Assembly: GCF_003851885.1 (NCBI RefSeq)
Contig: NZ_BHZE01000006.1
Span: 62,001-126,000, forward strand
Direction: 5' to 3'
DNA: 64,000 bases
Origin: Thermaurantimonas aggregans
Lineage (GTDB): Bacteria > Bacteroidota > Bacteroidia > Flavobacteriales > Schleiferiaceae
In this document: in pieces, positions 1 to 64,000 of the stretch
Layout of the letters: each line of letters begins with the position of its first letter
How positions within the stretch are numbered: position 1 is the first letter of the stretch
Notes under the pieces: model-generated
Databases searched by the model: none
The model's input: the letters and a program-made list of their open reading frames with translations, nothing else
What the model was told of the DNA's origin: nothing
Translations under genes and position numbers: made by a program

Positions 1-227
1 GAAATCTTGTAAACACTATACTTCGTGATAAAAACTAAAATTTCAGGAAACGAAAACAAGTCGGACGCTGTTTTTATTTTAGCGGGTTGCACTACATCAT
101 TCGTAAAAGACGATAAAGTTTGTGTTTCATCATCAAATAAATCTAGTTGTGTAACTTTATTTGGGAGAACAACCGTTTCCGTTTGTGTTACGGGTTCAAC
201 TTTCTCAGTAATTTTAATAACTGTTTC
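1..227 (-). other. Open read-through continuation of the helicase-nuclease frame past its TAG stop
   Basis: Reading the minus strand on from the TAG at 228-230, the same frame stays open for about 75 codons to the window edge. The translation is protein-like rather than random: it is acidic and hydrophilic, contains LDLFDDETQ, and then SDLFSFPEILVF. This looks like the true C-terminal tail of the helicase-nuclease upstream, cut off by a single nonsense codon, or a downstream domain now separated from it. No convincing start codon lies in this frame after the stop. The other strand has an open frame here too, but it reads as an antisense shadow. What lies beyond the edge cannot be seen, so the original length is unknown. 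Confidence 0.55.
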
Positions 228-3200
228 CTATTGTTCATTAAATTGATATTTTTTTCTTATTGAAGGTTCTTCATTTTGAAAATCATTTGCACCAAGAAGT
301 TTCCAAAGTGGTTCTAATGCTTTCTTACGATTGGAATAATATTCTCCGCCTCTAACTCTGAAAAACTGCCAGCCGCATCTTTCCAAAACTCTCTGTCTCA
401 TTAAATCATTTGTGAACTGCTCTGCACCATGATATTTATCTCCGTCACATTCTATTGCTATTTTTTTTCCGTTTGATAAGAGTACAACTAAATCAATCCT
501 GTATCTTCCCTTTGCAACTTCATATTGAGGAATCACTCTGTAATTATTTGCAACAATATCGTTATAAACATCAACTTCAAACCAACTTTCAAATGGTTCG
601 GGTTGCGTTCCCAATGTTCTTTTAATGATTTTTTGCGGTGGGATTGGTTGCGGCTTGTAATTAAGGAAATAGTCAAGCAACTTGTAACGTAAATCATTTG
701 TATTGCTCAAATCTTCTAATAAAACTGAATGGAACAGCCAAACTTGTTCTTTTGCTCTGCTGACCGCAACATTAAATCTTCTTTCATCTTCGGGTTTTAT
801 CAATACTGCCCTGTTGTGTTTATTTGCGGTTACTAAACTTAAAAACATGATGTCTCTTTCATCACCTTGAAAACTTGCAGAATTTCCGCAAACTATGCCA
901 CGATTCTTAAATTCAACTTCCCCGATTTTCTTAATAATCAAATTTTCAATTATGGTTGCTTGTTTGTTGCCTTGTAAAACAATAACTCCAAAAGATTTTC
1001 TTTTATAGTTATCATCCTTAATGAGTTCAGCAATTTTATTTGCAATTGCCTCTGCTTCAACTTTGTTTGTTATATTCTGATATGTTCCTTCAACATAGCC
1101 ACCCTGACAATACACTGCTTTAAGTGGTTCTAATCTGTTTTCAGAATATTGTTTCATTGGATAAAGACTTATTCCTTCTGGTTCATAAAAATGTTTATTG
1201 CAGAACTCAATTATTTCAGGCATACATCTGAAATGCTCACGTAATACTATCATTCCATTACAAAACCTTTTAGCATGATCAAAGAAGCTAAATTCTGTTC
1301 CGTAGTAATTTGCAAAAGGAATATTTTGTAAGTGCCTTTTAATATGCGGTGTCATCGTATTTGCATCCACACCCACATATTCGGGAGAAGTTTGTTTGTC
1401 ATCTCCAACAATGATTATATTCTTTGAAATATAAAGAAGGAATATAGCATCTGCACCAAGTTGACTCGCCTCATCAATAATTACATAGTCATACATTCCC
1501 TGCTCAGGATTAATTGTTTCAGCAACTTTGTAAAGTGGCATAATCCAACATGGAACAGAATCTTTGCACTTCTCCATTTGATGCTGTGCCTCCTTCCGAA
1601 ATTTTAACGCCCTTTTTCCTGTTCCTGTTTTTCCAATTTTCTTTATTGCTTGCACCCAAGCTTGTAAATGCTGGCGTAAAAGGAAGTTCTTGTTAAGCCT
1701 GTCTAATACACTTAACCAAGCTTTCTTTGAAGCGATTGTTGAAATTAATTTTTCTTCCTCCCTCTCAAGGTTTAATAACTCTACAGATAGAATTGATTCA
1801 TAATCTTCATCTAACAATTTTTTAATTTCAGCATGAGCATGTTTAAAATAAATGGCATTTTCAAGTTGTCCGATATTTGCAAAATCAAATGAGTTTTCTA
1901 AAATCTCTCTTACAAGAATCGGAAAATGTCTGAATAGGTTTTTTTGAAGATTCTTATAGCTCATGTATTTTTCTTTCTCTAAGTTTAATGTATCAATTTG
2001 AGCAAGATGCTGTTCGTATTTTTCTATGTCAATATTTGCAACTGTTTCAATTATTGAAGAAGCAATAGGATGCATGTTCTGAATTGAAAGGTAACTATTT
2101 GCTTCATTAATTTTGGACTTAAATGCTCTTGCTTGTGCAAACAGATAATTGCGGTCTATTTCTTCAATTAATGTCTGAATATTTGAAACTTCGTAACCTT
2201 GAATTCTTACTGAGGAAATTGATTCTATCTGCGATTTAATTTTATTTACCTCCGAAAGTAAATTTATTAAACCTTCTGTGTCTTCTTTGAGCTTCCTATA
2301 AAACCTTGCTTTGTCTGAATAGAATTTGTAATTTGCGCTTGGTTCTATTTCCCAAATGGTTTTAAGTTCTTCAAAGTCCTGTTTAATTTTTATGTCAGCT
2401 AATACAGTTTTAAATTCTTGTTCCGTATCGCAATCACTACCATTAACTTGAACACCTTGAATAAAATATTTTCTTTGCTTCACATTTGCAGGAGCAAGGG
2501 GATTATTGAAAACAGATAGTAATCCTCTCAATTTTTTCCCTTCACTTATTAACTTTAGAAGAAATTCTGCATCGCTCTTTAGCTGAATTAAACTTTTATC
2601 ACTCGGATATTTTATTTCAACACTTCTGTCAAATTCTTTTAGTTTATCGTCTGGTAGTTCTGTTAATGTGTTTACTGTTCGTGAGAGTTTGTCTTTCCAA
2701 ATGAAAAGATTATTACCATAATCACTTATTAGTTTAGCCTTGAAAGGAAAATTATTGTTTTCAATTTTTGTAAACAGTTCATGAAGTGACTTTAATAGCT
2801 TTTTTAATTCAGGATAGTCTGTGCAAGTAATAGAGATGTGTTCGTCTTTGGAAGAATATTTTTCCAACTCATTTTTAATTTTACGATACTCTTTAAGTTC
2901 TGAAAGCGAAATAAGTTTTTCTTTTTGAGGAATTGTGTAATTAAAAACGTTGCGATCACTACTTTGGTAGTAACGTGTAAGAGAATAATAATTATCAATG
3001 TCTGCTAGCAAATCAAGTTTGCTTAAATCAGTAATATCATCTTTAAACCAAGTGAAAGCGCTTAGATCTTTTTCAATTCTTACAGCAATTTCTAAGAGTG
3101 TTCCCTCATAAATACGATTAATATTTTGTCGTCTTGTCGTTTTCTCCTTTACTTTCAGCCACTCATTTTTTGTTTTTGCTTTCTGTTCTTTAATCCGAGA

Positions 3201-4703
3201 CAATTCCTTTTGCTTTTCTTCTATCTCCTTCTTGTAATTGTCAAGATTTGTAATTTTTGAAAGTTGATCAATGATTGCATTCACACTTGCCTCAAGGTCT
3301 TGAATAGAAGAAGAATCCCCACTCAAAAGATTTACAGTTAAGTTTTGAAAATCTTTTGGTAATTGGTTTTTCAAAACTTCCAAGGCTCTTTTCGTGTAAG
3401 CAGTGACTAAAACTTTTTTGCCGTTTGCCAAAAGGTGGCAAATCAAATTTGCAATGGTGTGGGATTTTCCTGTTCCTGGTGGTCCTTGAACCAACACTTT
3501 ATTATTTCGTCTTGCTTTTTCTATGATTTCAATTTGCTCATCATTGTACTTCTTCGGGAAGTAAATTGTTTCATCTTTCAATGAACCAAAATCTGAACTT
3601 TCATTTTCAGAATCAATTGTAAGCTCTTCAGGATTTTGATAATAACCGATAATGTCATTTATTGAAGGAATATCTATTGAATCGTTTGCTGTGCTTATGT
3701 TCTCTATTATTTTTTCATAGAGTGCTGTAAAACTTCTTGTGTTTCTTTTCCTCAATAGCAAAGCAGGTGCAAAATAAACTGTAGGTTTTTTTGCAACTTC
3801 TTTTGACTTGGCTAAATCATCTTTTGATTGTCCGTCTGTTCTTATTCTGTCAGCGAAAATTTGAATTGCTTCCTTAATCTGATTGTCAAACGGATTATCT
3901 GTAATATTTTTTTCTTTTAGAAATTCAGCAACTTTCTTCTCTGCATCAATAATAACTTCTGAATCAAACTGTTTATCCAAATCAAGTATTGCATCCGTTT
4001 CAATTTGTATTTCGTTCTCAACGCTTGGAGAAACCTTTACAAAAGATTCCTTCGCTGAAAATTCAAAAGTAATTTCTGCTTTTGATGTGAGAATGTGTCG
4101 ACAAATCAATGGGCTATTTGCATCCTCTTGAAAATGCAAAAGTCCAACCCCAACGATTAATTCATACTCTTCTCCGAACCGCTGGGCTTTGTTGTAAATG
4201 CTGAAAAGATGTTTATAGGTCTTGCTCTGTTTTTCATACTCCGCAAGTTTTACTTTATATGTTTCAAGTTGTTTTTTATAAAGTTCCAAATCATCAATCC
4301 ATTTGTTGTTGAGGTAAGATTGAAACTCTGCTTCAATTTCTGGCTTATCTGCTAAAGAGATTGTTTTGCCATTTTTTATTATAGAATTCCTCAAAATCGG
4401 TGTTCCGTTTTCGTCAGTCAAACTTTCTTTTACAATCCATTCAGAAAGTGTTTCACTTAGTTTGGGAAATGTTGGCGGTATTGGTTCGTCTTTCGGTTTT
4501 GTAATCTTTAACCAGTAGTCAGCATCTTGATTGTAATTTGGAAAAGTGATACAATCAAAAATTTCGTATTGCGGAATGTCCGCAAACCAAATCTTGTCAG
4601 GATATTGGGTTTCGGAGCTCTCAATGTCTCTTACAGGATTACTTCTAAGTTTTGAAAACTCAATTAGGTAATTAAATAAATGTAAGTATTTTTCTTTTTT
4701 CAT
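228..4703 (-). CDS. SF1 helicase fused to a Vsr/DUF559-like endonuclease domain (possible antiphage defence protein)
   Basis: A large nucleic-acid helicase of about 1491 residues. Walker A is GPPGTGKSH near residue 404. The Walker B region is IIDEASQ near 1076, followed by the motif III stretch VGDDKQTSP near 1100. The late UvrD/Upf1-type motifs lie near 1270-1310 (ASFQGDERD, NVAVSRAKE). Residues of about 540-1000 are rich in charged helices, probably coiled coil. The last 130 residues carry a restriction-endonuclease-like fold with IDLVVLL and IECDGDKYHG, as in Vsr/DUF559 nucleases. Single-gene helicase-nuclease proteins such as Hhe act in phage defence, so defence is a reasonable inference. 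I chose the ATG at 4703; the TTG three codons upstream is less likely. The gene is AT-rich compared with the peptidase gene next door, which suggests transfer. It ends at a TAG after which the frame stays open. Confidence 0.8.
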   Translation of the reverse strand: MKKEKYLHLFNYLIEFSKLRSNPVRDIESSETQYPDKIWFADIPQYEIFDCITFPNYNQDADYWLKITKPKDEPIPPTFPKLSETLSEWIVKESLTDENGTPILRNSIIKNGKTISLADKPEIEAEFQSYLNNKWIDDLELYKKQLETYKVKLAEYEKQSKTYKHLFSIYNKAQRFGEEYELIVGVGLLHFQEDANSPLICRHILTSKAEITFEFSAKESFVKVSPSVENEIQIETDAILDLDKQFDSEVIIDAEKKVAEFLKEKNITDNPFDNQIKEAIQIFADRIRTDGQSKDDLAKSKEVAKKPTVYFAPALLLRKRNTRSFTALYEKIIENISTANDSIDIPSINDIIGYYQNPEELTIDSENESSDFGSLKDETIYFPKKYNDEQIEIIEKARRNNKVLVQGPPGTGKSHTIANLICHLLANGKKVLVTAYTKRALEVLKNQLPKDFQNLTVNLLSGDSSSIQDLEASVNAIIDQLSKITNLDNYKKEIEEKQKELSRIKEQKAKTKNEWLKVKEKTTRRQNINRIYEGTLLEIAVRIEKDLSAFTWFKDDITDLSKLDLLADIDNYYSLTRYYQSSDRNVFNYTIPQKEKLISLSELKEYRKIKNELEKYSSKDEHISITCTDYPELKKLLKSLHELFTKIENNNFPFKAKLISDYGNNLFIWKDKLSRTVNTLTELPDDKLKEFDRSVEIKYPSDKSLIQLKSDAEFLLKLISEGKKLRGLLSVFNNPLAPANVKQRKYFIQGVQVNGSDCDTEQEFKTVLADIKIKQDFEELKTIWEIEPSANYKFYSDKARFYRKLKEDTEGLINLLSEVNKIKSQIESISSVRIQGYEVSNIQTLIEEIDRNYLFAQARAFKSKINEANSYLSIQNMHPIASSIIETVANIDIEKYEQHLAQIDTLNLEKEKYMSYKNLQKNLFRHFPILVREILENSFDFANIGQLENAIYFKHAHAEIKKLLDEDYESILSVELLNLEREEEKLISTIASKKAWLSVLDRLNKNFLLRQHLQAWVQAIKKIGKTGTGKRALKFRKEAQHQMEKCKDSVPCWIMPLYKVAETINPEQGMYDYVIIDEASQLGADAIFLLYISKNIIIVGDDKQTSPEYVGVDANTMTPHIKRHLQNIPFANYYGTEFSFFDHAKRFCNGMIVLREHFRCMPEIIEFCNKHFYEPEGISLYPMKQYSENRLEPLKAVYCQGGYVEGTYQNITNKVEAEAIANKIAELIKDDNYKRKSFGVIVLQGNKQATIIENLIIKKIGEVEFKNRGIVCGNSASFQGDERDIMFLSLVTANKHNRAVLIKPEDERRFNVAVSRAKEQVWLFHSVLLEDLSNTNDLRYKLLDYFLNYKPQPIPPQKIIKRTLGTQPEPFESWFEVDVYNDIVANNYRVIPQYEVAKGRYRIDLVVLLSNGKKIAIECDGDKYHGAEQFTNDLMRQRVLERCGWQFFRVRGGEYYSNRKKALEPLWKLLGANDFQNEEPSIRKKYQFNEQ

Positions 4704-4716
4704 CTCTGCCAAAATC

Positions 4717-4724
4717 CAAAGTTA
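4717..4724 (-). promoter_or_regulatory. -7 promoter element of the helicase-nuclease gene
   Basis: The minus strand reads TAACTTTG, a full match to the Bacteroidota -7 element TAnnTTTG, 13 bases before the ATG. A TTG occurs upstream, but only 14 bases away, so the -33 element is poor. The predicted leader would be under ten bases. Confidence 0.4.
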
Positions 4725-5464
4725 GAATTATGTGTATACAATGCTGCATTTGAAGCGTGGGCAAAAAGCGGCTCTTTTGGGATGGTCATTGGGTCGGCTT
4801 TGAGCGTGGCGGCAACCCTAAATGTGTCGCTTGTGCGTTTGCCGTAGAAATTCAATTTTTCATTGTTCGGTGGAGGTGTTTTAATTTTTTTATTGCATAG
4901 GCTTGAGTGTCGGTCTGTCTGTCTTAACTGTCCCGAAGTTATATTGTCTGTATGTTGTTGTTCACTCGTCAAGGTTTGTTGTTTTAAAGTTTATTGTCTG
5001 CCTATCTATTTAATGGTTGCACTGTCAAATTAGCATGACCGCTAACACAAAAATATACGCTACTCGCATTATCATCTAACTCTTAAAAAATTTCAATGAA
5101 TCAAATTATGTAATTGAATATCTGCAACTTAAACGAATTGACCCTTCGCAGAGGAAGGTGCCGATCCGCGTTTTTCAGCTGCATTTTAAAACTACTAAAT
5201 TCCACATTGCAATACCAGCATTACTTGTACTAAATTTCTGAAATACCTGTTCTGGTTTAAAAATCTTGTTTCCGAAATATCACTAAACCATACAGAATAC
5301 ATCTTATTGCCTGAATCAAGTGGCCATATTTCTAATGTTTCTAAATGCCATTTTACCAGAACATTCCATTTACTTATTCCACATGGAAATCTAATTATGC
5401 TGTACACCGATTTCTCCATGATTGACCCAAAAAGTATTATTCTCCCCATTCTTCAAAAACACAT
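4725..5464. other. Gene-poor stretch at the edge of the helicase region
   Basis: About 740 bases with no gene I can support. On the minus strand, 4700-4972 is open for 90 codons, but the translation is low in ordered structure and looks like a chance frame through a conserved noncoding sequence. On the minus strand, 5195-5449 is open for 84 codons and reads somewhat protein-like (GISKWNVLVKWHLETLEIWPLD), so a decayed gene is possible. No tRNA, direct repeat or integrase that would mark an integration site is visible. Confidence 0.4.
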
Positions 5465-5472
5465 TATGTTTG
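5465..5472 (+). promoter_or_regulatory. -7 promoter element of the S9 peptidase gene
   Basis: TATGTTTG matches TAnnTTTG and lies 21 bases before the ATG at 5494. No TTG sits at the expected distance upstream, so only half of the promoter is recognisable. Confidence 0.4.
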
Positions 5473-5493
5473 AGCGGCAAAACCAACTTTTGT

Positions 5494-7515
5494 ATGAAAA
5501 AACTCTTTTTCGCAGTTCTTTTTCTCTCCTATACCACCCAGGCTCAGATTACCATGACGCCCGATCTGCTCTGGAAGCTCGGGCGGGTGAGCCTCGAAGA
5601 CCTCTCGCCCGATGGCCGAAAAGCTCTCTATGGGGTCACATTTTTTGATATTGATGAAAACAAGGGATCAAAGCTCATTTACGAAATACCTACCTCCGGT
5701 GGTACGGCGTCACTGCTGGTTGACGGCGAAAAAAACCTCTCGGCTGCAGGTTACATCACCTCAGGTCAAACATGGTTTATACATGCCGGTCAGCTTTTTT
5801 TAAAGGATGGCAACCGAATTACCCAACTTACGGAGATCGAAGGCGGCATAATTTCAGGTAAGGTCATTGGTCTGTCAAATGGAAAACTGCGCATCCTCGT
5901 CGTAGCGGAAGTGCCAAATCCCACTTACCGCCTGCCGCAATACAAGTCGCTGACCAAAGCCAAATTTCGCCTCTACGACGACCTTATGTACCGCCACTGG
6001 AACTACTGGGAAGATACACGCGTTCAGCATATCTTCTTTGCTGATGTGCCTCCTGCAGCCGAACGGCTGCAGCTCAGCGCCTTTCGCGATATACTCGAAG
6101 GCGAGCCGTACGATGCTCCTCTGAAACCTTTTGGAGGATCAGAGCAATTTGTTTCAACGGCTGATGGCCGATACATCTTCTACACCTGCAAGAAGCTGAC
6201 CGGCAAGGATTACGCAGTAAGTACCAATTCCGACATCTACCGCTATGAAGTAGCCACCGACCAAACAGTGAACATTACCTCCGGACAAAAAGGATACGAC
6301 CTAAATCCCGTCATTTCGCCCGACGGTAAGCTGATTGCCTATTTGAGTATGGAACGCGATGGATACGAGAGCGACGTTCCGCGTCTTATGCTTTACGACA
6401 TTGCCACCGGCACTACCCGCTTAGCCATTGAAAATACCTACTTGCACGACGTCGTTTGGGAAAGCAATTCTACCCTGCTGATCACCTATGACGACAGCGC
6501 TACCGTACAAATCGGCCGCGTAAGCATTGACCTCCGTCGCAACCGCTACGCTCTCACACCCGTCACCTCCGGATGGTACAACTATGGCAGCCTGCGTACA
6601 GCCGGCGGTACCCTGCTGGCTACGCGAATGGACATGAACCACGCTCCGGAAGTCTTTCGCATCGACAGACGTGGCCAAGCTACCCAAATCACCCAAGTGA
6701 ACACCGGCATTTACAATGCCATCCGCAAGCCTACCGTCACTCGTCGAATGGTGCCCACTACCGATGGCCGACAGATGCTCGTGTGGGTGATCCTACCACC
6801 GGACTTCGACCCTTCCAAAAAGTATCCTGTATTGCTCTACTGTCAGGGAGGGCCACAAAGCCCGGTATCGCAGTTTTACAGCTTTCGGTGGAATTTTCAA
6901 GTCATTGCTTCACAGGGATATATCGTCGTGGCTCCTAATCGGCGTGGAGTGCCCGGCTTCGGCCGCGAGTGGAACGAAGCCATCTCCGGAGACTGGGGTG
7001 GTCAGCCTATGCGCGACTACCTAAGCGCCATCGACCATGTAGCAGCAGAGCCTTGGGCTGATGAATCGCGTATGGGAGCCATAGGGGCATCCTATGGAGG
7101 ATATTCGGTCTACATGCTTGCCGGTCTGCACGAAGGCAGATTTAAGGCTTTGGTATCCCATTGCGGACTTTTCGACATGAAAAGCTGGTATGGTACCACC
7201 GAAGAGCTCTTCTTTGCCAATTGGGACCTCGAAGGCCCGTACTGGGCTGACCCTATGCCACGCAGTTACACCGAATTTTCGCCTAGCCTTTACGTAGATC
7301 GATGGACTGCCCCACTCCTCGTCATTCATGGAGAGCTCGACTTCCGCGTGCCCGTAGAGCAAGGTCTTCAGGCCTTTCAAGCAGCTAAATTACGTGGCCT
7401 CCCGGCTCGCCTGCTCCTCTTTCCCGACGAAGGCCACTGGGTGCTCAAGCCCCAGAATGCCCTCATCTGGCACTCGGAGTTCTTCCGTTTTCTAGATACT
7501 TTTCTAAAAAATTAA
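5494..7515 (+). CDS. S9 family serine peptidase (prolyl oligopeptidase family), exported
   Basis: A secreted or periplasmic peptidase of 673 residues that would trim peptides, as in the dipeptidyl/acylaminoacyl peptidase branch of S9. The N-terminus MKKLFFAVLFLSYTTQA is a signal peptide. Residues of about 25-400 form a beta-propeller with WD40-like repeats (LNPVISPDGKLIAYLS, for example). The C-terminal 270 residues are an alpha/beta hydrolase: nucleophile serine in GASYGG near residue 531, aspartate in HGELDFRVP near 614, and histidine in DEGHW near 646. I chose the ATG at 5494 because it begins the signal peptide; the longer frame from a TTG at 5422 would bury it. GC content is clearly higher than in the helicase gene to the left. 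Confidence 0.9.
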   Translation: MKKLFFAVLFLSYTTQAQITMTPDLLWKLGRVSLEDLSPDGRKALYGVTFFDIDENKGSKLIYEIPTSGGTASLLVDGEKNLSAAGYITSGQTWFIHAGQLFLKDGNRITQLTEIEGGIISGKVIGLSNGKLRILVVAEVPNPTYRLPQYKSLTKAKFRLYDDLMYRHWNYWEDTRVQHIFFADVPPAAERLQLSAFRDILEGEPYDAPLKPFGGSEQFVSTADGRYIFYTCKKLTGKDYAVSTNSDIYRYEVATDQTVNITSGQKGYDLNPVISPDGKLIAYLSMERDGYESDVPRLMLYDIATGTTRLAIENTYLHDVVWESNSTLLITYDDSATVQIGRVSIDLRRNRYALTPVTSGWYNYGSLRTAGGTLLATRMDMNHAPEVFRIDRRGQATQITQVNTGIYNAIRKPTVTRRMVPTTDGRQMLVWVILPPDFDPSKKYPVLLYCQGGPQSPVSQFYSFRWNFQVIASQGYIVVAPNRRGVPGFGREWNEAISGDWGGQPMRDYLSAIDHVAAEPWADESRMGAIGASYGGYSVYMLAGLHEGRFKALVSHCGLFDMKSWYGTTEELFFANWDLEGPYWADPMPRSYTEFSPSLYVDRWTAPLLVIHGELDFRVPVEQGLQAFQAAKLRGLPARLLLFPDEGHWVLKPQNALIWHSEFFRFLDTFLKN

Positions 7516-7575
7516 TTTAAATCAAAAATTCATCGCAATATCTTCGCTTTAACTAACCCTAAACGACAAACCACC

Positions 7576-8112
7576 ATGAGCACACCCTCTGACGCCACCA
7601 TCGCCCGCAACATTGGCCTCAACAATGGCTACATCTTTGGCGCCATTTATGGAGGTTATACTTTGGCAGCTTACCTGATCAATCTCGAGTGGTTTACCAT
7701 CACCTGGGCAGGTACTGTGCTTTTCATCTTTGGCATCGTGATGATGATCCTCTCCATCAACACCACCAAAAAAGCCCTCGGCGGCTATATCGGCTTCCGC
7801 AACTCTTTTATCACAGCCTTCGTCACCGCCCTGGTCGGCTCTCTCATTAACACCATCATTACCATATTGATATTCAACATAATTGACAAAGCAGCAGCCC
7901 AAACCGTCATCGACCTGCTCACCGACAAAATGGAGACGATGATGGAGCGCTTCTCCGTACCTCAGGAGAAAATCGATGAGGCTACTGCCAATATCAACAA
8001 GACCTTTGTACCAGCTACCCAATTGCGCGGCTTTGCCATAGGCCTGGCCTTTTATGCAGCCATATCAGCCGTATTAGCAGCCTTTCTGAAGAAAAACAGA
8101 CCGTTGGAATAA
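7576..8112 (+). CDS. DUF4199 family integral membrane protein
   Basis: A 178-residue membrane protein of unknown function, typical of Bacteroidota. Four hydrophobic helices are visible at about residues 18-35, 45-62, 83-105 and 150-170. A conserved TTKKALGGYIGFRNSF stretch lies between helices 2 and 3, and a helical soluble loop (about 110-145) sits between helices 3 and 4. The start ATG at 7576 follows the S9 gene by 60 bases, with a weak -7-like TATCTTCG in the gap, so it may be transcribed alone. The family assignment rests on the pattern of helices and the GYIGFRNSF region. Confidence 0.75.
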   Translation: MSTPSDATIARNIGLNNGYIFGAIYGGYTLAAYLINLEWFTITWAGTVLFIFGIVMMILSINTTKKALGGYIGFRNSFITAFVTALVGSLINTIITILIFNIIDKAAAQTVIDLLTDKMETMMERFSVPQEKIDEATANINKTFVPATQLRGFAIGLAFYAAISAVLAAFLKKNRPLE

Positions 8113-8654
8113 TTGTCTATTTTTCGTTGTTTTCTTGATTTTCAACACTGAACTCAGTCGTCCTGGTTGATCCGTCAAATGGAGTTAAAATTCTACTTTG
8201 ATGGATCAATCCAGGAAAGCAAGCGTTAGTTGACATAGTTTGGGTTAGCTAACCACGATAAATCGTCAGGACACAATAGCCTTGTGACAAGTATTAATTC
8301 ATACTACCAAGTTTCTGCGTATCGCTCAAGGCAGCGTTTAACTACAAATAGTTAAAACCTCTGTATGTAAAAACCGTTGTGCTATTCGCCCTCTATACAC
8401 ATTGAATCCATCCTCACAAAATCCTTTGCTAAAACCAAATTGATCAAGCTTTTTGAAATGCTTCGGTATTCAACCTTGAATTATCAATTTCCACCCAAAA
8501 TTATCCAGACCGTTGACAATCTATAAACGTGTCCTGAATATTGAAATTAAAGAAATAACTTTTGCTTTTGCGGAAGTAAAGAAAAACAAAATATAATTAT
8601 TTCAGCAGGTAGTGCTCTTAAATCAAAGTTTTTTACATCAAATTGCTATTGAAA
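8113..8654. other. Noncoding stretch between the DUF4199 gene and tRNA-Arg
   Basis: About 540 bases with no credible reading frame on either strand. It contains a long imperfect hairpin right after the DUF4199 gene and, further on, a 9-base inverted pair (TCAGGACAC at 8266-8274, GTGTCCTGA at 8529-8537) enclosing some 270 bases. I see no transposase or repeated copy elsewhere in the window. Confidence 0.5.
8162..8215. repeat. Long imperfect inverted repeat (hairpin) downstream of the DUF4199 gene
   Basis: CCTGGTTGATCCGTCAAA pairs with TTTGATGGATCAATCCAGG across a 17-base loop, with one bulged base and one mismatch. It begins 50 bases after the DUF4199 stop. It has no T tract, so it is a processing or attenuation hairpin, or a remnant of a palindromic repeat, rather than a standard terminator. 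Confidence 0.6.
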
Positions 8655-8689
8655 CAAAAAAGGTCACAACTTTTACGTTGTAACCTTTT
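8655..8689 (-). terminator. Rho-independent terminator of tRNA-Arg
   Basis: On the minus strand AAAAGGTTACAAC and GTTGTGACCTTTTTT form a stem of 13 pairs with one G-U and a short loop, then run into T residues. It lies 11 bases past the tRNA 3' end. Confidence 0.75.
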
Positions 8690-8699
8690 GTATTTCAGG

Positions 8700-8773
8700 T
8701 GACTTCGTAGGGATTCGAACCCCAAACCTTCTGATCCGTAGTCAGATGCTCTATCCAGTTGAGCTACGAAGCC
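8700..8773 (-). tRNA. tRNA-Arg (anticodon ACG)
   Basis: The minus strand folds as a full cloverleaf. The acceptor arm GGCTTCG pairs with CGAAGTC with one G-U. The D arm follows, the anticodon loop CTACGGA gives anticodon ACG (read as ICG, arginine CGN codons), and the T arm holds GGTTCGAATCC. The discriminator base is A. The CCA end is not encoded and must be added by the nucleotidyltransferase. The gene has its own promoter and terminator and stands alone. Confidence 0.95.
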
Positions 8774-8792
8774 ATTTACGAATTTTGGTGCG

Positions 8793-8822
8793 CAAAATTA
8801 TTACTCAAATAGTATTCCGCAA
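8793..8822 (-). promoter_or_regulatory. Promoter of tRNA-Arg
   Basis: On the minus strand TTG (8820-8822), a 19-base spacer and TAATTTTG (8793-8800) match the Bacteroidota consensus TTG-N19-23-TAnnTTTG. It lies in the gap between the clpS stop and the tRNA. Confidence 0.65.
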
Positions 8823-8844
8823 GAACTTTTTTCAAAACAATTTC

Positions 8845-9120
8845 TTAATGTATCTCGGCCGACAGACCGCGGTTTAATAACTCTGTACACATCGGCTCGA
8901 GCTCTTCGTAAGTGCCGTTTTTCACCTCACATTTTCCCTTCAGGTGTGTGATCCAAGCACATTGCTCTGCTTGCTCAGCAGTGTGACCGCAAACCTGCAT
9001 TAGTGACTCGATCACCCAATCAAAAGTGTTCACATCGTCGTTGTAAAGCACGATGCTTTTAAGGGAGGTTAGCTCTTCGAGTACGAGCGTTTTTGTATCG
9101 GTTTGATATTCAAATGCCAT
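8845..9120 (-). CDS. clpS: ATP-dependent Clp protease adaptor ClpS
   Basis: A 91-residue adaptor that delivers N-degron substrates to the ClpA or ClpC unfoldase in the cytoplasm. The core LYNDDVNTFDWVIESL carries the conserved ND and TF positions of the ClpS fold, followed by AEQAEQCAWITHLKGKCEVK, where the usual histidine and glycine positions are kept. Length and order match the family. It is the last protein gene of a minus-strand group (queD, murI, clpS) and starts 59 bases after murI, so it may share their transcript. Confidence 0.95.
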   Translation of the reverse strand: MAFEYQTDTKTLVLEELTSLKSIVLYNDDVNTFDWVIESLMQVCGHTAEQAEQCAWITHLKGKCEVKNGTYEELEPMCTELLNRGLSAEIH

Positions 9121-9179
9121 AATTCTTAGACCTCATTTTTCAAATCTACTCACAAAGATACAAAAGATTGTAGTATTGT

Positions 9180-9986
9180 TTAAAGTCTCACTTGCTCAAG
9201 CACGGGTGCAAATCCGAGAAAGTGACCCGAGATTTCTTTGAAACTCTCTGTTAAGTCAGAGAGATAAAAGTGATATTCGCCTTTATATTGCGAAGGCGAC
9301 CGCAAACCTGTTTCCTCAAGTACCTTTTTTAAATGATCAGCAACAATTTTTGGTGTATCGAGTATTTGTATGGTGTGATTAAAAAATGCACTTACCTCAG
9401 GCTGTATGAGTGGGTAATGTGTACACCCCAGGATTAGGCCCTCCATTTTCTCAAAATGTTCACCCTCCAAGTAGTGCCTAATCAGCGATTTACTTACCTC
9501 CGTTCCGTATAACCCCTCTTCGATCATGCCGGCCAGCAGGGGAGTTGGCTTGGCTTTGACCTCGATTTTGTTACAAGCTTTTAAAAGCTTAGCTGTATAA
9601 ACCCCGCTATTAATAGTTGCTTTAGTGCCAATGATACCAATTTTTTGAAAACCTTTTTTACAAACGTAATCCACTACTGGATCGATGACGTTTACGATAG
9701 GTAGCTTCAAACCCCAATGTTCGCATAGTGCCTCATATGCCGCAGCAGAGGCTGAATTACAGGCTATTACGAGTATTTTGATCCCTTTGCTGTAAAGAAA
9801 TTCGCTGATCTCAACCGAATAGCGGATGATGGCTTCTCGACTCTTTTCACCATAAGGCAAGTGAGCTGTATCTCCAAAATATAAAATGTCTTCATTGGGC
9901 AATTCTGCCATGATGGCTTTGGCCACTGTGAGCCCTCCTACTCCACTGTCAAAAATTCCGATGGGTGAATAGCTGTCTCTGTACAC
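9180..9986 (-). CDS. murI: Glutamate racemase
   Basis: Converts L-glutamate to D-glutamate for peptidoglycan precursors in the cytoplasm. The N-terminus has IGIFDSGVGGLTV. The two catalytic cysteines lie in ACNSASA (about residue 77) and GCTHYPLI (about 188). The GDTAHLPYGEKS substrate loop is intact. At 268 residues it is full length. The start is a GTG at 9986; no ATG in frame fits. It follows queD after 13 bases, so the two are probably co-transcribed. Nothing is unusual apart from the GTG start. Confidence 0.96.
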   Translation of the reverse strand: MYRDSYSPIGIFDSGVGGLTVAKAIMAELPNEDILYFGDTAHLPYGEKSREAIIRYSVEISEFLYSKGIKILVIACNSASAAAYEALCEHWGLKLPIVNVIDPVVDYVCKKGFQKIGIIGTKATINSGVYTAKLLKACNKIEVKAKPTPLLAGMIEEGLYGTEVSKSLIRHYLEGEHFEKMEGLILGCTHYPLIQPEVSAFFNHTIQILDTPKIVADHLKKVLEETGLRSPSQYKGEYHFYLSDLTESFKEISGHFLGFAPVLEQVRL

Positions 9987-9999
9987 GCTGAGGATGTTT

Positions 10000-10449
10000 T
10001 CACCGCGAAAATACGGCTGAACCTGCCCTCCACTCTACCCAAGAGTCGCGTGTTTCGTGCAACTTGCTAAATTCCAACCGAATACCTTCGGGTAAGTCTT
10101 CTGTCAAACGCGTGATAATCCATTTCAGCAAATTTTCTACTGTAGGTGTTTCGCGTAAAACGACCAATTTCATATCCGCAGGTATGCTATTTCCATTTGA
10201 AAATTCGGCTTTTTCAACGATCAAGGCATGGTCGAGTACATCGAGTACTGATGTTTGAACAAGTGCTTTTAATCGCTTTAGATCGATGATCATGCCGCGC
10301 TCAGATCCTGAGATTTGAATTTTACCTGAAACTCCAATCTCTAAAACATACGAATGTCCGTGTATATTTCTGCAGTCTCCGAGATAGTCGGGCAGAAAAT
10401 GGGCAGCCTCGAAGTAAAAGCGACGATGTAATACAAAGGAAGAATTCAT
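10000..10449 (-). CDS. queD: 6-pyruvoyl-tetrahydropterin synthase family / 6-carboxytetrahydropterin synthase QueD
   Basis: A 149-residue pterin enzyme of the T-fold superfamily, most likely making 6-carboxytetrahydropterin for queuosine. The three zinc-binding histidines are seen in FEAAHFLP and NIHGHSY. A conserved ERGMIIDLKRLK follows, then LDHALI and ETPTVENLLKWI, and the C-terminal glutamate region KLHETRDSWVEW. C26 in GDCRNIHGH occupies the usual catalytic cysteine position. A role as a biopterin enzyme cannot be excluded from sequence alone. Its stop lies 13 bases before murI. Confidence 0.88.
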   Translation of the reverse strand: MNSSFVLHRRFYFEAAHFLPDYLGDCRNIHGHSYVLEIGVSGKIQISGSERGMIIDLKRLKALVQTSVLDVLDHALIVEKAEFSNGNSIPADMKLVVLRETPTVENLLKWIITRLTEDLPEGIRLEFSKLHETRDSWVEWRAGSAVFSR

Positions 10450-10513
10450 TTGGCCATATGCATATACAGAGCTGGCAAATGAATACAGTACGAATTGGCT
10501 GAGAAATGATTTT

Positions 10514-11317
10514 TTACAGCTGTTTTAAGTTGATGTCAAAAGCATTTTTTAGCACTCTGAGCCGATGGGAATACTTTTTCAGGTCAGGACGATAAATGCC
10601 ATTTTGATCGAGCATATCAATTCGCACCATGCCACCGCTGGCATGTATGATATTTTTGCCCGGAAGTACGATGCCAACGTGGATAATTCTGCCGTCTTCG
10701 TCGTCGAAAAAAGCTAAGTCTCCCGGCATGGCTTCTTCCACAAAGCTAAGTTGCATGCCTACTGTGGCTTGCTGATAAGAGTCTCTGGGCATGCTGACTC
10801 CGGCCATGCGATAGGCAATCTGCACAAGGCCGGAGCAGTCGATGCCAAAGTGGGTACGCCCTCCCCATAGATAGGGTGCATACAAATAGTTTAAAGCAGT
10901 ATCGATGATGGTAGCTCGCGTTTTCACGCCTTTTACTGTAGGGCCACTAAAGACAAGGGTCTCACCGGCTATGGTAAACTCACCATTTACCATTTTAGGT
11001 ATTTTACTGCCCAATAAAATAGAGTAAAAGTGGTTACTGTTTTTTTTCAGTACCAAATCCACCATGTCAGCACTGTAACCTGTATAATCAGTATAATGGA
11101 TTTGAAAGGTTTCATCGTCGATCAAGCTAACCTGCTCCGTTAAGACCCATCCCTGGTAATCGTCGTGTGTTAAACGCACTTTGACCCATTCTTCATCTTT
11201 GGTCTCGAGAACGTACATCAGCTCACCAAAAAGGATCTGATTGACCATTTCCGATCGATGAGAAGGTTCTTTTCTCATCGGGATGACTGACAGCAGCGAA
11301 ATAGCCTTATTAAGCAT
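10514..11317 (-). CDS. C40 family (NlpC/P60) cysteine peptidase with N-terminal SH3-like domain
   Basis: A 267-residue peptidase predicted to cut the gamma-D-glutamyl-diamino acid bond of cell-wall peptides, like YkfC-type dipeptidyl peptidase VI. Residues 1-65 form a bacterial SH3-like domain (EWVKVRLTHDDYQGWV). The catalytic cysteine is in HFGIDCSGLVQIAYR near residue 168, the histidine is in DEDGRIIHVGI near 221, and the third polar residue follows near 233. No signal peptide is apparent, so it may act on recycled peptides in the cytoplasm. I chose the ATG at 11317 over a TTG three codons upstream. Confidence 0.88.
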   Translation of the reverse strand: MLNKAISLLSVIPMRKEPSHRSEMVNQILFGELMYVLETKDEEWVKVRLTHDDYQGWVLTEQVSLIDDETFQIHYTDYTGYSADMVDLVLKKNSNHFYSILLGSKIPKMVNGEFTIAGETLVFSGPTVKGVKTRATIIDTALNYLYAPYLWGGRTHFGIDCSGLVQIAYRMAGVSMPRDSYQQATVGMQLSFVEEAMPGDLAFFDDEDGRIIHVGIVLPGKNIIHASGGMVRIDMLDQNGIYRPDLKKYSHRLRVLKNAFDINLKQL

Positions 11318-11351
11318 AATGATCAACGAGAAGTTTTTTAGTTACAGCTTT

Positions 11352-12533
11352 TTACATCAAATTTTCAATCACCATAGCTGAAGCCCCTCCCCCACCGTTA
11401 CAAATTCCGGCAGCGCCATATCGGGCATTATTTTGCTTGAGTACGTTGATCAGGGTAACGATGATTCGGGCGCCACTGCAACCTAGAGGATGCCCAAGCG
11501 ACACAGCACCACCGTTAACATTTACGCGAGCCGGATCGAGGTTCAAAATCTTGATATTTGCCAGTCCGACCACAGAAAAAGCTTCATTGAGTTCAAAGTA
11601 CTCGATGTCTTCGATTTTAAGACCAGCTTTTCCAATTGCTATTGGCAAGGCTTTAGCAGGTGCAGTGGTAAACCACTTCGGTTCCTGAGCAGCATCGGCA
11701 TAGCTTACAATTCGAGCCAGTGGCTTTAAACCGAGTTCCTGAGCCTTGTCCATACTCATTAGAAGTAAAGCAGCAGCTCCGTCGTTAAGCGTTGAGGCAT
11801 TTGCAGCCGTTATGGTGCCATTCTTTTCAAAAACAGGTGGCAGTGTCGGTATTTTATCGAATTTTACGTTTTTGTATTCTTCATCTTCAGCGAAAACAAT
11901 CGGATCGCCTTTGCGCTGAAGAATGGTCACCGGTATAACTTCATCGGCAAATTTTCCTGACTGCCAAGCCTGAGCGCTACGCTTGTAGGATTCGATGGCA
12001 AAGTTGTCTTGATCTTCTCTCGAAAAAGAATACTCTCTGGCGCACAATTCACCACAAGTACCCATATGCTGGCCATCATATGCATCGAGCAAACCATCGC
12101 GCAACATGCCATCGACTAACTTGAGGTCTCCCAACTTCTGACCGGTGCGGCCTGTAGCCAGGTAATGAGGTACCATACTCATATTTTCCATACCGCCAGC
12201 TACCACTACTTCGTTGTCGCCGGCTTTGATAGATTGAGCAGCCATCATCACGGCCTTCATACCTGAAGAACAAACCTTATTCACTGTTGTACAAGGCACT
12301 TCAGGCGATAAACCTCCCTTCAGAGCAGCTTGGCGTGCGGGTGCTTGACCCAAATTGGCCTGTAAGACACAGCCCATCAACACTTCATTGACCAAAGATG
12401 GATCGAGCTGAACTTTAGAAAGAGCTCCACGAATGGCTGCTGCTCCGAGCTCAGGTGCTGGAACTGTGCTGAGGGATCCACCAAAAGAACCTATTGGTGT
12501 ACGAACTGCTGAAACGATTACAACTTCTTTCAT
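11352..12533 (-). CDS. Acetyl-CoA C-acetyltransferase (thiolase)
   Basis: A 393-residue thiolase condensing two acetyl-CoA or cleaving acetoacetyl-CoA in the cytoplasm. The acyl-accepting cysteine is in TVNKVCSSGMKA near residue 88. The C-terminal half has ELNEAFSVVGLA, the GHPLGCSGAR block with the catalytic histidine, and the second cysteine in CNGGGGASA. The length is normal. The HMG-CoA lyase gene at 54092-54991 uses a related pathway (leucine and ketone-body carbons), but the two genes are far apart. It lies 34 bases upstream of the NlpC gene and could be read with it. Confidence 0.93.
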   Translation of the reverse strand: MKEVVIVSAVRTPIGSFGGSLSTVPAPELGAAAIRGALSKVQLDPSLVNEVLMGCVLQANLGQAPARQAALKGGLSPEVPCTTVNKVCSSGMKAVMMAAQSIKAGDNEVVVAGGMENMSMVPHYLATGRTGQKLGDLKLVDGMLRDGLLDAYDGQHMGTCGELCAREYSFSREDQDNFAIESYKRSAQAWQSGKFADEVIPVTILQRKGDPIVFAEDEEYKNVKFDKIPTLPPVFEKNGTITAANASTLNDGAAALLLMSMDKAQELGLKPLARIVSYADAAQEPKWFTTAPAKALPIAIGKAGLKIEDIEYFELNEAFSVVGLANIKILNLDPARVNVNGGAVSLGHPLGCSGARIIVTLINVLKQNNARYGAAGICNGGGGASAMVIENLM

Positions 12534-12588
12534 TTCTGATGAAAATTAAATTGTGCGCAAGTTATGGATTAGATGTGTTATAAAGTTT

Positions 12589-13299
12589 TCACGGTTGAAC
12601 GCCAATCAGGAAAATGGCCGGTACCTTTTCAAGTGTAACGAAATTTTCCTTAGCCCAATCGGATATTTTTAAGGTTTTGATATACTGTTTTGGCCCCGTC
12701 AAATCAGAAGCTATACAGAGCAATGTATCTGGTCGAAGGGTTTGAAGACAATCTTCAATTAGCTTTGTGTTTCTGTAAGGTGTTTCAATAAAAATAAAAG
12801 TTGTTTTATCTTTTAATGAACGGGCTTCGAGCTCTTTAATTTTTCTCCTTCTTTCGTGTTTATCTACAGGTAGATACCCCACAAAGGCGTAGTTCTGACC
12901 ATTCAGTCCAGACGCCATAAGTGCTAACAAAAGCGAAGACGGCCCTACCAGAGGCACTACCTCTATGTTTCGCCTATGAGCTTCCATCACAAGTAAACTT
13001 CCGGGATCAGCTACAGCAGGGCAACCGGCCTCACTTAGCAGACCCACATTTTCTCCCTCTTTACATTTGTCTAAATAAGAAAAAAAATCGTTTTCTGACC
13101 TGTGTTTGTCAATTTGTACCACTTCTATGGAACTCTGCTGAATGTAAGGAACTACTTTTTTTAAAAAAGCGCGGGCCGATTTGGCATTTTCAGCAATGTA
13201 AAACTTCGTGTTTTCAATCACTTTTTTTGTGCCCAATGGGATAACTTCCAATGGATTGATTTCAGAAATCAAGGAAGGTATTAAATACAACTTACCCAT
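12589..13299 (-). CDS. SAM-dependent methyltransferase of the tetrapyrrole methylase family, RsmI-like
   Basis: About 236 residues from the ATG at 13299. It has the RsmI-like order: LYLIPSLIS at the start, then GLLSEAGCPAVADPGS near residue 90, VVPLVGPSSLLLALMASG near 115, and the FIFIETPYRN motif near 165. RsmI proteins methylate C1402 of 16S rRNA, but this shorter form, common in Bacteroidota, may have a different target. The ATG overlaps the phosphatase stop by eight bases, which points to translational coupling and decides the start against the longer frame from 13347. Confidence 0.8.
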   Translation of the reverse strand: MGKLYLIPSLISEINPLEVIPLGTKKVIENTKFYIAENAKSARAFLKKVVPYIQQSSIEVVQIDKHRSENDFFSYLDKCKEGENVGLLSEAGCPAVADPGSLLVMEAHRRNIEVVPLVGPSSLLLALMASGLNGQNYAFVGYLPVDKHERRRKIKELEARSLKDKTTFIFIETPYRNTKLIEDCLQTLRPDTLLCIASDLTGPKQYIKTLKISDWAKENFVTLEKVPAIFLIGVQP

Positions 13300-13777
13300 C
13301 CTGGGCGGACTGTTTTTTGACGAAATACTTTTGAACAATGGCATCACAAGCTATATCGACTAATTGAAATACTGATTCAAAGTCCTTCTCTGTTCCGTAA
13401 TAGGGATCCGGAACATCTAACATTTGGCCCGGAAATGCCTCTTCTGTCATCATTTTTACTTTTTTTAGTTGCTCCGGGGTTTGAGCCATCGAACACAAGG
13501 CATCGTAAATCGATCTGTCGGCAGCATAAATGAGGTCGAAGCGATCGAAATCTACCGGACGAAACTGTCTGGCGCGTTGGTCAGAGAGGTCAATGCCGTG
13601 TTTACGGGCATTTTTCATCGTACGCGGGTCTGGTTTTTCGCCAATGTGATATGATGAAATACCCGCTGAATCAACCACAACGTCTTCAACGCCGTGACCT
13701 TTGAGTTTGCTTTTTAAAATACCCTCTGCCAAGGGCGAACGACAAATATTACCAAGACAAACCATTAATATTTTCAC
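13292..13777 (-). CDS. Low-molecular-weight protein-tyrosine phosphatase
   Basis: A 161-residue cysteine phosphatase. The P-loop CLGNICRSP sits at residues 7-15 and holds the nucleophilic cysteine and arginine. The general acid aspartate is in DVPDPYYG near residue 120. In bacteria this family often controls tyrosine kinases of capsule export (Wzb/Etp type), but none is visible here. It starts at a GTG that overlaps the purE stop (GTGA) and ends inside the RsmI-like start, so it is the middle of a four-gene overlapping operon. Confidence 0.92.
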
Positions 13778-14277
13778 GCATTCCCCTTCTTTAGTTCCTC
13801 CCTCATTTGATGTACTGCTGCCTTCAGATTTTCTTTATAAGCGATTATCTTCTCCAGTATTACCGGGTCAGACTGCCCAAGGATTTGCGCTGCCAAAATT
13901 CCAGCATTTTTAGCACCATTCAGGGCTACTGTGGCCACTGGCACCCCAGCAGGCATCTGCAGGATTGAAAGCACTGAGTCCCAACCATCGATGCTATTAG
14001 ACGACTTCACCGGTACACCCACTACCGGCAAAGGTGTAATGCTCGCTACCATACCTGGCAAGTGAGCTGCTCCACCAGCACCTGCAATTATCACACGTAT
14101 GCCTCTCAAATGTGCATTTTTTGCATATTCAAACATTTTATCGGGCGTGCGATGTGCTGAAACTACATCTATTTCATAGGATATTCCAAACTCTTTCAAC
14201 ACATCGGCAGCCCCTTGCATCACTTGTAAATCACTTTTCGAACCCATGATGATTCCGACGAGTGGAGCGTGTGTCAT
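13774..14277 (-). CDS. purE: N5-carboxyaminoimidazole ribonucleotide mutase PurE
   Basis: A class I PurE of 167 residues that converts N5-CAIR to CAIR in purine synthesis. [13 protein letters not shown] holds the phosphate-binding serine and aspartate, [12 protein letters not shown] has the catalytic histidine region, and [15 protein letters not shown] and PVVGVPV follow in order. The usual partner purK is not next to it. The ATG overlaps the UpxY stop as ATGA, so purE is placed under whatever controls the antiterminator gene. Confidence 0.96.
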
Positions 14278-14816
14278 TTGATGCGGTTAATAAGTTTTTT
14301 ATTCTCCGATTTTTTTTCTTGTAGAGCTACCACTTCTAGCGCGTTTTTATCGACCACGGCGGTAAATTCTAGTCCTGCACTGTAGAGGCGTATGCTCACC
14401 GCGTTTTTGTTTACCTGTATTACCTCTCCCTCATGCGACACAAGTGGTCCCTCAATGATCTTAGCCTTTGCACCTACCGGTATATCTTTTACTTCGATTA
14501 CAGCATGCTGATATTCTGCGAGAAAAGTTTTTAGACGATCCATCTCCTCATCGCGAACGATGGCGGGCTTTTTAAGCCAATACACAAAATTCAGCACACC
14601 AGGTGTTTGTAGTACATGGATGCGTTCGTTCTCCTCAATGCGCACAAATACATACGAGCGTATAATTACCTCATCTACATATTTACGCCTATCACTCCAT
14701 TGTTTAAGCACTCTGCGGATGGGACAATAATTGTCGATGCTTTGGCGGGTGAGCAAATCGGCGACCTTTTTCTCATTTCTGGGTCTTGTGTACACGATCA
14801 TCCATTGCTTACCCAT
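14274..14816 (-). CDS. UpxY-family transcription antiterminator (NusG N-terminal domain)
   Basis: A 180-residue NusG paralogue. The N-terminal NGN domain (residues 1-100) has [34 protein letters not shown] and [14 protein letters not shown]-like segment follows, [20 protein letters not shown]. In Bacteroides such proteins sit at the head of capsule or exopolysaccharide operons and prevent early termination there. This one heads a purE-phosphatase-methylase operon instead, with no sugar genes in the window. A Lys-rich tail ([13 protein letters not shown]) completes it. It may act on a polysaccharide locus elsewhere. Confidence 0.85.
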
Positions 14817-14907
14817 ATAAAACGTGTTTTAAAGCTTTCAATTTGCAAAGTAAAAACCCTCTCTTGTAAACATTGACATGGAGTGAAAAAATTATTTCAA
14901 AATTTAC

Positions 14908-14928
14908 GTACTATGTATTGCATAGTAC
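14908..14928. promoter_or_regulatory. Palindromic operator, probably for PadR autoregulation
   Basis: GTACTATG, five bases, then CATAGTAC is a perfect 8-base inverted repeat. It covers the TTG of the -33 element (14918-14920) of the padR promoter. PadR proteins bind dyads of the type ATGT...ACAT, so this is the expected site for repression of its own operon. Confidence 0.7.
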
Positions 14929-14949
14929 ATTTTTATATTTATATCTTTG
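14918..14949 (+). promoter_or_regulatory. Promoter of the padR-pspC operon
   Basis: TTG at 14918-14920, a 21-base spacer and TATCTTTG at 14942-14949 match the Bacteroidota consensus exactly. Because the -7 element covers the TTG at 14947, that codon cannot be the translation start. Confidence 0.75.
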
Positions 14950-14973
14950 TTTTGTAATTCTCATCGTCAAAGT

Positions 14974-15306
14974 GTGAATGATTTAAAGGAGCAAGCCAGC
15001 GCGCAAATGCGTAAAGGCGTACTTGAACTCTGTGTTTTAGCCATTCTAAATCAAGGAGATGCTTATTCTAGTGATATAATTGAGGCATTGAAAAAGCACG
15101 AAATCATCCTCGTAGAAGGTACCCTGTACCCTCTGCTTACGCGCATGAAAAACCATGGACACCTCACCTACCGATGGGAAGAAAGCAACCAAGGCCCACC
15201 ACGCAAATACTACTCGATTACCCCAACGGGAAAAGAATATTACAATACTTTAAAAAACATGTGGATCGATTTTTCAACGTCTATCAACAAACTTTTACAA
15301 CAATGA
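14974..15306 (+). CDS. PadR family transcriptional regulator
   Basis: A winged-helix repressor of about 110 residues. AQMRKGVLELCVLAIL opens the DNA-binding domain, the recognition helix follows, and VEGTLYPLLTRMKNHGHL leads into the wing, then QGPPRKYYSITPTGKEYY. I chose the GTG at 14974, which gives the usual short lead before the AQMRKG block and leaves a leader after the promoter. The gene overlaps the PspC gene by ATGA. PadR with a downstream PspC gene is a common pair in this phylum, and here the regulator probably represses its own operon through the palindrome upstream. Confidence 0.9.
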   Translation: MNDLKEQASAQMRKGVLELCVLAILNQGDAYSSDIIEALKKHEIILVEGTLYPLLTRMKNHGHLTYRWEESNQGPPRKYYSITPTGKEYYNTLKNMWIDFSTSINKLLQQ

Positions 15307-16814
15307 AAAAAACAAGAACAACACAGATAGCTCGCGTACCATTCACCATGAGTTTAGAAGCATATGAAACTCTGTCATTGTACTTAGAAAATTTAAAGAA
15401 AGTCATTCATCCAGAGTACCAAGAAGAAACGTTGAAAGATATCGAGTTGAGAATTGCAGAGTTGTTAAATCAAAAAAATCAATCCAATCAAATCATTGAA
15501 AAAGAACTGATCGACGAAATTGTCAAAATAATCGGTAAACCAGATGAATTTTTGGAACAAAATGAAATTTCAAGTGCGTCATCAGAACACTATAAATTCA
15601 AAAAGAAATTGTTCAGAGATCCTGATAATAACCTTTTGGGAGGTATTGCTGCAGGATTATCACACTATTTATCTGTACACAGAAGTGTACTTCGGATCTT
15701 ATTTATCTTACTAACTTTTTATAAAGGAATTGGAATTTTGTTATACCTTTTCTTTTGGGCAATAATACCAAAAGCAAAAAGTTATGTTGAAAAAATGATT
15801 ATGAAAGGTGAAGAGATTCCAAGCAAATTTTTAGATCAATCGATGATTGACAAATATTATTCTGAAAAATTAAGTAGTTCGAAAAATATTAACAACATAT
15901 TTTTTGTTAAATTATTAGACTTTATTGTAAATATTTTGATTTATACTAAAAATTTTTTAGTAAATTTCTTTTCACGAAGCGCATTGATAATTTTGTCTAT
16001 TGTAATTCTTTTGTTTTTATTTGTAATGTTTCTAACAGTTTATGGAATTATTACTGATAGTATTACAATTAATAGTATCAAAATATCTAAGGAAAATGCA
16101 TTAAACTATCTCTTACTCATCTTCCCCTCTACCCTGCAGTTGGTTGTATTTATTATAAGCAGCATAATTTTCGCTGTCAGTCTTTTAGCTGCATTAAGAG
16201 TAGGATTTAAAATTTTAACTAAAAAGGCAGAAACAAAACGCATAAAAAGTCTTTTTCTCGCAGTTTTTATGTTAGTGCTCTCAGCTGTTTTTACAGGTGC
16301 TGTAGTATTTACTATAAAAAGAAATTTTGCTGTGAAATCTTCTTACGTACTTCAATCAGAAAATTTTTTACTTTCAAGAGGAGATACTTTATTTGTTGTA
16401 CCCATAAATTTGATTTCCAATAATGTCCTTCCTATTGTATTGACGAAAGATTCTATATATTTATCGAATATTGATATAATTCTTCTTAAAAGTCAAACAA
16501 ATAATACTAAATATTTTTTAAAAGCAGAAGCTAAAGGTGCTGATGAAATAGAAGCTTTTAAAAATATTCAATACATAAAGTATCAAGTGTATAGAGATGG
16601 TAATAAAATTTATGCTTTTTCGTATTTTACATTTCCAAAAAATATTGGATTTAGAGAACAAAAAGTGGTTATTGAAGTACACCTTCCAGTAGACCAAATA
16701 ATTTATTTACCTGAGATTTTTTTTACACAATATAACTTTTTTGTAGAAGAGGAAACAGAAGTATCTTTACCAGGATTTTATAAAATGACTGAAGAAGGAC
16801 CTGTTAAATTGTAG
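15303..16814 (+). CDS. PspC-domain membrane protein
   Basis: A 503-residue envelope-stress-type protein. Residues 1-90 are a soluble helical domain. Next comes the PspC domain (about 95-160: LFRDPDNNLLGGIAAGLSHY, then a hydrophobic helix with LFFWAIIPKAKS). Three further membrane helices lie at about 225-255, 275-295 and 320-345. The last 150 residues are a beta-rich domain of the kind found in PadR-linked PspC proteins. It starts at the ATG that overlaps the padR stop. The gene is AT-rich (many AAA, ATT and TTT codons), unlike the purE group next door. Its role, damping membrane stress, is inferred from the family. Confidence 0.85.
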   Translation: MKKTRTTQIARVPFTMSLEAYETLSLYLENLKKVIHPEYQEETLKDIELRIAELLNQKNQSNQIIEKELIDEIVKIIGKPDEFLEQNEISSASSEHYKFKKKLFRDPDNNLLGGIAAGLSHYLSVHRSVLRILFILLTFYKGIGILLYLFFWAIIPKAKSYVEKMIMKGEEIPSKFLDQSMIDKYYSEKLSSSKNINNIFFVKLLDFIVNILIYTKNFLVNFFSRSALIILSIVILLFLFVMFLTVYGIITDSITINSIKISKENALNYLLLIFPSTLQLVVFIISSIIFAVSLLAALRVGFKILTKKAETKRIKSLFLAVFMLVLSAVFTGAVVFTIKRNFAVKSSYVLQSENFLLSRGDTLFVVPINLISNNVLPIVLTKDSIYLSNIDIILLKSQTNNTKYFLKAEAKGADEIEAFKNIQYIKYQVYRDGNKIYAFSYFTFPKNIGFREQKVVIEVHLPVDQIIYLPEIFFTQYNFFVEEETEVSLPGFYKMTEEGPVKL

Positions 16815-16852
16815 ATTTTTACACCAAAATACTTTCTGAAAGGGCGATTATC

Positions 16853-16860
16853 TATATTTG
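16853..16860 (+). promoter_or_regulatory. -7 promoter element of the sensor kinase gene
   Basis: TATATTTG matches TAnnTTTG and lies 15 bases before the GTG at 16876. It covers the TTG at 16858, which argues that the GTG is the true start. No clear TTG is seen at the -33 position. Confidence 0.45.
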
Positions 16861-16875
16861 TACAAAATCTCAAGA

Positions 16876-19800
16876 GTGAGAAAATTTTTTAGTTTTTATT
16901 TTATTTTTATTTTTTCCATTTTAATTTATTCCAATCCAAAGCCTTCTTTTAAAACATTTGGCCCTACTATTACCAAAGGAAGTGGAACTAACTGGCAAGT
17001 AACCCAAACTAAGGAAGGATTAATAATTGTAGCATCCTCTTCAGGGGTTAAAATATTTGATGGCTACAACTGGGAACTTGTAAAAAACAGACTTAACTCA
17101 GAAATATTTTCACTAAGTTACAATTACAAAGATTGCAATATCTATGTAGGTGGCTTAGAAGACTTCGGTTATATAGAGCTCGATAATTCAAATAAATGGA
17201 AATATATTTCGTTGTTTAATCTATTACCGCTTTCTCAAACTTCATTCGGTAAAATATGGCAAACGATCACCACAGATAATGTTTATTTTATTAGTGAAAA
17301 ATTTATTTTTGAATACGACCAAAAGAAAATTACTATTCATCAACCAGAAAACAATACTTTTTACAAGGCTTTTGTATATAAAAATACTTTAATTTTTCAA
17401 GAAGAAGGAATCGGGCTTTTTACAATTACCGATAAAAAGAAAAAATTTTTAAAAAACAGTAATATTTTTAACGATAAATTAATTGAATTTATACTTCCAA
17501 CCACTCGAGGCACAAAATTATTTTTTAGTGATGGTGTAGTTGCGCATTGCAGGATAGAAAATGAGGAAATAAAAGACGTAATATTTGAAAGCAATCAAGT
17601 ATCGAAATATATAAGAGAAGGATCTTTAAGAAAAATCCTCCAACTGTTTGATGGAAATTACGCCTTCGCATTAGGAAATGCTGGTGTCGTTATTACAGAT
17701 TCCACCTTTAACATCAAATATATCTATAATCAAGAAAACAATCTCATTAACGAATTTGTAAACGATGTATATGAAGATTACTTTGGAAATCTTTGGACAG
17801 CAGAAGAGTATTTAATTCGATTTATCAACTACGGTTCACCTTACAGTATTTACTCTAATTCAGATGGAATTAAAGGAATAATACATTCATTTGTTGATCT
17901 AGAGAATACCACATACTTATCAGATCAATACAATATTTACATTTTTGATAACAATGAGTTAAAAAAAATATTTCAATTAAACGAAATTATCCGAAAGATT
18001 TATAAAATAGATGAAACTTCATTCTTTGTATTAACAAACAAATGTGTATATAAATTTGAAAATCGGAAAATCATTAAATTATTTGAATTTTCCGAGGGAA
18101 AAAATATTTTTACACTTGAATCTACAAAGAAACTTTATGGAGTTTACAACAATCATCTAATTTTAATTTTTTCAATAAAGTCTTCAAAAGTATCTTTTGA
18201 ATATGTCAAAACCCTAGACCAAGTTGAATTAAGCGATATAGTAGTAGATACTAATAAAAGGATATGGTTTTCTACTACTTCTAGTGGAGTAGGATTTCTG
18301 TACGAGGGAAAACTGAAATTTTACGATACAAAATCAGGGCTACCTTCCTATTTCAACAATCGAATAGTACATGTAAACAATCAGATTTATATATTAACTC
18401 AAGAAGGGGTTTATAAGCCTGATAAATACTTGAATAATCTAAGAAGAACTGCTGATTTCGGCGATTACATTTCTAAACAATTTGTATCAAATATATATCC
18501 TTCAAAATTCGGATTATTTATCAAACTAACAAACGAAAATAATCAAAATGAATATTACTTAATAAACTCAACGCTTACGGCCGAAAACGATTTTAATAAA
18601 ATTTTTAAATACTTGCCAGAAAGAGGATTTGCCGGTTGGCATTTAACTCATGACGATAAACTTCTGATTACATTTATTGAAGGACTTTATGTACTTGATT
18701 TAAATAAGTCACATAAATTGTATCAACCCCTTGAAATTTCAATTCAACAGATGTTGTACAATCAAAAGGGATACTATGATGAAAAACACAAAAGAATAGT
18801 TTTAAATTACGATTATGGACCTTTGCAAATATTTATCACATCGCCTTATTATGAGGGTCAAGATAAAATTACATATTTCTATCGGATAAAGAATGAAAAC
18901 AACGAATGGCAAGAATTAAAAAATAGCAATGTAATTGTAATACCACAACTTCATTTTGGTAATTATGAAATTCAGATTTATGCTCGTAACATTTATGGCA
19001 TTAATAGCGAAATAAAATCCATTCCGATCCATGTCAAAACCCCATGGTATTTAAATTTTTACTTCCTAGTAATTTTGGTTTTACTGATTGTAATTACTCT
19101 TTTGTACATCCAAAAACTTAGAGAAAGTTATCTTGCAAAAAAGAATAAAGAACTCGAAGAATTAGTACAACTTAGAACAAAGGAATTAATCGAAGAAAAG
19201 AGGGAATTAGAGCGCTCAAAAGATGAATTGTACGAATTATCGAAACAACGCAATCAACTGCTCGGCGTATATGCTCATGATTTAAAGAATCCATTAAGCG
19301 CTATTGATGGCATAAAGGAATTAATGGAGGTAACTATTTCAACTACCGATCTTGATAATCCAACAAAGAAGGAGTTGCTCGATTATTTATCGATGATTAA
19401 GAGTTCTACGACTCAAATGATGAGTATAATCCAAGATATTTTAAGTAGCGTTCGTCAAGATACCTTTAAGCAAAAAATTGATAAAAAAATCGTAGATATC
19501 ATTGAAATATTGAGTGAGCATTACTCATTAATGAACAATTATGCTCGTCAAAAAAATATTCAAATTCACTTTCAACCTAGAGGAAAATTTTTGGTAAATA
19601 TAGATGAAAGAAAAATAGGGGAAGTTATTCAAAATTTGCTATCGAATGCGATAAAATACAGCAATGAAAATTCTACTGTTGAAATAGGTATAACCACTGA
19701 AATTAGAAACAGTAAAGAATACGTAAAAATTAGTATAAAAGATCAAGGTCCGGGCTTTACAGAAGAAGATAAGAAAAAAATGTTTGGTCTTTTTCAACGT

Positions 19801-19962
19801 TTATCCGCTAAACCCACAAAGGGTGAGAGTTCAACAGGATTAGGTTTATATATTGTAAAAAATTATACAGAACTAAACGATGGGTTTGTAGAGCTCGAAA
19901 GCACTCACGGAGAGGGATCAACATTCCATATTTACTTGCCTTTAGTTGAAAAAATCATTTGA
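16876..19962 (+). CDS. Sensor histidine kinase with periplasmic beta-propeller (two-component regulator propeller type)
   Basis: A 1028-residue membrane kinase. The signal sequence MRKFFSFYFIFIFSILIYS leads to a long periplasmic propeller (about 30-620, Reg_prop-like repeats such as GNLWTAEEYLIRF and KRIWFSTTSSGVGFL). A Y_Y_Y-type domain follows (about 650-715, GNYEIQIYARN). A membrane helix lies near 722-745, then a coiled coil, then the HisKA domain with the phospho-histidine in YAHDLKNPL near residue 799. The ATPase has N box NLLSNAIKYS, G1 DQGPGF and G2 STGLGLYIVKN. It has no receiver or DNA-binding domain, so its partner regulator is elsewhere. It stands 61 bases after the PspC gene with its own -7 element. 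The signal sensed is unknown. Confidence 0.88.
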   Translation: MRKFFSFYFIFIFSILIYSNPKPSFKTFGPTITKGSGTNWQVTQTKEGLIIVASSSGVKIFDGYNWELVKNRLNSEIFSLSYNYKDCNIYVGGLEDFGYIELDNSNKWKYISLFNLLPLSQTSFGKIWQTITTDNVYFISEKFIFEYDQKKITIHQPENNTFYKAFVYKNTLIFQEEGIGLFTITDKKKKFLKNSNIFNDKLIEFILPTTRGTKLFFSDGVVAHCRIENEEIKDVIFESNQVSKYIREGSLRKILQLFDGNYAFALGNAGVVITDSTFNIKYIYNQENNLINEFVNDVYEDYFGNLWTAEEYLIRFINYGSPYSIYSNSDGIKGIIHSFVDLENTTYLSDQYNIYIFDNNELKKIFQLNEIIRKIYKIDETSFFVLTNKCVYKFENRKIIKLFEFSEGKNIFTLESTKKLYGVYNNHLILIFSIKSSKVSFEYVKTLDQVELSDIVVDTNKRIWFSTTSSGVGFLYEGKLKFYDTKSGLPSYFNNRIVHVNNQIYILTQEGVYKPDKYLNNLRRTADFGDYISKQFVSNIYPSKFGLFIKLTNENNQNEYYLINSTLTAENDFNKIFKYLPERGFAGWHLTHDDKLLITFIEGLYVLDLNKSHKLYQPLEISIQQMLYNQKGYYDEKHKRIVLNYDYGPLQIFITSPYYEGQDKITYFYRIKNENNEWQELKNSNVIVIPQLHFGNYEIQIYARNIYGINSEIKSIPIHVKTPWYLNFYFLVILVLLIVITLLYIQKLRESYLAKKNKELEELVQLRTKELIEEKRELERSKDELYELSKQRNQLLGVYAHDLKNPLSAIDGIKELMEVTISTTDLDNPTKKELLDYLSMIKSSTTQMMSIIQDILSSVRQDTFKQKIDKKIVDIIEILSEHYSLMNNYARQKNIQIHFQPRGKFLVNIDERKIGEVIQNLLSNAIKYSNENSTVEIGITTEIRNSKEYVKISIKDQGPGFTEEDKKKMFGLFQRLSAKPTKGESSTGLGLYIVKNYTELNDGFVELESTHGEGSTFHIYLPLVEKII

Positions 19963-19964
19963 GA

Positions 19965-20900
19965 TTAGCAAAAAAATAACCAATAGCCGAAAAGTATATA
20001 AATAGCCATAAAGAATAGTGAATCAAATAGTTTTATTGAAGTTTTTCTCTTTAAATACATATAGAAATAAACAGCGATTAAGGAAAAGAAATAAGCCACA
20101 AACATGCATCTGTAATTAATCACATTATCGTCATAACTACCTAAAAAAAACAAAGGAAAAACGAAAACTACTGCCCAATTAAATACTCCACTTCCCATCA
20201 AATTGGAGATAGCTACCGAAGAAATGTTTTTTCGAATTAAAAAAATTGTTAGCAAAAATTCAGGAATGCTCGTAATACTGCCTATCAGTAAAGCACTTGT
20301 AAGTATATCTTTTCCGCCAAAAACTAATGAAATAGCTTGACCTGATTCAACCAGCAAAATACTGCCAAAAAACGTCATTAATAATCCATATAAAAGAGCT
20401 AAAATGGGATGTGTTTTAATATAAGTAAATGTAGGAAGTTGTCTTTCATTTAAATTCCTCAAAACACTTTTACGCACCAAATAACCAAATAGTATAAAAA
20501 GAATTAAAACAATTGTAAATGTAAGAGGATGAATTTTTGGCGTATATATGAAGTTTAAAAACAGTATAAAACCTAATAAAATCTGTACCCATAGGTCTTC
20601 TTCGCGATGAAATCCGGATACCTTCAAAGGATATCGCCAAACTACCAAGCCAAGCAATAATGTGAAATTAAAAACATTGCTACCAATAACTAAGGGAAGG
20701 GGAACAGCTGTGTAATGGGAATGCAGACTGTAAATAACACAGAAAATTTCAGGTAATGATGTAAATGCCGAAAGTATCAAAAACCCTATTGCAGCGGGCT
20801 GATGTCGAAAAAAAACTGAAATGTGAATCGTAAATCGATACAAGAAAAAATATCCTGATCCTATGAGAATAATGGCTGGTATCAGGAGTAGAGCAATCAT
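19965..20900 (-). CDS. Sodium/calcium exchanger family protein (CaCA, YrbG-like)
   Basis: An inner-membrane cation antiporter of 311 residues with about ten helices in two inverted halves. Each half carries the ion-binding motif: FTSLPEIFCVIY with GSNVFNFTLLLG near residue 75, and GSITSIPEFLLTIF with NLMGSGVFNWAVV near 215-240. The glutamates of SLPE and SIPE are the expected cation ligands. It lies one base after the tatA stop, so both are on one transcript. It converges with the sensor kinase gene, whose stop is two bases away, and no terminator separates them. Confidence 0.9.
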   Translation of the reverse strand: MIALLLIPAIILIGSGYFFLYRFTIHISVFFRHQPAAIGFLILSAFTSLPEIFCVIYSLHSHYTAVPLPLVIGSNVFNFTLLLGLVVWRYPLKVSGFHREEDLWVQILLGFILFLNFIYTPKIHPLTFTIVLILFILFGYLVRKSVLRNLNERQLPTFTYIKTHPILALLYGLLMTFFGSILLVESGQAISLVFGGKDILTSALLIGSITSIPEFLLTIFLIRKNISSVAISNLMGSGVFNWAVVFVFPLFFLGSYDDNVINYRCMFVAYFFSLIAVYFYMYLKRKTSIKLFDSLFFMAIYILFGYWLFFC

Positions 20901-20901
20901 G

Positions 20902-21162
20902 CTAGCGCTTTCGACTTATGGTACCTTCGATTTCTTGTTTTACTTTTTCAATCTCTTTCGTTGTATCACTGAGTTTTTCCTTTTCAATTACTTCTTCAGC
21001 CGAACGAGTAATTTCATTTTTTATTTCTTGAGTGGCTCGGCGTATTTCATAAAGTCCGCGCCCTAAACTACGGGCAATTTCCGGAATAGAATCAGCACCG
21101 AAAAAGAGCAAAACAAAAAGCAGTATGAAAACTATTTCCCCGAATCCAATAAAAAGAAGCAC
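20902..21162 (-). CDS. tatA: Sec-independent (Tat) protein translocase subunit TatA/TatE
   Basis: An 86-residue subunit of the twin-arginine export pore. One N-terminal helix (FGEIVFILLFVLLFFGADSIPE) is followed by the hinge and the amphipathic helix with ARSLGRGLYEIRRATQEIKNE, and then a charged tail. The FG motif of TatA proteins appears before the membrane helix as GFGE and, at the hinge, as FFGADSIPE. The start is a GTG at 21162. No tatC is in the window. Confidence 0.93.
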   Translation of the reverse strand: MLLFIGFGEIVFILLFVLLFFGADSIPEIARSLGRGLYEIRRATQEIKNEITRSAEEVIEKEKLSDTTKEIEKVKQEIEGTISRKR

Positions 21163-21204
21163 TTTTAAATTGACTTTATACCTAGCAAAGATATAGCTAC
21201 AAAT

Positions 21205-21232
21205 AAAAAAGCCGGACGAAAGCCGGCTTTTT
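21205..21232. terminator. Terminator downstream of secDF
   Basis: AAAAAGCCGG and GCCGGCTTTTT form a stem with T tracts on both strands. It lies 26 bases past the secDF stop on the minus strand and ahead of tatA, so it ends the secDF transcript. Confidence 0.75.
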
Positions 21233-21258
21233 CAAAGTGCTAAATTTTACTGAACTAT

Positions 21259-24200
21259 TTACACATTTGCTGCCTTGTGAGCTTCTAGCAACTTAATGCG
21301 GTCTTCTTCGCTAAAGGTGTCGTATACTACAGGAGTAGCGATGAACAGCGATGAGTATGTACCTACGATCACACCCATCATAAGAGCAAACATGAACCCT
21401 CGAATCACTTCTCCTCCGAAGATGAAAATGATTACCAATACAAATAAAGTGGTAAGAGAGGTGTTGATCGTGCGACCTAATGTATTGTTCACCGCTTCAT
21501 TGATTACTTCGTTGATAGGTTTACGACGGCTGTGGGTTGCAAAATACTCGCGAATGCGGTCGAAGACAATAACAGTATCGTTAAGCGAATAACCAATAAC
21601 TGTAAGCAATGCCGCGATAAAAGCCTGATCGATTTCCAGCGTAAACGGAACGATGCCGTAGAGCAACGAGAAGAGTGAAATTACCACCAGAACATCGTGG
21701 AAGGCTGCCAGAACTGCGCCAAGGCTGAATTGCCAACGGCTAAAGCGCACAAGGATGTACAGGAAGATCACCAGCAATGAAAACACCAATGCCCAAATTG
21801 CTGACTCCTTGATGTCGTCGGCTATGGTAGGACCTACCTGGCGCTCAGCCACAATACCGATTCCACTGTCGTTATCCAAAAATTGATTTTCAGGAATTTC
21901 ATTAGCATAGAAAGGCTTGCAGGCTTGATAGAGCTTGTCTTTAATTTCGTTTTCTACCTCGAGTCCGGTTTGATTGATCTTGTATTTGGTGGTAACAATC
22001 ACTTGATTGGCAGATCCAATGGTCTTTACGGTAGGCACAATCTTTTTACCCGACTCATCGATGAAATATTCACCAATTGCTGTGGCCAGTTTTACCGTAT
22101 TTACGGGCTGGTCAAAACGAATCTGATAAGATCGCCCGCCCACAAAGTCAACACCGTAATCCAATCCTCTTGTAAACAGAGAAATGATGCCTGCAACGAT
22201 AATAACTCCCGAAACTACGTATGCGCGCTTTCGAAGAGCTAAGAAATCTACTTTTGAATTGGTGAATATTCCTTCGGTAAGTTTGGAAGAAAAGGTAATA
22301 TTTTTCTTCTTCTCTAAACGCGCTTCGAATATTAGACGTGTAATGAAAATGGCACAGAAAAGCGAAGTGAAAATACCGATGATCAATGTGGTAGCAAAGC
22401 CTCTGATAGGACCTGTACCAAATACATAGAGGATGATACCGGTGAGCAATGTCGTAACATTGGCGTCGATAATGGACGAGTAAGCTGCCTTATAACCGTC
22501 AGAAATAGCCAGTTTCAATCCCTTGCCGGCGCGCAACTCTTCGCGAATGCGCTCATATATAATCACATTAGCATCTACTGACATACCGATGGTGAGCACG
22601 ATACCGGCAATACCTGGCAAGGTAAGCACTGCACCAAGCGAAGCCAGCAGTCCAAAAATGAAGAACATGTTTACTACCAGCGCTACGTTAGCGGCCACAC
22701 CAGCATTTTGGTAGTAAAAGATCATGTAAATCAATACAATCACCAGAGCAATTACAAAAGACCAGATACCAGCTCTGATAGATTCTTTACCAAGTGAGGG
22801 TCCTACTACATCAGCTTGAACGATGCGTGCCGGAGCAGCAAGTTTACCAGCTTTTAAAATGTTAGCTAAGTCTTGTGCTTCTTGGATGGTAAAATTGCCG
22901 GTGATTTGGGTACGACCTCCGGGAATTTCATTTTGCACTTGAGGAAAGGAGTACACCAGATTGTCGAGCACTACAGCTACAGAGCGTTTTGGCTCCTGGC
23001 TGGCAGCTTCGCGAGTGATTTTTTGCCATTTTTGAGCGCCCACAGCATTCATAGTCATGGTCACGATGGGGCGGTTGCGCTCGTCGAAGTCCTGGCGGGC
23101 ATCGATCACCACATCTCCAGATAGGTCAGGACGATCATCGCGATTGCCCTTGATGGCAAGCAAGAAGAGCTGCTGAGTTGACCCCTCGGGCTTAGCAGAC
23201 CAGAGAAACTTTACATAGCGCTTATCAGCCGGTAATAAAGCTCTGATCTGAGGCATGGAGAGGTATTTGTTTACCTTAGCTGTATCTTTCACTAAAGCGA
23301 TACCCACAATAGGCCCGGGTACAGCTTTGTTGTTTTGAAAATCGTAATAGGGTGCAAGCACCTCAAAGAGTGGATTGTACTGATTTTCTATCGAAGCTGT
23401 GTCACTTTCAGCTTTAGCAGTATCGGATGTGTTCTTAGTTTGGTCTGCTTGAGCGGTAGTTTGATCGTCTTCTACGCTCTTAATGTCGAGGATATCAGAA
23501 GGTTTTTGTTCTTTTTTATCATCAGTAGCAGTTGATTCCTTCTCTCTGGGCGCCAGCACTCTCAAGCGCTCGTTGGCTTGACTTAAGAAGTCGAGGAATT
23601 CAGAGCCTTCATACAGGTTCCAGAATTCGAGCTGGGCTGTGCTTTGCAAAAGTTTTTTCACGCGCTCTGGCTCTTTCACACCGGGTAACTCAATGAGAAT
23701 ACGGCCGCTGTTTTCGAGCTTTTGGATGTTTGGCTGCACTACGCCAAATTGGTCGATACGGGCACGCAGAACGGTGAATACATTGTCAATAGCGCCTTGA
23801 ACTTCACGGCGAATTTCTTCCTTAATTTTTTCATCAGGTGCATTAAAACCTACTCGATCGTTGAGCATTTTGGTACCAAAAAGCGTAGGATCAGAGTAGC
23901 GCAGCGACAGTCCTTTGGTCTTCATCAGAGCGTCGAGCTCTGTGAAAAACAGGTTGGCGTAATTGTCTTGAGTGCTTCTCAGTTTTTTGTCTGTATTGTC
24001 AAGGGCTTCGATGATCAGAGGATTGTTTTTATCGCCAGCCAGGCTACGAATGATGTCGCGCACCTGTACCTCAAGGATCACGTTCATACCTCCTTTAAGG
24101 TCGAGTCCAAGGTTCAACTCCTTTTGTTTAACCTCAGCGTATGTGTATTTTTTTATAAGGAGGTTTAAAACTTTTTCGGAAGCCATTGAGTCGAGATAGC

Positions 24201-24342
24201 GCTGTTCGGCTTCTCTGTCGCCCTTAGCGTATTCATGAGCTTTTCGCTCTATTCTCGAGGCTGTAAAGGTGAAAGTGAGCTGGTAAAGGCAAGCGATCGC
24301 AAAGGCTATAGCGAAGCCTTTGATAAGTCCCTTATTTTGCAT
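21259..24342 (-). CDS. secDF: Protein translocase subunit SecDF (fused)
   Basis: A 1027-residue inner-membrane protein that uses the proton gradient to help pull proteins through SecYEG. SecD and SecF are fused in one chain, as is usual in Bacteroidota. The SecD half has the D1 block (LNLGLDLKGGMNVILEV near residue 73), a long periplasmic domain with a charged low-complexity insert (about 270-330, rich in K, D and T), and the block IAGIVLTIGMSVDANVII near 590. The SecF half begins near 700 (GVDFVGGRSYQIRF) and has TVIGYSLNDTVIVFDRIRE near 920. A short leader and its own promoter precede it. Confidence 0.96.
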   Translation of the reverse strand: MQNKGLIKGFAIAFAIACLYQLTFTFTASRIERKAHEYAKGDREAEQRYLDSMASEKVLNLLIKKYTYAEVKQKELNLGLDLKGGMNVILEVQVRDIIRSLAGDKNNPLIIEALDNTDKKLRSTQDNYANLFFTELDALMKTKGLSLRYSDPTLFGTKMLNDRVGFNAPDEKIKEEIRREVQGAIDNVFTVLRARIDQFGVVQPNIQKLENSGRILIELPGVKEPERVKKLLQSTAQLEFWNLYEGSEFLDFLSQANERLRVLAPREKESTATDDKKEQKPSDILDIKSVEDDQTTAQADQTKNTSDTAKAESDTASIENQYNPLFEVLAPYYDFQNNKAVPGPIVGIALVKDTAKVNKYLSMPQIRALLPADKRYVKFLWSAKPEGSTQQLFLLAIKGNRDDRPDLSGDVVIDARQDFDERNRPIVTMTMNAVGAQKWQKITREAASQEPKRSVAVVLDNLVYSFPQVQNEIPGGRTQITGNFTIQEAQDLANILKAGKLAAPARIVQADVVGPSLGKESIRAGIWSFVIALVIVLIYMIFYYQNAGVAANVALVVNMFFIFGLLASLGAVLTLPGIAGIVLTIGMSVDANVIIYERIREELRAGKGLKLAISDGYKAAYSSIIDANVTTLLTGIILYVFGTGPIRGFATTLIIGIFTSLFCAIFITRLIFEARLEKKKNITFSSKLTEGIFTNSKVDFLALRKRAYVVSGVIIVAGIISLFTRGLDYGVDFVGGRSYQIRFDQPVNTVKLATAIGEYFIDESGKKIVPTVKTIGSANQVIVTTKYKINQTGLEVENEIKDKLYQACKPFYANEIPENQFLDNDSGIGIVAERQVGPTIADDIKESAIWALVFSLLVIFLYILVRFSRWQFSLGAVLAAFHDVLVVISLFSLLYGIVPFTLEIDQAFIAALLTVIGYSLNDTVIVFDRIREYFATHSRRKPINEVINEAVNNTLGRTINTSLTTLFVLVIIFIFGGEVIRGFMFALMMGVIVGTYSSLFIATPVVYDTFSEEDRIKLLEAHKAANV

Positions 24343-24381
24343 TCCTTACGTTGGATTAATATGTTTTTTATTTTGAGGCCG

Positions 24382-24409
24382 CAAATATAGCCGCCTGTTT
24401 CTAATTCAA
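24382..24409 (-). promoter_or_regulatory. Promoter of secDF
   Basis: On the minus strand TTG (24407-24409), a 17-base spacer and TATATTTG (24382-24389) precede secDF by 40 bases. The spacer is at the short end of the consensus range. Confidence 0.5.
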
Positions 24410-24421
24410 AAGTCCTGAGTT

Positions 24422-26239
24422 TTATTTAAATGGCCATACCTGGTTTTTAAAATCGACTCGTGCCAATCTGTAATACTTGTCGAGTGTTACTTTCTTAATA
24501 TCTTTAAATGGAATGTCGGTTTTAAGCTCATACACAGGCCTCACCCAGGGCCAATAGGGCGCGGTGATAAATCCTTCGCGTGGCTGTGTCTGATACATCA
24601 AGTCAAGCGGAATGAAGTACGCATACTCTTTATCGGCCTCCACATACACCTCTGCGGGCATGATTGCTTTACCAGAATTTTCTATCACAACTACTGCTCG
24701 ACCGTCGGCATCTTCACGCACCTCTTTGATGGCGATTTTTAGCGTTTTGGTAGAGTTAATCCATTGATGAAAATACCAATGGAGCTTTACACCCGATACT
24801 TTTTCCATACACTTGCGCAGTTCATCCGGACCAGGATGTTTGAACTTATATATGTCGTAAAAAAGCCTCAACCCATCAATCACTTTCTCACGGCCAATGA
24901 TTCCTTCGAGTTGGGCCAGTAGTAAAGAACCCATGTAATACGCTGCTGTACCATAGTTTCTGTTGGTGTTAAAATGATCCGCATGTATGGCCATAGGTTC
25001 AAAATTGTCATCGCGGGCTAAAGCTACATAGCGCTCGAGCGAAGGAATGTGCGGATTTGCCCGACGAAGCGGGTCATCAGGAGGAAAGAGCTCATTCATA
25101 ATAAGATCCTCGACATACGTGGTAAATCCTTCGTCCATATAGTGGTGTAAGGATTCATTAAATCCCAAAATGCCATAAAACCAGCAGTGTGCAGCCTCGT
25201 GTACGCACAGACCCACCATACCCTTAAGCTCACCGCTGCCTAAAACAAGCGTAGCCATTGGATATTCCATCCCTCCATCTCCACCTTGAATGAAAGAATA
25301 CACCGGATACGGATAGGCGCCTACATACTTTTCCATAAGCTGAAAAAAGCGCTCCATGTAGTCAGGCAGTTGCTCCCATGTGCTTACGTTTGCCGTCCGA
25401 GGTTTGAAAAAAAACCGCAACAGTGGTCCTCCGGGCACTTGGTGCGTTTTGTGGACGTACTCCGGATCGGCAGCCCACACAAAGTCGTGCACATTTTCAG
25501 CCTTGAAGTGCCAAGTAATGCGTGCATTCGGCTTGTGTTTTACAGTTTTTGACGTATATCCGTGGCCTATTTCATCGGCATTCTGCAATACTCCGGTAGC
25601 AGCCACTACATAGCGAGCTGGCAGAGTGATGCGCACATCCCAGTCGCCGAAAATTCCATAAAATTCTCTGCCGATGTAGGGATTAGGATGCCAGCCCAGT
25701 CGGTCGTAGTTGCACAACTTCGGGTACCATTGCGCCATGCTGTAGGCTACGCCTTCGACGTTATTACGGCCTGTGCGTCTGATTTGTACAGGTACCTGAC
25801 TTTGGTAGCGCATATCGATTACCGCGCTATCGCCAGGTAATACAAAGGCTTTTGGAACATGAAGAATGGTCTCATACAGATTAAAAGGTGTCTCCTGGCC
25901 ATTGATTTTCAAAGACTGAATGCGGTGATAACCGATTTCGTCAGGCTTAAGTTTTGAAATGCGGTTACCTACCCGTCGGTCGGGATCGGCGATGGTGCGC
26001 GAGCGTACATCCATCATGCTTCCAGGCTGAAAGGCATTGTAATACAGATGGAAAAATAGTTCTTGGAGGGTATCTGGACTCTGATTGTACACCACCAATC
26101 GCTGAGTACCTGAAAATTGGTGCTTTCGGTCGTCAAAATCGACGGCAATGTCATATTTCACGCGCAGCTGCCAGTCAGTTGCAAATGATTTGGTAAGTGG
26201 GAATAGCAATAAGAGAAAAAAAAACCACGAATTCTTCAT
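24422..26239 (-). CDS. M1 family zinc aminopeptidase, exported
   Basis: A metallopeptidase of 605 residues that removes N-terminal residues from peptides, here exported. The signal peptide is MKNSWFFFLLLLFPLTKSFA. The zinc site is HEAAHCWFYG near residue 350, with the third ligand glutamate in MDEGFTTYVEDL near 371. The exopeptidase motif, usually GAMEN, appears as GGMEYP near 325. I chose the ATG at 26239 because it begins the signal peptide; the longer frame would run into the tmRNA gene. It has no clear promoter of its own, and the tmRNA terminator lies just upstream. Confidence 0.92.
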   Translation of the reverse strand: MKNSWFFFLLLLFPLTKSFATDWQLRVKYDIAVDFDDRKHQFSGTQRLVVYNQSPDTLQELFFHLYYNAFQPGSMMDVRSRTIADPDRRVGNRISKLKPDEIGYHRIQSLKINGQETPFNLYETILHVPKAFVLPGDSAVIDMRYQSQVPVQIRRTGRNNVEGVAYSMAQWYPKLCNYDRLGWHPNPYIGREFYGIFGDWDVRITLPARYVVAATGVLQNADEIGHGYTSKTVKHKPNARITWHFKAENVHDFVWAADPEYVHKTHQVPGGPLLRFFFKPRTANVSTWEQLPDYMERFFQLMEKYVGAYPYPVYSFIQGGDGGMEYPMATLVLGSGELKGMVGLCVHEAAHCWFYGILGFNESLHHYMDEGFTTYVEDLIMNELFPPDDPLRRANPHIPSLERYVALARDDNFEPMAIHADHFNTNRNYGTAAYYMGSLLLAQLEGIIGREKVIDGLRLFYDIYKFKHPGPDELRKCMEKVSGVKLHWYFHQWINSTKTLKIAIKEVREDADGRAVVVIENSGKAIMPAEVYVEADKEYAYFIPLDLMYQTQPREGFITAPYWPWVRPVYELKTDIPFKDIKKVTLDKYYRLARVDFKNQVWPFK

Positions 26240-26282
26240 CAGCCGAATTTTGGACTGCCAAAGAAAGGCACCGGCAGAAAAT

Positions 26283-26304
26283 AAAAAAACCGACAAAATG
26301 TCGG
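26283..26304 (-). terminator. Terminator of the tmRNA gene
   Basis: On the minus strand CCGACA, a three-base loop and TGTCGG are followed by seven T residues, ten bases after the tmRNA 3' end. Confidence 0.8.
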
Positions 26305-26313
26305 TCGAGTCAG

Positions 26314-26703
26314 TGGAGCTGGCGGGATTCGAACCCGCGTCCAAACAAGGAACACATCAGCTTTCTACATGCTTAGTCTGTCGTTGCTTTTTCGACCATC
26401 GGATGGAGACAGACACCCTGCCGATGGCTTAGCTGCTGTGTTTTCGGGGCGTGTTCGCAGCCTACACTCCCCTATTCACCCTTTTATGACACCCTGTAAT
26501 CTACCGCCGGGCGAATCGGCTGTAGCAGGATGACTTGCTCTGCCACCTGGTGGCAGATAAAGCTAACCAACATCCCGTTGATTAAGCAGCAAGTGCGTAG
26601 TTGTTGTTGCCATTTATGGCTGTGACCAAGATTTACGAGCGTCGTCACCTGGCTCGGCATGCTTACTGACACATTCACCTTGCTGTCAAAACCAGTCAGC
26701 CCC
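26314..26703 (-). ncRNA. ssrA: Transfer-messenger RNA (tmRNA)
   Basis: A one-piece tmRNA of 390 bases that rescues stalled ribosomes. The 5' end GGGGCTGACTGGTTTTGACA pairs with CAGCTCC at the 3' end, and the tRNA-like part ends GGTTCGAATCCCGCC. The discriminator base is A and CCA is not encoded. The tag reading frame encodes GNNNYALAA before a TAA, read from GGCAACAACAAC; its end matches other tags of this phylum. Pseudoknot-like hairpins follow (for example the CTGCCACCTGGTGGCAG region). The gene has a strong promoter and terminator. Confidence 0.97.
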
Positions 26704-26724
26704 CAAAGAACGTTTTTACGACCG

Positions 26725-26756
26725 CAAAGGTATCAATTGTTGTGCAGAATTTTCAA
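26725..26756 (-). promoter_or_regulatory. Promoter of the tmRNA gene
   Basis: On the minus strand TTG (26754-26756), exactly 21 bases and TACCTTTG (26725-26732) give a full consensus match. The start point would fall some 15 bases before the mature 5' end. Confidence 0.8.
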
Positions 26757-26864
26757 ACCTGAGCCTTTCACTCAATTTCCTTCGATTAATCTTTTTGGGC
26801 AATTACTTTTGCAAAATATATTCATATATCTATTGGAATCACTGATATATTTAAAATCATAAAG

Positions 26865-26895
26865 AAAAACGCCTCAGTAAATATTGAGGCGTTTT
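26865..26895. terminator. Terminator downstream of the DUF2723 gene
   Basis: AAAACGCCTCA and TGAGGCGTTTT form an 11-pair stem with A and T runs at either side, 23 bases after the DUF2723 stop. It can work in either direction. Confidence 0.8.
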
Positions 26896-26917
26896 ACATC
26901 TGTTTTTTGTCTTACGA

Positions 26918-29900
26918 TCAAATCACTACACCTGCTGAAGCTTGCTCGAAGCGTTTGTAGAGCTGGCTTTGGGAGAAGTCGTTTGACTTGAGGATGTACT
27001 GCAACTCGAGCTGGGCGAGGAAGCGATAGAACTGCAGGCTGTTTTGTAGCTCTTGTGAGATAGCCTTGCGCTTGCTGCCTTTAAACTGATTAAAGTAGCG
27101 AATTTCCTGGTCAAGCTGGTCGGCAAACTTGTTCATAAGGTCCAGAGCCTTGTCGTTGGCACCAGCTTTCAGGTAGCCCTCAATGATGCCAAACATGAAG
27201 TAATTGAATTCAAATTTTTCGATCGGCATCTTTTCCATACAGAAATCGAGAGCTTTTATGGCCTTTTCGTTTTGGCCTTCGGCTGCCAATTCAGAAGCCA
27301 AACGCGCATAGATGTTGCGGAAGTTGAAGCTCAAACGGCGATTAGTTTCATCGAGGTACACATCGGGTAGCTCCATGTTGCCGAACTGAAACTTGTTCAT
27401 CAGGTTGTTGTACATGATTTCGGTGTCCACCTTACCGAATTCGAAGCGCTGACCTTTGTCGGCCATTTTCATCGGCACAAAGCGATAGGCAAGCCCCTCG
27501 AGGCGGAAGTACTCGGTGAGGAAGAAGTACGAGCGATCGGTGCTGCCTACAGTGATGGAGAAATAGATTGGACGGCTCCAGTCGTTGTTGGCCAAGAGGT
27601 CGAGCACCATGATGTCGCGCTTAGCCAGATAGTCCATGTCTAGATCTACGTCGATGTAGTCGAGTATTTTGGCGGTATCTGACTGGCGGACGACCTTGTT
27701 GCGAAGCACGGCTTCCTTATCAACCGGGAATCGAAGGCGCTTAACTGGGTAGTACTGAAACTCGCGCTTGCCGCCATATGCCTGGAAGCGGGTGATGGGA
27801 TCATCGCTCTTGATCCATTTCATAAAGTCTTCGGCCATCCAGCGTGCATTGGCAGGGGCTACATTCGGACGCTGCTGGTAATAAAGCACATCGCGGGTAC
27901 CTTGCTTGTATTGATTCCACTCGAGCGAGAAGGGCACCGGGTCGCTGTCGTATGCCTTGCGCTTCATCTGATCGATGTACCAATCGGTATTCAGCAAGCT
28001 TAGGTTTACTACACGCACGTCGGTGCGATAGCCCTCCACCTCCTGCACGTACCACAGGGGGAAGGTGTCGTTGTCGCCATTGGTGAAGAGAATGGCGTTT
28101 GGCGCACAACTGTCGAGATATGCTTTCGCAATATCACGTGCGGTGTAGCGATTAGCGCGGCTGTGGTCGTCCCAATTCTCTTTGGCCATAATGCCCGGCA
28201 CCAGAAGGGTGCACAGAGCAGACACTGCAAGAGCATGAACTGGCTTATTGAACTTCTCGCGCAGCAGGTCAAGAATTCCAAATACACCTAAGCCAATCCA
28301 CATAGCATATGCGTAGAAAGAGCCTACAACAGCATAATCCCTTTCCCGAGGTTCAAAGGGCTTTTGGTTTGTATAGACAATCACAGCCACACCAGTAAAG
28401 AAGAAAAACAGAAACACTGCCCAGGCATCCTTTGGATTCTTTTTAAAGTGATACCACAGGCCAAAAATGCCGAGCAACAAGGGCAGCAAATAGTATTTGT
28501 TGCGAGCCTTGTTGTTTTTCATATAGTCAGGCAGATTCTTCTGCGGACCAAGGCGTATGTTGTCGATAAATGGTATGCCTGAGATCCAATTGCCTTTTGT
28601 CAACTCATAACGTCCTTGGTCGTCGTTTTGGCGACCGGCGAAGTTCCACATAAAATACCGCCAGTACATGTGGCCGAGCTGATAGTCGAAGAAAAACTTT
28701 AAGTTTTGGCCCACGGTGAGCTTCTTTTCCGGGTTGCGGATGTTTGCTAAGCGCTTGTAGTTTTCTATATGCTCTGGATCATCGCTCCACATACGAGGAA
28801 AGAATCCGATGGTTGACTTATCCCAGTTGCGCTCTGAATACTTTGCATCATAAGAAATCACATAACGGCCAGCCTCCTCATCGCGCACATAGATGGGCTT
28901 GCCGTCTTTAAAGGGGTTATTTCTGTCAAGCTGCGAATTAAAATACTGACCATACAGAATTGGGAAGTCGCCGTACTGTTCGCGCTTATAGTAGGCCAGC
29001 AAGCTTAGGGCATCCTCTGGATTGTTTTCGTCGATGGGGGGATTGGCATTTGAGCGGATAGCAAGAGTAAGGAAGCTCGAATAGCCAAGTATGATGTAGA
29101 AAATGGAAAGAGATATGACGTGCATGTAGTAGTAGCCTTTTTGCTTGGCATACCAAAGAGACCAGACAAAAATTCCGACTAAAAGCAAGGTGGTAAAGAT
29201 GGTACCGGAATCAAATGGAAGACCGAAGGTGTTGACCAGCGTAATTTCCATGAAGCCATACAAACGCAATAGAAATGGAATGATCACTACGAAAATTACC
29301 CCCAGAATGCCCACACCTATTGCATTGGCTACCAAGAAGTTAAGAGTAGTAATTTTTTGATATTTTTTAAAAAAGTAAATCATGGTGATCGCTGGCACAG
29401 TGAGGAACACCAGGATGTGAACGCCCACCGAAAGCCCTACCAAAAAGGCGATGAGAATGAGCCAACGGTCAGCGCGCGGATTCCAGTCCACTTCGCGTTC
29501 CCACTTCAAAATAGCCCAAAAGGCGATGGCCGTAAAGAAGGACGACATCGCATACACCTCGCCCTCTACGGCTGAGAACCAGAAACTGTCGCTGAACGTA
29601 TAAGCCAGCGACCCAACTACCCCACTGCCGAGAATGGCGATCATGGTCGTTTGATCGTTGCGGCCAAGGCTTTCGGCAAGTTTGCGTCCAAGTGCAGTGA
29701 TGGTCCAGAACAAAAAGAGAATGGTAAAGGCGCTGGAAAGGGCCGAAAGAGTGTTTACCCAAAAGGCCATTTGGGTCCAGTCGCCAAAGGCGAAAATGGC
29801 CATTACGGCACCGAGCAATTGAAAGAGAGGTGCCCCTGGTGGGTGACCAACTTGAAGTTTTACAGATGTTGCAATGTATTCTCCACAATCCCAGAAAGAT

Positions 29901-29992
29901 ACGGTAGGTTCGAGGGTGAGCATGTAGGTGAGCAAGGCAATGCCAAACACAGCCCAACCTACAATGTCATTCCACTTTTTGTAATTTTCCAT
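26918..29992 (-). CDS. DUF2723 membrane protein, glycosyltransferase (protein O-mannosyltransferase-like)
   Basis: A 1024-residue protein with about twelve helices in the first 600 residues, beginning WAVFGIALLTYMLTLEPTVSFWDCGEY. The acidic EPTVSFWDCGE loop after helix 1 sits where the catalytic aspartate of GT-C enzymes (PMT, ArnT type) lies. The C-terminal 400 residues are soluble, with LFTNGDNDTFPLWYVQEVEG near 660 and a helical, TPR-like tail near 900-1000. It is a general Bacteroidota family; O-glycosylation of envelope proteins is the likely role by inference. It stands alone, with a terminator after it. Confidence 0.85.
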   Translation of the reverse strand: MENYKKWNDIVGWAVFGIALLTYMLTLEPTVSFWDCGEYIATSVKLQVGHPPGAPLFQLLGAVMAIFAFGDWTQMAFWVNTLSALSSAFTILFLFWTITALGRKLAESLGRNDQTTMIAILGSGVVGSLAYTFSDSFWFSAVEGEVYAMSSFFTAIAFWAILKWEREVDWNPRADRWLILIAFLVGLSVGVHILVFLTVPAITMIYFFKKYQKITTLNFLVANAIGVGILGVIFVVIIPFLLRLYGFMEITLVNTFGLPFDSGTIFTTLLLVGIFVWSLWYAKQKGYYYMHVISLSIFYIILGYSSFLTLAIRSNANPPIDENNPEDALSLLAYYKREQYGDFPILYGQYFNSQLDRNNPFKDGKPIYVRDEEAGRYVISYDAKYSERNWDKSTIGFFPRMWSDDPEHIENYKRLANIRNPEKKLTVGQNLKFFFDYQLGHMYWRYFMWNFAGRQNDDQGRYELTKGNWISGIPFIDNIRLGPQKNLPDYMKNNKARNKYYLLPLLLGIFGLWYHFKKNPKDAWAVFLFFFFTGVAVIVYTNQKPFEPRERDYAVVGSFYAYAMWIGLGVFGILDLLREKFNKPVHALAVSALCTLLVPGIMAKENWDDHSRANRYTARDIAKAYLDSCAPNAILFTNGDNDTFPLWYVQEVEGYRTDVRVVNLSLLNTDWYIDQMKRKAYDSDPVPFSLEWNQYKQGTRDVLYYQQRPNVAPANARWMAEDFMKWIKSDDPITRFQAYGGKREFQYYPVKRLRFPVDKEAVLRNKVVRQSDTAKILDYIDVDLDMDYLAKRDIMVLDLLANNDWSRPIYFSITVGSTDRSYFFLTEYFRLEGLAYRFVPMKMADKGQRFEFGKVDTEIMYNNLMNKFQFGNMELPDVYLDETNRRLSFNFRNIYARLASELAAEGQNEKAIKALDFCMEKMPIEKFEFNYFMFGIIEGYLKAGANDKALDLMNKFADQLDQEIRYFNQFKGSKRKAISQELQNSLQFYRFLAQLELQYILKSNDFSQSQLYKRFEQASAGVVI

Positions 29993-30138
29993 TTCTTAGG
30001 TAAATCTTTTTTTGTTTGTGGGCGAAAATAGGACAAGGCGATAAATAGGTGATAAATTTTGTGTGATGTAAATACAGCTAAAAATTTTGAGGTTGTTTTA
30101 AAATGTTTTAAAAAACTAGTAACAAAAATTTACTAGCA

Positions 30139-30533
30139 TCAGCTGACGCCTTCCGAGAGTACATTCTCTTTTCGAATGATTCCGCATTCGACATCCGAAA
30201 CATTGAAATTCACCAATATTCTAAGTTTTAACCTATTAATCTAAAACAGGTAAGGATTTGTTTGTGATGAACTTCTGCTAAATTTTCTACGGATTTTACT
30301 TCGATAAAAACTTTATTATAGACCAGTAAATCAAGTCAAAAACCTTAATCTACACATGTATCTCTGAAGCAGGAATTAGTACTTCTTTTCTGTCATGTAA
30401 TCCTCTTTCAAACTATTCGGCATGTAATGCTGCCATATAAACCGATTCAAATAATCTAGGACCGAAGGCTTTGTGGACAATAAAAATCGAGCCTCTAATT
30501 TGATAGGAAATTTTGTTTTCTCTAATTAAGAAT
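30139..30533 (-). pseudogene. Decayed GxxExxY family gene (PD-(D/E)XK-like)
   Basis: Reading the minus strand piecewise recovers a GxxExxY protein. The N-terminal part ENKISYQIRGSIFIVHKAFG is followed by PRLFESVYMAALHAE and an in-frame TAG. Past it, FERGLHDRKEVLIPA leads to another stop. After a frame change the nuclease-like block reads LDLLVYNKVFIEVKSVEN, then LAEVHHKQILT. A one-base loss then shifts to LVNFNVSDVECGIIRKEN and the end at 30139. At least two stops and two frameshifts mean it is dead. The start codon is lost as well. Confidence 0.85.
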
Positions 30534-30664
30534 TTTTAAATAACCTTAGATAGATTCATTACGACATAATTTTTTAACAGCAAAAAATTTAATTTTTTTG
30601 AATATCCCGTGGAATTTGCAGAGGTTCGATGATTTTTATTAATCTCTTTCTTAACACTGTGCTA

Positions 30665-30698
30665 TTCTGCGAGTTCTGCGGGAGTTTTAAACTCCCGC
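30665..30698 (+). repeat. 'TTCTGCGAGTTCTGCGGGA' intergenic repeat with a palindromic end
   Basis: The unit TTCTGCGAGTTCTGCGGGA (30665-30683) is also found, in diverged form, at 39034-39052. Here it runs into a perfect 10-base hairpin, GCGGGAGTTT and AAACTCCCGC (30678-30698), about 35 bases after the fumC stop. The hairpin may also end fumC transcription, though it lacks a T tract. Confidence 0.5.
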
Positions 30699-30733
30699 TG
30701 AGCTCGATGATTTATGCAGAATTCAAATATTCA

Positions 30734-32128
30734 TCACTTGGGATGAATCATGTCCTCTGGACGGACCCACTGGTCGAATTGTTCCGGAGTAAGCAGGCCG
30801 AGCTCTACGGCTGCTTCTTTTAGGGTTTTGCCTTCTTTGTGGGCCTTTTTGGCAATCTTAGCCGCATTTTCATAGCCGATGTGTGGATTCAGTGCCGTAA
30901 CCAGCATCAAGCTGTTGTCGAGATGGCGCTTGATGACCGGCAGATTGGGCTCTATGCCCACAGCGCATTTGTTGTTGAAGCTTTCACACGCATCGCCCAG
31001 CAAGCGCGCACTGGTCAGAACATTGTAGGCGATCACAGGCTTAAACACATTGAGCTCAAAGTGTCCATTGCTGCCAGCCACGGCCACGGCCATATCGTTG
31101 CCAATGACCTGTGCGCACACCATTGTAAGAGCTTCCGGCTGTGTAGGATTCACCTTGCCCGGCATAATAGATGAGCCCGGCTCGTTATCAGGTATCAAAA
31201 TCTCACCAATACCACAGCGCGGACCAGAAGATAGCATGCGGATGTCGTTGGCAATCTTCATACAGCTCACGGCTACGCGCTTCAGCGCGCCAGAGAGCTC
31301 TACCATGGCATCGTGGGCAGCCAGAGCCTCAAACTTATTGGGAGCAGTAATAAAGGGCAGTCCTGTGAACTCGGCAATCTTTTGTGCCACAAGCACGTCG
31401 TAACCTTTGGGAGCGTTAAGACCGGTACCCACCGCAGTTCCACCGAGAGCAAGTTCGCGTACCATTTCCAGGGCATTGCGCAGGGCGCGCAGACCGTTGT
31501 CAAGTTGCTGCACATAGCCGCTAAACTCCTGGCCCAGTGTGAGCGGAGTGGCATCCATAAAGTGGGTACGACCGGTTTTTACTATGTCTTTGAAGGCTTC
31601 TGATTTTGCCTTAAGCGTATCTCGTAGCACTTCGATCTGCGGGATGGTGCGGGTTACCACCAGCTTGTAAGCCGCAATATGCATAGCCGTGGGGAAGGTA
31701 TCGTTGCTCGATTGTGATTTGTTTACATCATCGTTTGGATGGAGTACTTTTTTCTCATCGGTCAGTTTACCACCGGCCAGCACATGCGCGCGATTGGCAA
31801 TTACCTCATTAACATTCATATTTGACTGCGTTCCAGAACCGGTTTGCCAGATCACAAGTGGAAATTCGTCGTAGAGCTTGCCCTCGATGATCTCATCGCA
31901 CACCTTTGAGATCAGGTCGCGTTTCTCAACTGAAAGCACCCCTAGCTGACCGTTAGCATGTGCTGCTGCTTTTTTCAAGTAGGCAAATGCCTCAATGATT
32001 TCGCGAGGCATACTGCCCTCAGGGCCTATTTTAAAATTGTTGCGCGAGCGCTCTGTTTGAGCACCCCAATAGCGGTGAGCGGGTACCTGTACCTCGCCCA
32101 TTGTATCGCGTTCAATGCGGTATTCCAT
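30734..32128 (-). CDS. fumC: Fumarate hydratase, class II
   Basis: Interconverts fumarate and malate in the citric acid cycle; about 464 residues, cytoplasmic tetramer. The signature [16 protein letters not shown] lies near residue 320. [18 protein letters not shown] and [13 protein letters not shown] mark the substrate site, and [12 protein letters not shown] holds the catalytic histidine near 188. I chose the ATG at 32128 ([16 protein letters not shown]), which matches the family's usual start; the upstream extension does not. No neighbour is functionally linked. Confidence 0.96.
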
Positions 32129-32264
32129 GATTGAAAAGAGTTGAATTGAGCCGCAAATATTGCCCACGACTGCCGATCCTTCAATTTTTTTTGGGCGAAG
32201 AATTCTTGTTTATACAATGTTCATAGCAATGATGGAGGAATTAATGACTGACTTTTTCAAACAA

Positions 32265-32293
32265 TTGCATTCTTACAACTGTCTTTACTTTCG
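32265..32293 (+). promoter_or_regulatory. Promoter of the DUF2214 gene and nth
   Basis: TTG at 32265-32267, an 18-base spacer and TACTTTCG at 32286-32293, which has one mismatch to TAnnTTTG, precede the ATG at 32315 by 21 bases. Confidence 0.5.
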
Positions 32294-32314
32294 TGCTTAA
32301 ATTTTTTGCTACAG

Positions 32315-32761
32315 ATGACCCTCGAAATTGCCGCCCGCTATCTACACTTTATAAGCATTTTTGCCATTGTGGCAGCCTTGTCGATCGAAGCCTTTAGCGT
32401 AAGGCCCGCCATGACCCGCGCTGAAATCGGACGCATCAGCCGCATTGACGGCATTTACGGACTGGCAGCGCTCACCTTGCTAGCGGCCGGCTTCACACTT
32501 TGGTTTTGGGTGGGTAAGCCTGCAGACTATTATTCAAAAAACTTCCTCTTTCACACAAAACTCGCCCTGTTTACCGCTGCCGGCATACTATCGGCCTGGC
32601 CTACCGTCTTCTTCCTCAAAAAGCGCAAAGGAAATCCCGACGACATTGTGATTGTACCAGTACACATCCGCAGGATGATCACCATTCAGCTCATTTTGAT
32701 CGCTTGCATACCCTTACTGGCCGGACTTATGGCCAAAGGCATAGGATATTTTGGTTCCTGA
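32315..32761 (+). CDS. DUF2214-like integral membrane protein
   Basis: A 148-residue membrane protein of unknown role with four helices at about residues 7-28, 44-62, 80-100 and 122-142. The opening ARYLHFISIFAIVAALSIEAF and the stretch RISRIDGIYGLAALTLLAAG fit DUF2214 proteins. The start is the ATG at 32315; a TTG nine bases upstream is also open. nth begins 16 bases after the stop, so the two are probably co-transcribed, although no functional link is known. Confidence 0.7.
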   Translation: MTLEIAARYLHFISIFAIVAALSIEAFSVRPAMTRAEIGRISRIDGIYGLAALTLLAAGFTLWFWVGKPADYYSKNFLFHTKLALFTAAGILSAWPTVFFLKKRKGNPDDIVIVPVHIRRMITIQLILIACIPLLAGLMAKGIGYFGS

Positions 32762-32777
32762 AAAAGAAAACCTCCTA

Positions 32778-33455
32778 ATGACCAAACGCGAAAAAGTAAA
32801 ATATCTCCTTACCGAACTCGACCGACTGTATCCTGATCCACCAGTACCACTCCATCACAGCGACCCATACACCTTGCTGATAGCAGTGCTGCTCTCAGCT
32901 CAATGTACCGATGAGCGCGTAAACCGCATTACTCCCCTGTTGTTTGCAGAAGCTGATAATCCCTACGATATGGTGGCTCTGGGGCTTGAACGCATTGCCG
33001 AAATCATCCGACCCTGCGGCCTTACGCCTATGAAATCAAAAGGCATTTACGAACTCAGCAAAATCCTCATCGACAAATACCACGGCCAAGTACCGGCTGA
33101 CATGGAAGCCCTTGAAGCTCTACCTGCTGTAGGGCATAAAACGGCTTCTGTAGTGATGGCACAGGCATTTGGAGTGCCGGCCTTTCCGGTAGATACCCAC
33201 ATCCACCGCATGATGTATCGATGGGGACTTTCGGACGGCAGTAGTGTACAACGTACAGAACGCGATGCCAAGGCCCTCTTCCCCAAATCGCGCTGGAACA
33301 AACTCCACTTGCAAATCATTTTTTACGGCCGGGAGTACTCCCCAGCCCGTGGCTGGGATTTAGATAAAGACTTCATTACCCGCACCATAGGCCGCAAAGA
33401 AATTATCAAAGCCTGGAAACAGGAAAAAAGTAAAAAAACCAACCAACAGCCTTAA
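32778..33455 (+). CDS. nth: Endonuclease III (DNA glycosylase/AP lyase) lacking the iron-sulphur cysteines
   Basis: A base-excision repair enzyme of 225 residues. The helix-hairpin-helix LEALPAVGHKTASVVMAQ holds the catalytic lysine near residue 121, and the catalytic aspartate is in FPVDTHIHRM near 139. The four-cysteine cluster loop of E. coli Nth is replaced by GREYSPARGWDLDKDFITRT, with no cysteines, so the 4Fe-4S cluster is absent. Cluster-free Nth proteins are known, so this need not mean loss of activity. It follows the DUF2214 gene closely. Confidence 0.94.
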   Translation: MTKREKVKYLLTELDRLYPDPPVPLHHSDPYTLLIAVLLSAQCTDERVNRITPLLFAEADNPYDMVALGLERIAEIIRPCGLTPMKSKGIYELSKILIDKYHGQVPADMEALEALPAVGHKTASVVMAQAFGVPAFPVDTHIHRMMYRWGLSDGSSVQRTERDAKALFPKSRWNKLHLQIIFYGREYSPARGWDLDKDFITRTIGRKEIIKAWKQEKSKKTNQQP

Positions 33456-33473
33456 CTTTTTCATTAAACTTCC

Positions 33474-33503
33474 TTGCAAATTTTTTAAGATAGTGTACTT
33501 TTG
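33474..33503 (+). promoter_or_regulatory. Promoter of the T9SS cargo gene
   Basis: TTG at 33474-33476, a 19-base spacer and TACTTTTG at 33496-33503 match the consensus exactly. The ATG follows 20 bases later. Confidence 0.75.
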
Positions 33504-33522
33504 ACACTAAAATTATTCAGAG

Positions 33523-36144
33523 ATGAAAAGAATTATACCATTTTTTTTTGTAGTGATTGGCTCTCAGGCTCAGTTTATAAGTTCGCCACCCAATAGAGAT
33601 GGTTCCATATCCACCGGAGAATACGGCGACCACACGAATGGTCGAAATGCCTGGTCCGACGGTACGCGTACATGGTACATGACCTGGGATAATACCAATC
33701 TTTATCTCGCGGTTAACAGTAATGGAAATGCAACTGATGATGAGTTTGTGATTTATATCGACACAGACCCGCAAACACCTGTAAACGGGGGTTCGAATTC
33801 AAATGGTTCATTAGCAGGAATTAATTTCGATGGAGTTGAATACACAAGACTACCATTTAGAGCAAATTTTTTGGCATACATACGAAATGGTTATCACCAA
33901 CATAGAACTCACAACGGAAGTGGTGGATGGAACTCGAATGTTGACAATTCAACTGATATTGTTAAAACCACTTCAGGTAACTTACAAGAAATAGCTATAA
34001 ATTGGTCATTGATGGGAGGTAGACCTTCGAGTTTTAATTTTATTATTTATTTAAATGGCGGAACTGCATATGGAGGGACTTCCATCACTGGTGCAAGTGC
34101 AGATGGAGGAACGGCATCAGATTTGACAGGAAGACAATATTTTTCTATTGAGAGTACAGGCGATGGTTCATCTACACCGCCATTTTCTAGGCTATGCTAT
34201 GTAAATCAAATCGCGTCAAACAACATAAGTGCTTATGGAAGTTCATTTTTTGGAGTAACCGTAGCCGATAATCAGACTACAACTTTAAACACAAACTTGA
34301 CAATTGAAAGTTTTTTACGTGTAGAAGGCGGGTGCACATGGACTGTATCAGGCGATAGGACTGTGACTTTTACAGGTAGTACTGCTACGCTCTTTAACTC
34401 CGGTTTTATGAATGCCAATCCATCGTTTGGCAATACAGCAAATTATGATATAGGCAATGGAACTGACGCAACAATACTCACCCTTGAAGGGCTTTCAAAC
34501 ATTGATGTGTTCAATTTTAATATCAAGAATTCTTCAACATGTCGCATCAACGGTCGGCAATTAAGAACAGGAAATACCGGAACAATAACGGTAGAAAACG
34601 GAGGAGTTCTGGAAGCAAATGCAACCAACTCTATATTAGCTGAATGGGGTGGAACTTCTAATGTGACAATAAATTCTGGTGGTTTATTACGGGTAACTTC
34701 AGGTTCTAATCTGGATATTACAACCGATAATCTTACAAACAATGCATCAGAAGGTATTTTGATTGAAGCCAATTCCCTTACTTCGTATGGAGCATTGCGC
34801 TTTACATCTTCTTACAGCGGAACAGGCACAGTCACTCAACAACGGTATCTTCGCTCGGGCACCGGTAATGCTGGTTGGAATGCTATTTCTGCCTCAATGA
34901 ATGCCAGTACTGCCAGTCATTTTGGAACAATTGGTACGGATGTTCATGTCAATACCAAAAATTTGTACCGATGGGATGGCTCTGAATGGGTGAATATTAC
35001 TAATGGAAGTTCGACTATCACACCTGGTATCGGTTATTACGGTTTTGTGGGCACCAACGGTATTCAAACCACTGGAGATGTTTACAATTTTACCGGAACT
35101 CCAAATACCTCCATTACAGCACCAAGTTTAACTTTTGATAATCCGGGTTCAGGGGTTACCTTCACCATATCTGGTAGCACATCTAATCAAGGTTGGAATC
35201 TTATTGGTAATCCATTTACTTGTCCTTTGGATTTCAATACTTTTACAAGAACAAACGTCGATGATGCTTTTTACATCTTTACAGGCACTGGTTATCATTC
35301 ATACGCCGGAGGGGGACTTCCTAATTTATTAATCGGCCCCATGCAAGCCTTTTGGGTAAAAGCAAATGCTGCTTCACCTTCGCTTGGTACTTCTTGGTCA
35401 ATGTCGTCAAACGGAAGTGTTCATTCTAATCCGGATTTACATAGAGGTACCAGCATTGAAGATTTCTTTGTGCTAGATGTAGAAGATGCCAATGACAGCG
35501 AAAAAACCGACCGACTGACCATTTCAATACATAACTCAGCAACCGATGATTTCGACAACGAATGGGATGCCTGGAAATTGCGCAACAGTGCCGGCTATCC
35601 TAATATCTACACAAAATACAACAATAATGCAATGGCAATTAATGCTGTACCTTATGCCAGCGGACTGAAAACTTTTGATGTCGGTTTTATCTCTACCCTT
35701 CACAATCATCCTTACACAATTCATCTTCGTGATCAATACCTGACAAACGGATATGGTGTATATTTAGAAGACAAAAAATTAAACCTTACACACGATTTTA
35801 AAAATGGAGCTTACACATTTATCAATGACACAATTTTTAAAGACCGCTTCATACTTAAGTTCAGCGCTATCGATCCTTTATCAACTAACCAAGCAGAAGT
35901 GCCAAAAGCCTCACCCTATCAAGCCTGGGTACACGACGGCCAGATTCATCTAAAAGGCTTTGAAAACCTCGGCCGTACTACCCTGAAAGTGACCGATATG
36001 ACCGGCAAGGTAATTAAAGTTTGGAATGTAGATATTGCCGAAGGCGCCACCACTACATTTGCTTTGCCAAACCTGGCAAAGGGGGTTTATGTACTGAACA
36101 TTGTGGCTGGAAACAATTCAAAAAACATTAAATTTATCTATTAA
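33523..36144 (+). CDS. Large secreted protein with T9SS type A C-terminal sorting domain
   Basis: An 873-residue secreted protein. The signal peptide MKRIIPFFFVVIGSQAQ is short. Residues 20-220 form a beta-rich domain of carbohydrate-binding character (TWYMTWDNTNLYLAVNSNGN, DDEFVIYIDTDPQT). The middle (about 230-640) is a Thr/Ser/Asn-rich filamentous-looking region with repeated short strands (INSGGLLRVTSGSNLDIT). The end reads LKVTDMTGKVIKVWNV and LAKGVYVLNIVAG, a T9SS sorting domain that is cleaved when the protein is anchored or released at the surface. No catalytic site is recognised. It has its own promoter, and a PID-CTERM-like mini-protein follows 18 bases later. Confidence 0.85.
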   Translation: MKRIIPFFFVVIGSQAQFISSPPNRDGSISTGEYGDHTNGRNAWSDGTRTWYMTWDNTNLYLAVNSNGNATDDEFVIYIDTDPQTPVNGGSNSNGSLAGINFDGVEYTRLPFRANFLAYIRNGYHQHRTHNGSGGWNSNVDNSTDIVKTTSGNLQEIAINWSLMGGRPSSFNFIIYLNGGTAYGGTSITGASADGGTASDLTGRQYFSIESTGDGSSTPPFSRLCYVNQIASNNISAYGSSFFGVTVADNQTTTLNTNLTIESFLRVEGGCTWTVSGDRTVTFTGSTATLFNSGFMNANPSFGNTANYDIGNGTDATILTLEGLSNIDVFNFNIKNSSTCRINGRQLRTGNTGTITVENGGVLEANATNSILAEWGGTSNVTINSGGLLRVTSGSNLDITTDNLTNNASEGILIEANSLTSYGALRFTSSYSGTGTVTQQRYLRSGTGNAGWNAISASMNASTASHFGTIGTDVHVNTKNLYRWDGSEWVNITNGSSTITPGIGYYGFVGTNGIQTTGDVYNFTGTPNTSITAPSLTFDNPGSGVTFTISGSTSNQGWNLIGNPFTCPLDFNTFTRTNVDDAFYIFTGTGYHSYAGGGLPNLLIGPMQAFWVKANAASPSLGTSWSMSSNGSVHSNPDLHRGTSIEDFFVLDVEDANDSEKTDRLTISIHNSATDDFDNEWDAWKLRNSAGYPNIYTKYNNNAMAINAVPYASGLKTFDVGFISTLHNHPYTIHLRDQYLTNGYGVYLEDKKLNLTHDFKNGAYTFINDTIFKDRFILKFSAIDPLSTNQAEVPKASPYQAWVHDGQIHLKGFENLGRTTLKVTDMTGKVIKVWNVDIAEGATTTFALPNLAKGVYVLNIVAGNNSKNIKFIY

Positions 36145-36162
36145 TAACAAAAATCTGATCAT

Positions 36163-36330
36163 ATGAAAAAGTCTTCTGTTCTTCTTGTTATTTTGATTCT
36201 ATCATTTCCTTTATTCACCTATGCTCAACCTGATCCTCCGGGAGGACCAGTGCCTGTAGATGGTGCCGTTGGTTTGCTTGCTTTGGCTGGTGCCGCGTAT
36301 GGAGCGTACAAGAGGAGAATCAAAGAATAA
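36163..36330 (+). CDS. PID-CTERM-like sorting-domain mini-protein
   Basis: A 55-residue protein. The signal peptide MKKSSVLLVILILSFPLFTYA is followed by QPDPPGGPVPVDGAVGLLAL and then AGAAYGAYKRRIKE. The pattern Pro-Val-Asp-Gly, a hydrophobic helix with AGAAYGA, then basic residues matches the PID-CTERM sorting domain of Bacteroidota. In this mini-protein nearly the whole mature chain is the sorting signal. It lies 18 bases after the T9SS cargo and ends at a strong terminator, so both are on one transcript. Confidence 0.75.
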   Translation: MKKSSVLLVILILSFPLFTYAQPDPPGGPVPVDGAVGLLALAGAAYGAYKRRIKE

Positions 36331-36352
36331 TCTATCTCTTGAGGATTTTAAC

Positions 36353-36378
36353 GCCGGTCTCTGTACCGGCTTTTTTAT
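36353..36378 (+). terminator. Terminator of the T9SS cargo operon
   Basis: GCCGGT, a six-base loop and ACCGGC followed by a T-rich run (TTTTTTATTTTT) sit 22 bases after the mini-protein stop. Confidence 0.85.
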
Positions 36379-36531
36379 TTTTAGGTTTTTCCATAATACT
36401 CTAAAGGCGTTTTATACAAAGCCATCTGATAGCAATTTCAAACTCCTAAAACAAAATTTTTTTGCTGAATTATCGGACTCGATTAAAACCATATTCAAAT
36501 TTTGCAAGTTATACATCTTGCACACCGACTA

Positions 36532-38961
36532 ATGAAAAGTCCTTTTTTGCTCGAGCAGTGGTTTGCATCGCGGGGTTGGCGAGCATTCGTTTTTCAGCGC
36601 GAAGCGTGGAATAAAATCCTACAAGGCAAATCAGGCATTGTAAATGCCCCAACGGGAAGCGGTAAAACTTACTCTGTGTTGGGCGGTGTACTTGAAGTGC
36701 TCAAGAGCGAAAATCCAAAAGGTTTAGTGTGCTTATGGATAACGCCCATACGGGCGCTGGCTAAGGAAATAGAACTGAGTGTTGCACGTGCGTTGGAGGG
36801 ATGTGGTCTTAGCTGGAGGGTGGGCATACGCACGGGCGATACAGAGATAGCCGAGCGACGTGAGCAGGCAAAACAAATGCCTGAGATACTGATTACAACA
36901 CCGGAAAGTCTCCATCTACTGATAGCTACGCGCGATGGCGAGCGGCTATTCGAACAACTGCGATTCGTAATAGTGGACGAATGGCACGAATTGATGGGCA
37001 ACAAGCGCGGTGTGATGATGGAGCTGGCTCTTGCGTGGCTAAGGGCTCGACTGCCCGCATTGCAAACGTGGGGCATCTCAGCCACCATAGACAATATGTA
37101 CGAGGCTATGCAGATATTACTCGGCAGAACTTACCGTGAAGGAATTTTAGTAAGGGCTGACTTGCGCAAGCGAATTGAGGTAATACCTGTATTGCCTGAC
37201 ACCATTGACCTAATGCCTTGGGCCGGGCACCTGGGAATAAAATTGTTACAAAAAGTAGTACCCGTCATCGAGCAGAGCCGCAGTACACTCATTTTTACCA
37301 ACACGCGCTCACAATGTGAAATCTGGTACCAACAGTTGCTCGAGGCAGCCCCGTCGCTGGCAGGACAGATAGCCATGCACCATAGCAGCATCAGCCGCGA
37401 GATTCGCCATTGGGTAGAAGATGCTTTACACGATGGTCGATTAAAAGCCGTGGTGTGTACATCGAGTCTCGATTTGGGCGTGGATTTCAGACCGGTAGAA
37501 ACCATCATCCAAATTGGCAGTCCTAAGGGCGTGAGCCGCTTTATGCAGCGCGCCGGTCGCAGCGGCCATCAACCGGGAGCCGTAAGTCGCATTTATTTCG
37601 TGCCCACGCACACCTTGGAGTTGGTTGAGTCTGCTGCCCTACGCGAAGCTATCGATCGACAAGTGATTGAGCCCCGTGAACCTTATGTGCGCAGTTTCGA
37701 CGTGCTGGTACAATGGCTTGTCACTCTAGCGGTAGGTCCGGGCTTCGAGGCTGGAGAGATTCTTCATCAAGTGCGTTCTACCCACGCCTTTACATCGATC
37801 AGCGATGAGGAGTGGTACTGGTGTTTGTCGTTCATTACCACAGGTGGGCGTACACTTGAGGGATACGACGATTTTCACAAGGTAGTGCGTACCGACGACG
37901 GTCGGTATGTCGTAAAGAGCAAGCGCATCTCCCTGAGGCATCGCCTCAGCATTGGAGCCATTGTAAGCGATACGGTGATGCGCGTAAAGTTTCTTAACGG
38001 CGGATTTGTAGGCACAATCGAAGAGTGGTTTATCAGTCGCCTGAAGCCAGGCGATGTGTTCTGGTTTGCCGGACGCAGTTTAGAGCTGGTGCGTGTACGT
38101 GGTTTAGAGGTTACTGTACGCGCCAGTCAGCAAAAAGAAGGCCTTGTGCCCAGTTGGATGGGTGGACGCATGCCCCTCTCTGGCCAGATGGGCGCCATGC
38201 TGCGTGAAAAACTCCAAGAAGCCTTCGACGACAAGACAACCGACCCGGAGCTTAAGTTTATCTCACCTCTTTGGAAGTTACAGCTCGAGCGCAGTGCCAT
38301 ACCCGGACCTGATCAGTTGCTGATCGAATATCTCGTTTCGCGTGAAGGACATCACCTCTTTGTCTATCCCTTCGAAGGTCGATTTGTACACGAGGGAATG
38401 GCTTCGGTCTTAGCTTGGCGGTTGGCGCTTTTTCAGCCCATTACGTTTAGTATAGCTATGAACGATTACGGCTTCGAACTGCTTTCTGCCGATCCCATTC
38501 CTATTCAAGAGGCCCTCGACTCTGATGTATTTAGCACAGAGCATTTGGAGCGCGATATCCTTCAAAGCGTAAATGCCACTGAAATGGCACGTCGTAGATT
38601 TCGGGACATTGCCGCCATAGCCGGTTTGGTCTTTCAGGGATATCCGGGTAAACCAGTAAAAGAAAAGCACTTGCAGAGCTCAGCGAGTTTGATTTTCAGC
38701 ACCTTATCTGAGCACGAACCCGATAACCTCTTGCTTCGGCAGGCATACGACGAAATCCTACAGTTTCAGCTCGAACATGGACGCATGCAACAGGCTTTCA
38801 GCCGCATTCAAGGTCAAGAAATCTTGCTGCGATACATCGAACGTCCCACGCCCTTTTGCTTCCCTATCATGGTCGATCGCCTACGCGAACGCCTAACCAA
38901 CGAATCCCTCGAACAGCGCGTCGAAAAAATGCTCAGAGAGGCAGGCGTGGAAGTGAAATGA
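36532..38961 (+). CDS. Lhr-like DEXH-box DNA helicase (ligase-associated type)
   Basis: An 809-residue SF2 helicase. Walker A is NAPTGSGKTYS near residue 40, the DEXH box is VDEWHEL near 148, motif III is SATIDN near 183, and motif VI is QRAGRSGHQPG near 343. The C-terminal 450 residues match the Lhr-like extension. In many bacteria this family sits with an ATP-dependent ligase, a nuclease and a phosphoesterase, but none is in this window, so it is a stand-alone copy. DNA repair is the likely role. I chose the ATG at 36532; a frame from 36502 adds residues without family support. Confidence 0.88.
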   Translation: MKSPFLLEQWFASRGWRAFVFQREAWNKILQGKSGIVNAPTGSGKTYSVLGGVLEVLKSENPKGLVCLWITPIRALAKEIELSVARALEGCGLSWRVGIRTGDTEIAERREQAKQMPEILITTPESLHLLIATRDGERLFEQLRFVIVDEWHELMGNKRGVMMELALAWLRARLPALQTWGISATIDNMYEAMQILLGRTYREGILVRADLRKRIEVIPVLPDTIDLMPWAGHLGIKLLQKVVPVIEQSRSTLIFTNTRSQCEIWYQQLLEAAPSLAGQIAMHHSSISREIRHWVEDALHDGRLKAVVCTSSLDLGVDFRPVETIIQIGSPKGVSRFMQRAGRSGHQPGAVSRIYFVPTHTLELVESAALREAIDRQVIEPREPYVRSFDVLVQWLVTLAVGPGFEAGEILHQVRSTHAFTSISDEEWYWCLSFITTGGRTLEGYDDFHKVVRTDDGRYVVKSKRISLRHRLSIGAIVSDTVMRVKFLNGGFVGTIEEWFISRLKPGDVFWFAGRSLELVRVRGLEVTVRASQQKEGLVPSWMGGRMPLSGQMGAMLREKLQEAFDDKTTDPELKFISPLWKLQLERSAIPGPDQLLIEYLVSREGHHLFVYPFEGRFVHEGMASVLAWRLALFQPITFSIAMNDYGFELLSADPIPIQEALDSDVFSTEHLERDILQSVNATEMARRRFRDIAAIAGLVFQGYPGKPVKEKHLQSSASLIFSTLSEHEPDNLLLRQAYDEILQFQLEHGRMQQAFSRIQGQEILLRYIERPTPFCFPIMVDRLRERLTNESLEQRVEKMLREAGVEVK

Positions 38962-39033
38962 TCAGAGGTAAAGGTTAAGGGTTAAGTAACTTAAACTCTA
39001 ACATCAACCTTAACTAAAACTCTTTCTGCGCAT

Positions 39034-39055
39034 TTCTGTAAGATCTGCGGGAATT
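39034..39055 (+). repeat. Diverged copy of the 'TCTGCGGGA' intergenic repeat
   Basis: TTCTGTAAGATCTGCGGGAATT matches the unit at 30665-30686 at 18 of 22 positions. It lies between the helicase and the RelA/SpoT gene, in a gap of about 210 bases that has nothing else except the promoter element. Confidence 0.5.
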
Positions 39056-39119
39056 AATGAATTAAAAAACAAACATTTACTTTTTAAATACCCTGATAAA
39101 TCACAGTAAAAAGCTTTCG

Positions 39120-39127
39120 TAACTTTG
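39120..39127 (+). promoter_or_regulatory. -7 promoter element of the RelA/SpoT gene
   Basis: TAACTTTG matches TAnnTTTG and lies 48 bases before the ATG at 39176. No TTG is present at the right distance upstream. Confidence 0.5.
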
Positions 39128-39175
39128 AGGTAACAAACCTCCCACTACTCTTTTACACCAAGTTTGATTAAACCT

Positions 39176-41398
39176 ATGCCGGCAGAAGTACTACAAATAG
39201 ATCAAAACACTGAGGACAAACGCAAAATTTTAAATCGCTACCGAGCCCTGCTTAGGAGTTGTGCGGGTAAGCTCGACAATGCAGATAAAAAACTCATCCG
39301 CAAAGCCTTTAACGTGGCAATGGATGCGCACAAAGGCGTGCGTCGCAAAAGCGGTGAGCCATACATCCTGCACCCCCTGGAGGTGGCCATCATCGTATCG
39401 CGCGAAATCGGCCTCGGGCCTACATCCATCGCTTGCGCCCTTTTGCACGATGTAGTTGAAGACTCCGAATACACCCTCGAAGACATTGAGCGCCTCTTTG
39501 ACAAGACCATCGCAAAAATCATCGATGGACTTACCAAAATCTCTTTCGTATCGGATATGGACATCTCCGTGCAAGCTGAAAACTTCCGCAAGATGCTGCT
39601 GACCATATCTGACGACATCCGCGTAATCCTCATCAAATTGGCTGACCGCCTGCACAACATGCGTACTATGGACGATATGCCGGCACACAAGCAACTCAAA
39701 ATAGCCTCCGAAACCCTCTACCTCTACGCTCCCCTTGCCGGAAGGCTCGGCCTCTACAACATCAAAACCGAACTCGAAGACCTCTCCCTAAAATACACGG
39801 AGCCCGAGGTATATGCCGAAATCGAGCGCAAGCTGCGCGAAACCAAAGCCGATGATACGCGCTATCTAACCCAGTTTTCCGAAAAAATCCGAGAACTGCT
39901 CAAAAACGAAGGCCTCGACTTCACCATTAAATACCGCACCAAAAGCATTTATTCTATACGGAAGAAGATGCGCAAACAAGGCATCCCTTTCGAGGAAGTT
40001 TATGACAAATTTGCCATCCGCATCATCCTGAACAGTTCGCCCGAGCGCGAGAAAGCTGACATCTGGCGCGTGTATTCCATCATCACCAGTCACTATAAGC
40101 CGAGTCCTGAACGGTTTCGAGACTGGATATCAGCGCCTAAATCAAATGGCTATGAATCGCTGCACACCACTGTGATGGGGCCAGATGGTCACTGGATCGA
40201 AGTACAAATCCGCTCCAAGCGCATGGACGACATTGCCGAGCGCGGCTATGCTGCCCACTGGAAGTACAAAGAAGACGCCTCCTCTGACGCGCACTTAGAA
40301 AAACTCATCGAAAAAATTCGCCAGCTGCTCGAAAATCCAGAATCCAATGCCGTAGAATTTGTAAACGATTTTAAAACCAACCTGCTCTCGGATGAAATTT
40401 TCATCTTCACGCCCAAAGGAGACCTCAAACGACTCCCTGCCGGCTCCACCCCTCTGGATTTTGCCTTTGAAATACACACCGATATCGGACTTAAAACGCT
40501 GGGCGCAAAGGTGAACGGCAAGCTTGTACCTCTCAATTACAAATTACAAAGCGGAGACCAAGTTGAGATCATCACCTCTGAAAAACAAAAGCCCAAAGAA
40601 GAATGGCTCAATCATGTAGTTACTAGCAAAGCGAAAACTAAAATTAAATCGTCGCTGCGCGAAGAAAAACGCGTACTCGCCGACCAAGGTCGTGAAATTC
40701 TCAGTAGAAAACTTTCGTACATTAAAATCAAACCGACCGAGAAAGTTCTCAACCGCATGGCGCAGTTTTTCAAACTGGCCAATACCCAAGAGCTTTTTTA
40801 CAAAGTTGGAAGTAAAATCATTGATAACGAAGACATTAAAGAATTTGCCAAAGAATACAACAGGGGCTTTATGGCCTACCTGCGCAAAAAGTTCGGCCGT
40901 TCAGATTCAGAGGATACACAGATCAAGAAAACAGTACAAACCGAAGAAGACCCAAAGATTCTCGTATTTGGGCAAAACGACGAAAAGCTCGAATACCGCA
41001 TGGGTAAGTGCTGCAATCCTGTGCCGGGCGATTCGGTGTTTGGATTTTTGAGCAGTGGGTCAGGGATTACGGTGCATCGATACGATTGTCCGAATGCCAT
41101 TACGCTCCAGAGTAACTATGCCAATCGCATCATCAAAGCCCGCTGGGTGGCTGAGCAATCAGGCAACTTCACGGCAGTGCTCGTTATCAAAGGAATTGAT
41201 ACGATGGGACTAGTAAATAAGGTTACCCAAATCATCTCGAACGACATGAATGTGAACATTAAAGCCATCAATATCTCTGGCGATGCGGGCATATTCTCCG
41301 GAGAGATTACCCTTGTAGTAGCTGATAAAATGCATTTGACCAAAATCATTGAAAAACTAAAGAAAGTAGAAGGTGTAACCTCTGTAACCCGAAAATAA
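39176..41398 (+). CDS. RelA/SpoT family bifunctional (p)ppGpp synthetase/hydrolase
   Basis: A 740-residue stringent-response enzyme. The hydrolase HD domain has ALLHDVVEDSEYT near residue 92 and ADRLHNMRTM near 155. The synthetase domain has YDKFAIRII near 278 and SPKSNGYESLHT near 320. The TGS domain is near 405-470 (IFIFTPKGDLKRLPAGSTPL), then a zinc-finger-like CCNPVPGD near 610, and a C-terminal ACT domain (about 665-740). The HD residues for ppGpp hydrolysis are kept, so it should both make and break ppGpp. I chose the ATG at 39176 over a TTG 12 bases upstream. Confidence 0.95.
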   Translation: MPAEVLQIDQNTEDKRKILNRYRALLRSCAGKLDNADKKLIRKAFNVAMDAHKGVRRKSGEPYILHPLEVAIIVSREIGLGPTSIACALLHDVVEDSEYTLEDIERLFDKTIAKIIDGLTKISFVSDMDISVQAENFRKMLLTISDDIRVILIKLADRLHNMRTMDDMPAHKQLKIASETLYLYAPLAGRLGLYNIKTELEDLSLKYTEPEVYAEIERKLRETKADDTRYLTQFSEKIRELLKNEGLDFTIKYRTKSIYSIRKKMRKQGIPFEEVYDKFAIRIILNSSPEREKADIWRVYSIITSHYKPSPERFRDWISAPKSNGYESLHTTVMGPDGHWIEVQIRSKRMDDIAERGYAAHWKYKEDASSDAHLEKLIEKIRQLLENPESNAVEFVNDFKTNLLSDEIFIFTPKGDLKRLPAGSTPLDFAFEIHTDIGLKTLGAKVNGKLVPLNYKLQSGDQVEIITSEKQKPKEEWLNHVVTSKAKTKIKSSLREEKRVLADQGREILSRKLSYIKIKPTEKVLNRMAQFFKLANTQELFYKVGSKIIDNEDIKEFAKEYNRGFMAYLRKKFGRSDSEDTQIKKTVQTEEDPKILVFGQNDEKLEYRMGKCCNPVPGDSVFGFLSSGSGITVHRYDCPNAITLQSNYANRIIKARWVAEQSGNFTAVLVIKGIDTMGLVNKVTQIISNDMNVNIKAINISGDAGIFSGEITLVVADKMHLTKIIEKLKKVEGVTSVTRK

Positions 41399-41521
41399 CT
41401 CTTACTTTACACACTCAATGTTTTAGCTTATACTACATCAAAATTTCTTAAAAACCCTAAAAATGCCATCGGCTTTGACCTCGATTGAGACTTAATAGAT
41501 ATCCATTTTGGCAGAGAGTTT

Positions 41522-41529
41522 GTAGGTTT
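41522..41529 (+). promoter_or_regulatory. -7 promoter element of the def operon
   Basis: TAGGTTTG matches TAnnTTTG, 29 bases before the ATG at 41559. The nearest TTG upstream is only 11 bases away, so the -33 element is not clear. Confidence 0.45.
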
Positions 41530-41558
41530 GCAGGCTTTCATTGAATAGAGAAATATTG

Positions 41559-42131
41559 ATGATATTACCCATTGTAGCATACGGCGATCCGGTACTGAAG
41601 CGCAAAAGCATACCTATTGACCACTCATACAAGAATCTTAATGAACTTATTGCCAATATGTGGGAAACCATGTATCAGGCCAACGGCGTAGGACTAGCAG
41701 CTCCACAAATAGGATTAAACATAAGGCTTTTTATTGTTGACGCTACACCTTTTGCTGAAGACCCGGAATATGCCAATGAAGAAGGCATCAAAGACTTTAA
41801 AAAAGTTTTTATCAACGCACAAATTTTAGAAGAGAGTGGTGAGAAATGGGCCTTCAACGAAGGATGCCTCTCCATTCCTGAAATCCGCGAAGATGTTTCG
41901 CGCCACGAACGCATACGCATGACTTGGTTTGATGAGAACTTTCAAGAACACACCGGCGAATTTGACGGCATTCGGGCGCGCATCATACAGCACGAATACG
42001 ATCACATCGAAGGCATCCTATTCACCGATCGACTTTCGCCCCTGCGAAAAAGACTCATTAAAGGCAAACTTGACAACATTCTGAAGGGTAAAGTGAGTTG
42101 TAACTACAAAATCCGTTTTTACAACAAATGA
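41559..42131 (+). CDS. def: Peptide deformylase
   Basis: Removes the formyl group from new proteins in the cytoplasm; about 190 residues. Motif 1 is GVGLAAPQIG near residue 38, motif 2 is EGCLSIPEI near 107 with the metal-binding cysteine, and motif 3 is QHEYDHIEGILF near 145 with the two histidine ligands. The ATG at 41559 gives the usual start (MILPIVAYGDPVL); a TTG at 41541 is less likely. It overlaps the next gene by ATGA, and it heads a five-gene plus-strand operon. Confidence 0.96.
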   Translation: MILPIVAYGDPVLKRKSIPIDHSYKNLNELIANMWETMYQANGVGLAAPQIGLNIRLFIVDATPFAEDPEYANEEGIKDFKKVFINAQILEESGEKWAFNEGCLSIPEIREDVSRHERIRMTWFDENFQEHTGEFDGIRARIIQHEYDHIEGILFTDRLSPLRKRLIKGKLDNILKGKVSCNYKIRFYNK

Positions 42132-42709
42132 TGAAAAGAGTCTATTGGTTAATAGCAATGCTCATGCTAATCGCATGGTCTTGCGGCTCGGGAAGTGAAA
42201 CTTCAGAAGATAAAAACGACGCAAAAGAGCTGATCGCAGAAATAGAAGCCATTGAAAACAAACTGCTCAAGACCATGCCTGAAGCTGACACGGCGTTGGC
42301 GGTACAATTGATCGAAAAAATGCAAGAGTACAGTCAAGCCTTCCCTCAAGACACGCTATCTGCGCAGTTTTTGATAAAAGCGGCCAATCTCTATCTGTTG
42401 CTACCCGACCGAGAAATAGACGCTTTGAGGCAATTGCAGATCGTTTATACCCGATTTGCCGGTCAGCCGTATGCTGCACAAGCCCTTTTTCTAGCCGGTA
42501 TGATCTATGACAACAACTTGCGCCAACCTCAGCAGGCCATACGCATGTGGGAACAAGTAGTTGCTGACTATCCCACACACCCTTTGGCAGCGCAGGCTTC
42601 GAGTTTGCTAAAAATTACGGATACCGACCCCTACAACGACCTCGAAATGATCGAGCGTTGGCTCAATGACCCAAAAAACAAATCCATTCAATCAGCTGAA
42701 AATAAGTAA
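42128..42709 (+). CDS. TPR-type lipoprotein
   Basis: A 193-residue lipoprotein. The lipobox is LIAWSC with the cysteine near residue 19. The mature part carries helix pairs of TPR character (NLYLLLPDREIDALRQLQIV, and AGMIYDNNLRQPQQAIRMWE near residue 122), similar to the assembly-factor type repeats of BamD-like proteins, but much shorter. It overlaps def by four bases. Anchoring to the periplasmic face of a membrane is inferred from the lipobox. The function is unknown. Confidence 0.75.
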   Translation: MMKRVYWLIAMLMLIAWSCGSGSETSEDKNDAKELIAEIEAIENKLLKTMPEADTALAVQLIEKMQEYSQAFPQDTLSAQFLIKAANLYLLLPDREIDALRQLQIVYTRFAGQPYAAQALFLAGMIYDNNLRQPQQAIRMWEQVVADYPTHPLAAQASSLLKITDTDPYNDLEMIERWLNDPKNKSIQSAENK

Positions 42710-42717
42710 ATTAAACT

Positions 42718-43170
42718 ATGGACCTTAAGAAAATCATCGCTGTAACTGGTAAGCCTGGCTTGTACAAACTCATTACTACAACCCGTACAGGAATTTTGGT
42801 AGAAAGTCTTACGGATGGCCGAAAAATGCCCGTAAGCGCCAATCAAAACGCCTCAAGTCTCTACGACATTTCGATGTTTACCTATGGCGACGACAAACCA
42901 CTGCGCGAAATTTTGGCTGACATGTATAAGCACTACAACGGCCAAAAAGCACCATCGCACAAAGAGTCTGAATCGGTACTTAGGTCTGAGTTTGAGAAAT
43001 TCTTTCCCGATTACGATAAAGAGCGCGTGTACTTGAGTGACATTAAAAAAGTATTTCAGTGGTATAACACGCTTGTAGAACTTGGACTAGCTGACGACCA
43101 ACCCGAACCTGTGGATGCTACCGCTGAAAAAAGCGAATCATCTACCACAGCCGAAGAAACTCAGCAGTAA
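42718..43170 (+). CDS. DUF5606 family protein
   Basis: A 150-residue protein of a Bacteroidota family with no known function. The core MDLKKIIAVTGKPGLYKLIT is an SH3- or ribosomal-like small beta fold, followed by helices (REILADMYKHYNGQKAPSHK) and a Glu-rich tail (about 125-150, ending EETQQ) likely to be disordered. It starts eight bases after the lipoprotein and mazG begins one base after its stop, so it belongs to the operon. It is cytoplasmic, with no signal peptide. Confidence 0.8.
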   Translation: MDLKKIIAVTGKPGLYKLITTTRTGILVESLTDGRKMPVSANQNASSLYDISMFTYGDDKPLREILADMYKHYNGQKAPSHKESESVLRSEFEKFFPDYDKERVYLSDIKKVFQWYNTLVELGLADDQPEPVDATAEKSESSTTAEETQQ

Positions 43171-43171
43171 A

Positions 43172-43951
43172 GTGAATTCATTCGACGATAAACTCAAAGC
43201 CTTTGGCCGACTGCTCACCATTATGGACGAGCTTCGTACCCAATGCCCATGGGACATGAAGCAAACGATGGAGAGCCTGAGGCACTTAACCATTGAAGAG
43301 ACCTACGAGCTCGCCGATGCTATACTCGACCAAAACATGGCCGAAATCAAAAAGGAAATCGGCGATCTCATGCTCCATATGGTTTTTTACGCTAGAATCG
43401 CTTCAGAATCAGGCAATTTCGACATTGCTGATGTGCTCAATGGCATTTGCGATAAACTCATTGCAAGGCATCCACACATCTATGGCGATGTAAAAGTGTC
43501 GGGCGAAGAAGAAGTAAAAGCCAATTGGGAAAAACTGAAGCTGAAAGAAGGAAACCGCTCAGTACTCGATGGTGTGCCAAAAAGCCTGCCGGCAATGGTA
43601 AAAGCACAGCGCATTCAAGAGAAAGCGCGCGGTGCAGGCTTTGACTGGGACAATGCCGAGCAAGTGTGGCAAAAGGTTCAGGAAGAACTCAAAGAATTCC
43701 ACGAAGAGGCAACGAAAGGCAATAATGATGCAATGGAAAGAGAATTCGGTGATCTGCTCTTTAGCCTCATCAACTATGCCCGCTTTCTGAACATCAATCC
43801 TGAAAATGCCTTAGAAAAAACCAACAAAAAATTCATCCAGCGTTTCCAGTACATGGAACAAGCTGCTGCTGCTGACGGACGAACGCTTCACGATATGACA
43901 TTGGAAGAAATGGACATTTATTGGGAAAAGGCAAAAGACGTTGAAAAATGA
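43172..43951 (+). CDS. mazG: Nucleoside triphosphate pyrophosphohydrolase MazG
   Basis: A 259-residue house-cleaning enzyme that breaks NTPs or modified dNTPs. CPWDMKQTMESLRHLTIEE and EETYELADAI near residues 25-48 carry the EExxE part, with KKEIGDLMLHMVFYA near 68 supplying the other metal-binding acids. A second MazG half repeats (about 140-220) with ELKEFHEEA and EREFGDLLFSLINYAR. I chose the GTG at 43172, one base past the DUF5606 stop; the longer frame would overlap that gene. It overlaps the next gene by ATGA. Confidence 0.93.
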   Translation: MNSFDDKLKAFGRLLTIMDELRTQCPWDMKQTMESLRHLTIEETYELADAILDQNMAEIKKEIGDLMLHMVFYARIASESGNFDIADVLNGICDKLIARHPHIYGDVKVSGEEEVKANWEKLKLKEGNRSVLDGVPKSLPAMVKAQRIQEKARGAGFDWDNAEQVWQKVQEELKEFHEEATKGNNDAMEREFGDLLFSLINYARFLNINPENALEKTNKKFIQRFQYMEQAAAADGRTLHDMTLEEMDIYWEKAKDVEK

Positions 43952-44679
43952 AAAAACTCTTTTTTGCAACCAGTCTTTTATTACTAACATCCTCGATTTA
44001 CTGCCAAAAAGTAAAAAAAGAAGCAGAGCTCTACACCAAACCCGGCGTGCGTGTGCTTTTTACCATACCCGAGGGCACCGAAGTATATACCGGGCCAATG
44101 ACCGACAATTGGTACCCGGCGAGCATAGAAGTAATGGTGCGCCGTGCTGAAATGAGCGGTCATCGCATCGCTCAGGGGGCTTCCATTTTTATCGGAGGTA
44201 AAGAAGTGGGTGTAATGCCACAGCAATGGGATGTGACAGAAGTGGTTGAGGCTGGCGGAAGGCACAAAGACAAGTTTCGAGTAATCATTCAGGGCTATCT
44301 CTTCAAAACCAAAATCGACGATGCTACCAAGCCCGAAGCTGCCCTAGAAAAAGTTATTGCTAAAAAAGGCAATATCACAGCAAGCCTGTCAGAATGGGTT
44401 TCTGAATTCAAGCCTGAAAAACACGTACTGCCTAATGGTACAGTATATGTGCTGCGCGACAAAAACAAATCATTGGCCGGTGATGGCATTCGCCTACTAC
44501 TGTTTTTAAAAGGCGATAACCGGCTTACAGCTGTGGTTACACAAAATCACCCTCTCAATGCACGGTTTAAACATGTTCAAAGTGAGGAGCCTTATTTGTA
44601 TCATTTTCCCTTCGGAAAACCTTCCACCACAGATTGGGAAGAGATTGAAGGCATTGTGATGAAATTTTCGCCTTTATAG
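43948..44679 (+). CDS. Exported protein of unknown function
   Basis: I do not recognise it. A 243-residue protein with a signal peptide MKKLFFATSLLLLTSSIYC. The mature part is mixed beta/alpha with LYTKPGVRVLFTIPEGTEVYT, near an SH3-like look, and NRLTAVVTQNHPLNARFKHV near the end. It overlaps mazG by ATGA and closes the five-gene operon. It has no lipobox, so it is probably periplasmic. SH3-type ligand binding is a guess only. Confidence 0.6.
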   Translation: MKKLFFATSLLLLTSSIYCQKVKKEAELYTKPGVRVLFTIPEGTEVYTGPMTDNWYPASIEVMVRRAEMSGHRIAQGASIFIGGKEVGVMPQQWDVTEVVEAGGRHKDKFRVIIQGYLFKTKIDDATKPEAALEKVIAKKGNITASLSEWVSEFKPEKHVLPNGTVYVLRDKNKSLAGDGIRLLLFLKGDNRLTAVVTQNHPLNARFKHVQSEEPYLYHFPFGKPSTTDWEEIEGIVMKFSPL

Positions 44680-44691
44680 CGATTGATAAAA

Positions 44692-45468
44692 TTAATTGTT
44701 CACTACTTCAGCTCTTTCATGAGTTTCGCGCAGATCACGCCTTAAAAGCAGAGCCATACATGCTGAAGTAATTAGGTTTCTTTCGTCCATAGGGAGCTCT
44801 TCGCGAATGTAATAACCGCCCTTGTTGATTATATCGGCTATTGCTAACTCTATCCCATCCTTCCTGATGACAAAACCTATCGGAGTATTTGACCACATAC
44901 GCTTGCCAGACGGGCGACGGAAATAATGAAAACTTTCTACTTCGTAAGTTTCGCCTTGGGGACCTTTCAATATGCCTATTCCTCTTTGCTGTGGTAAAAT
45001 GAACATAGGCGGCTCATTGTACACCAATTCCCATTCTTGTACAGAGCCTGTACTATCGCTCAAGGCGATGGTAGCTACAAAGACATTTTCGTATTTGATG
45101 GGCCAGCCACCCATGCGACGAGCAATCCAGGTAAAATCTTCTTGTCGAATTTTGGTGAAACAAAAGACAGTCGCAACGGTATCTTGAGGCCGAGCTGCCT
45201 CGCGCACCACAAAGCGATAGCGCTCACTGGCGCCTGTCCAGCGCATCACAAAGGTAAAGTGGTAACTTTCCGTCCAACCTCTACGAATGTTGGTAGCCAA
45301 GTATGGTCCAACAGTCATGTTTTTTTTAAAAGGCCAGGATTGCCTATTTTGAGCCTGATAATAGGCAGAGCGTTGCTCGAAGTCATCGGGTACCGCAAGC
45401 CTGTAAGAACAAGACGATATAAAAATTGTAAGTAAGAAAAACAACCAAGTATTTTTGGTAAAGTTCAT
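44692..45468 (-). CDS. Lipoprotein of unknown function
   Basis: A 258-residue lipoprotein. The signal peptide ends in the lipobox IFISSC, near residue 20. The mature part is beta-rich (YHFTFVMRWTGASERYRFVV, VYNEPPMFILPQQRGIGILKG), with SFHYFRRPSGKRMWSNTPIGF near residue 200. No family is recognised. It faces the def operon's last gene, 12 bases away, with no terminator between. The downstream 450 bases on its promoter side hold no gene. Confidence 0.65.
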   Translation of the reverse strand: MNFTKNTWLFFLLTIFISSCSYRLAVPDDFEQRSAYYQAQNRQSWPFKKNMTVGPYLATNIRRGWTESYHFTFVMRWTGASERYRFVVREAARPQDTVATVFCFTKIRQEDFTWIARRMGGWPIKYENVFVATIALSDSTGSVQEWELVYNEPPMFILPQQRGIGILKGPQGETYEVESFHYFRRPSGKRMWSNTPIGFVIRKDGIELAIADIINKGGYYIREELPMDERNLITSACMALLLRRDLRETHERAEVVNN

Positions 45469-45918
45469 GTTTTTTGATTCCAGATTTTTATTGAAATTAA
45501 CGAAAATTGGTAAGCAAGGTTATCAAATTTTACTAAAAAACAATTGAATTAGTTTAGTGTGAAATTTTCTTTGAATAAACAGGAAGGTGCAAAGCATAAG
45601 TTATTAGTTATCAGTGTTTACGAAATGAAAGATCTTACAAGAAAAGATGGATAATTGGGTTAAAAGGAATGAATCAGACAGATAAGGAGAAACAAGCAAT
45701 ACAAATCGTGTTCGACCTTAACGTGAGGAATACGACGGGAGCGCGCCAACACAGTGCGTAGGCAACGCAAAGCAATGCCGAAGCGCAGCAGCGAAGCAAC
45801 TACAGACATAAAGTTTCAGTTTACTCAACATCTTTTTAACCTGATCATTGTATCCGCCTCAGTCAAGAGCGCTTATGCACGCTGCCTTAAGCACACCCAA
45901 ACAGAAAAAGAAAATTAA
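45469..45918. other. Gene-free stretch between the lipoprotein and fatty acid hydroxylase genes
   Basis: About 450 bases. The first half is AT-rich and the second has a GC-richer patch (about 45730-45795) with short near-repeats such as GCGCAGCAGCGAAGCAAC. The longest plausible frame there is only about 30 codons. I see no RNA gene, terminator or mobile element that I can support. Confidence 0.5.
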
Positions 45919-46797
45919 TCAAACACTTTCTCTCCGGAGGTTAGCCCTTTCTCGCAACTGTCGTGAAGTAAGACGGCTGCCATCATAGCTCCATCCTGGA
46001 GGGCCAAAGAGGTACAAAAATGCCGCACGGAGATTAGGAGCAGAGCGCACATCGCGAACGATATCGCCCCATTCGTGAAAGGCGATGCGAAAAGGGTTGT
46101 AAGTATCGATGTTTTTAGTAAGTCCGTAGGTGGGCCGATGATCTTCGGGCACGAAGGTGCCAAACAGTCGATCCCAAATGATGAAGATGCCCGCATGGTT
46201 GCGATCGAGATAGCGTGGCTCGCTGGAATGATGAACTCGGTGGTGAGAGGGTGTATTGAAGATCCACTCGAACCAACGGGGAAGTCTATCAATCGCTTCA
46301 GTATGAATCCAGAATTGATACAAAAGGTTAATGGATTGCATGGTCATAACCATAAGTGGATGAAAACCAACGAGAGGCAGCCATGCCCAAAACAAAAAGC
46401 CTCCGGAGAGGGTGCCCGTCCAGGTTTGGCGTAGAGCGGTAGAAAGATTGTACCGCTGTGAAGAGTGGTGCACTACGTGCGATGCCCACAGATAGCGCAC
46501 CTCGTGTGACCAACGGTGATACCAATAATAGGTAAAATCGTCAGCAAACAACAGTAGTAGCCACACCCACCAAGCACTGCCTAAATCAAAAAACCTGTAC
46601 CGCCAAAAAAAGTAGTAGGTGGCCAATGCAAAGCTCTTGCCTATCAGATTGATAAGTACATTGCCGATGCCCATTGCAAGGCTGCTAAGTGTGTCGCGGG
46701 TCTCGTATAGATGTTTTTTGGTAAGCTCTGAAAAAATCAGTTCTGTTAACAACAACACTAAAAAAGCAGGTATCGCGTAATGGATAAGATTAGGCAT
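45919..46797 (-). CDS. Sterol desaturase/fatty acid hydroxylase family protein
   Basis: A 292-residue di-iron membrane enzyme, acting on lipid or sterol-like substrates in the inner membrane. The histidine clusters are in YWYHRWSHEVRYLWASHVVHH (about residues 91-111) and in HRVHHSSEPRYLDRNHAG (about 180-197). Two hydrophobic stretches lie before the first cluster (about 5-25 and 45-75). The exact substrate cannot be read from the sequence. It stands alone on the minus strand; upstream is the divergent exporter operon. Confidence 0.88.
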   Translation of the reverse strand: MPNLIHYAIPAFLVLLLTELIFSELTKKHLYETRDTLSSLAMGIGNVLINLIGKSFALATYYFFWRYRFFDLGSAWWVWLLLLFADDFTYYWYHRWSHEVRYLWASHVVHHSSQRYNLSTALRQTWTGTLSGGFLFWAWLPLVGFHPLMVMTMQSINLLYQFWIHTEAIDRLPRWFEWIFNTPSHHRVHHSSEPRYLDRNHAGIFIIWDRLFGTFVPEDHRPTYGLTKNIDTYNPFRIAFHEWGDIVRDVRSAPNLRAAFLYLFGPPGWSYDGSRLTSRQLRERANLRRESV

Positions 46798-46900
46798 CTT
46801 TAAGATTTTTAAGATGTGATTTTAAAATTTAAACAATGACAAAAATCACCAACGTATTTTTAGTAAGTCAAATTTAATCTTTCTTAATTAAAAATGGTTC

Positions 46901-46908
46901 TTTCTTTG
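46901..46908 (+). promoter_or_regulatory. -7-like promoter element of the exporter operon
   Basis: TTTCTTTG differs by one base from TAnnTTTG and lies just before the ATG at 46932. If it is used, the GTG at 46908 cannot be the start. There is no clear -33 TTG. Confidence 0.3.
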
Positions 46909-46931
46909 TGAACGACAATCAAAATTTTCAT

Positions 46932-48683
46932 ATGGCAGATACACACGGAAACAAGCCTCTTCAGCGGTTTTTTAAAATGTTAGGAAATTTTAGAAAAGAA
47001 ATCTACTACATTTTTTTACTGGGTATTCTAGCTGCCATAGTGAATCTCAGCTTGCCACTCGGCATACAAGCTATCATCAATCTTGTGATGGGTGGCAGGG
47101 TATCAAATGCTTGGATTTTATTGGTAGTAATTGTATTAATCGGCGTTGTTTTAGCTGGATTTTTTCAGATACTTCAGATGTCATTGGCCGAAGCCATCCA
47201 ACAGCGCATCTACATACGTGCTGCCTACGAGCTTGGCTATCGCATGCCTCGATGGGATTATAACTACTTAATCAAAGAATATCCACCTGAGTTGGCCAAC
47301 CGATTCTTCGATGTACTTACCATCCAAAAAGGATTGCCAAAGATTTTAAAAGAATTTATTTCTGCATTTATTCAGATTGTCTTTGGGCTCTTGCTTTTGT
47401 CGTTTTACCACCCGTTTTTCATCTTTTTCGGGCTCTTCTTGATGATTTATCTCGTGTTGATCTTTGTATATAGCGGGCCTAAAGGCATGAAATCGAGCCT
47501 GATGGAGAGCAAGTACAAGTACAAGACTGCCTTTTGGCTCGAAGAGGTAGCGCGTGTATTGCCATCGTTTAAACTGGCAGGAGGTAGTGATATAATAAAT
47601 GATAAGTTGCATCCCATCGTTGAAAATTACATCAAGTATCGCAAAGAGCACTTCAAGGTGCTTTTGTTTCAGTTTGGAAATATCGTGGCTTTCAAAACCA
47701 TTATAACCGGCGGATTGCTAATACTTGGTGGTATTTTGGTTATAAATCGCGACATCAGCTTGGGGCAGTTTGTTGCCAGCGAAATTATCATCATCATCAT
47801 TCTAAACTCCGTAGAAAAACTTATGCTCAGTTTGGAAGTGATCTACGACGTGCTTACCGGTACAGAAAAGTTGGGCCAGGTGATGGATGTACCTTTGGAA
47901 AAATACGACGGCGTGGACTTCAGCGAATTAGAAAACGGTAAGCCGGGACCCATAGCGATTTCTTTTAATAACATCAGTTTTAATTTCGATAAAACTCAAA
48001 AAAACAAGCTATCAGAAATCAATCTCGAGATAAAAGCCGGGGAGCGGGTTTGCTTGAGTGGACCAAATAACTCAGGGAAATCGGTGCTGCTACATATAGC
48101 TGCTGGTTTGTACACCAATTATACAGGTACAGTCACCTTTAATGGCATGCCAATCCAAAACATTGAACCCTTTAGCCTGCGCAAGCGCATCGGTGATAAC
48201 CTGAGTGATCAAAACATTTTTCATGGAACCATACTTGAAAATTTGATAATGGGAAGGGATGTAGAGCTCAATCATGTAATATCTCTTTGCGATCGACTGG
48301 GCTTGACTCAATTTATGAAAGAACTTCCCGACGGATTTGATACCGAGGTATTCCCAAATGATCGAAGAATTCCGAAGAGCTTTTTCAAAAAGATTCTGTT
48401 GATACGCTCACTGCTTAATAATCCCGGACTTCTGCTGCTGGAGGATGTACTCTCTGAGCTTGAAACGGGCTTCTGCGAGGCTATAGCTGAGTATCTGACC
48501 GATAGAAGCCATCCATACACACTGCTTGCTATATCCAATCTATACACCTTTGCAAAGAAGTGCGATAAAACCGTTATTATCGAAAAAGGTAGAGTCATTG
48601 CCACGGGGCATATTGACGATCTCATTAAAGATGAACACATTCGGTCGATGTTCCGATTTACTATTGAAGGATTAGAACCCTAA
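46932..48683 (+). CDS. ABC exporter permease-ATPase (type I secretion-like) with degenerate ATPase motifs
   Basis: A 583-residue half transporter, six helices (about residues 18-290) fused to an ABC domain. Walker A GPNNSGKSVLL near residue 377 is intact. The Q loop is SDQNIF. The ABC signature, usually LSGGQ, is replaced by RRIPKSFFKKI. Walker B plus catalytic glutamate read LLLLEDVLSELE instead of the usual LLLLDE, so the acids are swapped. The H loop is AISNLYTF, with no histidine. ATP binding is likely, but hydrolysis is doubtful. I chose the ATG at 46932; a GTG at 46908 lies inside a likely promoter. HlyD and TolC genes follow. Confidence 0.8.
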   Translation: MADTHGNKPLQRFFKMLGNFRKEIYYIFLLGILAAIVNLSLPLGIQAIINLVMGGRVSNAWILLVVIVLIGVVLAGFFQILQMSLAEAIQQRIYIRAAYELGYRMPRWDYNYLIKEYPPELANRFFDVLTIQKGLPKILKEFISAFIQIVFGLLLLSFYHPFFIFFGLFLMIYLVLIFVYSGPKGMKSSLMESKYKYKTAFWLEEVARVLPSFKLAGGSDIINDKLHPIVENYIKYRKEHFKVLLFQFGNIVAFKTIITGGLLILGGILVINRDISLGQFVASEIIIIIILNSVEKLMLSLEVIYDVLTGTEKLGQVMDVPLEKYDGVDFSELENGKPGPIAISFNNISFNFDKTQKNKLSEINLEIKAGERVCLSGPNNSGKSVLLHIAAGLYTNYTGTVTFNGMPIQNIEPFSLRKRIGDNLSDQNIFHGTILENLIMGRDVELNHVISLCDRLGLTQFMKELPDGFDTEVFPNDRRIPKSFFKKILLIRSLLNNPGLLLLEDVLSELETGFCEAIAEYLTDRSHPYTLLAISNLYTFAKKCDKTVIIEKGRVIATGHIDDLIKDEHIRSMFRFTIEGLEP

Positions 48684-48698
48684 AAAACGGCTATCAAA

Positions 48699-50030
48699 AT
48701 GCTCAACATATCAGACAACGAACCCAAAAACATTATCAAAGTAGAGGCAACTAAAGCGTATAAATACACCAGCGTTCCCCTCTTCTTCAACTATCTGTCA
48801 AAAGTGATGTGGGGGTTGTTGATTTTATTTTTGATCATGCTTTTTCTGCCTTGGACTCAGAACGTTCAGGGATACGGTCAGGTCACCGCATTTAGGCCCG
48901 AACAACGACCGCAGACAGTACAATCACCGATACCTGGTACTATACGACAATGGTTTGTACGCGAAGGTGATACCGTTAATGCTGGCGATACGCTAGTGTT
49001 TATCACTGAAATTAAGGACGAATACTTTGACCCCAACCTCTTAGTCAATCTTACCGCTGAGCTCAAAGCAAAGGAAGCAGCCTTGATTTCGTATCAAGAT
49101 AAGGCTAATGCCCTGGCACAACAAATCAAAGCACTGAAAGAAAGCCAAGAAATCAAGCTACAACAGGCTATGCTAAAAGTACAGGCCGACAGCAATGAGT
49201 ATGAGGCTGCACGCATGCAATACAAATTTGCCGATATACAATTCAAGCGCACTGATACGCTCTACAACGAAGGGGTTAAAAGCCGCTTCGACTGGGAGCG
49301 AAGCAACCAGGCCTTTCAAGATGCTACTGCTAAGCTCACTGCCGCCCGAAACAAATTTTTGCAATCAAAGGCAGACTTGCTCGGTATTCGCGCTGACTTT
49401 GCCGAAAAAATCTCAAAAGCCGAAAGCGACCGTCAGTCAGCCATCAGCGACTATTATTCAACGAATGCTGAGATTGCCAAATTGAGAAGTAAAATAAACT
49501 CCATCAACGTACGCCAAAGCTATTACTATGTAACGGCGCCACAGCGGGGCATGGTCACACGAATGACGCGAGTCGGCATTGGCGAAAACATTATGGAAGG
49601 CGAACCCATCATGGAAATCATGCCCTTACAATATCAGTTGGCCGTAGAAGTGTTTGTAAGGCCGGTGGATCTACCCCTTATGCACCTACACGAAAAGGGT
49701 AGAATTGAATTCGATGGCTGGCCAGCCATCGTGTTTTCCGGATGGCCAAGCATAACGTTTGGAACCTTCGGTGGAGAAATAGCTGCCATCGACAATGTGC
49801 TGAGCGAAAACGGAATGTACCGCATTCTTATGATTCCTGATAAAGATGACGTACCCTGGCCAGAACAAATACGATTTGGATCTGGTGTGCGCGCTATACT
49901 TCTGCTCAAAGATGTACCTGTATGGTATGAAATCTGGCGACAGCTGAATGGCTTCCCGCCGGAATACTATACGCCCGAAACCAAAAATGGCCAGAAAAGC
50001 GATAAATCAAAAAAAACAGCTTCTAAATGA
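48699..50030 (+). CDS. HlyD family periplasmic adaptor
   Basis: A 443-residue membrane-fusion protein that bridges the ABC transporter and TolC. One N-terminal helix (MWGLLILFLIMLFLPW, about residues 33-49) is followed by a lipoyl-like half (PQTVQSPIPGTIRQWFVREG), a long coiled coil (about 125-270), the second lipoyl half (YYVTAPQRGMVTRMTRVGIG near 280), and a beta domain (PVDLPLMHLHEKGRIEFDGW). It begins 15 bases after the ABC gene and overlaps the TolC gene by ATGA. The substrate is not known. Confidence 0.9.
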   Translation: MLNISDNEPKNIIKVEATKAYKYTSVPLFFNYLSKVMWGLLILFLIMLFLPWTQNVQGYGQVTAFRPEQRPQTVQSPIPGTIRQWFVREGDTVNAGDTLVFITEIKDEYFDPNLLVNLTAELKAKEAALISYQDKANALAQQIKALKESQEIKLQQAMLKVQADSNEYEAARMQYKFADIQFKRTDTLYNEGVKSRFDWERSNQAFQDATAKLTAARNKFLQSKADLLGIRADFAEKISKAESDRQSAISDYYSTNAEIAKLRSKINSINVRQSYYYVTAPQRGMVTRMTRVGIGENIMEGEPIMEIMPLQYQLAVEVFVRPVDLPLMHLHEKGRIEFDGWPAIVFSGWPSITFGTFGGEIAAIDNVLSENGMYRILMIPDKDDVPWPEQIRFGSGVRAILLLKDVPVWYEIWRQLNGFPPEYYTPETKNGQKSDKSKKTASK

Positions 50031-51469
50031 AGAAGTTCTGGTCGCTTCTCAGTGTAATTGTGGCCTTTTCTGAGGTGGGATTTGCCCAATTCGAGCCTTC
50101 TTCAGATTCGGCGTACGTGATGCCTTTACAAGATTTTATAGGACTTGTTTTAAAACACCATCCTGTTGCCAATCAAGCCGCTTTAATACCTCAGGAAGGC
50201 AAAGCTAGACGGCTAATGGCAAAAGGTTCTTTCGATCCAGTGGCCTTTTATTTTGCTTCAGGCAAAGAGTTTAACAACAAAAATTACTACAGTTATCAAG
50301 ATGGAGGATTAGAATTTTTTACTTATCCTGGTATAAAATTCAATGCCACCTGGAGCACGACTGGCGGTGATTTCTTAAATCCGGAAAGCAACATGCCCAT
50401 AGGTGGACTACTCGCCATAGGCGCTGATATACCTGTACTTCGGGGACTACTTACCGATCAGCGAAGACTCGAACTTCAGCAAGCCAAACTCTTTAACCGC
50501 TACTCAGCATACATGCAGCGCCGGGTACTTAATGATTTGCTCTTTGAAGCAATTGCTGACTACTGGATGTGGTCGTTGCGATTTGCTGAATTTCAGATGC
50601 GCGATCGCTTTGTAAAAGTAGCCCGACAGCGCTTCGAATTGGTAAAGACTGCCTTCTTAAACGGCGATGTGCCGGCGGTTGATACTCTTGAAGCCTTTAT
50701 TCTAATACAATCGCGCGAAATAGCCGCCGAACAAGCTCGCGCACAGCTCAACGACGCAAGGCTGAAATTGTCAAACCACCTCTGGAGCCCTTCTGGTGAA
50801 CCTTTAGAGCTTTCTTGGTTAGTAATTCCTCAGTTTTTAAATGCACCCACTCAGTTTCCTGTGAGTTTCGATAGCATCATAAAAATATCTAACGAATTTT
50901 ACCAAATAAATCCCGAAAGTCAGCTGCTCGACTACCAGGTGCGCCTGCTCGAGGCTGAAAGAGCCTTTAGAAAAAATGAATTACTGCCCAAACTCAACAT
51001 CAAATATAATTTTTTGACCGAACAAGTGGGCTTTTTAGCAGGAGAGGAGATTTTTATATCTCCCAGGAACTACAAATTTGGAATCGATTTCAGCATACCG
51101 CTCTTTTTGCGCAGAGAGCGCGCAGCATTGCGAATCAATGAAATCAGGCTCACCGAAGCTCGCTTGCAACGCGAAAATCGGAGAATTGCCCTGCAGCGAC
51201 GCATGCAGCAAGAAGCTTATCTGCTCGAAAACCAATTCGAACAGATGAATATGGTGAGAAACAACATGAAAAACTTTTTTGAACTGCTGCGCATAGAGCA
51301 GCGCAAATTTCAGATCGGCGAAAGCTCTCTCTTCTTAGTAAACGCTCGCGAAGTGCAAGCTATAGATGCTGAACTTCAGTACTTGCAACTACTGCATCGA
51401 TATCAGACTTCGATTGCTTCATTCTTTAGAGCTGCAGGTATTTTGTATGACTACACTCCGCCACAGTGA
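50027..51469 (+). CDS. TolC family outer membrane protein
   Basis: A 480-residue outer-membrane exit duct. The signal peptide is MKKFWSLLSVIVAFSEVGFA. Two OEP-type repeats of long alternating helices appear (about 25-240 and 270-470), with the usual GLRxEL-like features reduced to LRINEIRLTEARLQRENR near residue 365 and LQYLQLLHRYQTSIASFFRA near the end. It overlaps the HlyD gene and completes the exporter. No obvious cargo with a repeat or C-terminal type I signal is seen within 10 kb. Confidence 0.88.
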   Translation: MKKFWSLLSVIVAFSEVGFAQFEPSSDSAYVMPLQDFIGLVLKHHPVANQAALIPQEGKARRLMAKGSFDPVAFYFASGKEFNNKNYYSYQDGGLEFFTYPGIKFNATWSTTGGDFLNPESNMPIGGLLAIGADIPVLRGLLTDQRRLELQQAKLFNRYSAYMQRRVLNDLLFEAIADYWMWSLRFAEFQMRDRFVKVARQRFELVKTAFLNGDVPAVDTLEAFILIQSREIAAEQARAQLNDARLKLSNHLWSPSGEPLELSWLVIPQFLNAPTQFPVSFDSIIKISNEFYQINPESQLLDYQVRLLEAERAFRKNELLPKLNIKYNFLTEQVGFLAGEEIFISPRNYKFGIDFSIPLFLRRERAALRINEIRLTEARLQRENRRIALQRRMQQEAYLLENQFEQMNMVRNNMKNFFELLRIEQRKFQIGESSLFLVNAREVQAIDAELQYLQLLHRYQTSIASFFRAAGILYDYTPPQ

Positions 51470-51499
51470 TTTTTTAAAAACATTAGTAGAGCTTAGCTG

Positions 51500-51507
51500 T
51501 ACTTTTG
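51500..51507 (+). promoter_or_regulatory. -7 promoter element of the metal-domain lipoprotein gene
   Basis: TACTTTTG matches TAnnTTTG, 23 bases before the ATG at 51531. No TTG is seen at the right distance upstream. Confidence 0.5.
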
Positions 51508-51530
51508 TAGTACAAAAACATTAGCAACCT

Positions 51531-51890
51531 ATGAAAAAGGTAGTTCTTATACTAACTGTGCTCTTTTTTGCCTTTTCATGCTCCACACAATCTGCTGACA
51601 GCACCAAAGTCGACAGCCCTCAAACAGACGTAAATAAATCAGCCGTAGCCAATACATCTGCCGAGCTCGAAATTCGAGGAATGACCTGTGAAGTCGGTTG
51701 TAAGAAGTTGATCGAGAAAAATGTGCGAAAAATGGCAGGTGTTACCAAATTTGATATCGACTTTGAGCAAAACTCTGCTTACCTTGAGTATGATTCATCC
51801 ATAACCAGTGCAGATAAAGTAAGAGAGGTAATAAACAACATTAATAACGGAACCTACTCTGCCACAGTACTCGATGTGTCCAAACTATAA
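51531..51890 (+). CDS. Lipoprotein with heavy-metal-associated (HMA) domain
   Basis: A 119-residue lipoprotein. The lipobox is FFAFSC with cysteine at residue 17, then a Thr/Ser/Asp-rich linker (about 18-45), and an HMA fold (about 46-115) with the copper site GMTCEVGC: cysteines four positions apart, instead of the usual C-x2-C. Periplasmic metal binding is the likely role. The heme A synthase gene follows three bases later, which hints at cytochrome oxidase copper or heme supply, by inference. Confidence 0.85.
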   Translation: MKKVVLILTVLFFAFSCSTQSADSTKVDSPQTDVNKSAVANTSAELEIRGMTCEVGCKKLIEKNVRKMAGVTKFDIDFEQNSAYLEYDSSITSADKVREVINNINNGTYSATVLDVSKL

Positions 51891-51893
51891 GTA

Positions 51894-53030
51894 ATGATGC
51901 GATCAAGAGCCAGGTGGTTTGTTCGCCTAATTGTAATCGAACTTGTATTAATCTACTTGGTGATTTTAGCTGGCAGCATAGTGCGCGCCACCGGATCAGG
52001 CATGGGCTGTCCTGACTGGCCAAAGTGCTTTGGATACATCATTCCACCCATACAAAAGGAAGAGGTCGTCTTTCATCCGAATCAACAGTACAAAAAGGGT
52101 GTTTTTATCGTTCACAATGAAGCCCTTTACAGAGCAAGGCGGACCTTCACTAGTGGCACCACATTCCAAGAAGCTGATTGGGAAAAGTACACAGTGCACG
52201 ATTATGCTATATTTAATCCTATACACACCTGGATTGAGTACCTCAATCGTCTGCTGGGTGCACTATCAGGCATTCCAATGCTGTTGATAGCATTTCTTTC
52301 CTTAAGCTTTTGGAAAAGACTGAAAATCATTCCAATACTTGCTTTTACTGGTGTATTTTTATTAGGCTTTGTAGCCTGGCTTGGCAAAAAAGTGGTGGAT
52401 GGAAATCTCATTCCTCACTCCATTACCCTTCACATGCTTGGGGCGCTTTCTATTGTATCTGTGCTGTTAGCACTTTTGCTCTTTACTCGAAAGACGCTCA
52501 AAACTGACCTTACCCTCGATCGTTCGCTCAGACACTGGCTCGGTGCTGCTGTATTACTCACTGTCCTTCAAATTGTCTTAGGAACCCAGGTACGCGAACA
52601 AGTAGATCACCTCAACAAAGAATTGATGGGCCTTAACCGTGAAACCTGGCTTACTACCATTGGTCTTAAATTCTACCTACATCGATCGTTTTCGATCATT
52701 ATTCTGCTGGTTAATGGGTTCATTTTTATGCGAAATCGATCGCTTAAAAAGCCACTTACATTAATCAACTTCATGATGGCCACATTGATAACTGAAATTT
52801 TAGCAGGAGTAGTTTTGGCCTATTTCGCCTTACCAGCCGTAGCGCAGCCCGTTCATATGATATTAGCCGCATTGCTGTATGGCATACAATTTTACCTTTG
52901 GCTAATGCATATGATCGAGCGCGTCTCTGATCTGGAAACGAGCACCACTAATACCATTTTCATTTTTCAAAACTCAGGTATCATCAGCGAATTACAGAGT
53001 ACTGATAAAATAACAAGCGAAAAGAAATAA
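51894..53030 (+). CDS. Heme A synthase (COX15/CtaA family)
   Basis: An inner-membrane oxygenase of 378 residues that converts heme O to heme A for aa3-type oxidases. Helix 1 runs into GSIVRATGSGMGCPDWPKCFG (about residues 27-47) with the conserved cysteines. Heme-ligand histidines are seen in NPIHTWIEYLNRLLG, SITLHMLGAL, LHRSFSIIILLV and QPVHMILAALLYG. The loop at about residues 50-105 is longer than in Bacillus CtaA, as is usual for this phylum. Heme O synthase (ctaB) and oxidase subunits are not in the window. It is tightly linked to the HMA lipoprotein and the gene after it. Confidence 0.92.
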   Translation: MMRSRARWFVRLIVIELVLIYLVILAGSIVRATGSGMGCPDWPKCFGYIIPPIQKEEVVFHPNQQYKKGVFIVHNEALYRARRTFTSGTTFQEADWEKYTVHDYAIFNPIHTWIEYLNRLLGALSGIPMLLIAFLSLSFWKRLKIIPILAFTGVFLLGFVAWLGKKVVDGNLIPHSITLHMLGALSIVSVLLALLLFTRKTLKTDLTLDRSLRHWLGAAVLLTVLQIVLGTQVREQVDHLNKELMGLNRETWLTTIGLKFYLHRSFSIIILLVNGFIFMRNRSLKKPLTLINFMMATLITEILAGVVLAYFALPAVAQPVHMILAALLYGIQFYLWLMHMIERVSDLETSTTNTIFIFQNSGIISELQSTDKITSEKK

Positions 53031-53031
53031 A

Positions 53032-53283
53032 ATGCGACTTGTAGAGGTTATTCCGCATCCGATCTTCAAAGTCAGCGTTTATTCTCACGACTTGCATTAC
53101 TACATTGAGATCGAAGGCGGACCCATGAAGCAGTGTTTCAAATTCAGCAAAGAATTGGTATCAGCTGAGAAAGGGGGAATAAATGCTTTACTTGATGAAG
53201 CATTTTTCAAGCAGGTAAAAACCGTTTTTGACACAATGCACCAAAATTTTTCCGATGCAGTCCGTCGATACAAAAATCTTTAG
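53032..53283 (+). CDS. Small conserved-looking cytoplasmic protein
   Basis: An 83-residue protein that I do not recognise. It begins one base after the heme A synthase stop, has an alpha/beta feel (RLVEVIPHPIFKVSVYSHDL and a C-terminal helix AFFKQVKTVFDTMHQNF), and no signal peptide or membrane helix. The tight spacing suggests it belongs with the oxidase-related genes. The following gene's start lies inside its 3' end. Confidence 0.7.
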   Translation: MRLVEVIPHPIFKVSVYSHDLHYYIEIEGGPMKQCFKFSKELVSAEKGGINALLDEAFFKQVKTVFDTMHQNFSDAVRRYKNL

Positions 53284-53698
53284 AATAGCTATAATTCTGA
53301 CGTTTTTAAGTTTACTGCCTACGTGTAAAATTAGCAATACAAGTGCTGCACCTACTACTACAGCATTCTCAGCTCTGCTTCAAGTGGTACACCCCTTTAA
53401 CGAAGACGATCATTTAGCATCCGTAAAAATTTTAAAAATTAAAGAGTGCTATTTACCTAAAAATTGTGCACACATTACCATTGGAAAAGAAGAACTGGCT
53501 TCTTTTGAATTTACTCACAAAAACACCTCCAATAATTTAAAATTTAGAGCTCTACGAGAGCATTTTTCTGGTGTAAAATCCGGAGACATAATCAATGCCT
53601 ACATCATTGCCGAACGACAAAAACACGGCAATACTCTGATCAAAATTTATGAATATTCCGTAATTGATAATTCCAAACAAAAAAGCATTAAACGATGA
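53255..53698 (+). CDS. Small lipoprotein of unknown function
   Basis: About 147 residues from the ATG at 53255, which lies inside the 3' end of the gene before it and begins a lipoprotein signal: FRIAIILTFLSLLPTC with the cysteine near residue 24. The mature part has short strands (LLQVVHPFNEDDHLASVKIL) and KECYLPKNCAHITIG, with two further cysteines, possibly a disulphide. It reads like a tissue-inhibitor-of-metalloproteinase or NTR-like fold, but this is uncertain. It overlaps the DUF202 gene by ATGA. Confidence 0.6.
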   Translation: MQSVDTKIFRIAIILTFLSLLPTCKISNTSAAPTTTAFSALLQVVHPFNEDDHLASVKILKIKECYLPKNCAHITIGKEELASFEFTHKNTSNNLKFRALREHFSGVKSGDIINAYIIAERQKHGNTLIKIYEYSVIDNSKQKSIKR

Positions 53699-54078
53699 AC
53701 GAAAATCAATTTGAGCGATTTAATAAAGACCTTGTTTTACGAGAAAAACTTGCATTACAAAGAACCATAATGGCCAATCAAACGACTTTTTTGGCCTTTC
53801 TGCGCACTTCGCTCTATTTTGTAGTAGCGGGGCTTACCATTCATCAAGTATTAGAAGTAAAAGGAGGCCACTTTTTTGAAGGATTATTTTTGAGCATTGC
53901 CTCCGTTTTATTCTTGATTGGAATTATTAATTTTTTCGTACAAAAGAGACTTATAGAAAAGAGCAAAATTCATATAGGAAATTACAAAATGGAATACCTA
54001 GGCGAAAGGGTAGAAAATGGCATACTTCAAAAAGAGAAAAGAACCAAAAAATTTCCCATAAAACTCATAAAAAAATAA
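53695..54078 (+). CDS. DUF202 family membrane protein
   Basis: A 127-residue inner-membrane protein, YidH-like. The block LALQRTIMANQTTFLAFLRTSLYFVVAGL holds the RT-x-A-x-x-R-T pattern before helix 1. A second helix lies at about 70-90 and a basic tail follows. The role is unknown. It is the last gene of the plus-strand run and converges with the HMG-CoA lyase gene, 13 bases away, without a visible terminator. Confidence 0.85.
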   Translation: MNENQFERFNKDLVLREKLALQRTIMANQTTFLAFLRTSLYFVVAGLTIHQVLEVKGGHFFEGLFLSIASVLFLIGIINFFVQKRLIEKSKIHIGNYKMEYLGERVENGILQKEKRTKKFPIKLIKK

Positions 54079-54091
54079 TCGTTCGATAGCT

Positions 54092-54991
54092 TTAATTAAA
54101 AATTTTCAACGCTTCGTTATACGCACTTTCGAAAGCCAAAAGATTCAAGCTGTTGGGCAACTGCTCTGAGAGCATATAGCTGATCAGCTTTTCTGTGGGC
54201 ATATTCCCAGTCAATTCATCTTTAGCCATCGGACACCCTCCGAAACCTCGAATAGCACCATCAAAACGCCTACAGCCGGCTTTGTAAGCAGCATCGATCT
54301 TCTCAAACCATTGATAGGGTAAGGTATGCAAGTGTGCCCCAAATGTAACGTGTGGCAGTGACGGAATCAGCAATTCAAAGATATGGCGAATGGAATCTAC
54401 TGTAGCCATCCCTACCGTGTCAGATACGCTCAGGGTCCGAATTCCCATGTCTGCCAACACCTTACTCCATTTCAGCACAATCTCAGGGCTCCATTCTTCG
54501 CCATACGGATTGCCGAAGCCCATCGACAGGTAGACAACCAGTTCTTTACCGACACTTTTTGACATTTTATAAAGCTCTTCCACGAGTTTCAGTGACTCGT
54601 CAATTGATTTGTTGGTATTTCGTTTCTGAAATTCTTCAGAAACTGAAAAGGGATACCCTAAATAGGATATTTGGGGATACTGACATGCCTGCTCCCCTCC
54701 CCTCTCATTGGCTACAATGACGAGAAGTTTCGTTTTAGTATTTGATAAGTCAAGCCCTTTGAGTACCTCAGCCGTATCGCGCATCTGCGGGATTGCTTTG
54801 GGCGAAACAAAGCTGCCGAAATCTAACGTGTGAAAATTTACTTTTAGCAGCGAGTTCAGATAGGTAATTTTTCGCTTAGTATCGATGAATTCTTTTAAGC
54901 CCTGCATGGCATCGCGAGGGCATTCTACAATGATGAATTCCTCCTTATCAGACACTTGCCTAATTGCGGCATCCCGTTGGCTGTCATACAT
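54092..54991 (-). CDS. Hydroxymethylglutaryl-CoA lyase
   Basis: Splits HMG-CoA into acetyl-CoA and acetoacetate, as in leucine degradation; about 299 residues, cytoplasmic TIM barrel. The N-terminal IIVECPRDAMQGL keeps the catalytic arginine-aspartate pair. The metal-binding histidines are in FGAHLHTLP near residue 223, and the catalytic cysteine loop is GAIRGFGGCPMAKDE near 248. It lies alone. Together with the thiolase at 11352-12533 it suggests use of acetoacetate, but no acetoacetyl-CoA transferase is seen. Confidence 0.92.
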   Translation of the reverse strand: MYDSQRDAAIRQVSDKEEFIIVECPRDAMQGLKEFIDTKRKITYLNSLLKVNFHTLDFGSFVSPKAIPQMRDTAEVLKGLDLSNTKTKLLVIVANERGGEQACQYPQISYLGYPFSVSEEFQKRNTNKSIDESLKLVEELYKMSKSVGKELVVYLSMGFGNPYGEEWSPEIVLKWSKVLADMGIRTLSVSDTVGMATVDSIRHIFELLIPSLPHVTFGAHLHTLPYQWFEKIDAAYKAGCRRFDGAIRGFGGCPMAKDELTGNMPTEKLISYMLSEQLPNSLNLLAFESAYNEALKIFN

Positions 54992-55117
54992 AGTTTTCCT
55001 CTAAATCGTTTTCCCCTGGTGCAAATAAAATACACAAATCGGAGCAAAATTGACCTGATTTACTGTATCACATTTTAATCAAGTGATTAAAACATTATAT
55101 ATGTCCGTAATTACGTT

Positions 55118-55168
55118 AAAAAAAAAAAAAAAAAAAGGTGCCCCTACAATTAATAAGGACACCTTTTT
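55118..55168 (-). terminator. Terminator of the NYN-domain gene with a 19-base A/T tract
   Basis: On the minus strand AAAAAGGTGTCC and GGCACCTTTTT pair around a loop, then run into 19 consecutive T (positions 55118-55136 are all A on the plus strand). The tail is far longer than usual and may be length-variable. Confidence 0.75.
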
Positions 55169-55191
55169 ATTCTATCGATTTATCTAACTTT

Positions 55192-56199
55192 TCAATACGT
55201 TAGTTTTCTAACCTCCTTGGCCACATCTTGACCTTGTTCGTTTTTGGCAACTGAAAACATCACTTTCTCACCTGGCTGAAGCTCTTGAAAGTCTGCATTC
55301 AAAACATCGGAATGGTGAAAGAAGAGATTGTTGTTTGGATATTTAATAAATCCATATCCGTTTTTCAAGGTCAAGATTTCACCTTCATAAACGTTTGAAC
55401 TGCTGCCAGTTGAATAATTAATTCTCTTTTTTTCAAACTCAAAATCTCCGAATGCGTCAGTTTTATCTAAAGAATCAGAATATTGAAAATTAGATTCTTG
55501 TTCATCGTCGAGATAATCGTCGTCGTCTGAAGTTTGTTGTGAAGTACTTGTTTCGCGCTCGCTTACAAAAATTTTGTCGAGCCAGTAGTCTGGCGTGCGT
55601 TGCTTATCGATCAGATCACTGAGGTTTACAGAGTACGAACAAGCCTCGAGCAAGTTATACGATGTGCGCACTACTACTTCGTTGCCTTCGTCGTTTTGGT
55701 ATTCAAACTCCCAGTGGAAGAGGTAAACGGGAATGCCCAGCGAAGCTACCTTAATGGCTACATCGGCATATGCTCCATCGTTTACAAAAAGGGCTACGGC
55801 ATCTAATCGATTGCTGTAGCAGGCATCGAGCACCTCGATAGAAAGCTTTGCCTCCATCGAAGGAGTTTCTTTTCTAGCACTGCCATTTTGGCGATACACG
55901 ATGTAGTGTGGGCGAATGTTTTCGTAAGAGAGTATATCGTCTAACTGGCGATCGTAGAAGAGTTGATTGCCACGATTGCTGGCTTCAAAAGCATTGATTC
56001 GAATGCGGAAGTAATGCGATTCTACTACTTTAACCAAACGACGATCAGTTTCAAAAGACTGTGCAATCCAATTTCTTACGAAATCATGCAATCCACCCAG
56101 GTGCAGACGTCTGTGTTTAGAATGTGTGTAATTGTAGTAATTGCTTGCATGATTCAGATAATTACCATCGATAAATACGCCTATTCGCTGTGTTTTCAC
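55192..56199 (-). CDS. NYN (PIN-like) nuclease domain fused to a cold-shock domain
   Basis: A 335-residue protein. Residues 5-190 form a NYN/LabA-like domain with VFIDGNYLNHAS near residue 8, KLSIEVLDACYSNRLDAVAL near 114, and VNDGAYADVAIKVASLGIPV near 135; these place the metal-binding aspartates. A linker (about 200-265) is acidic and polar. The last 65 residues are a cold-shock/OB fold, GEILTLKNGYGFIKYPNNN and FFHHSDV, with RNP1- and RNP2-like motifs. An RNA-cutting or RNA-binding role is likely. The start is a GTG at 56199. The terminator with the long T tract follows. Confidence 0.88.
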   Translation of the reverse strand: MKTQRIGVFIDGNYLNHASNYYNYTHSKHRRLHLGGLHDFVRNWIAQSFETDRRLVKVVESHYFRIRINAFEASNRGNQLFYDRQLDDILSYENIRPHYIVYRQNGSARKETPSMEAKLSIEVLDACYSNRLDAVALFVNDGAYADVAIKVASLGIPVYLFHWEFEYQNDEGNEVVVRTSYNLLEACSYSVNLSDLIDKQRTPDYWLDKIFVSERETSTSQQTSDDDDYLDDEQESNFQYSDSLDKTDAFGDFEFEKKRINYSTGSSSNVYEGEILTLKNGYGFIKYPNNNLFFHHSDVLNADFQELQPGEKVMFSVAKNEQGQDVAKEVRKLTY

Positions 56200-56226
56200 T
56201 TTTTGTAAAATTTAAATTTAAACATA

Positions 56227-56778
56227 TTAAAATCCGAAATTAAATCGAAAGATGATTGTATTGGGATAAATTGGGTTCACACCTTGGTATATAGGATAAA
56301 ATAATCCGAAACTGTAAAACCCACCAGGCGAGACAGAGATAAAGCCACCGCCGACCATAAAAGGATACGACCAAATGCCTCCGGTGCGATTCCAAATGTA
56401 GAGCATTTCCGACTCAACACCTACAAAGGCAGTATTAAACAGGAGCTTATGAGCCAACAAATTGATGCCAGCAATATTGAATTTGTTTCCAAAATTGTTG
56501 ATGTACTGATACATCACACCGGCTCCTAAGATTGATTTGGTAGTCGGCTCGTAAAGATTTATGCGCGGATTTAGAAGAATATTTGTGAAATTGCCAAATC
56601 CCAATCCTACATTTCCACCGTAAAAAATGCGCTTATTGCCCCAAACGTCCGAAGAGTTGGATATGCGTCGTTCGTAGGAATCCTCAACCCTGCGCAAGGT
56701 GTATTCGTCGGTGGTATCTCTTTGTTGAGCAAATACTTGTGAAGTAAGAACACAAAAAAACAACAACAATCTTTTCAA
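56227..56778 (-). CDS. Exported protein, probable small outer-membrane beta-barrel-like protein
   Basis: A 183-residue protein of unknown function. The signal peptide is MKRLLLFFCVLTSQVFAQ, and the mature part has alternating hydrophobic strands (FYGGNVGLGFGNFTNILL, SILGAGVMYQYINNFG, TIIFRFNFGF at the end with a terminal phenylalanine), like an eight-strand barrel. The start is a TTG at 56778, as no ATG is open in frame. It begins 14 bases after the ridA stop, so the two are probably co-transcribed. Confidence 0.65.
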   Translation of the reverse strand: MKRLLLFFCVLTSQVFAQQRDTTDEYTLRRVEDSYERRISNSSDVWGNKRIFYGGNVGLGFGNFTNILLNPRINLYEPTTKSILGAGVMYQYINNFGNKFNIAGINLLAHKLLFNTAFVGVESEMLYIWNRTGGIWSYPFMVGGGFISVSPGGFYSFGLFYPIYQGVNPIYPNTIIFRFNFGF

Positions 56779-56792
56779 GCCTCTACATACAT

Positions 56793-57173
56793 TTATTTAC
56801 AATACGCTATTACTGAAACTTCAATATTAACTCCTTTTGGTAAACGAGCGACCTCAACCGTTTCACGCGTCGGATAAGGCTGCTTAAAATATTCACTATA
56901 GATTTCATTAACAATCGGAAAAGTGCTCATATCCTTAAGAAAGATGGTAGATTTTACCACATTCGAAAAGGTCAAACCAGCTTTATTAAGAATTTGAGAA
57001 ATATTTTCAAATACCATTCGCGCCTCAACAGTAATATCTCCTACAACCAACTTATTTGTTTCTGGATTTATGGCTATTTGTCCACTTACAAAGAGAAAGT
57101 CACCTGCCTTGATGGCTTGGTTGTATGGGCCAATGGGTTGTGGTGCGTCAGGTGTGTTGATTGGCTCTATCAT
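56793..57173 (-). CDS. ridA: RidA family reactive intermediate/imine deaminase
   Basis: A 126-residue enzyme that hydrolyses reactive enamine/imine intermediates from pyridoxal enzymes. Near the N-terminus is APQPIGPYNQAIKAGDFLF, and the block KSTIFLKDMSTFPIVNEIYS leads to PYPTRETVEVARLPKGVNIEV, which holds the substrate-binding arginine (TRETVEVARLPKG) near residue 104. Full length for the family. It has its own promoter and a barrel-like protein gene follows in the same direction. Confidence 0.94.
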   Translation of the reverse strand: MIEPINTPDAPQPIGPYNQAIKAGDFLFVSGQIAINPETNKLVVGDITVEARMVFENISQILNKAGLTFSNVVKSTIFLKDMSTFPIVNEIYSEYFKQPYPTRETVEVARLPKGVNIEVSVIAYCK

Positions 57174-57181
57174 AATCGAAG

Positions 57182-57210
57182 CAAATATATTGTAGAGTTT
57201 ATATAATCAA
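57182..57210 (-). promoter_or_regulatory. Promoter of ridA
   Basis: On the minus strand TTG (57208-57210), an 18-base spacer and TATATTTG (57182-57189) precede ridA, whose ATG is 8 bases away. Confidence 0.6.
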
Positions 57211-57302
57211 TCGAGCAGAGATATCGAAATCCTATAAACTTGGCCTTAAGTATGTTTTGAAAGTACGAATTTTAAATACTTAATGATTTATCTACAGAAA
57301 AC

Positions 57303-57333
57303 AAAAAACCTCCCAAAGATGGGAGGCTTTTTT
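57303..57333. terminator. Terminator downstream of groEL
   Basis: CCTCCC, a short loop and GGGAGG, flanked by A and T runs, lie about 22 bases after the groEL stop on the minus strand. It can act for both directions. Confidence 0.8.
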
Positions 57334-57354
57334 GGATTAAGTATGTTGGTTTGA

Positions 57355-59001
<1,647 letters not shown>

Positions 59002-59027
59002 TTAGACTTCGTCGATTAGTTTGAGAG

Positions 59028-59306
59028 TTAGATGATTGCCAGAATGTCAGATTCTCTCATGATGAGATAATCTTTTCCGTCAATCTTGATCTCTGTACCG
59101 GCATACTTGCCATAGAGCACCATATCGCCTTCGGCTACAGTCATGGGCTCATCTTTTTTACCCTTACCTACGGCTACCACTCTACCGCGCTGAGGCTTCT
59201 CCTGAGCAGTATCAGGAATGATGATACCTGATGAGGTTTTTGTTTCAGCGGGTGCCGGTTCTACGAGCACTCTGTCTGCTAATGGACGAATTTTTACTTC
59301 TGACAT
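59028..59306 (-). CDS. groES: Co-chaperonin GroES
   Basis: The lid of the GroEL chamber, 92 residues. [26 protein letters not shown] carries the mobile loop ([12 protein letters not shown]), and [17 protein letters not shown] and [21 protein letters not shown] complete the fold. The start is the ATG at 59306. A palindrome and a weak -24/-12-like sequence lie upstream, but the CIRCE site found in Firmicutes is missing. Confidence 0.99.
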
Positions 59307-59401
59307 AGCTATCTATGTTTTAGTTAGTACTTTTTTGTTTGCCTTATATTAGTCGAATTATATGCCAAGCAATGTTTTCTGCCAATATGTTCACTGACGT
59401 T

Positions 59402-59414
59402 TGTCAATTTGACA
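59402..59414. promoter_or_regulatory. Palindrome upstream of groES, possible heat-shock control site
   Basis: TGTCAATTTGACA is a perfect 6+1+6 inverted repeat, about 95 bases before groES, with another TGAC/GTCA pair overlapping on its left (TGACGTTTGTCA). It could be an activator or repressor site. A sigma-54-like TTGGCAGAAAACATTGC lies between it and groES, but the spacing is one base too long. Confidence 0.35.
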
Positions 59415-59441
59415 GCAGTAATTGAAAGAATGACACCAAAG

Positions 59442-59468
59442 AAAAAACCCCGGTACACACCGGGGTTT
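59442..59468. terminator. Terminator downstream of the Oar-like receptor gene
   Basis: AAACCCCGG, a six-base loop and CCGGGGTTT form a nine-pair stem with A and T flanks, 20 bases after the receptor stop on the minus strand. Confidence 0.8.
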
Positions 59469-59488
59469 CGATATATGGAATTAGATAA

Positions 59489-62400
59489 TTAATTGAAGTT
59501 GTAGCGAATACCTACTTGAATTCTCCAAACATCTTGTACCAAGTTGGTGAACTGATAAGGATCCTGAATCAGCTGTCCTTGTAGGTTAAGGAGCCGATAT
59601 CTGTGCTGACCGTTGGCATCTCTTCCGCGGTTGATGAGCGGCTGAGTAGAAGTAAATCTGCGACCTACACCCCAATCTGAATTGAGGAAGTTAGTAAAAT
59701 TCAAGATATCAACACGGAACTGGAGAGAATTTCTCTTATTGCCTGACTTCACTCCGATCTCTTGAGCGATGCTGAAGTCAACTCTGTGTACCATGGGCAG
59801 CCATGCACCATTTCTTTCAGCATACTTACCGCGATTTTTGCTCAAGTAGGGATCTCTATTAATGAAGTTTTCCCATGCTTCTTTTTGTTGATCGGCTGTG
59901 AAGGTGATGGTCTGGTTGTTAATTGTTACGCTGTATTGCTCAAAGTTCATTTCAGACATGTCTTTTGGAATGTAGATCAAGTCGTTCGATGTACCGCCAT
60001 CGCCGTTCATATCACCGCTATAGGTGTAGCTGGCTACACCTTGAGTGAAACCGTCGTAGAAGAGCGAAATGGTTGTATTACCAAAGTTGCTGAAGAACTT
60101 GTTGCCCATGTTCTTATAAGTGCGCTCACTCATGATGTTGTAAGAGAGTGCTCCGAAAGCTCTGTGTCCCTGAGTATTCAAAGAGTATCCAAGACCTGGA
60201 TTATTGGGGTCACCAGTGTGTGGGTTATTGATCCATGAACCGAAAGCGATAGAACCTGGATCAACAGTATTGCGGGCAATACCGTAAGAATAGCCGAGCT
60301 TAAAGTAGATTCCGTCTTGCTGAGCAGGTCTTTCAATGGTAGCTGCAAGGTTGTATGAATAGCCTACATTCTGATTTTTGAGAACGATGGCGTTATCAAT
60401 CTTGCTGTAGATACGAGTAGCATTAGTTGAAGTCCAGCGTGGACGTGGGTCGATGCCAGTGTAGAAGGAATCAGCCGGTGCCAAGTTGGCATTGATGTAG
60501 TAAATTCCGTTTACATCCTGGCTGTAGATACCTTCTAATGTGGCTATCATACCCAGCGGGAGCTTGTAGTCGATAGCCAAGTTTGATCTCCAAACTTGTG
60601 GGAAAGCAAAGTTCGGATCTGTTAAGGCAAGTTCGTATTGCGAAGCTGGAGCACCACTCACGTTGGTAGGCTTATAGGCATTAGGATCAGGATTGAAAGG
60701 ACGAATGTTGGTGTTATCTCTGCGCTCAAATCCTGTGAGGATACCGTTGTTTCCAATTTGGTTTGAAATCCATACATAGGCCGGACGACCAGAGAATACA
60801 CCTGAACCACCGCGCAGCTGAAGGGTTCTTTCATCGTCGATCGCCAGATTAAAGCCCAGACGCGGAGAAATCAACGGTCTTGGATCGGGCAGTTTGTCAG
60901 TACTGTAGGATACGGTGTTTCCATTTTCATCTCTGAACTTCAAGGTATCAACCTCTGGGTTTTTGTATCCTGTATTTCCGAAAATAGGAGCCTCTACACG
61001 AATACCGGCAATTACGTTAAACTTGCTGGTAATCTGTATATTGTCTTGATAATAAATACCCGGAAGGGTAACTCTGAGTGGTTGAATTGGCTTATCCTGG
61101 CCAGAAATGTTTGACCAGCGAACCTGAAATCTTCTTAATGAAACGGGTGAAGTCGTTCTGTTGGGATTATTAAAATAGTCGAGAGCATCGGTATAAAAAT
61201 CATCCAGACTGTTATAAACGTAGATACTCTGTGAACCAGGGAAGAAAATGTTTTCAGATTGATAGTACTCCAGGCTTATACCCATCGTATGCGTATGGCG
61301 GCCGCTGTAGATGTTAAAGTTGTTTTGTAGCTGAAAAGTAGAGTATCTCAGCTCGTTGTTGGGTGAGAAGGGCTCGAAACCGAAAGTTGTATAAACGGTA
61401 TTGTCTTTCAAGATGTCAACCATCGGGAAGAACTGACCTACAGGCACACGGCTCTCATCCTGGAAAGTGTAACCCAAGATCAATTGATTAGTCATATTGT
61501 TAGAAATCTGAGAGTTCCATTCACCTATGATTGAGCGAATGTTTTCCTGAATCTGGTAATTCGAATTCTTATAGTTAAGACCAGTTAGGTTGCTTCTTCT
61601 GTTTCCGAATCCCAGAGATGAAGAGTTAGACAAAAGGATATCTGCATATGAATTAAGGTGTGTATAGCGAAGAGAGAGCTTGTTGCGCTTGTCGAGGTTG
61701 TAGTCTAAACGGATCAAAAATTTGTTAGCTAATACATTGTTGTCATATCCCTCGTATGGACCGGTAACATATCCAAATCTGTTGAAGAGAAACGAGCTGA
61801 GGGAGTCAAGATCTGATGCCAATACACGTGTAACGTTTCCACCTACAGTTTCATTCCCCCTGTTAGCACGGAAAGTAGTTCCAGGCTCAGTAGTTTTTTC
61901 ATATTCGTACGAAGCAAAAAAGAACAATTTGTCTTTAATAATCGGACCTCCTAGGCGCGCTCCGTATTGATCGTAGGTAAACTGACCTGGGTTGAAGTCG
62001 AGACCTTTAGCTCTTCGGCCTACCATGTTGTTGTTTCTAAAGAAATGGTATACAGATCCCTGGAATTCGTTTGTACCAGAACGAGTTACAGTATTTACGG
62101 TAGCTCCGGTAAAGAGTCCTTGTCTTACATCATAAGGAGCAATGTTTACTTGAATCTGGTCAATCGCATCCAATGAGATGGGCGATACACCGGTACGATC
62201 ACCAGGCTGACCGGCAAGACCAAAAGAGTTGTTGAAATATGAACCGTCAACAGTAATGTTGTTCAAGCGGTTGTCAGCTCCTGCAAAAGAGTTTCCACGA
62301 CCAGCTTGAGGAGTAAGACGAGTGAAATCTTCAATTCTTCTAGAAATAGTTGGCAGAGAGTTCAGGGTTTTGTTGTCAACTGATGTAGCTGCACCCGTAC

Positions 62401-62791
62401 GACCTGAGCTGAATACAGGATCAACAGTGGATGACACGTTTACCTCTTGAAGGGTGAGCGATACAGTTTCCATTTTAATATCGAGTACTGACGGAACACC
62501 TAACGTAAGGTAAATACCTTCAACAGTCTTGGTGTGGTAACCTATAAAAGAATAAACAATCTTGTAAGGACCACCTACACGCATGTTGTTGATTTGGTAG
62601 TTACCATTGTCGAGCGTTACGGCTGAATAGCGCGTACCTGAAGGAATGTGGATAGCTTCGATCGAAGCTCCAGGAAGTGCCTCCCCAGTTTTTGTGTCGG
62701 TGATTCTACCTCTGATGCCTGACGAAGTAATTTGGCCAAATGACCAAAGACCCATCAGCATCATGATGAGAATTTGTACTGATTTTTTCAT
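59489..62791 (-). CDS. TonB-dependent receptor-like outer membrane protein (Oar-like)
   Basis: An outer-membrane transporter or adhesin of 1100 residues. The signal peptide is MKKSVQILIMMLMGLWSFG. Residues 25-110 form a carboxypeptidase-regulatory-like domain (GIRGRITDTKTGEALPGASI). The plug domain (about 130-240) has ITVDGSYFNNSFG and VNIAPYDVRQGLFTGATVNT. The rest is a large beta-barrel ending VWRIQVGIRYNFN. Oar-type proteins lack a clear TonB box, and none is evident here. The ligand is unknown. It has its own -7 element and a terminator; the groES gene follows downstream. Confidence 0.88.
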   Translation of the reverse strand: MKKSVQILIMMLMGLWSFGQITSSGIRGRITDTKTGEALPGASIEAIHIPSGTRYSAVTLDNGNYQINNMRVGGPYKIVYSFIGYHTKTVEGIYLTLGVPSVLDIKMETVSLTLQEVNVSSTVDPVFSSGRTGAATSVDNKTLNSLPTISRRIEDFTRLTPQAGRGNSFAGADNRLNNITVDGSYFNNSFGLAGQPGDRTGVSPISLDAIDQIQVNIAPYDVRQGLFTGATVNTVTRSGTNEFQGSVYHFFRNNNMVGRRAKGLDFNPGQFTYDQYGARLGGPIIKDKLFFFASYEYEKTTEPGTTFRANRGNETVGGNVTRVLASDLDSLSSFLFNRFGYVTGPYEGYDNNVLANKFLIRLDYNLDKRNKLSLRYTHLNSYADILLSNSSSLGFGNRRSNLTGLNYKNSNYQIQENIRSIIGEWNSQISNNMTNQLILGYTFQDESRVPVGQFFPMVDILKDNTVYTTFGFEPFSPNNELRYSTFQLQNNFNIYSGRHTHTMGISLEYYQSENIFFPGSQSIYVYNSLDDFYTDALDYFNNPNRTTSPVSLRRFQVRWSNISGQDKPIQPLRVTLPGIYYQDNIQITSKFNVIAGIRVEAPIFGNTGYKNPEVDTLKFRDENGNTVSYSTDKLPDPRPLISPRLGFNLAIDDERTLQLRGGSGVFSGRPAYVWISNQIGNNGILTGFERRDNTNIRPFNPDPNAYKPTNVSGAPASQYELALTDPNFAFPQVWRSNLAIDYKLPLGMIATLEGIYSQDVNGIYYINANLAPADSFYTGIDPRPRWTSTNATRIYSKIDNAIVLKNQNVGYSYNLAATIERPAQQDGIYFKLGYSYGIARNTVDPGSIAFGSWINNPHTGDPNNPGLGYSLNTQGHRAFGALSYNIMSERTYKNMGNKFFSNFGNTTISLFYDGFTQGVASYTYSGDMNGDGGTSNDLIYIPKDMSEMNFEQYSVTINNQTITFTADQQKEAWENFINRDPYLSKNRGKYAERNGAWLPMVHRVDFSIAQEIGVKSGNKRNSLQFRVDILNFTNFLNSDWGVGRRFTSTQPLINRGRDANGQHRYRLLNLQGQLIQDPYQFTNLVQDVWRIQVGIRYNFN

Positions 62792-62816
62792 AACGGTTTG
62801 GTTTTGGTTAGCGAGG

Positions 62817-62824
62817 CAAAAGTA
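62817..62824 (-). promoter_or_regulatory. -7 promoter element of the Oar-like receptor gene
   Basis: On the minus strand TACTTTTG matches TAnnTTTG, 25 bases before the ATG at 62791. No TTG is found at the expected -33 distance. Confidence 0.5.
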
Positions 62825-62953
62825 TTTTTCTGTAAAGAGGTTGATATTAAAAAAATATTGTCATTTGTTGAAAAAAATAATCGCAAGGTAACATTAACTT
62901 TACAATTATGTAACAAAAACTCTAATTCGCTTATTTTGCAAACAAAAAAGAGT

Positions 62954-63793
62954 ATGTTTGCTTGCAAGTATTGTGGAAAATTTACACTTTCTTTTTCATC
63001 TTCTCACAAACAATGTCGCGAGATACATCATCAAGGTTTAACTACCCTTCAAAACATATTAAAACCTGAAAATCTGCTTTCAGAAAATATTGACGCCAAT
63101 CAAATAGCTCAAAACGTTAATACCATCTGTTCTACTAGTTTCATTTCTGAATCAGATAAAAATAAAATCGTATCTGAAGGTTTGCTAAACGCACTCACAT
63201 ATTCCATCGACGATCACATTCTGTCAGAAAACGAAGAAAAGAATTTGATTGGTTTGTTTAACGTATTTGCATCTAACCCCGATTTGCAAAAGTTCTATTT
63301 TTTATTCAAAGAATATCTTCAGAAAGCAGATATTCTTCAAAAATTAAGAGCAGGAAAAATCGGTGAAATCCCATTAATAAGCGAATCTTTACCTTTCTTA
63401 CTTCAGAAGAATGAACGAATTATATTCGCTTCTAAAAATGTAGATTATTTTGAAACAAAAGTAAAAACAACTTACAAAGGATCCAGTCAAGGCGTAAGCA
63501 TTCGAATTGCAAAAGGGGTTTATTACAGAGTAGGAGCCTTTCGCGGACACCCGGTGAAGACAGAACATCAAGAATATGTGGGCACAGGTACTCTAGCACT
63601 ATCAGACAAAAACATTTACTTCCATAGCCCTACTAAGAGTGTAAAGATTCCGTATTCTAAAATCGTAACACTTGAATCGTATGAAAATGGAATCACTATA
63701 ATGCGTGATGGTGCTGCCGCCCGTCCTCAAACTTTTAAAGGAATAGACGGTTGGTATTACAGCAATGCTATCAATCTGATTACCAATCTTTAA
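62954..63793 (+). CDS. Zinc-finger plus PH-like domain protein of unknown function
   Basis: About 279 residues from the ATG at 62954; a longer frame begins at 62798 but lacks support. The N-terminus MFACKYCGKFTLSFSSSHKQ with CREIHH shows a C-x2-C and C-x3-H pattern like a zinc finger. The middle (about 35-150) is helical (DDHILSENEEKNLIGLFNVF). The last 110 residues are a beta-rich PH-like domain, ending IPYSKIVTLESYENGITIMR and FKGIDGWYYSNAINLI. I do not recognise the family further. It stands alone and has a terminator. Confidence 0.65.
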   Translation: MFACKYCGKFTLSFSSSHKQCREIHHQGLTTLQNILKPENLLSENIDANQIAQNVNTICSTSFISESDKNKIVSEGLLNALTYSIDDHILSENEEKNLIGLFNVFASNPDLQKFYFLFKEYLQKADILQKLRAGKIGEIPLISESLPFLLQKNERIIFASKNVDYFETKVKTTYKGSSQGVSIRIAKGVYYRVGAFRGHPVKTEHQEYVGTGTLALSDKNIYFHSPTKSVKIPYSKIVTLESYENGITIMRDGAAARPQTFKGIDGWYYSNAINLITNL

Positions 63794-63800
63794 AAATAAA

Positions 63801-63824
63801 AAAGCCGGCAATATGGCCGGCTCT
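63801..63824. terminator. Bidirectional terminator between two converging genes
   Basis: AGCCGGC, a short loop and GCCGGCT form a seven-pair stem with an A tract on the left and a weaker T-rich stretch on the right. It sits between the zinc-finger gene (plus) and the T9SS cargo (minus). Confidence 0.8.
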
Positions 63825-63839
63825 ATTTTACTTCTTCAG

Positions 63840-64000
63840 TTATCTGATAATCTTCAACTTGTGCGTTTGTAGCTGTTCATCCCTTTTTATGCGCACTAAA
63901 TATAAGCCTTCAGGCAAATTGCTAACGTTTAATTCAATTAACTCATTCTCAATAGAATTAAAGGTCTTTTCAAAAAGCTTTTGTCCATTAATTGAAATCA
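63840..64000 (-). CDS. C-terminus of a T9SS cargo protein (partial, runs off the window)
   Basis: The minus strand reads in one frame from the edge to a TAA at 63840-63842, giving ISINGQKLFEKTFNSI, then LNVSNLPEGLYLVRIKRDE and finally THKLKIIR. The order 'ING-x-x-L', 'NLPEGLYLVRI', then K-x-x-I-I-R is the end of a type A T9SS sorting domain. The rest of the gene is outside the window, so its function cannot be told. Confidence 0.85.
   Translation of the reverse strand, partial: ISINGQKLFEKTFNSIENELIELNVSNLPEGLYLVRIKRDEQLQTHKLKIIR

Follow-up and report, generated by a model that had tools for sequence, protein, structure and literature searches.

A type IX secretion cargo gene followed by a PID-CTERM mini-protein gene in Thermaurantimonas aggregans: a probable target of exosortase F

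Introduction

The window analysed here, a stretch of 64,000 nucleotides from Thermaurantimonas aggregans, contains a gene for a large cargo of the type IX secretion system (T9SS) and, close behind it, a gene for a protein of 55 residues (the mini-protein) that carries a sorting signal of a different kind. The question raised by this locus is why two proteins with two different sorting signals should be encoded side by side, and which enzyme would act on the smaller of them.

Results

Arrangement of the locus

The two open reading frames are found at 33523-36144 and 36163-36330, which bears out the original prediction of a cargo followed 18 bases later by a 55-residue protein. Its proposal that both genes end at one terminator also holds, in that no terminator is present between them (36145..36162) and a single terminator-like hairpin begins at 36353. 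A promoter-like site lies 5′ of the cargo gene; the Bacteroidetes-type promoter consensus is TAnnTTTG. The features are given below, those termed putative or likely having been read from the sequence.

33474..33503, + strand: putative Bacteroidetes-type promoter (TTG, 19 nt, then TACTTTTG, matching TAnnTTTG)
33523..36144, + strand: T9SS type A cargo, 873 aa (TIGR04183 match)
33523..33570, + strand: cargo N-terminus, likely Sec signal peptide (MKRIIPFFFVVIGSQA / Q...)
34840..35892, + strand: module of about 350 aa (GWNLIGNP ... DAWKL ... LEDKKLNLTHDF ... RFILKF), from BLAST of cargo bodies and alignment
35956..36135, + strand: C-terminal T9SS sorting domain, its starting YPNP motif replaced by YQAWVHDGQIHLKG (Pfam/TIGR and fold)
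36145..36162, + strand: spacer of 18 nt from cargo stop to mini-protein start
36163..36330, + strand: PID-CTERM mini-protein of 55 aa, a proposed substrate of the exosortase XrtF (NF046080 match and family conservation)
36163..36225, + strand: likely signal peptide of the mini-protein (MKKSSVLLVILILSFPLFTYA / Q), AQP being conserved in the family
36226..36261, + strand: predicted short mature peptide QPDPPGGPVPVD (conserved Pro pattern; both cleavages predicted)
36250..36324, + strand: PID_CTERM signal, residues 30-54, with PVDG motif, hydrophobic helix AVGLLALAGAAYGAY and basic end KRRIKE (NF046080)
36353..36380, + strand: terminator-like hairpin GCCGGTCTCTGTACCGGC-TTTTTTATTT (36353-36370) with a T run, 3′ of the mini-protein gene

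The two genes are likely to constitute a unit that encodes a T9SS surface protein together with a cargo-less exosortase substrate dedicated to this T9SS partner. A sortase/LPXTG origin was rejected, with scores under the cut-offs for TIGR01167 (12.3 bits, cut-off 15.9) and PF00746 (14.9 bits, cut-off 20) and no LPXTG motif.

The T9SS cargo

The tail of the window cargo is that of the known T9SS type A proteins (TIGR04183 / PF18962). It passes TIGR04183 with 29.6 bits (cut-off 23), the whole protein scores slightly below the cut-off of Pfam PF18962 (26.3 versus 27 bits), and the predicted tail fold, which contains the beta-sandwich typical of T9SS tails, resembles the C-terminal domains of T9SS proteins solved as 8gl8_D and 8qb1 (TM-scores of 0.67-0.69 by target) as well as DUF3244 Ig-like proteins. 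The window cargo differs from the type A set in being co-encoded with a small, proposed exosortase substrate and in the absence of the YPNP start. Structure prediction of the shared module is usable only for the C-terminal half and the tail; the N-terminal region of the cargo was predicted with a mean pLDDT of only 33.5, and the cargo sequence gave no meaningful match to solved structures.

At the start of the cargo, window positions 33577-34425 look like a domain of the sugar-binding or DOMON type, after which come beta-helix-like repeats, and this region gave no family match.

The mini-protein and its family

The mini-protein, labelled PID-CTERM-like in the original prediction, is a true PID-CTERM protein, which passes the NF046080 (PID_CTERM) model with 31.5 bits (cut-off 26, E 1.1e-7) over the full profile (1-25). 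Its C-terminus, PVDGAVGLLALAGAAYGAYKRRIKE, comprises a P-I/V-D-G motif, a hydrophobic helix and a basic end that coincides with the end of the protein, and the same layout is found in 167 anchored mini-proteins. A likely N-terminal Sec signal peptide can be seen by eye, at a position that is conserved in the family. Across the 167 sequences there is strong conservation of the P-I-D-G-G motif, of the helix and of the Lys-Lys behind it, and the segment ahead of PID is Pro-rich and more variable. Counted from a plausible Gln +1 to PID, this segment has a median of 15 residues and about 31% Pro; 34 mini-proteins have at least two Cys in it. Conservation extends over the mature mini-protein as a whole (QP..P..P.PIDGG..LL.AAG.A.G.KK). 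The earlier description of the protein as almost only a sorting signal falls short, in that there is partial conservation also in the short segment ahead of PID, with its Pro residues or Cys pair. The two Cys are possibly bridged by a disulfide, which would close a loop in the mature peptide.

Two-Cys mini-proteins (CWPPPCIPIDGG, CGGPFPPCPVPIDGG) occur in some Flavobacteriales (loci L085, L089, L099, L109, L114, L117 and L131).

In the order 22 of 119 genomes carry PID_CTERM, and in the phylum 62 of 395, with at most 9 copies per genome; the open frames concerned are nearly all shorter than 200 aa. PID-CTERM thus sits almost only on proteins without a further cargo domain. Use of the signal as a tag on large proteins was considered and rejected: the sole large frame (995 aa, in L211) encodes a multi-span membrane protein of 973 aa (L211:5115-8036, minus strand) that ends in VPIDGEVWVLLAGGLALAVGQLRR (PIDGE), and the other listed frames have at most 201 aa. 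The L211 protein seems to belong to another CTERM class, perhaps MSEP-CTERM, served by an exosortase of its own.

PEP-CTERM signals tag a wide variety of proteins, many of them large. PID-CTERM shares with the PEP-CTERM / EpsH system a signature motif, one helix and a basic end, a Cys-Arg-His exosortase and, in some loci, polysaccharide genes nearby, and differs from it in being placed almost always on a mini-protein with only a short mature peptide.

Pairing with T9SS cargos

In the genome of the window itself (2.67 Mb in 57 contigs; G000) there are four PID_CTERM mini-proteins and 61 T9SS-tail matches, the latter implying that the T9SS machinery is present. Three of the four mini-proteins (the window pair and those on contigs C14 and C12) lie 2-19 nt behind a T9SS-tailed open reading frame, and the probability of at least three of four being so placed by chance is about 6e-5, calculated with about 61 tails and an assumed figure of about 2400 genes. 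The fourth, on contig C1, is followed by an open reading frame of 106 aa (L135:7912-8232, plus strand) that resembles the beginning of a T9SS cargo cut short. In G021, from the same family, the order is reversed, a solo mini-protein being followed directly by a T9SS cargo of 1289 aa (L148).

The arrangement recurs well beyond the family. Among 173 distinct Bacteroidota mini-proteins, drawn from 64 named loci and from about 100 whole-genome regions (a sample that is non-random in phylogeny, several loci coming from related genomes), a same-strand T9SS-tailed open reading frame, recognised with a tail profile built in this analysis, ends within 500 nt upstream in 109 and within 100 nt in 87. In 7 of the 173 the two frames touch or overlap, and in some loci the cargo stop and the mini-protein start overlap by 4 nt. 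As controls, a T9SS-tailed frame lies downstream on the same strand in 5 and in convergent orientation in 2. TIGR04183 independently matches 36 of 38 sampled partner cargos. One of the pairs is that of Phaeocystidibacter luteus (L071), a cultivated relative. The pairs that the original prediction proposed to seek in other genomes are thus recurrent (87 of 173), its alternative, a random placement of mini-proteins with respect to T9SS cargos, is contradicted by the ratio of 87 upstream to 5 downstream neighbours, and the arrangement that it called unusual is common in the Bacteroidota. Moreover, mini-protein and cargo distances correlate, with a Mantel rho, uncorrected for species phylogeny, of 0.64 (maximum of 500 permutations, 0.18).

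In all-against-all BLAST the paired cargo bodies, with the tail removed, form one linked group. In most of them the tail is directly preceded by a module that spans about 330-380 aa (GWNLxGNP ... DAxKL ... LxDxxTG ... RFxL), with SprB or PKD repeats in its place in a minority. Six proteins of the window's genome contain the module strongly, and the top scores are those of the three with mini-proteins; the module cargos C1:162139 and C8:106884 have no adjoining mini-protein, and none was seen alongside the third unpaired module protein, C24:1233. The paired tails of this genome are without the usual YPNP start; this absence was rejected as a general mark of paired tails, many outside the window's family having YPNP.

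Co-occurrence of mini-protein and exosortase

The genomic tie between the mini-protein and XrtF is strong. Across the phylum an exosortase (PF09721) is present in 54 of 62 genomes with PID_CTERM versus 59 of 333 without (p 3e-26), a count that understates the link, as the Pfam model misses the enzyme of the window's own genome. With NF046081 as the probe, the figures for the order are 21 of 22 versus 25 of 97 (p 1e-9), and in 100 Flavobacteriaceae genera, each represented by one genome, the mini-protein occurs in 60 of 61 with XrtF and in 3 of 39 without (p 2e-22), the genomes of these three all being at most 88% complete; all of these p-values ignore shared ancestry. In one Flavobacteriaceae genome with XrtF (G520) no mini-protein was found. 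The sampled genomes of family f6 (Weeksellaceae-like) contain XrtF/XrtX-like exosortases and no PID_CTERM match, and the target there may be a more divergent mini-protein.

Flavobacteriaceae usually have a single mini-protein, which is unpaired with a T9SS cargo and lies beside the riboflavin synthase gene (ribE), adjoining and convergent with it in 30 of 30 inspected loci (L303-L332). T9SS pairing is therefore not needed for the basic role of the mini-protein.

An exosortase gene was also found, by profile search of the neighbours, directly 3′ of 31 of the 173 mini-proteins. Cargo, mini-protein and exosortase stand in a row in 9 loci (L085, L089, L099, L109, L114, L131, L151, L190 and L224), of which L151 is from the window's own family, and mini-protein and exosortase are adjacent in 22 loci without any T9SS cargo. 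Some of the solo loci with XrtX adjoin a Wzc-like protein and sugar-synthesis genes, as named from their sequences. Several exosortase neighbours pass the XrtX model (NF046081) and one partner passes NF046082. A dedicated sorting enzyme, for which the original prediction recommended a search by co-occurrence, is thus identified by neighbourhood and co-occurrence as the exosortase XrtF or XrtX.

The window's genome contains one exosortase, G000:C10:8266-8763, which passes TIGR04128 (Exosortase F; 128.8 bits, cut-off 90) and retains an intact Cys/Arg/His catalytic triad (EGCNG / NQIRL / FFHKY; L268:1486-2031). XrtX was rejected as the identity of this enzyme, the score against NF046081 (Exosortase X) being 126.6 bits, below the cut-off of 170. 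In this respect the genome differs from the PID-CTERM / exosortase X set (NF046080, NF046081, NF046082), to which the window mini-protein is linked by its NF046080 match, and in which XrtX and its partner adjoin mini-proteins in several genomes; to judge from the consecutive accessions NF046080-NF046083, NCBI curators may group PID-CTERM with XrtX. The xrtF gene of the window's genome stands alone and distant from the mini-proteins; its neighbours resemble glutamine amidotransferase and peptidyl-tRNA hydrolase, and TIGR04127, the XrtF-associated membrane protein, is absent beside it. On balance, the mini-protein is very probably a target of exosortase F.

A mini-protein in Flavobacterium johnsoniae

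The enzyme of the exosortase F system of F. johnsoniae (XrtF, Fjoh_1448/1449) belongs to the same family (TIGR04128) as that of the window's genome, and genomes with XrtF have the mini-protein, which in Flavobacteriaceae lies beside ribE, unlike the T9SS-paired mini-protein of the window. Genome G718, which we infer to be F. johnsoniae UW101, encodes XrtF with its TIGR04127 partner and has a porV-porU-gldJ-like gene order as judged by sequence. Its mini-protein gene beside ribE (L362; G718:C1:710501-710767, minus strand, 267 bp) encodes a PIN motif instead of PID, and the product matches no NCBIfam model, consistent with the name 'hypothetical' given to Fjoh_0651. The gene lies 57 open reading frames ahead of one at 778668-780950 that has exactly the 2283 bp of the porZ (Fjoh_0707) fragment (PMC10936215), where Fjoh_0651 would be expected 56 genes ahead of Fjoh_0707. 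Furthermore, Fjoh_0651 has been complemented with a 434-bp fragment that includes the promoter (PMC10936215), a length that suits the mini-protein gene and no other listed open reading frame within two positions. Given this spacing and fragment length, Fjoh_0651 is very probably the mini-protein gene beside ribE.

Deletions of Fjoh_0651, xrtF, Fjoh_1449, Fjoh_0334 (a sugar aminotransferase), porU and porZ have identical listed phenotypes, namely poor sand colonisation, much less biofilm and no zorbs (PMC10936215). By way of the inferred identity, the published genetics support a function of the F. johnsoniae mini-protein in the same process as XrtF, PorU and PorZ. The substrates of XrtF were left as future work in that study (PMC10936215), and its targets were stated in 2025 to be not known (PMC12188702).

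Discussion

A reading that accommodates these observations, and to which we assign a probability of roughly 0.65, is that the mini-protein is cut by XrtF, becomes an envelope conjugate and holds the T9SS cargo, all three of these steps being proposed from the present analysis. The mini-protein would be exported by Sec, its signal peptide presumably being removed ahead of Gln, and would then be held in the inner membrane by the PID-CTERM helix until XrtF, the sole exosortase of the genome, cuts it near PID. The peptide of about 12 residues left after the cut, QPDPPGGPVPVD, may, as with other exosortases, be attached C-terminally to a lipid or polysaccharide of the envelope. The conjugate might then assist in the assembly or retention of the co-encoded T9SS cargo within the matrix on the cell surface, which is the weakest step. 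Counter to this reading stand the isolated position of xrtF in the window's genome, the module cargos that have no mini-protein beside them, the Flavobacteriaceae mini-proteins that adjoin ribE, the f6 genomes with exosortases and no PID_CTERM match, and G520.

Alternatively, the mini-protein could be a small membrane protein that stays uncut and aids secretion of its own cargo, as a tether or chaperone dedicated to it, with an indirect link to the exosortase. The conservation of the mini-protein as a whole, the lack of the tag on large proteins, and the coupling to the cargo, as close as the 4-nt stop/start overlap in some loci, would suit such a role, which is nevertheless unlikely in view of the near one-to-one presence of mini-protein and XrtF, the 22 loci with exosortase adjacency and no T9SS cargo, and the strong conservation of PID-G, helix and basic end, the very layout of an exosortase signal. 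Less probable still is a cleaved and released Pro-rich peptide of about 12 residues, probably pyroglutamyl, that acts as a pheromone-like signal, with the cargo as its receptor or as a co-regulated product. Several paralogues with distinct sequences in one genome, and a short Pro-rich segment that often starts with Gln or contains two Cys, are what a signal might look like; against this, the exosortase loci with solo mini-proteins adjoin polysaccharide-synthesis genes, the F. johnsoniae phenotypes are matrix-like and, as far as seen, the mini-proteins have no linked receptor or regulator. A chance neighbourhood, or a hitch-hiking small open reading frame without function, is conceivable for a gene so short and so easily overlooked, yet is scarcely credible beside conservation across the phylum, the excess of upstream cargos over the 5 control neighbours and the correlated distances of mini-protein and cargo.

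PID-CTERM and XrtX are named in NCBIfam; in the open-access papers searched, no mention of PID-CTERM, or of XrtX as an enzyme, was found, nor any description of the T9SS pairing. As far as seen, three points are new: the recurrent pairing with T9SS cargos, the tie of PID-CTERM mini-proteins to XrtF, and the interpretation of Fjoh_0651 as an XrtF target.

For XrtF, the mini-protein provides a concrete target candidate in about 60% of the sampled Flavobacteriaceae genera, and a short, fixed peptide that could be sought by mass spectrometry. Fjoh_0651, so far annotated as no more than hypothetical although a mutant has already been made, likewise gains a possible interpretation. The recurrent pairing of mini-proteins with T9SS cargos suggests that the exosortase and type IX sorting pathways work together, so that two surface-sorting systems studied apart so far become linked. 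More tentatively, PID-CTERM mini-proteins might be exosortase F targets across the Flavobacteriales, with their lipid or polysaccharide conjugates serving to dock T9SS cargos, and the two systems might then form a single assembly line.
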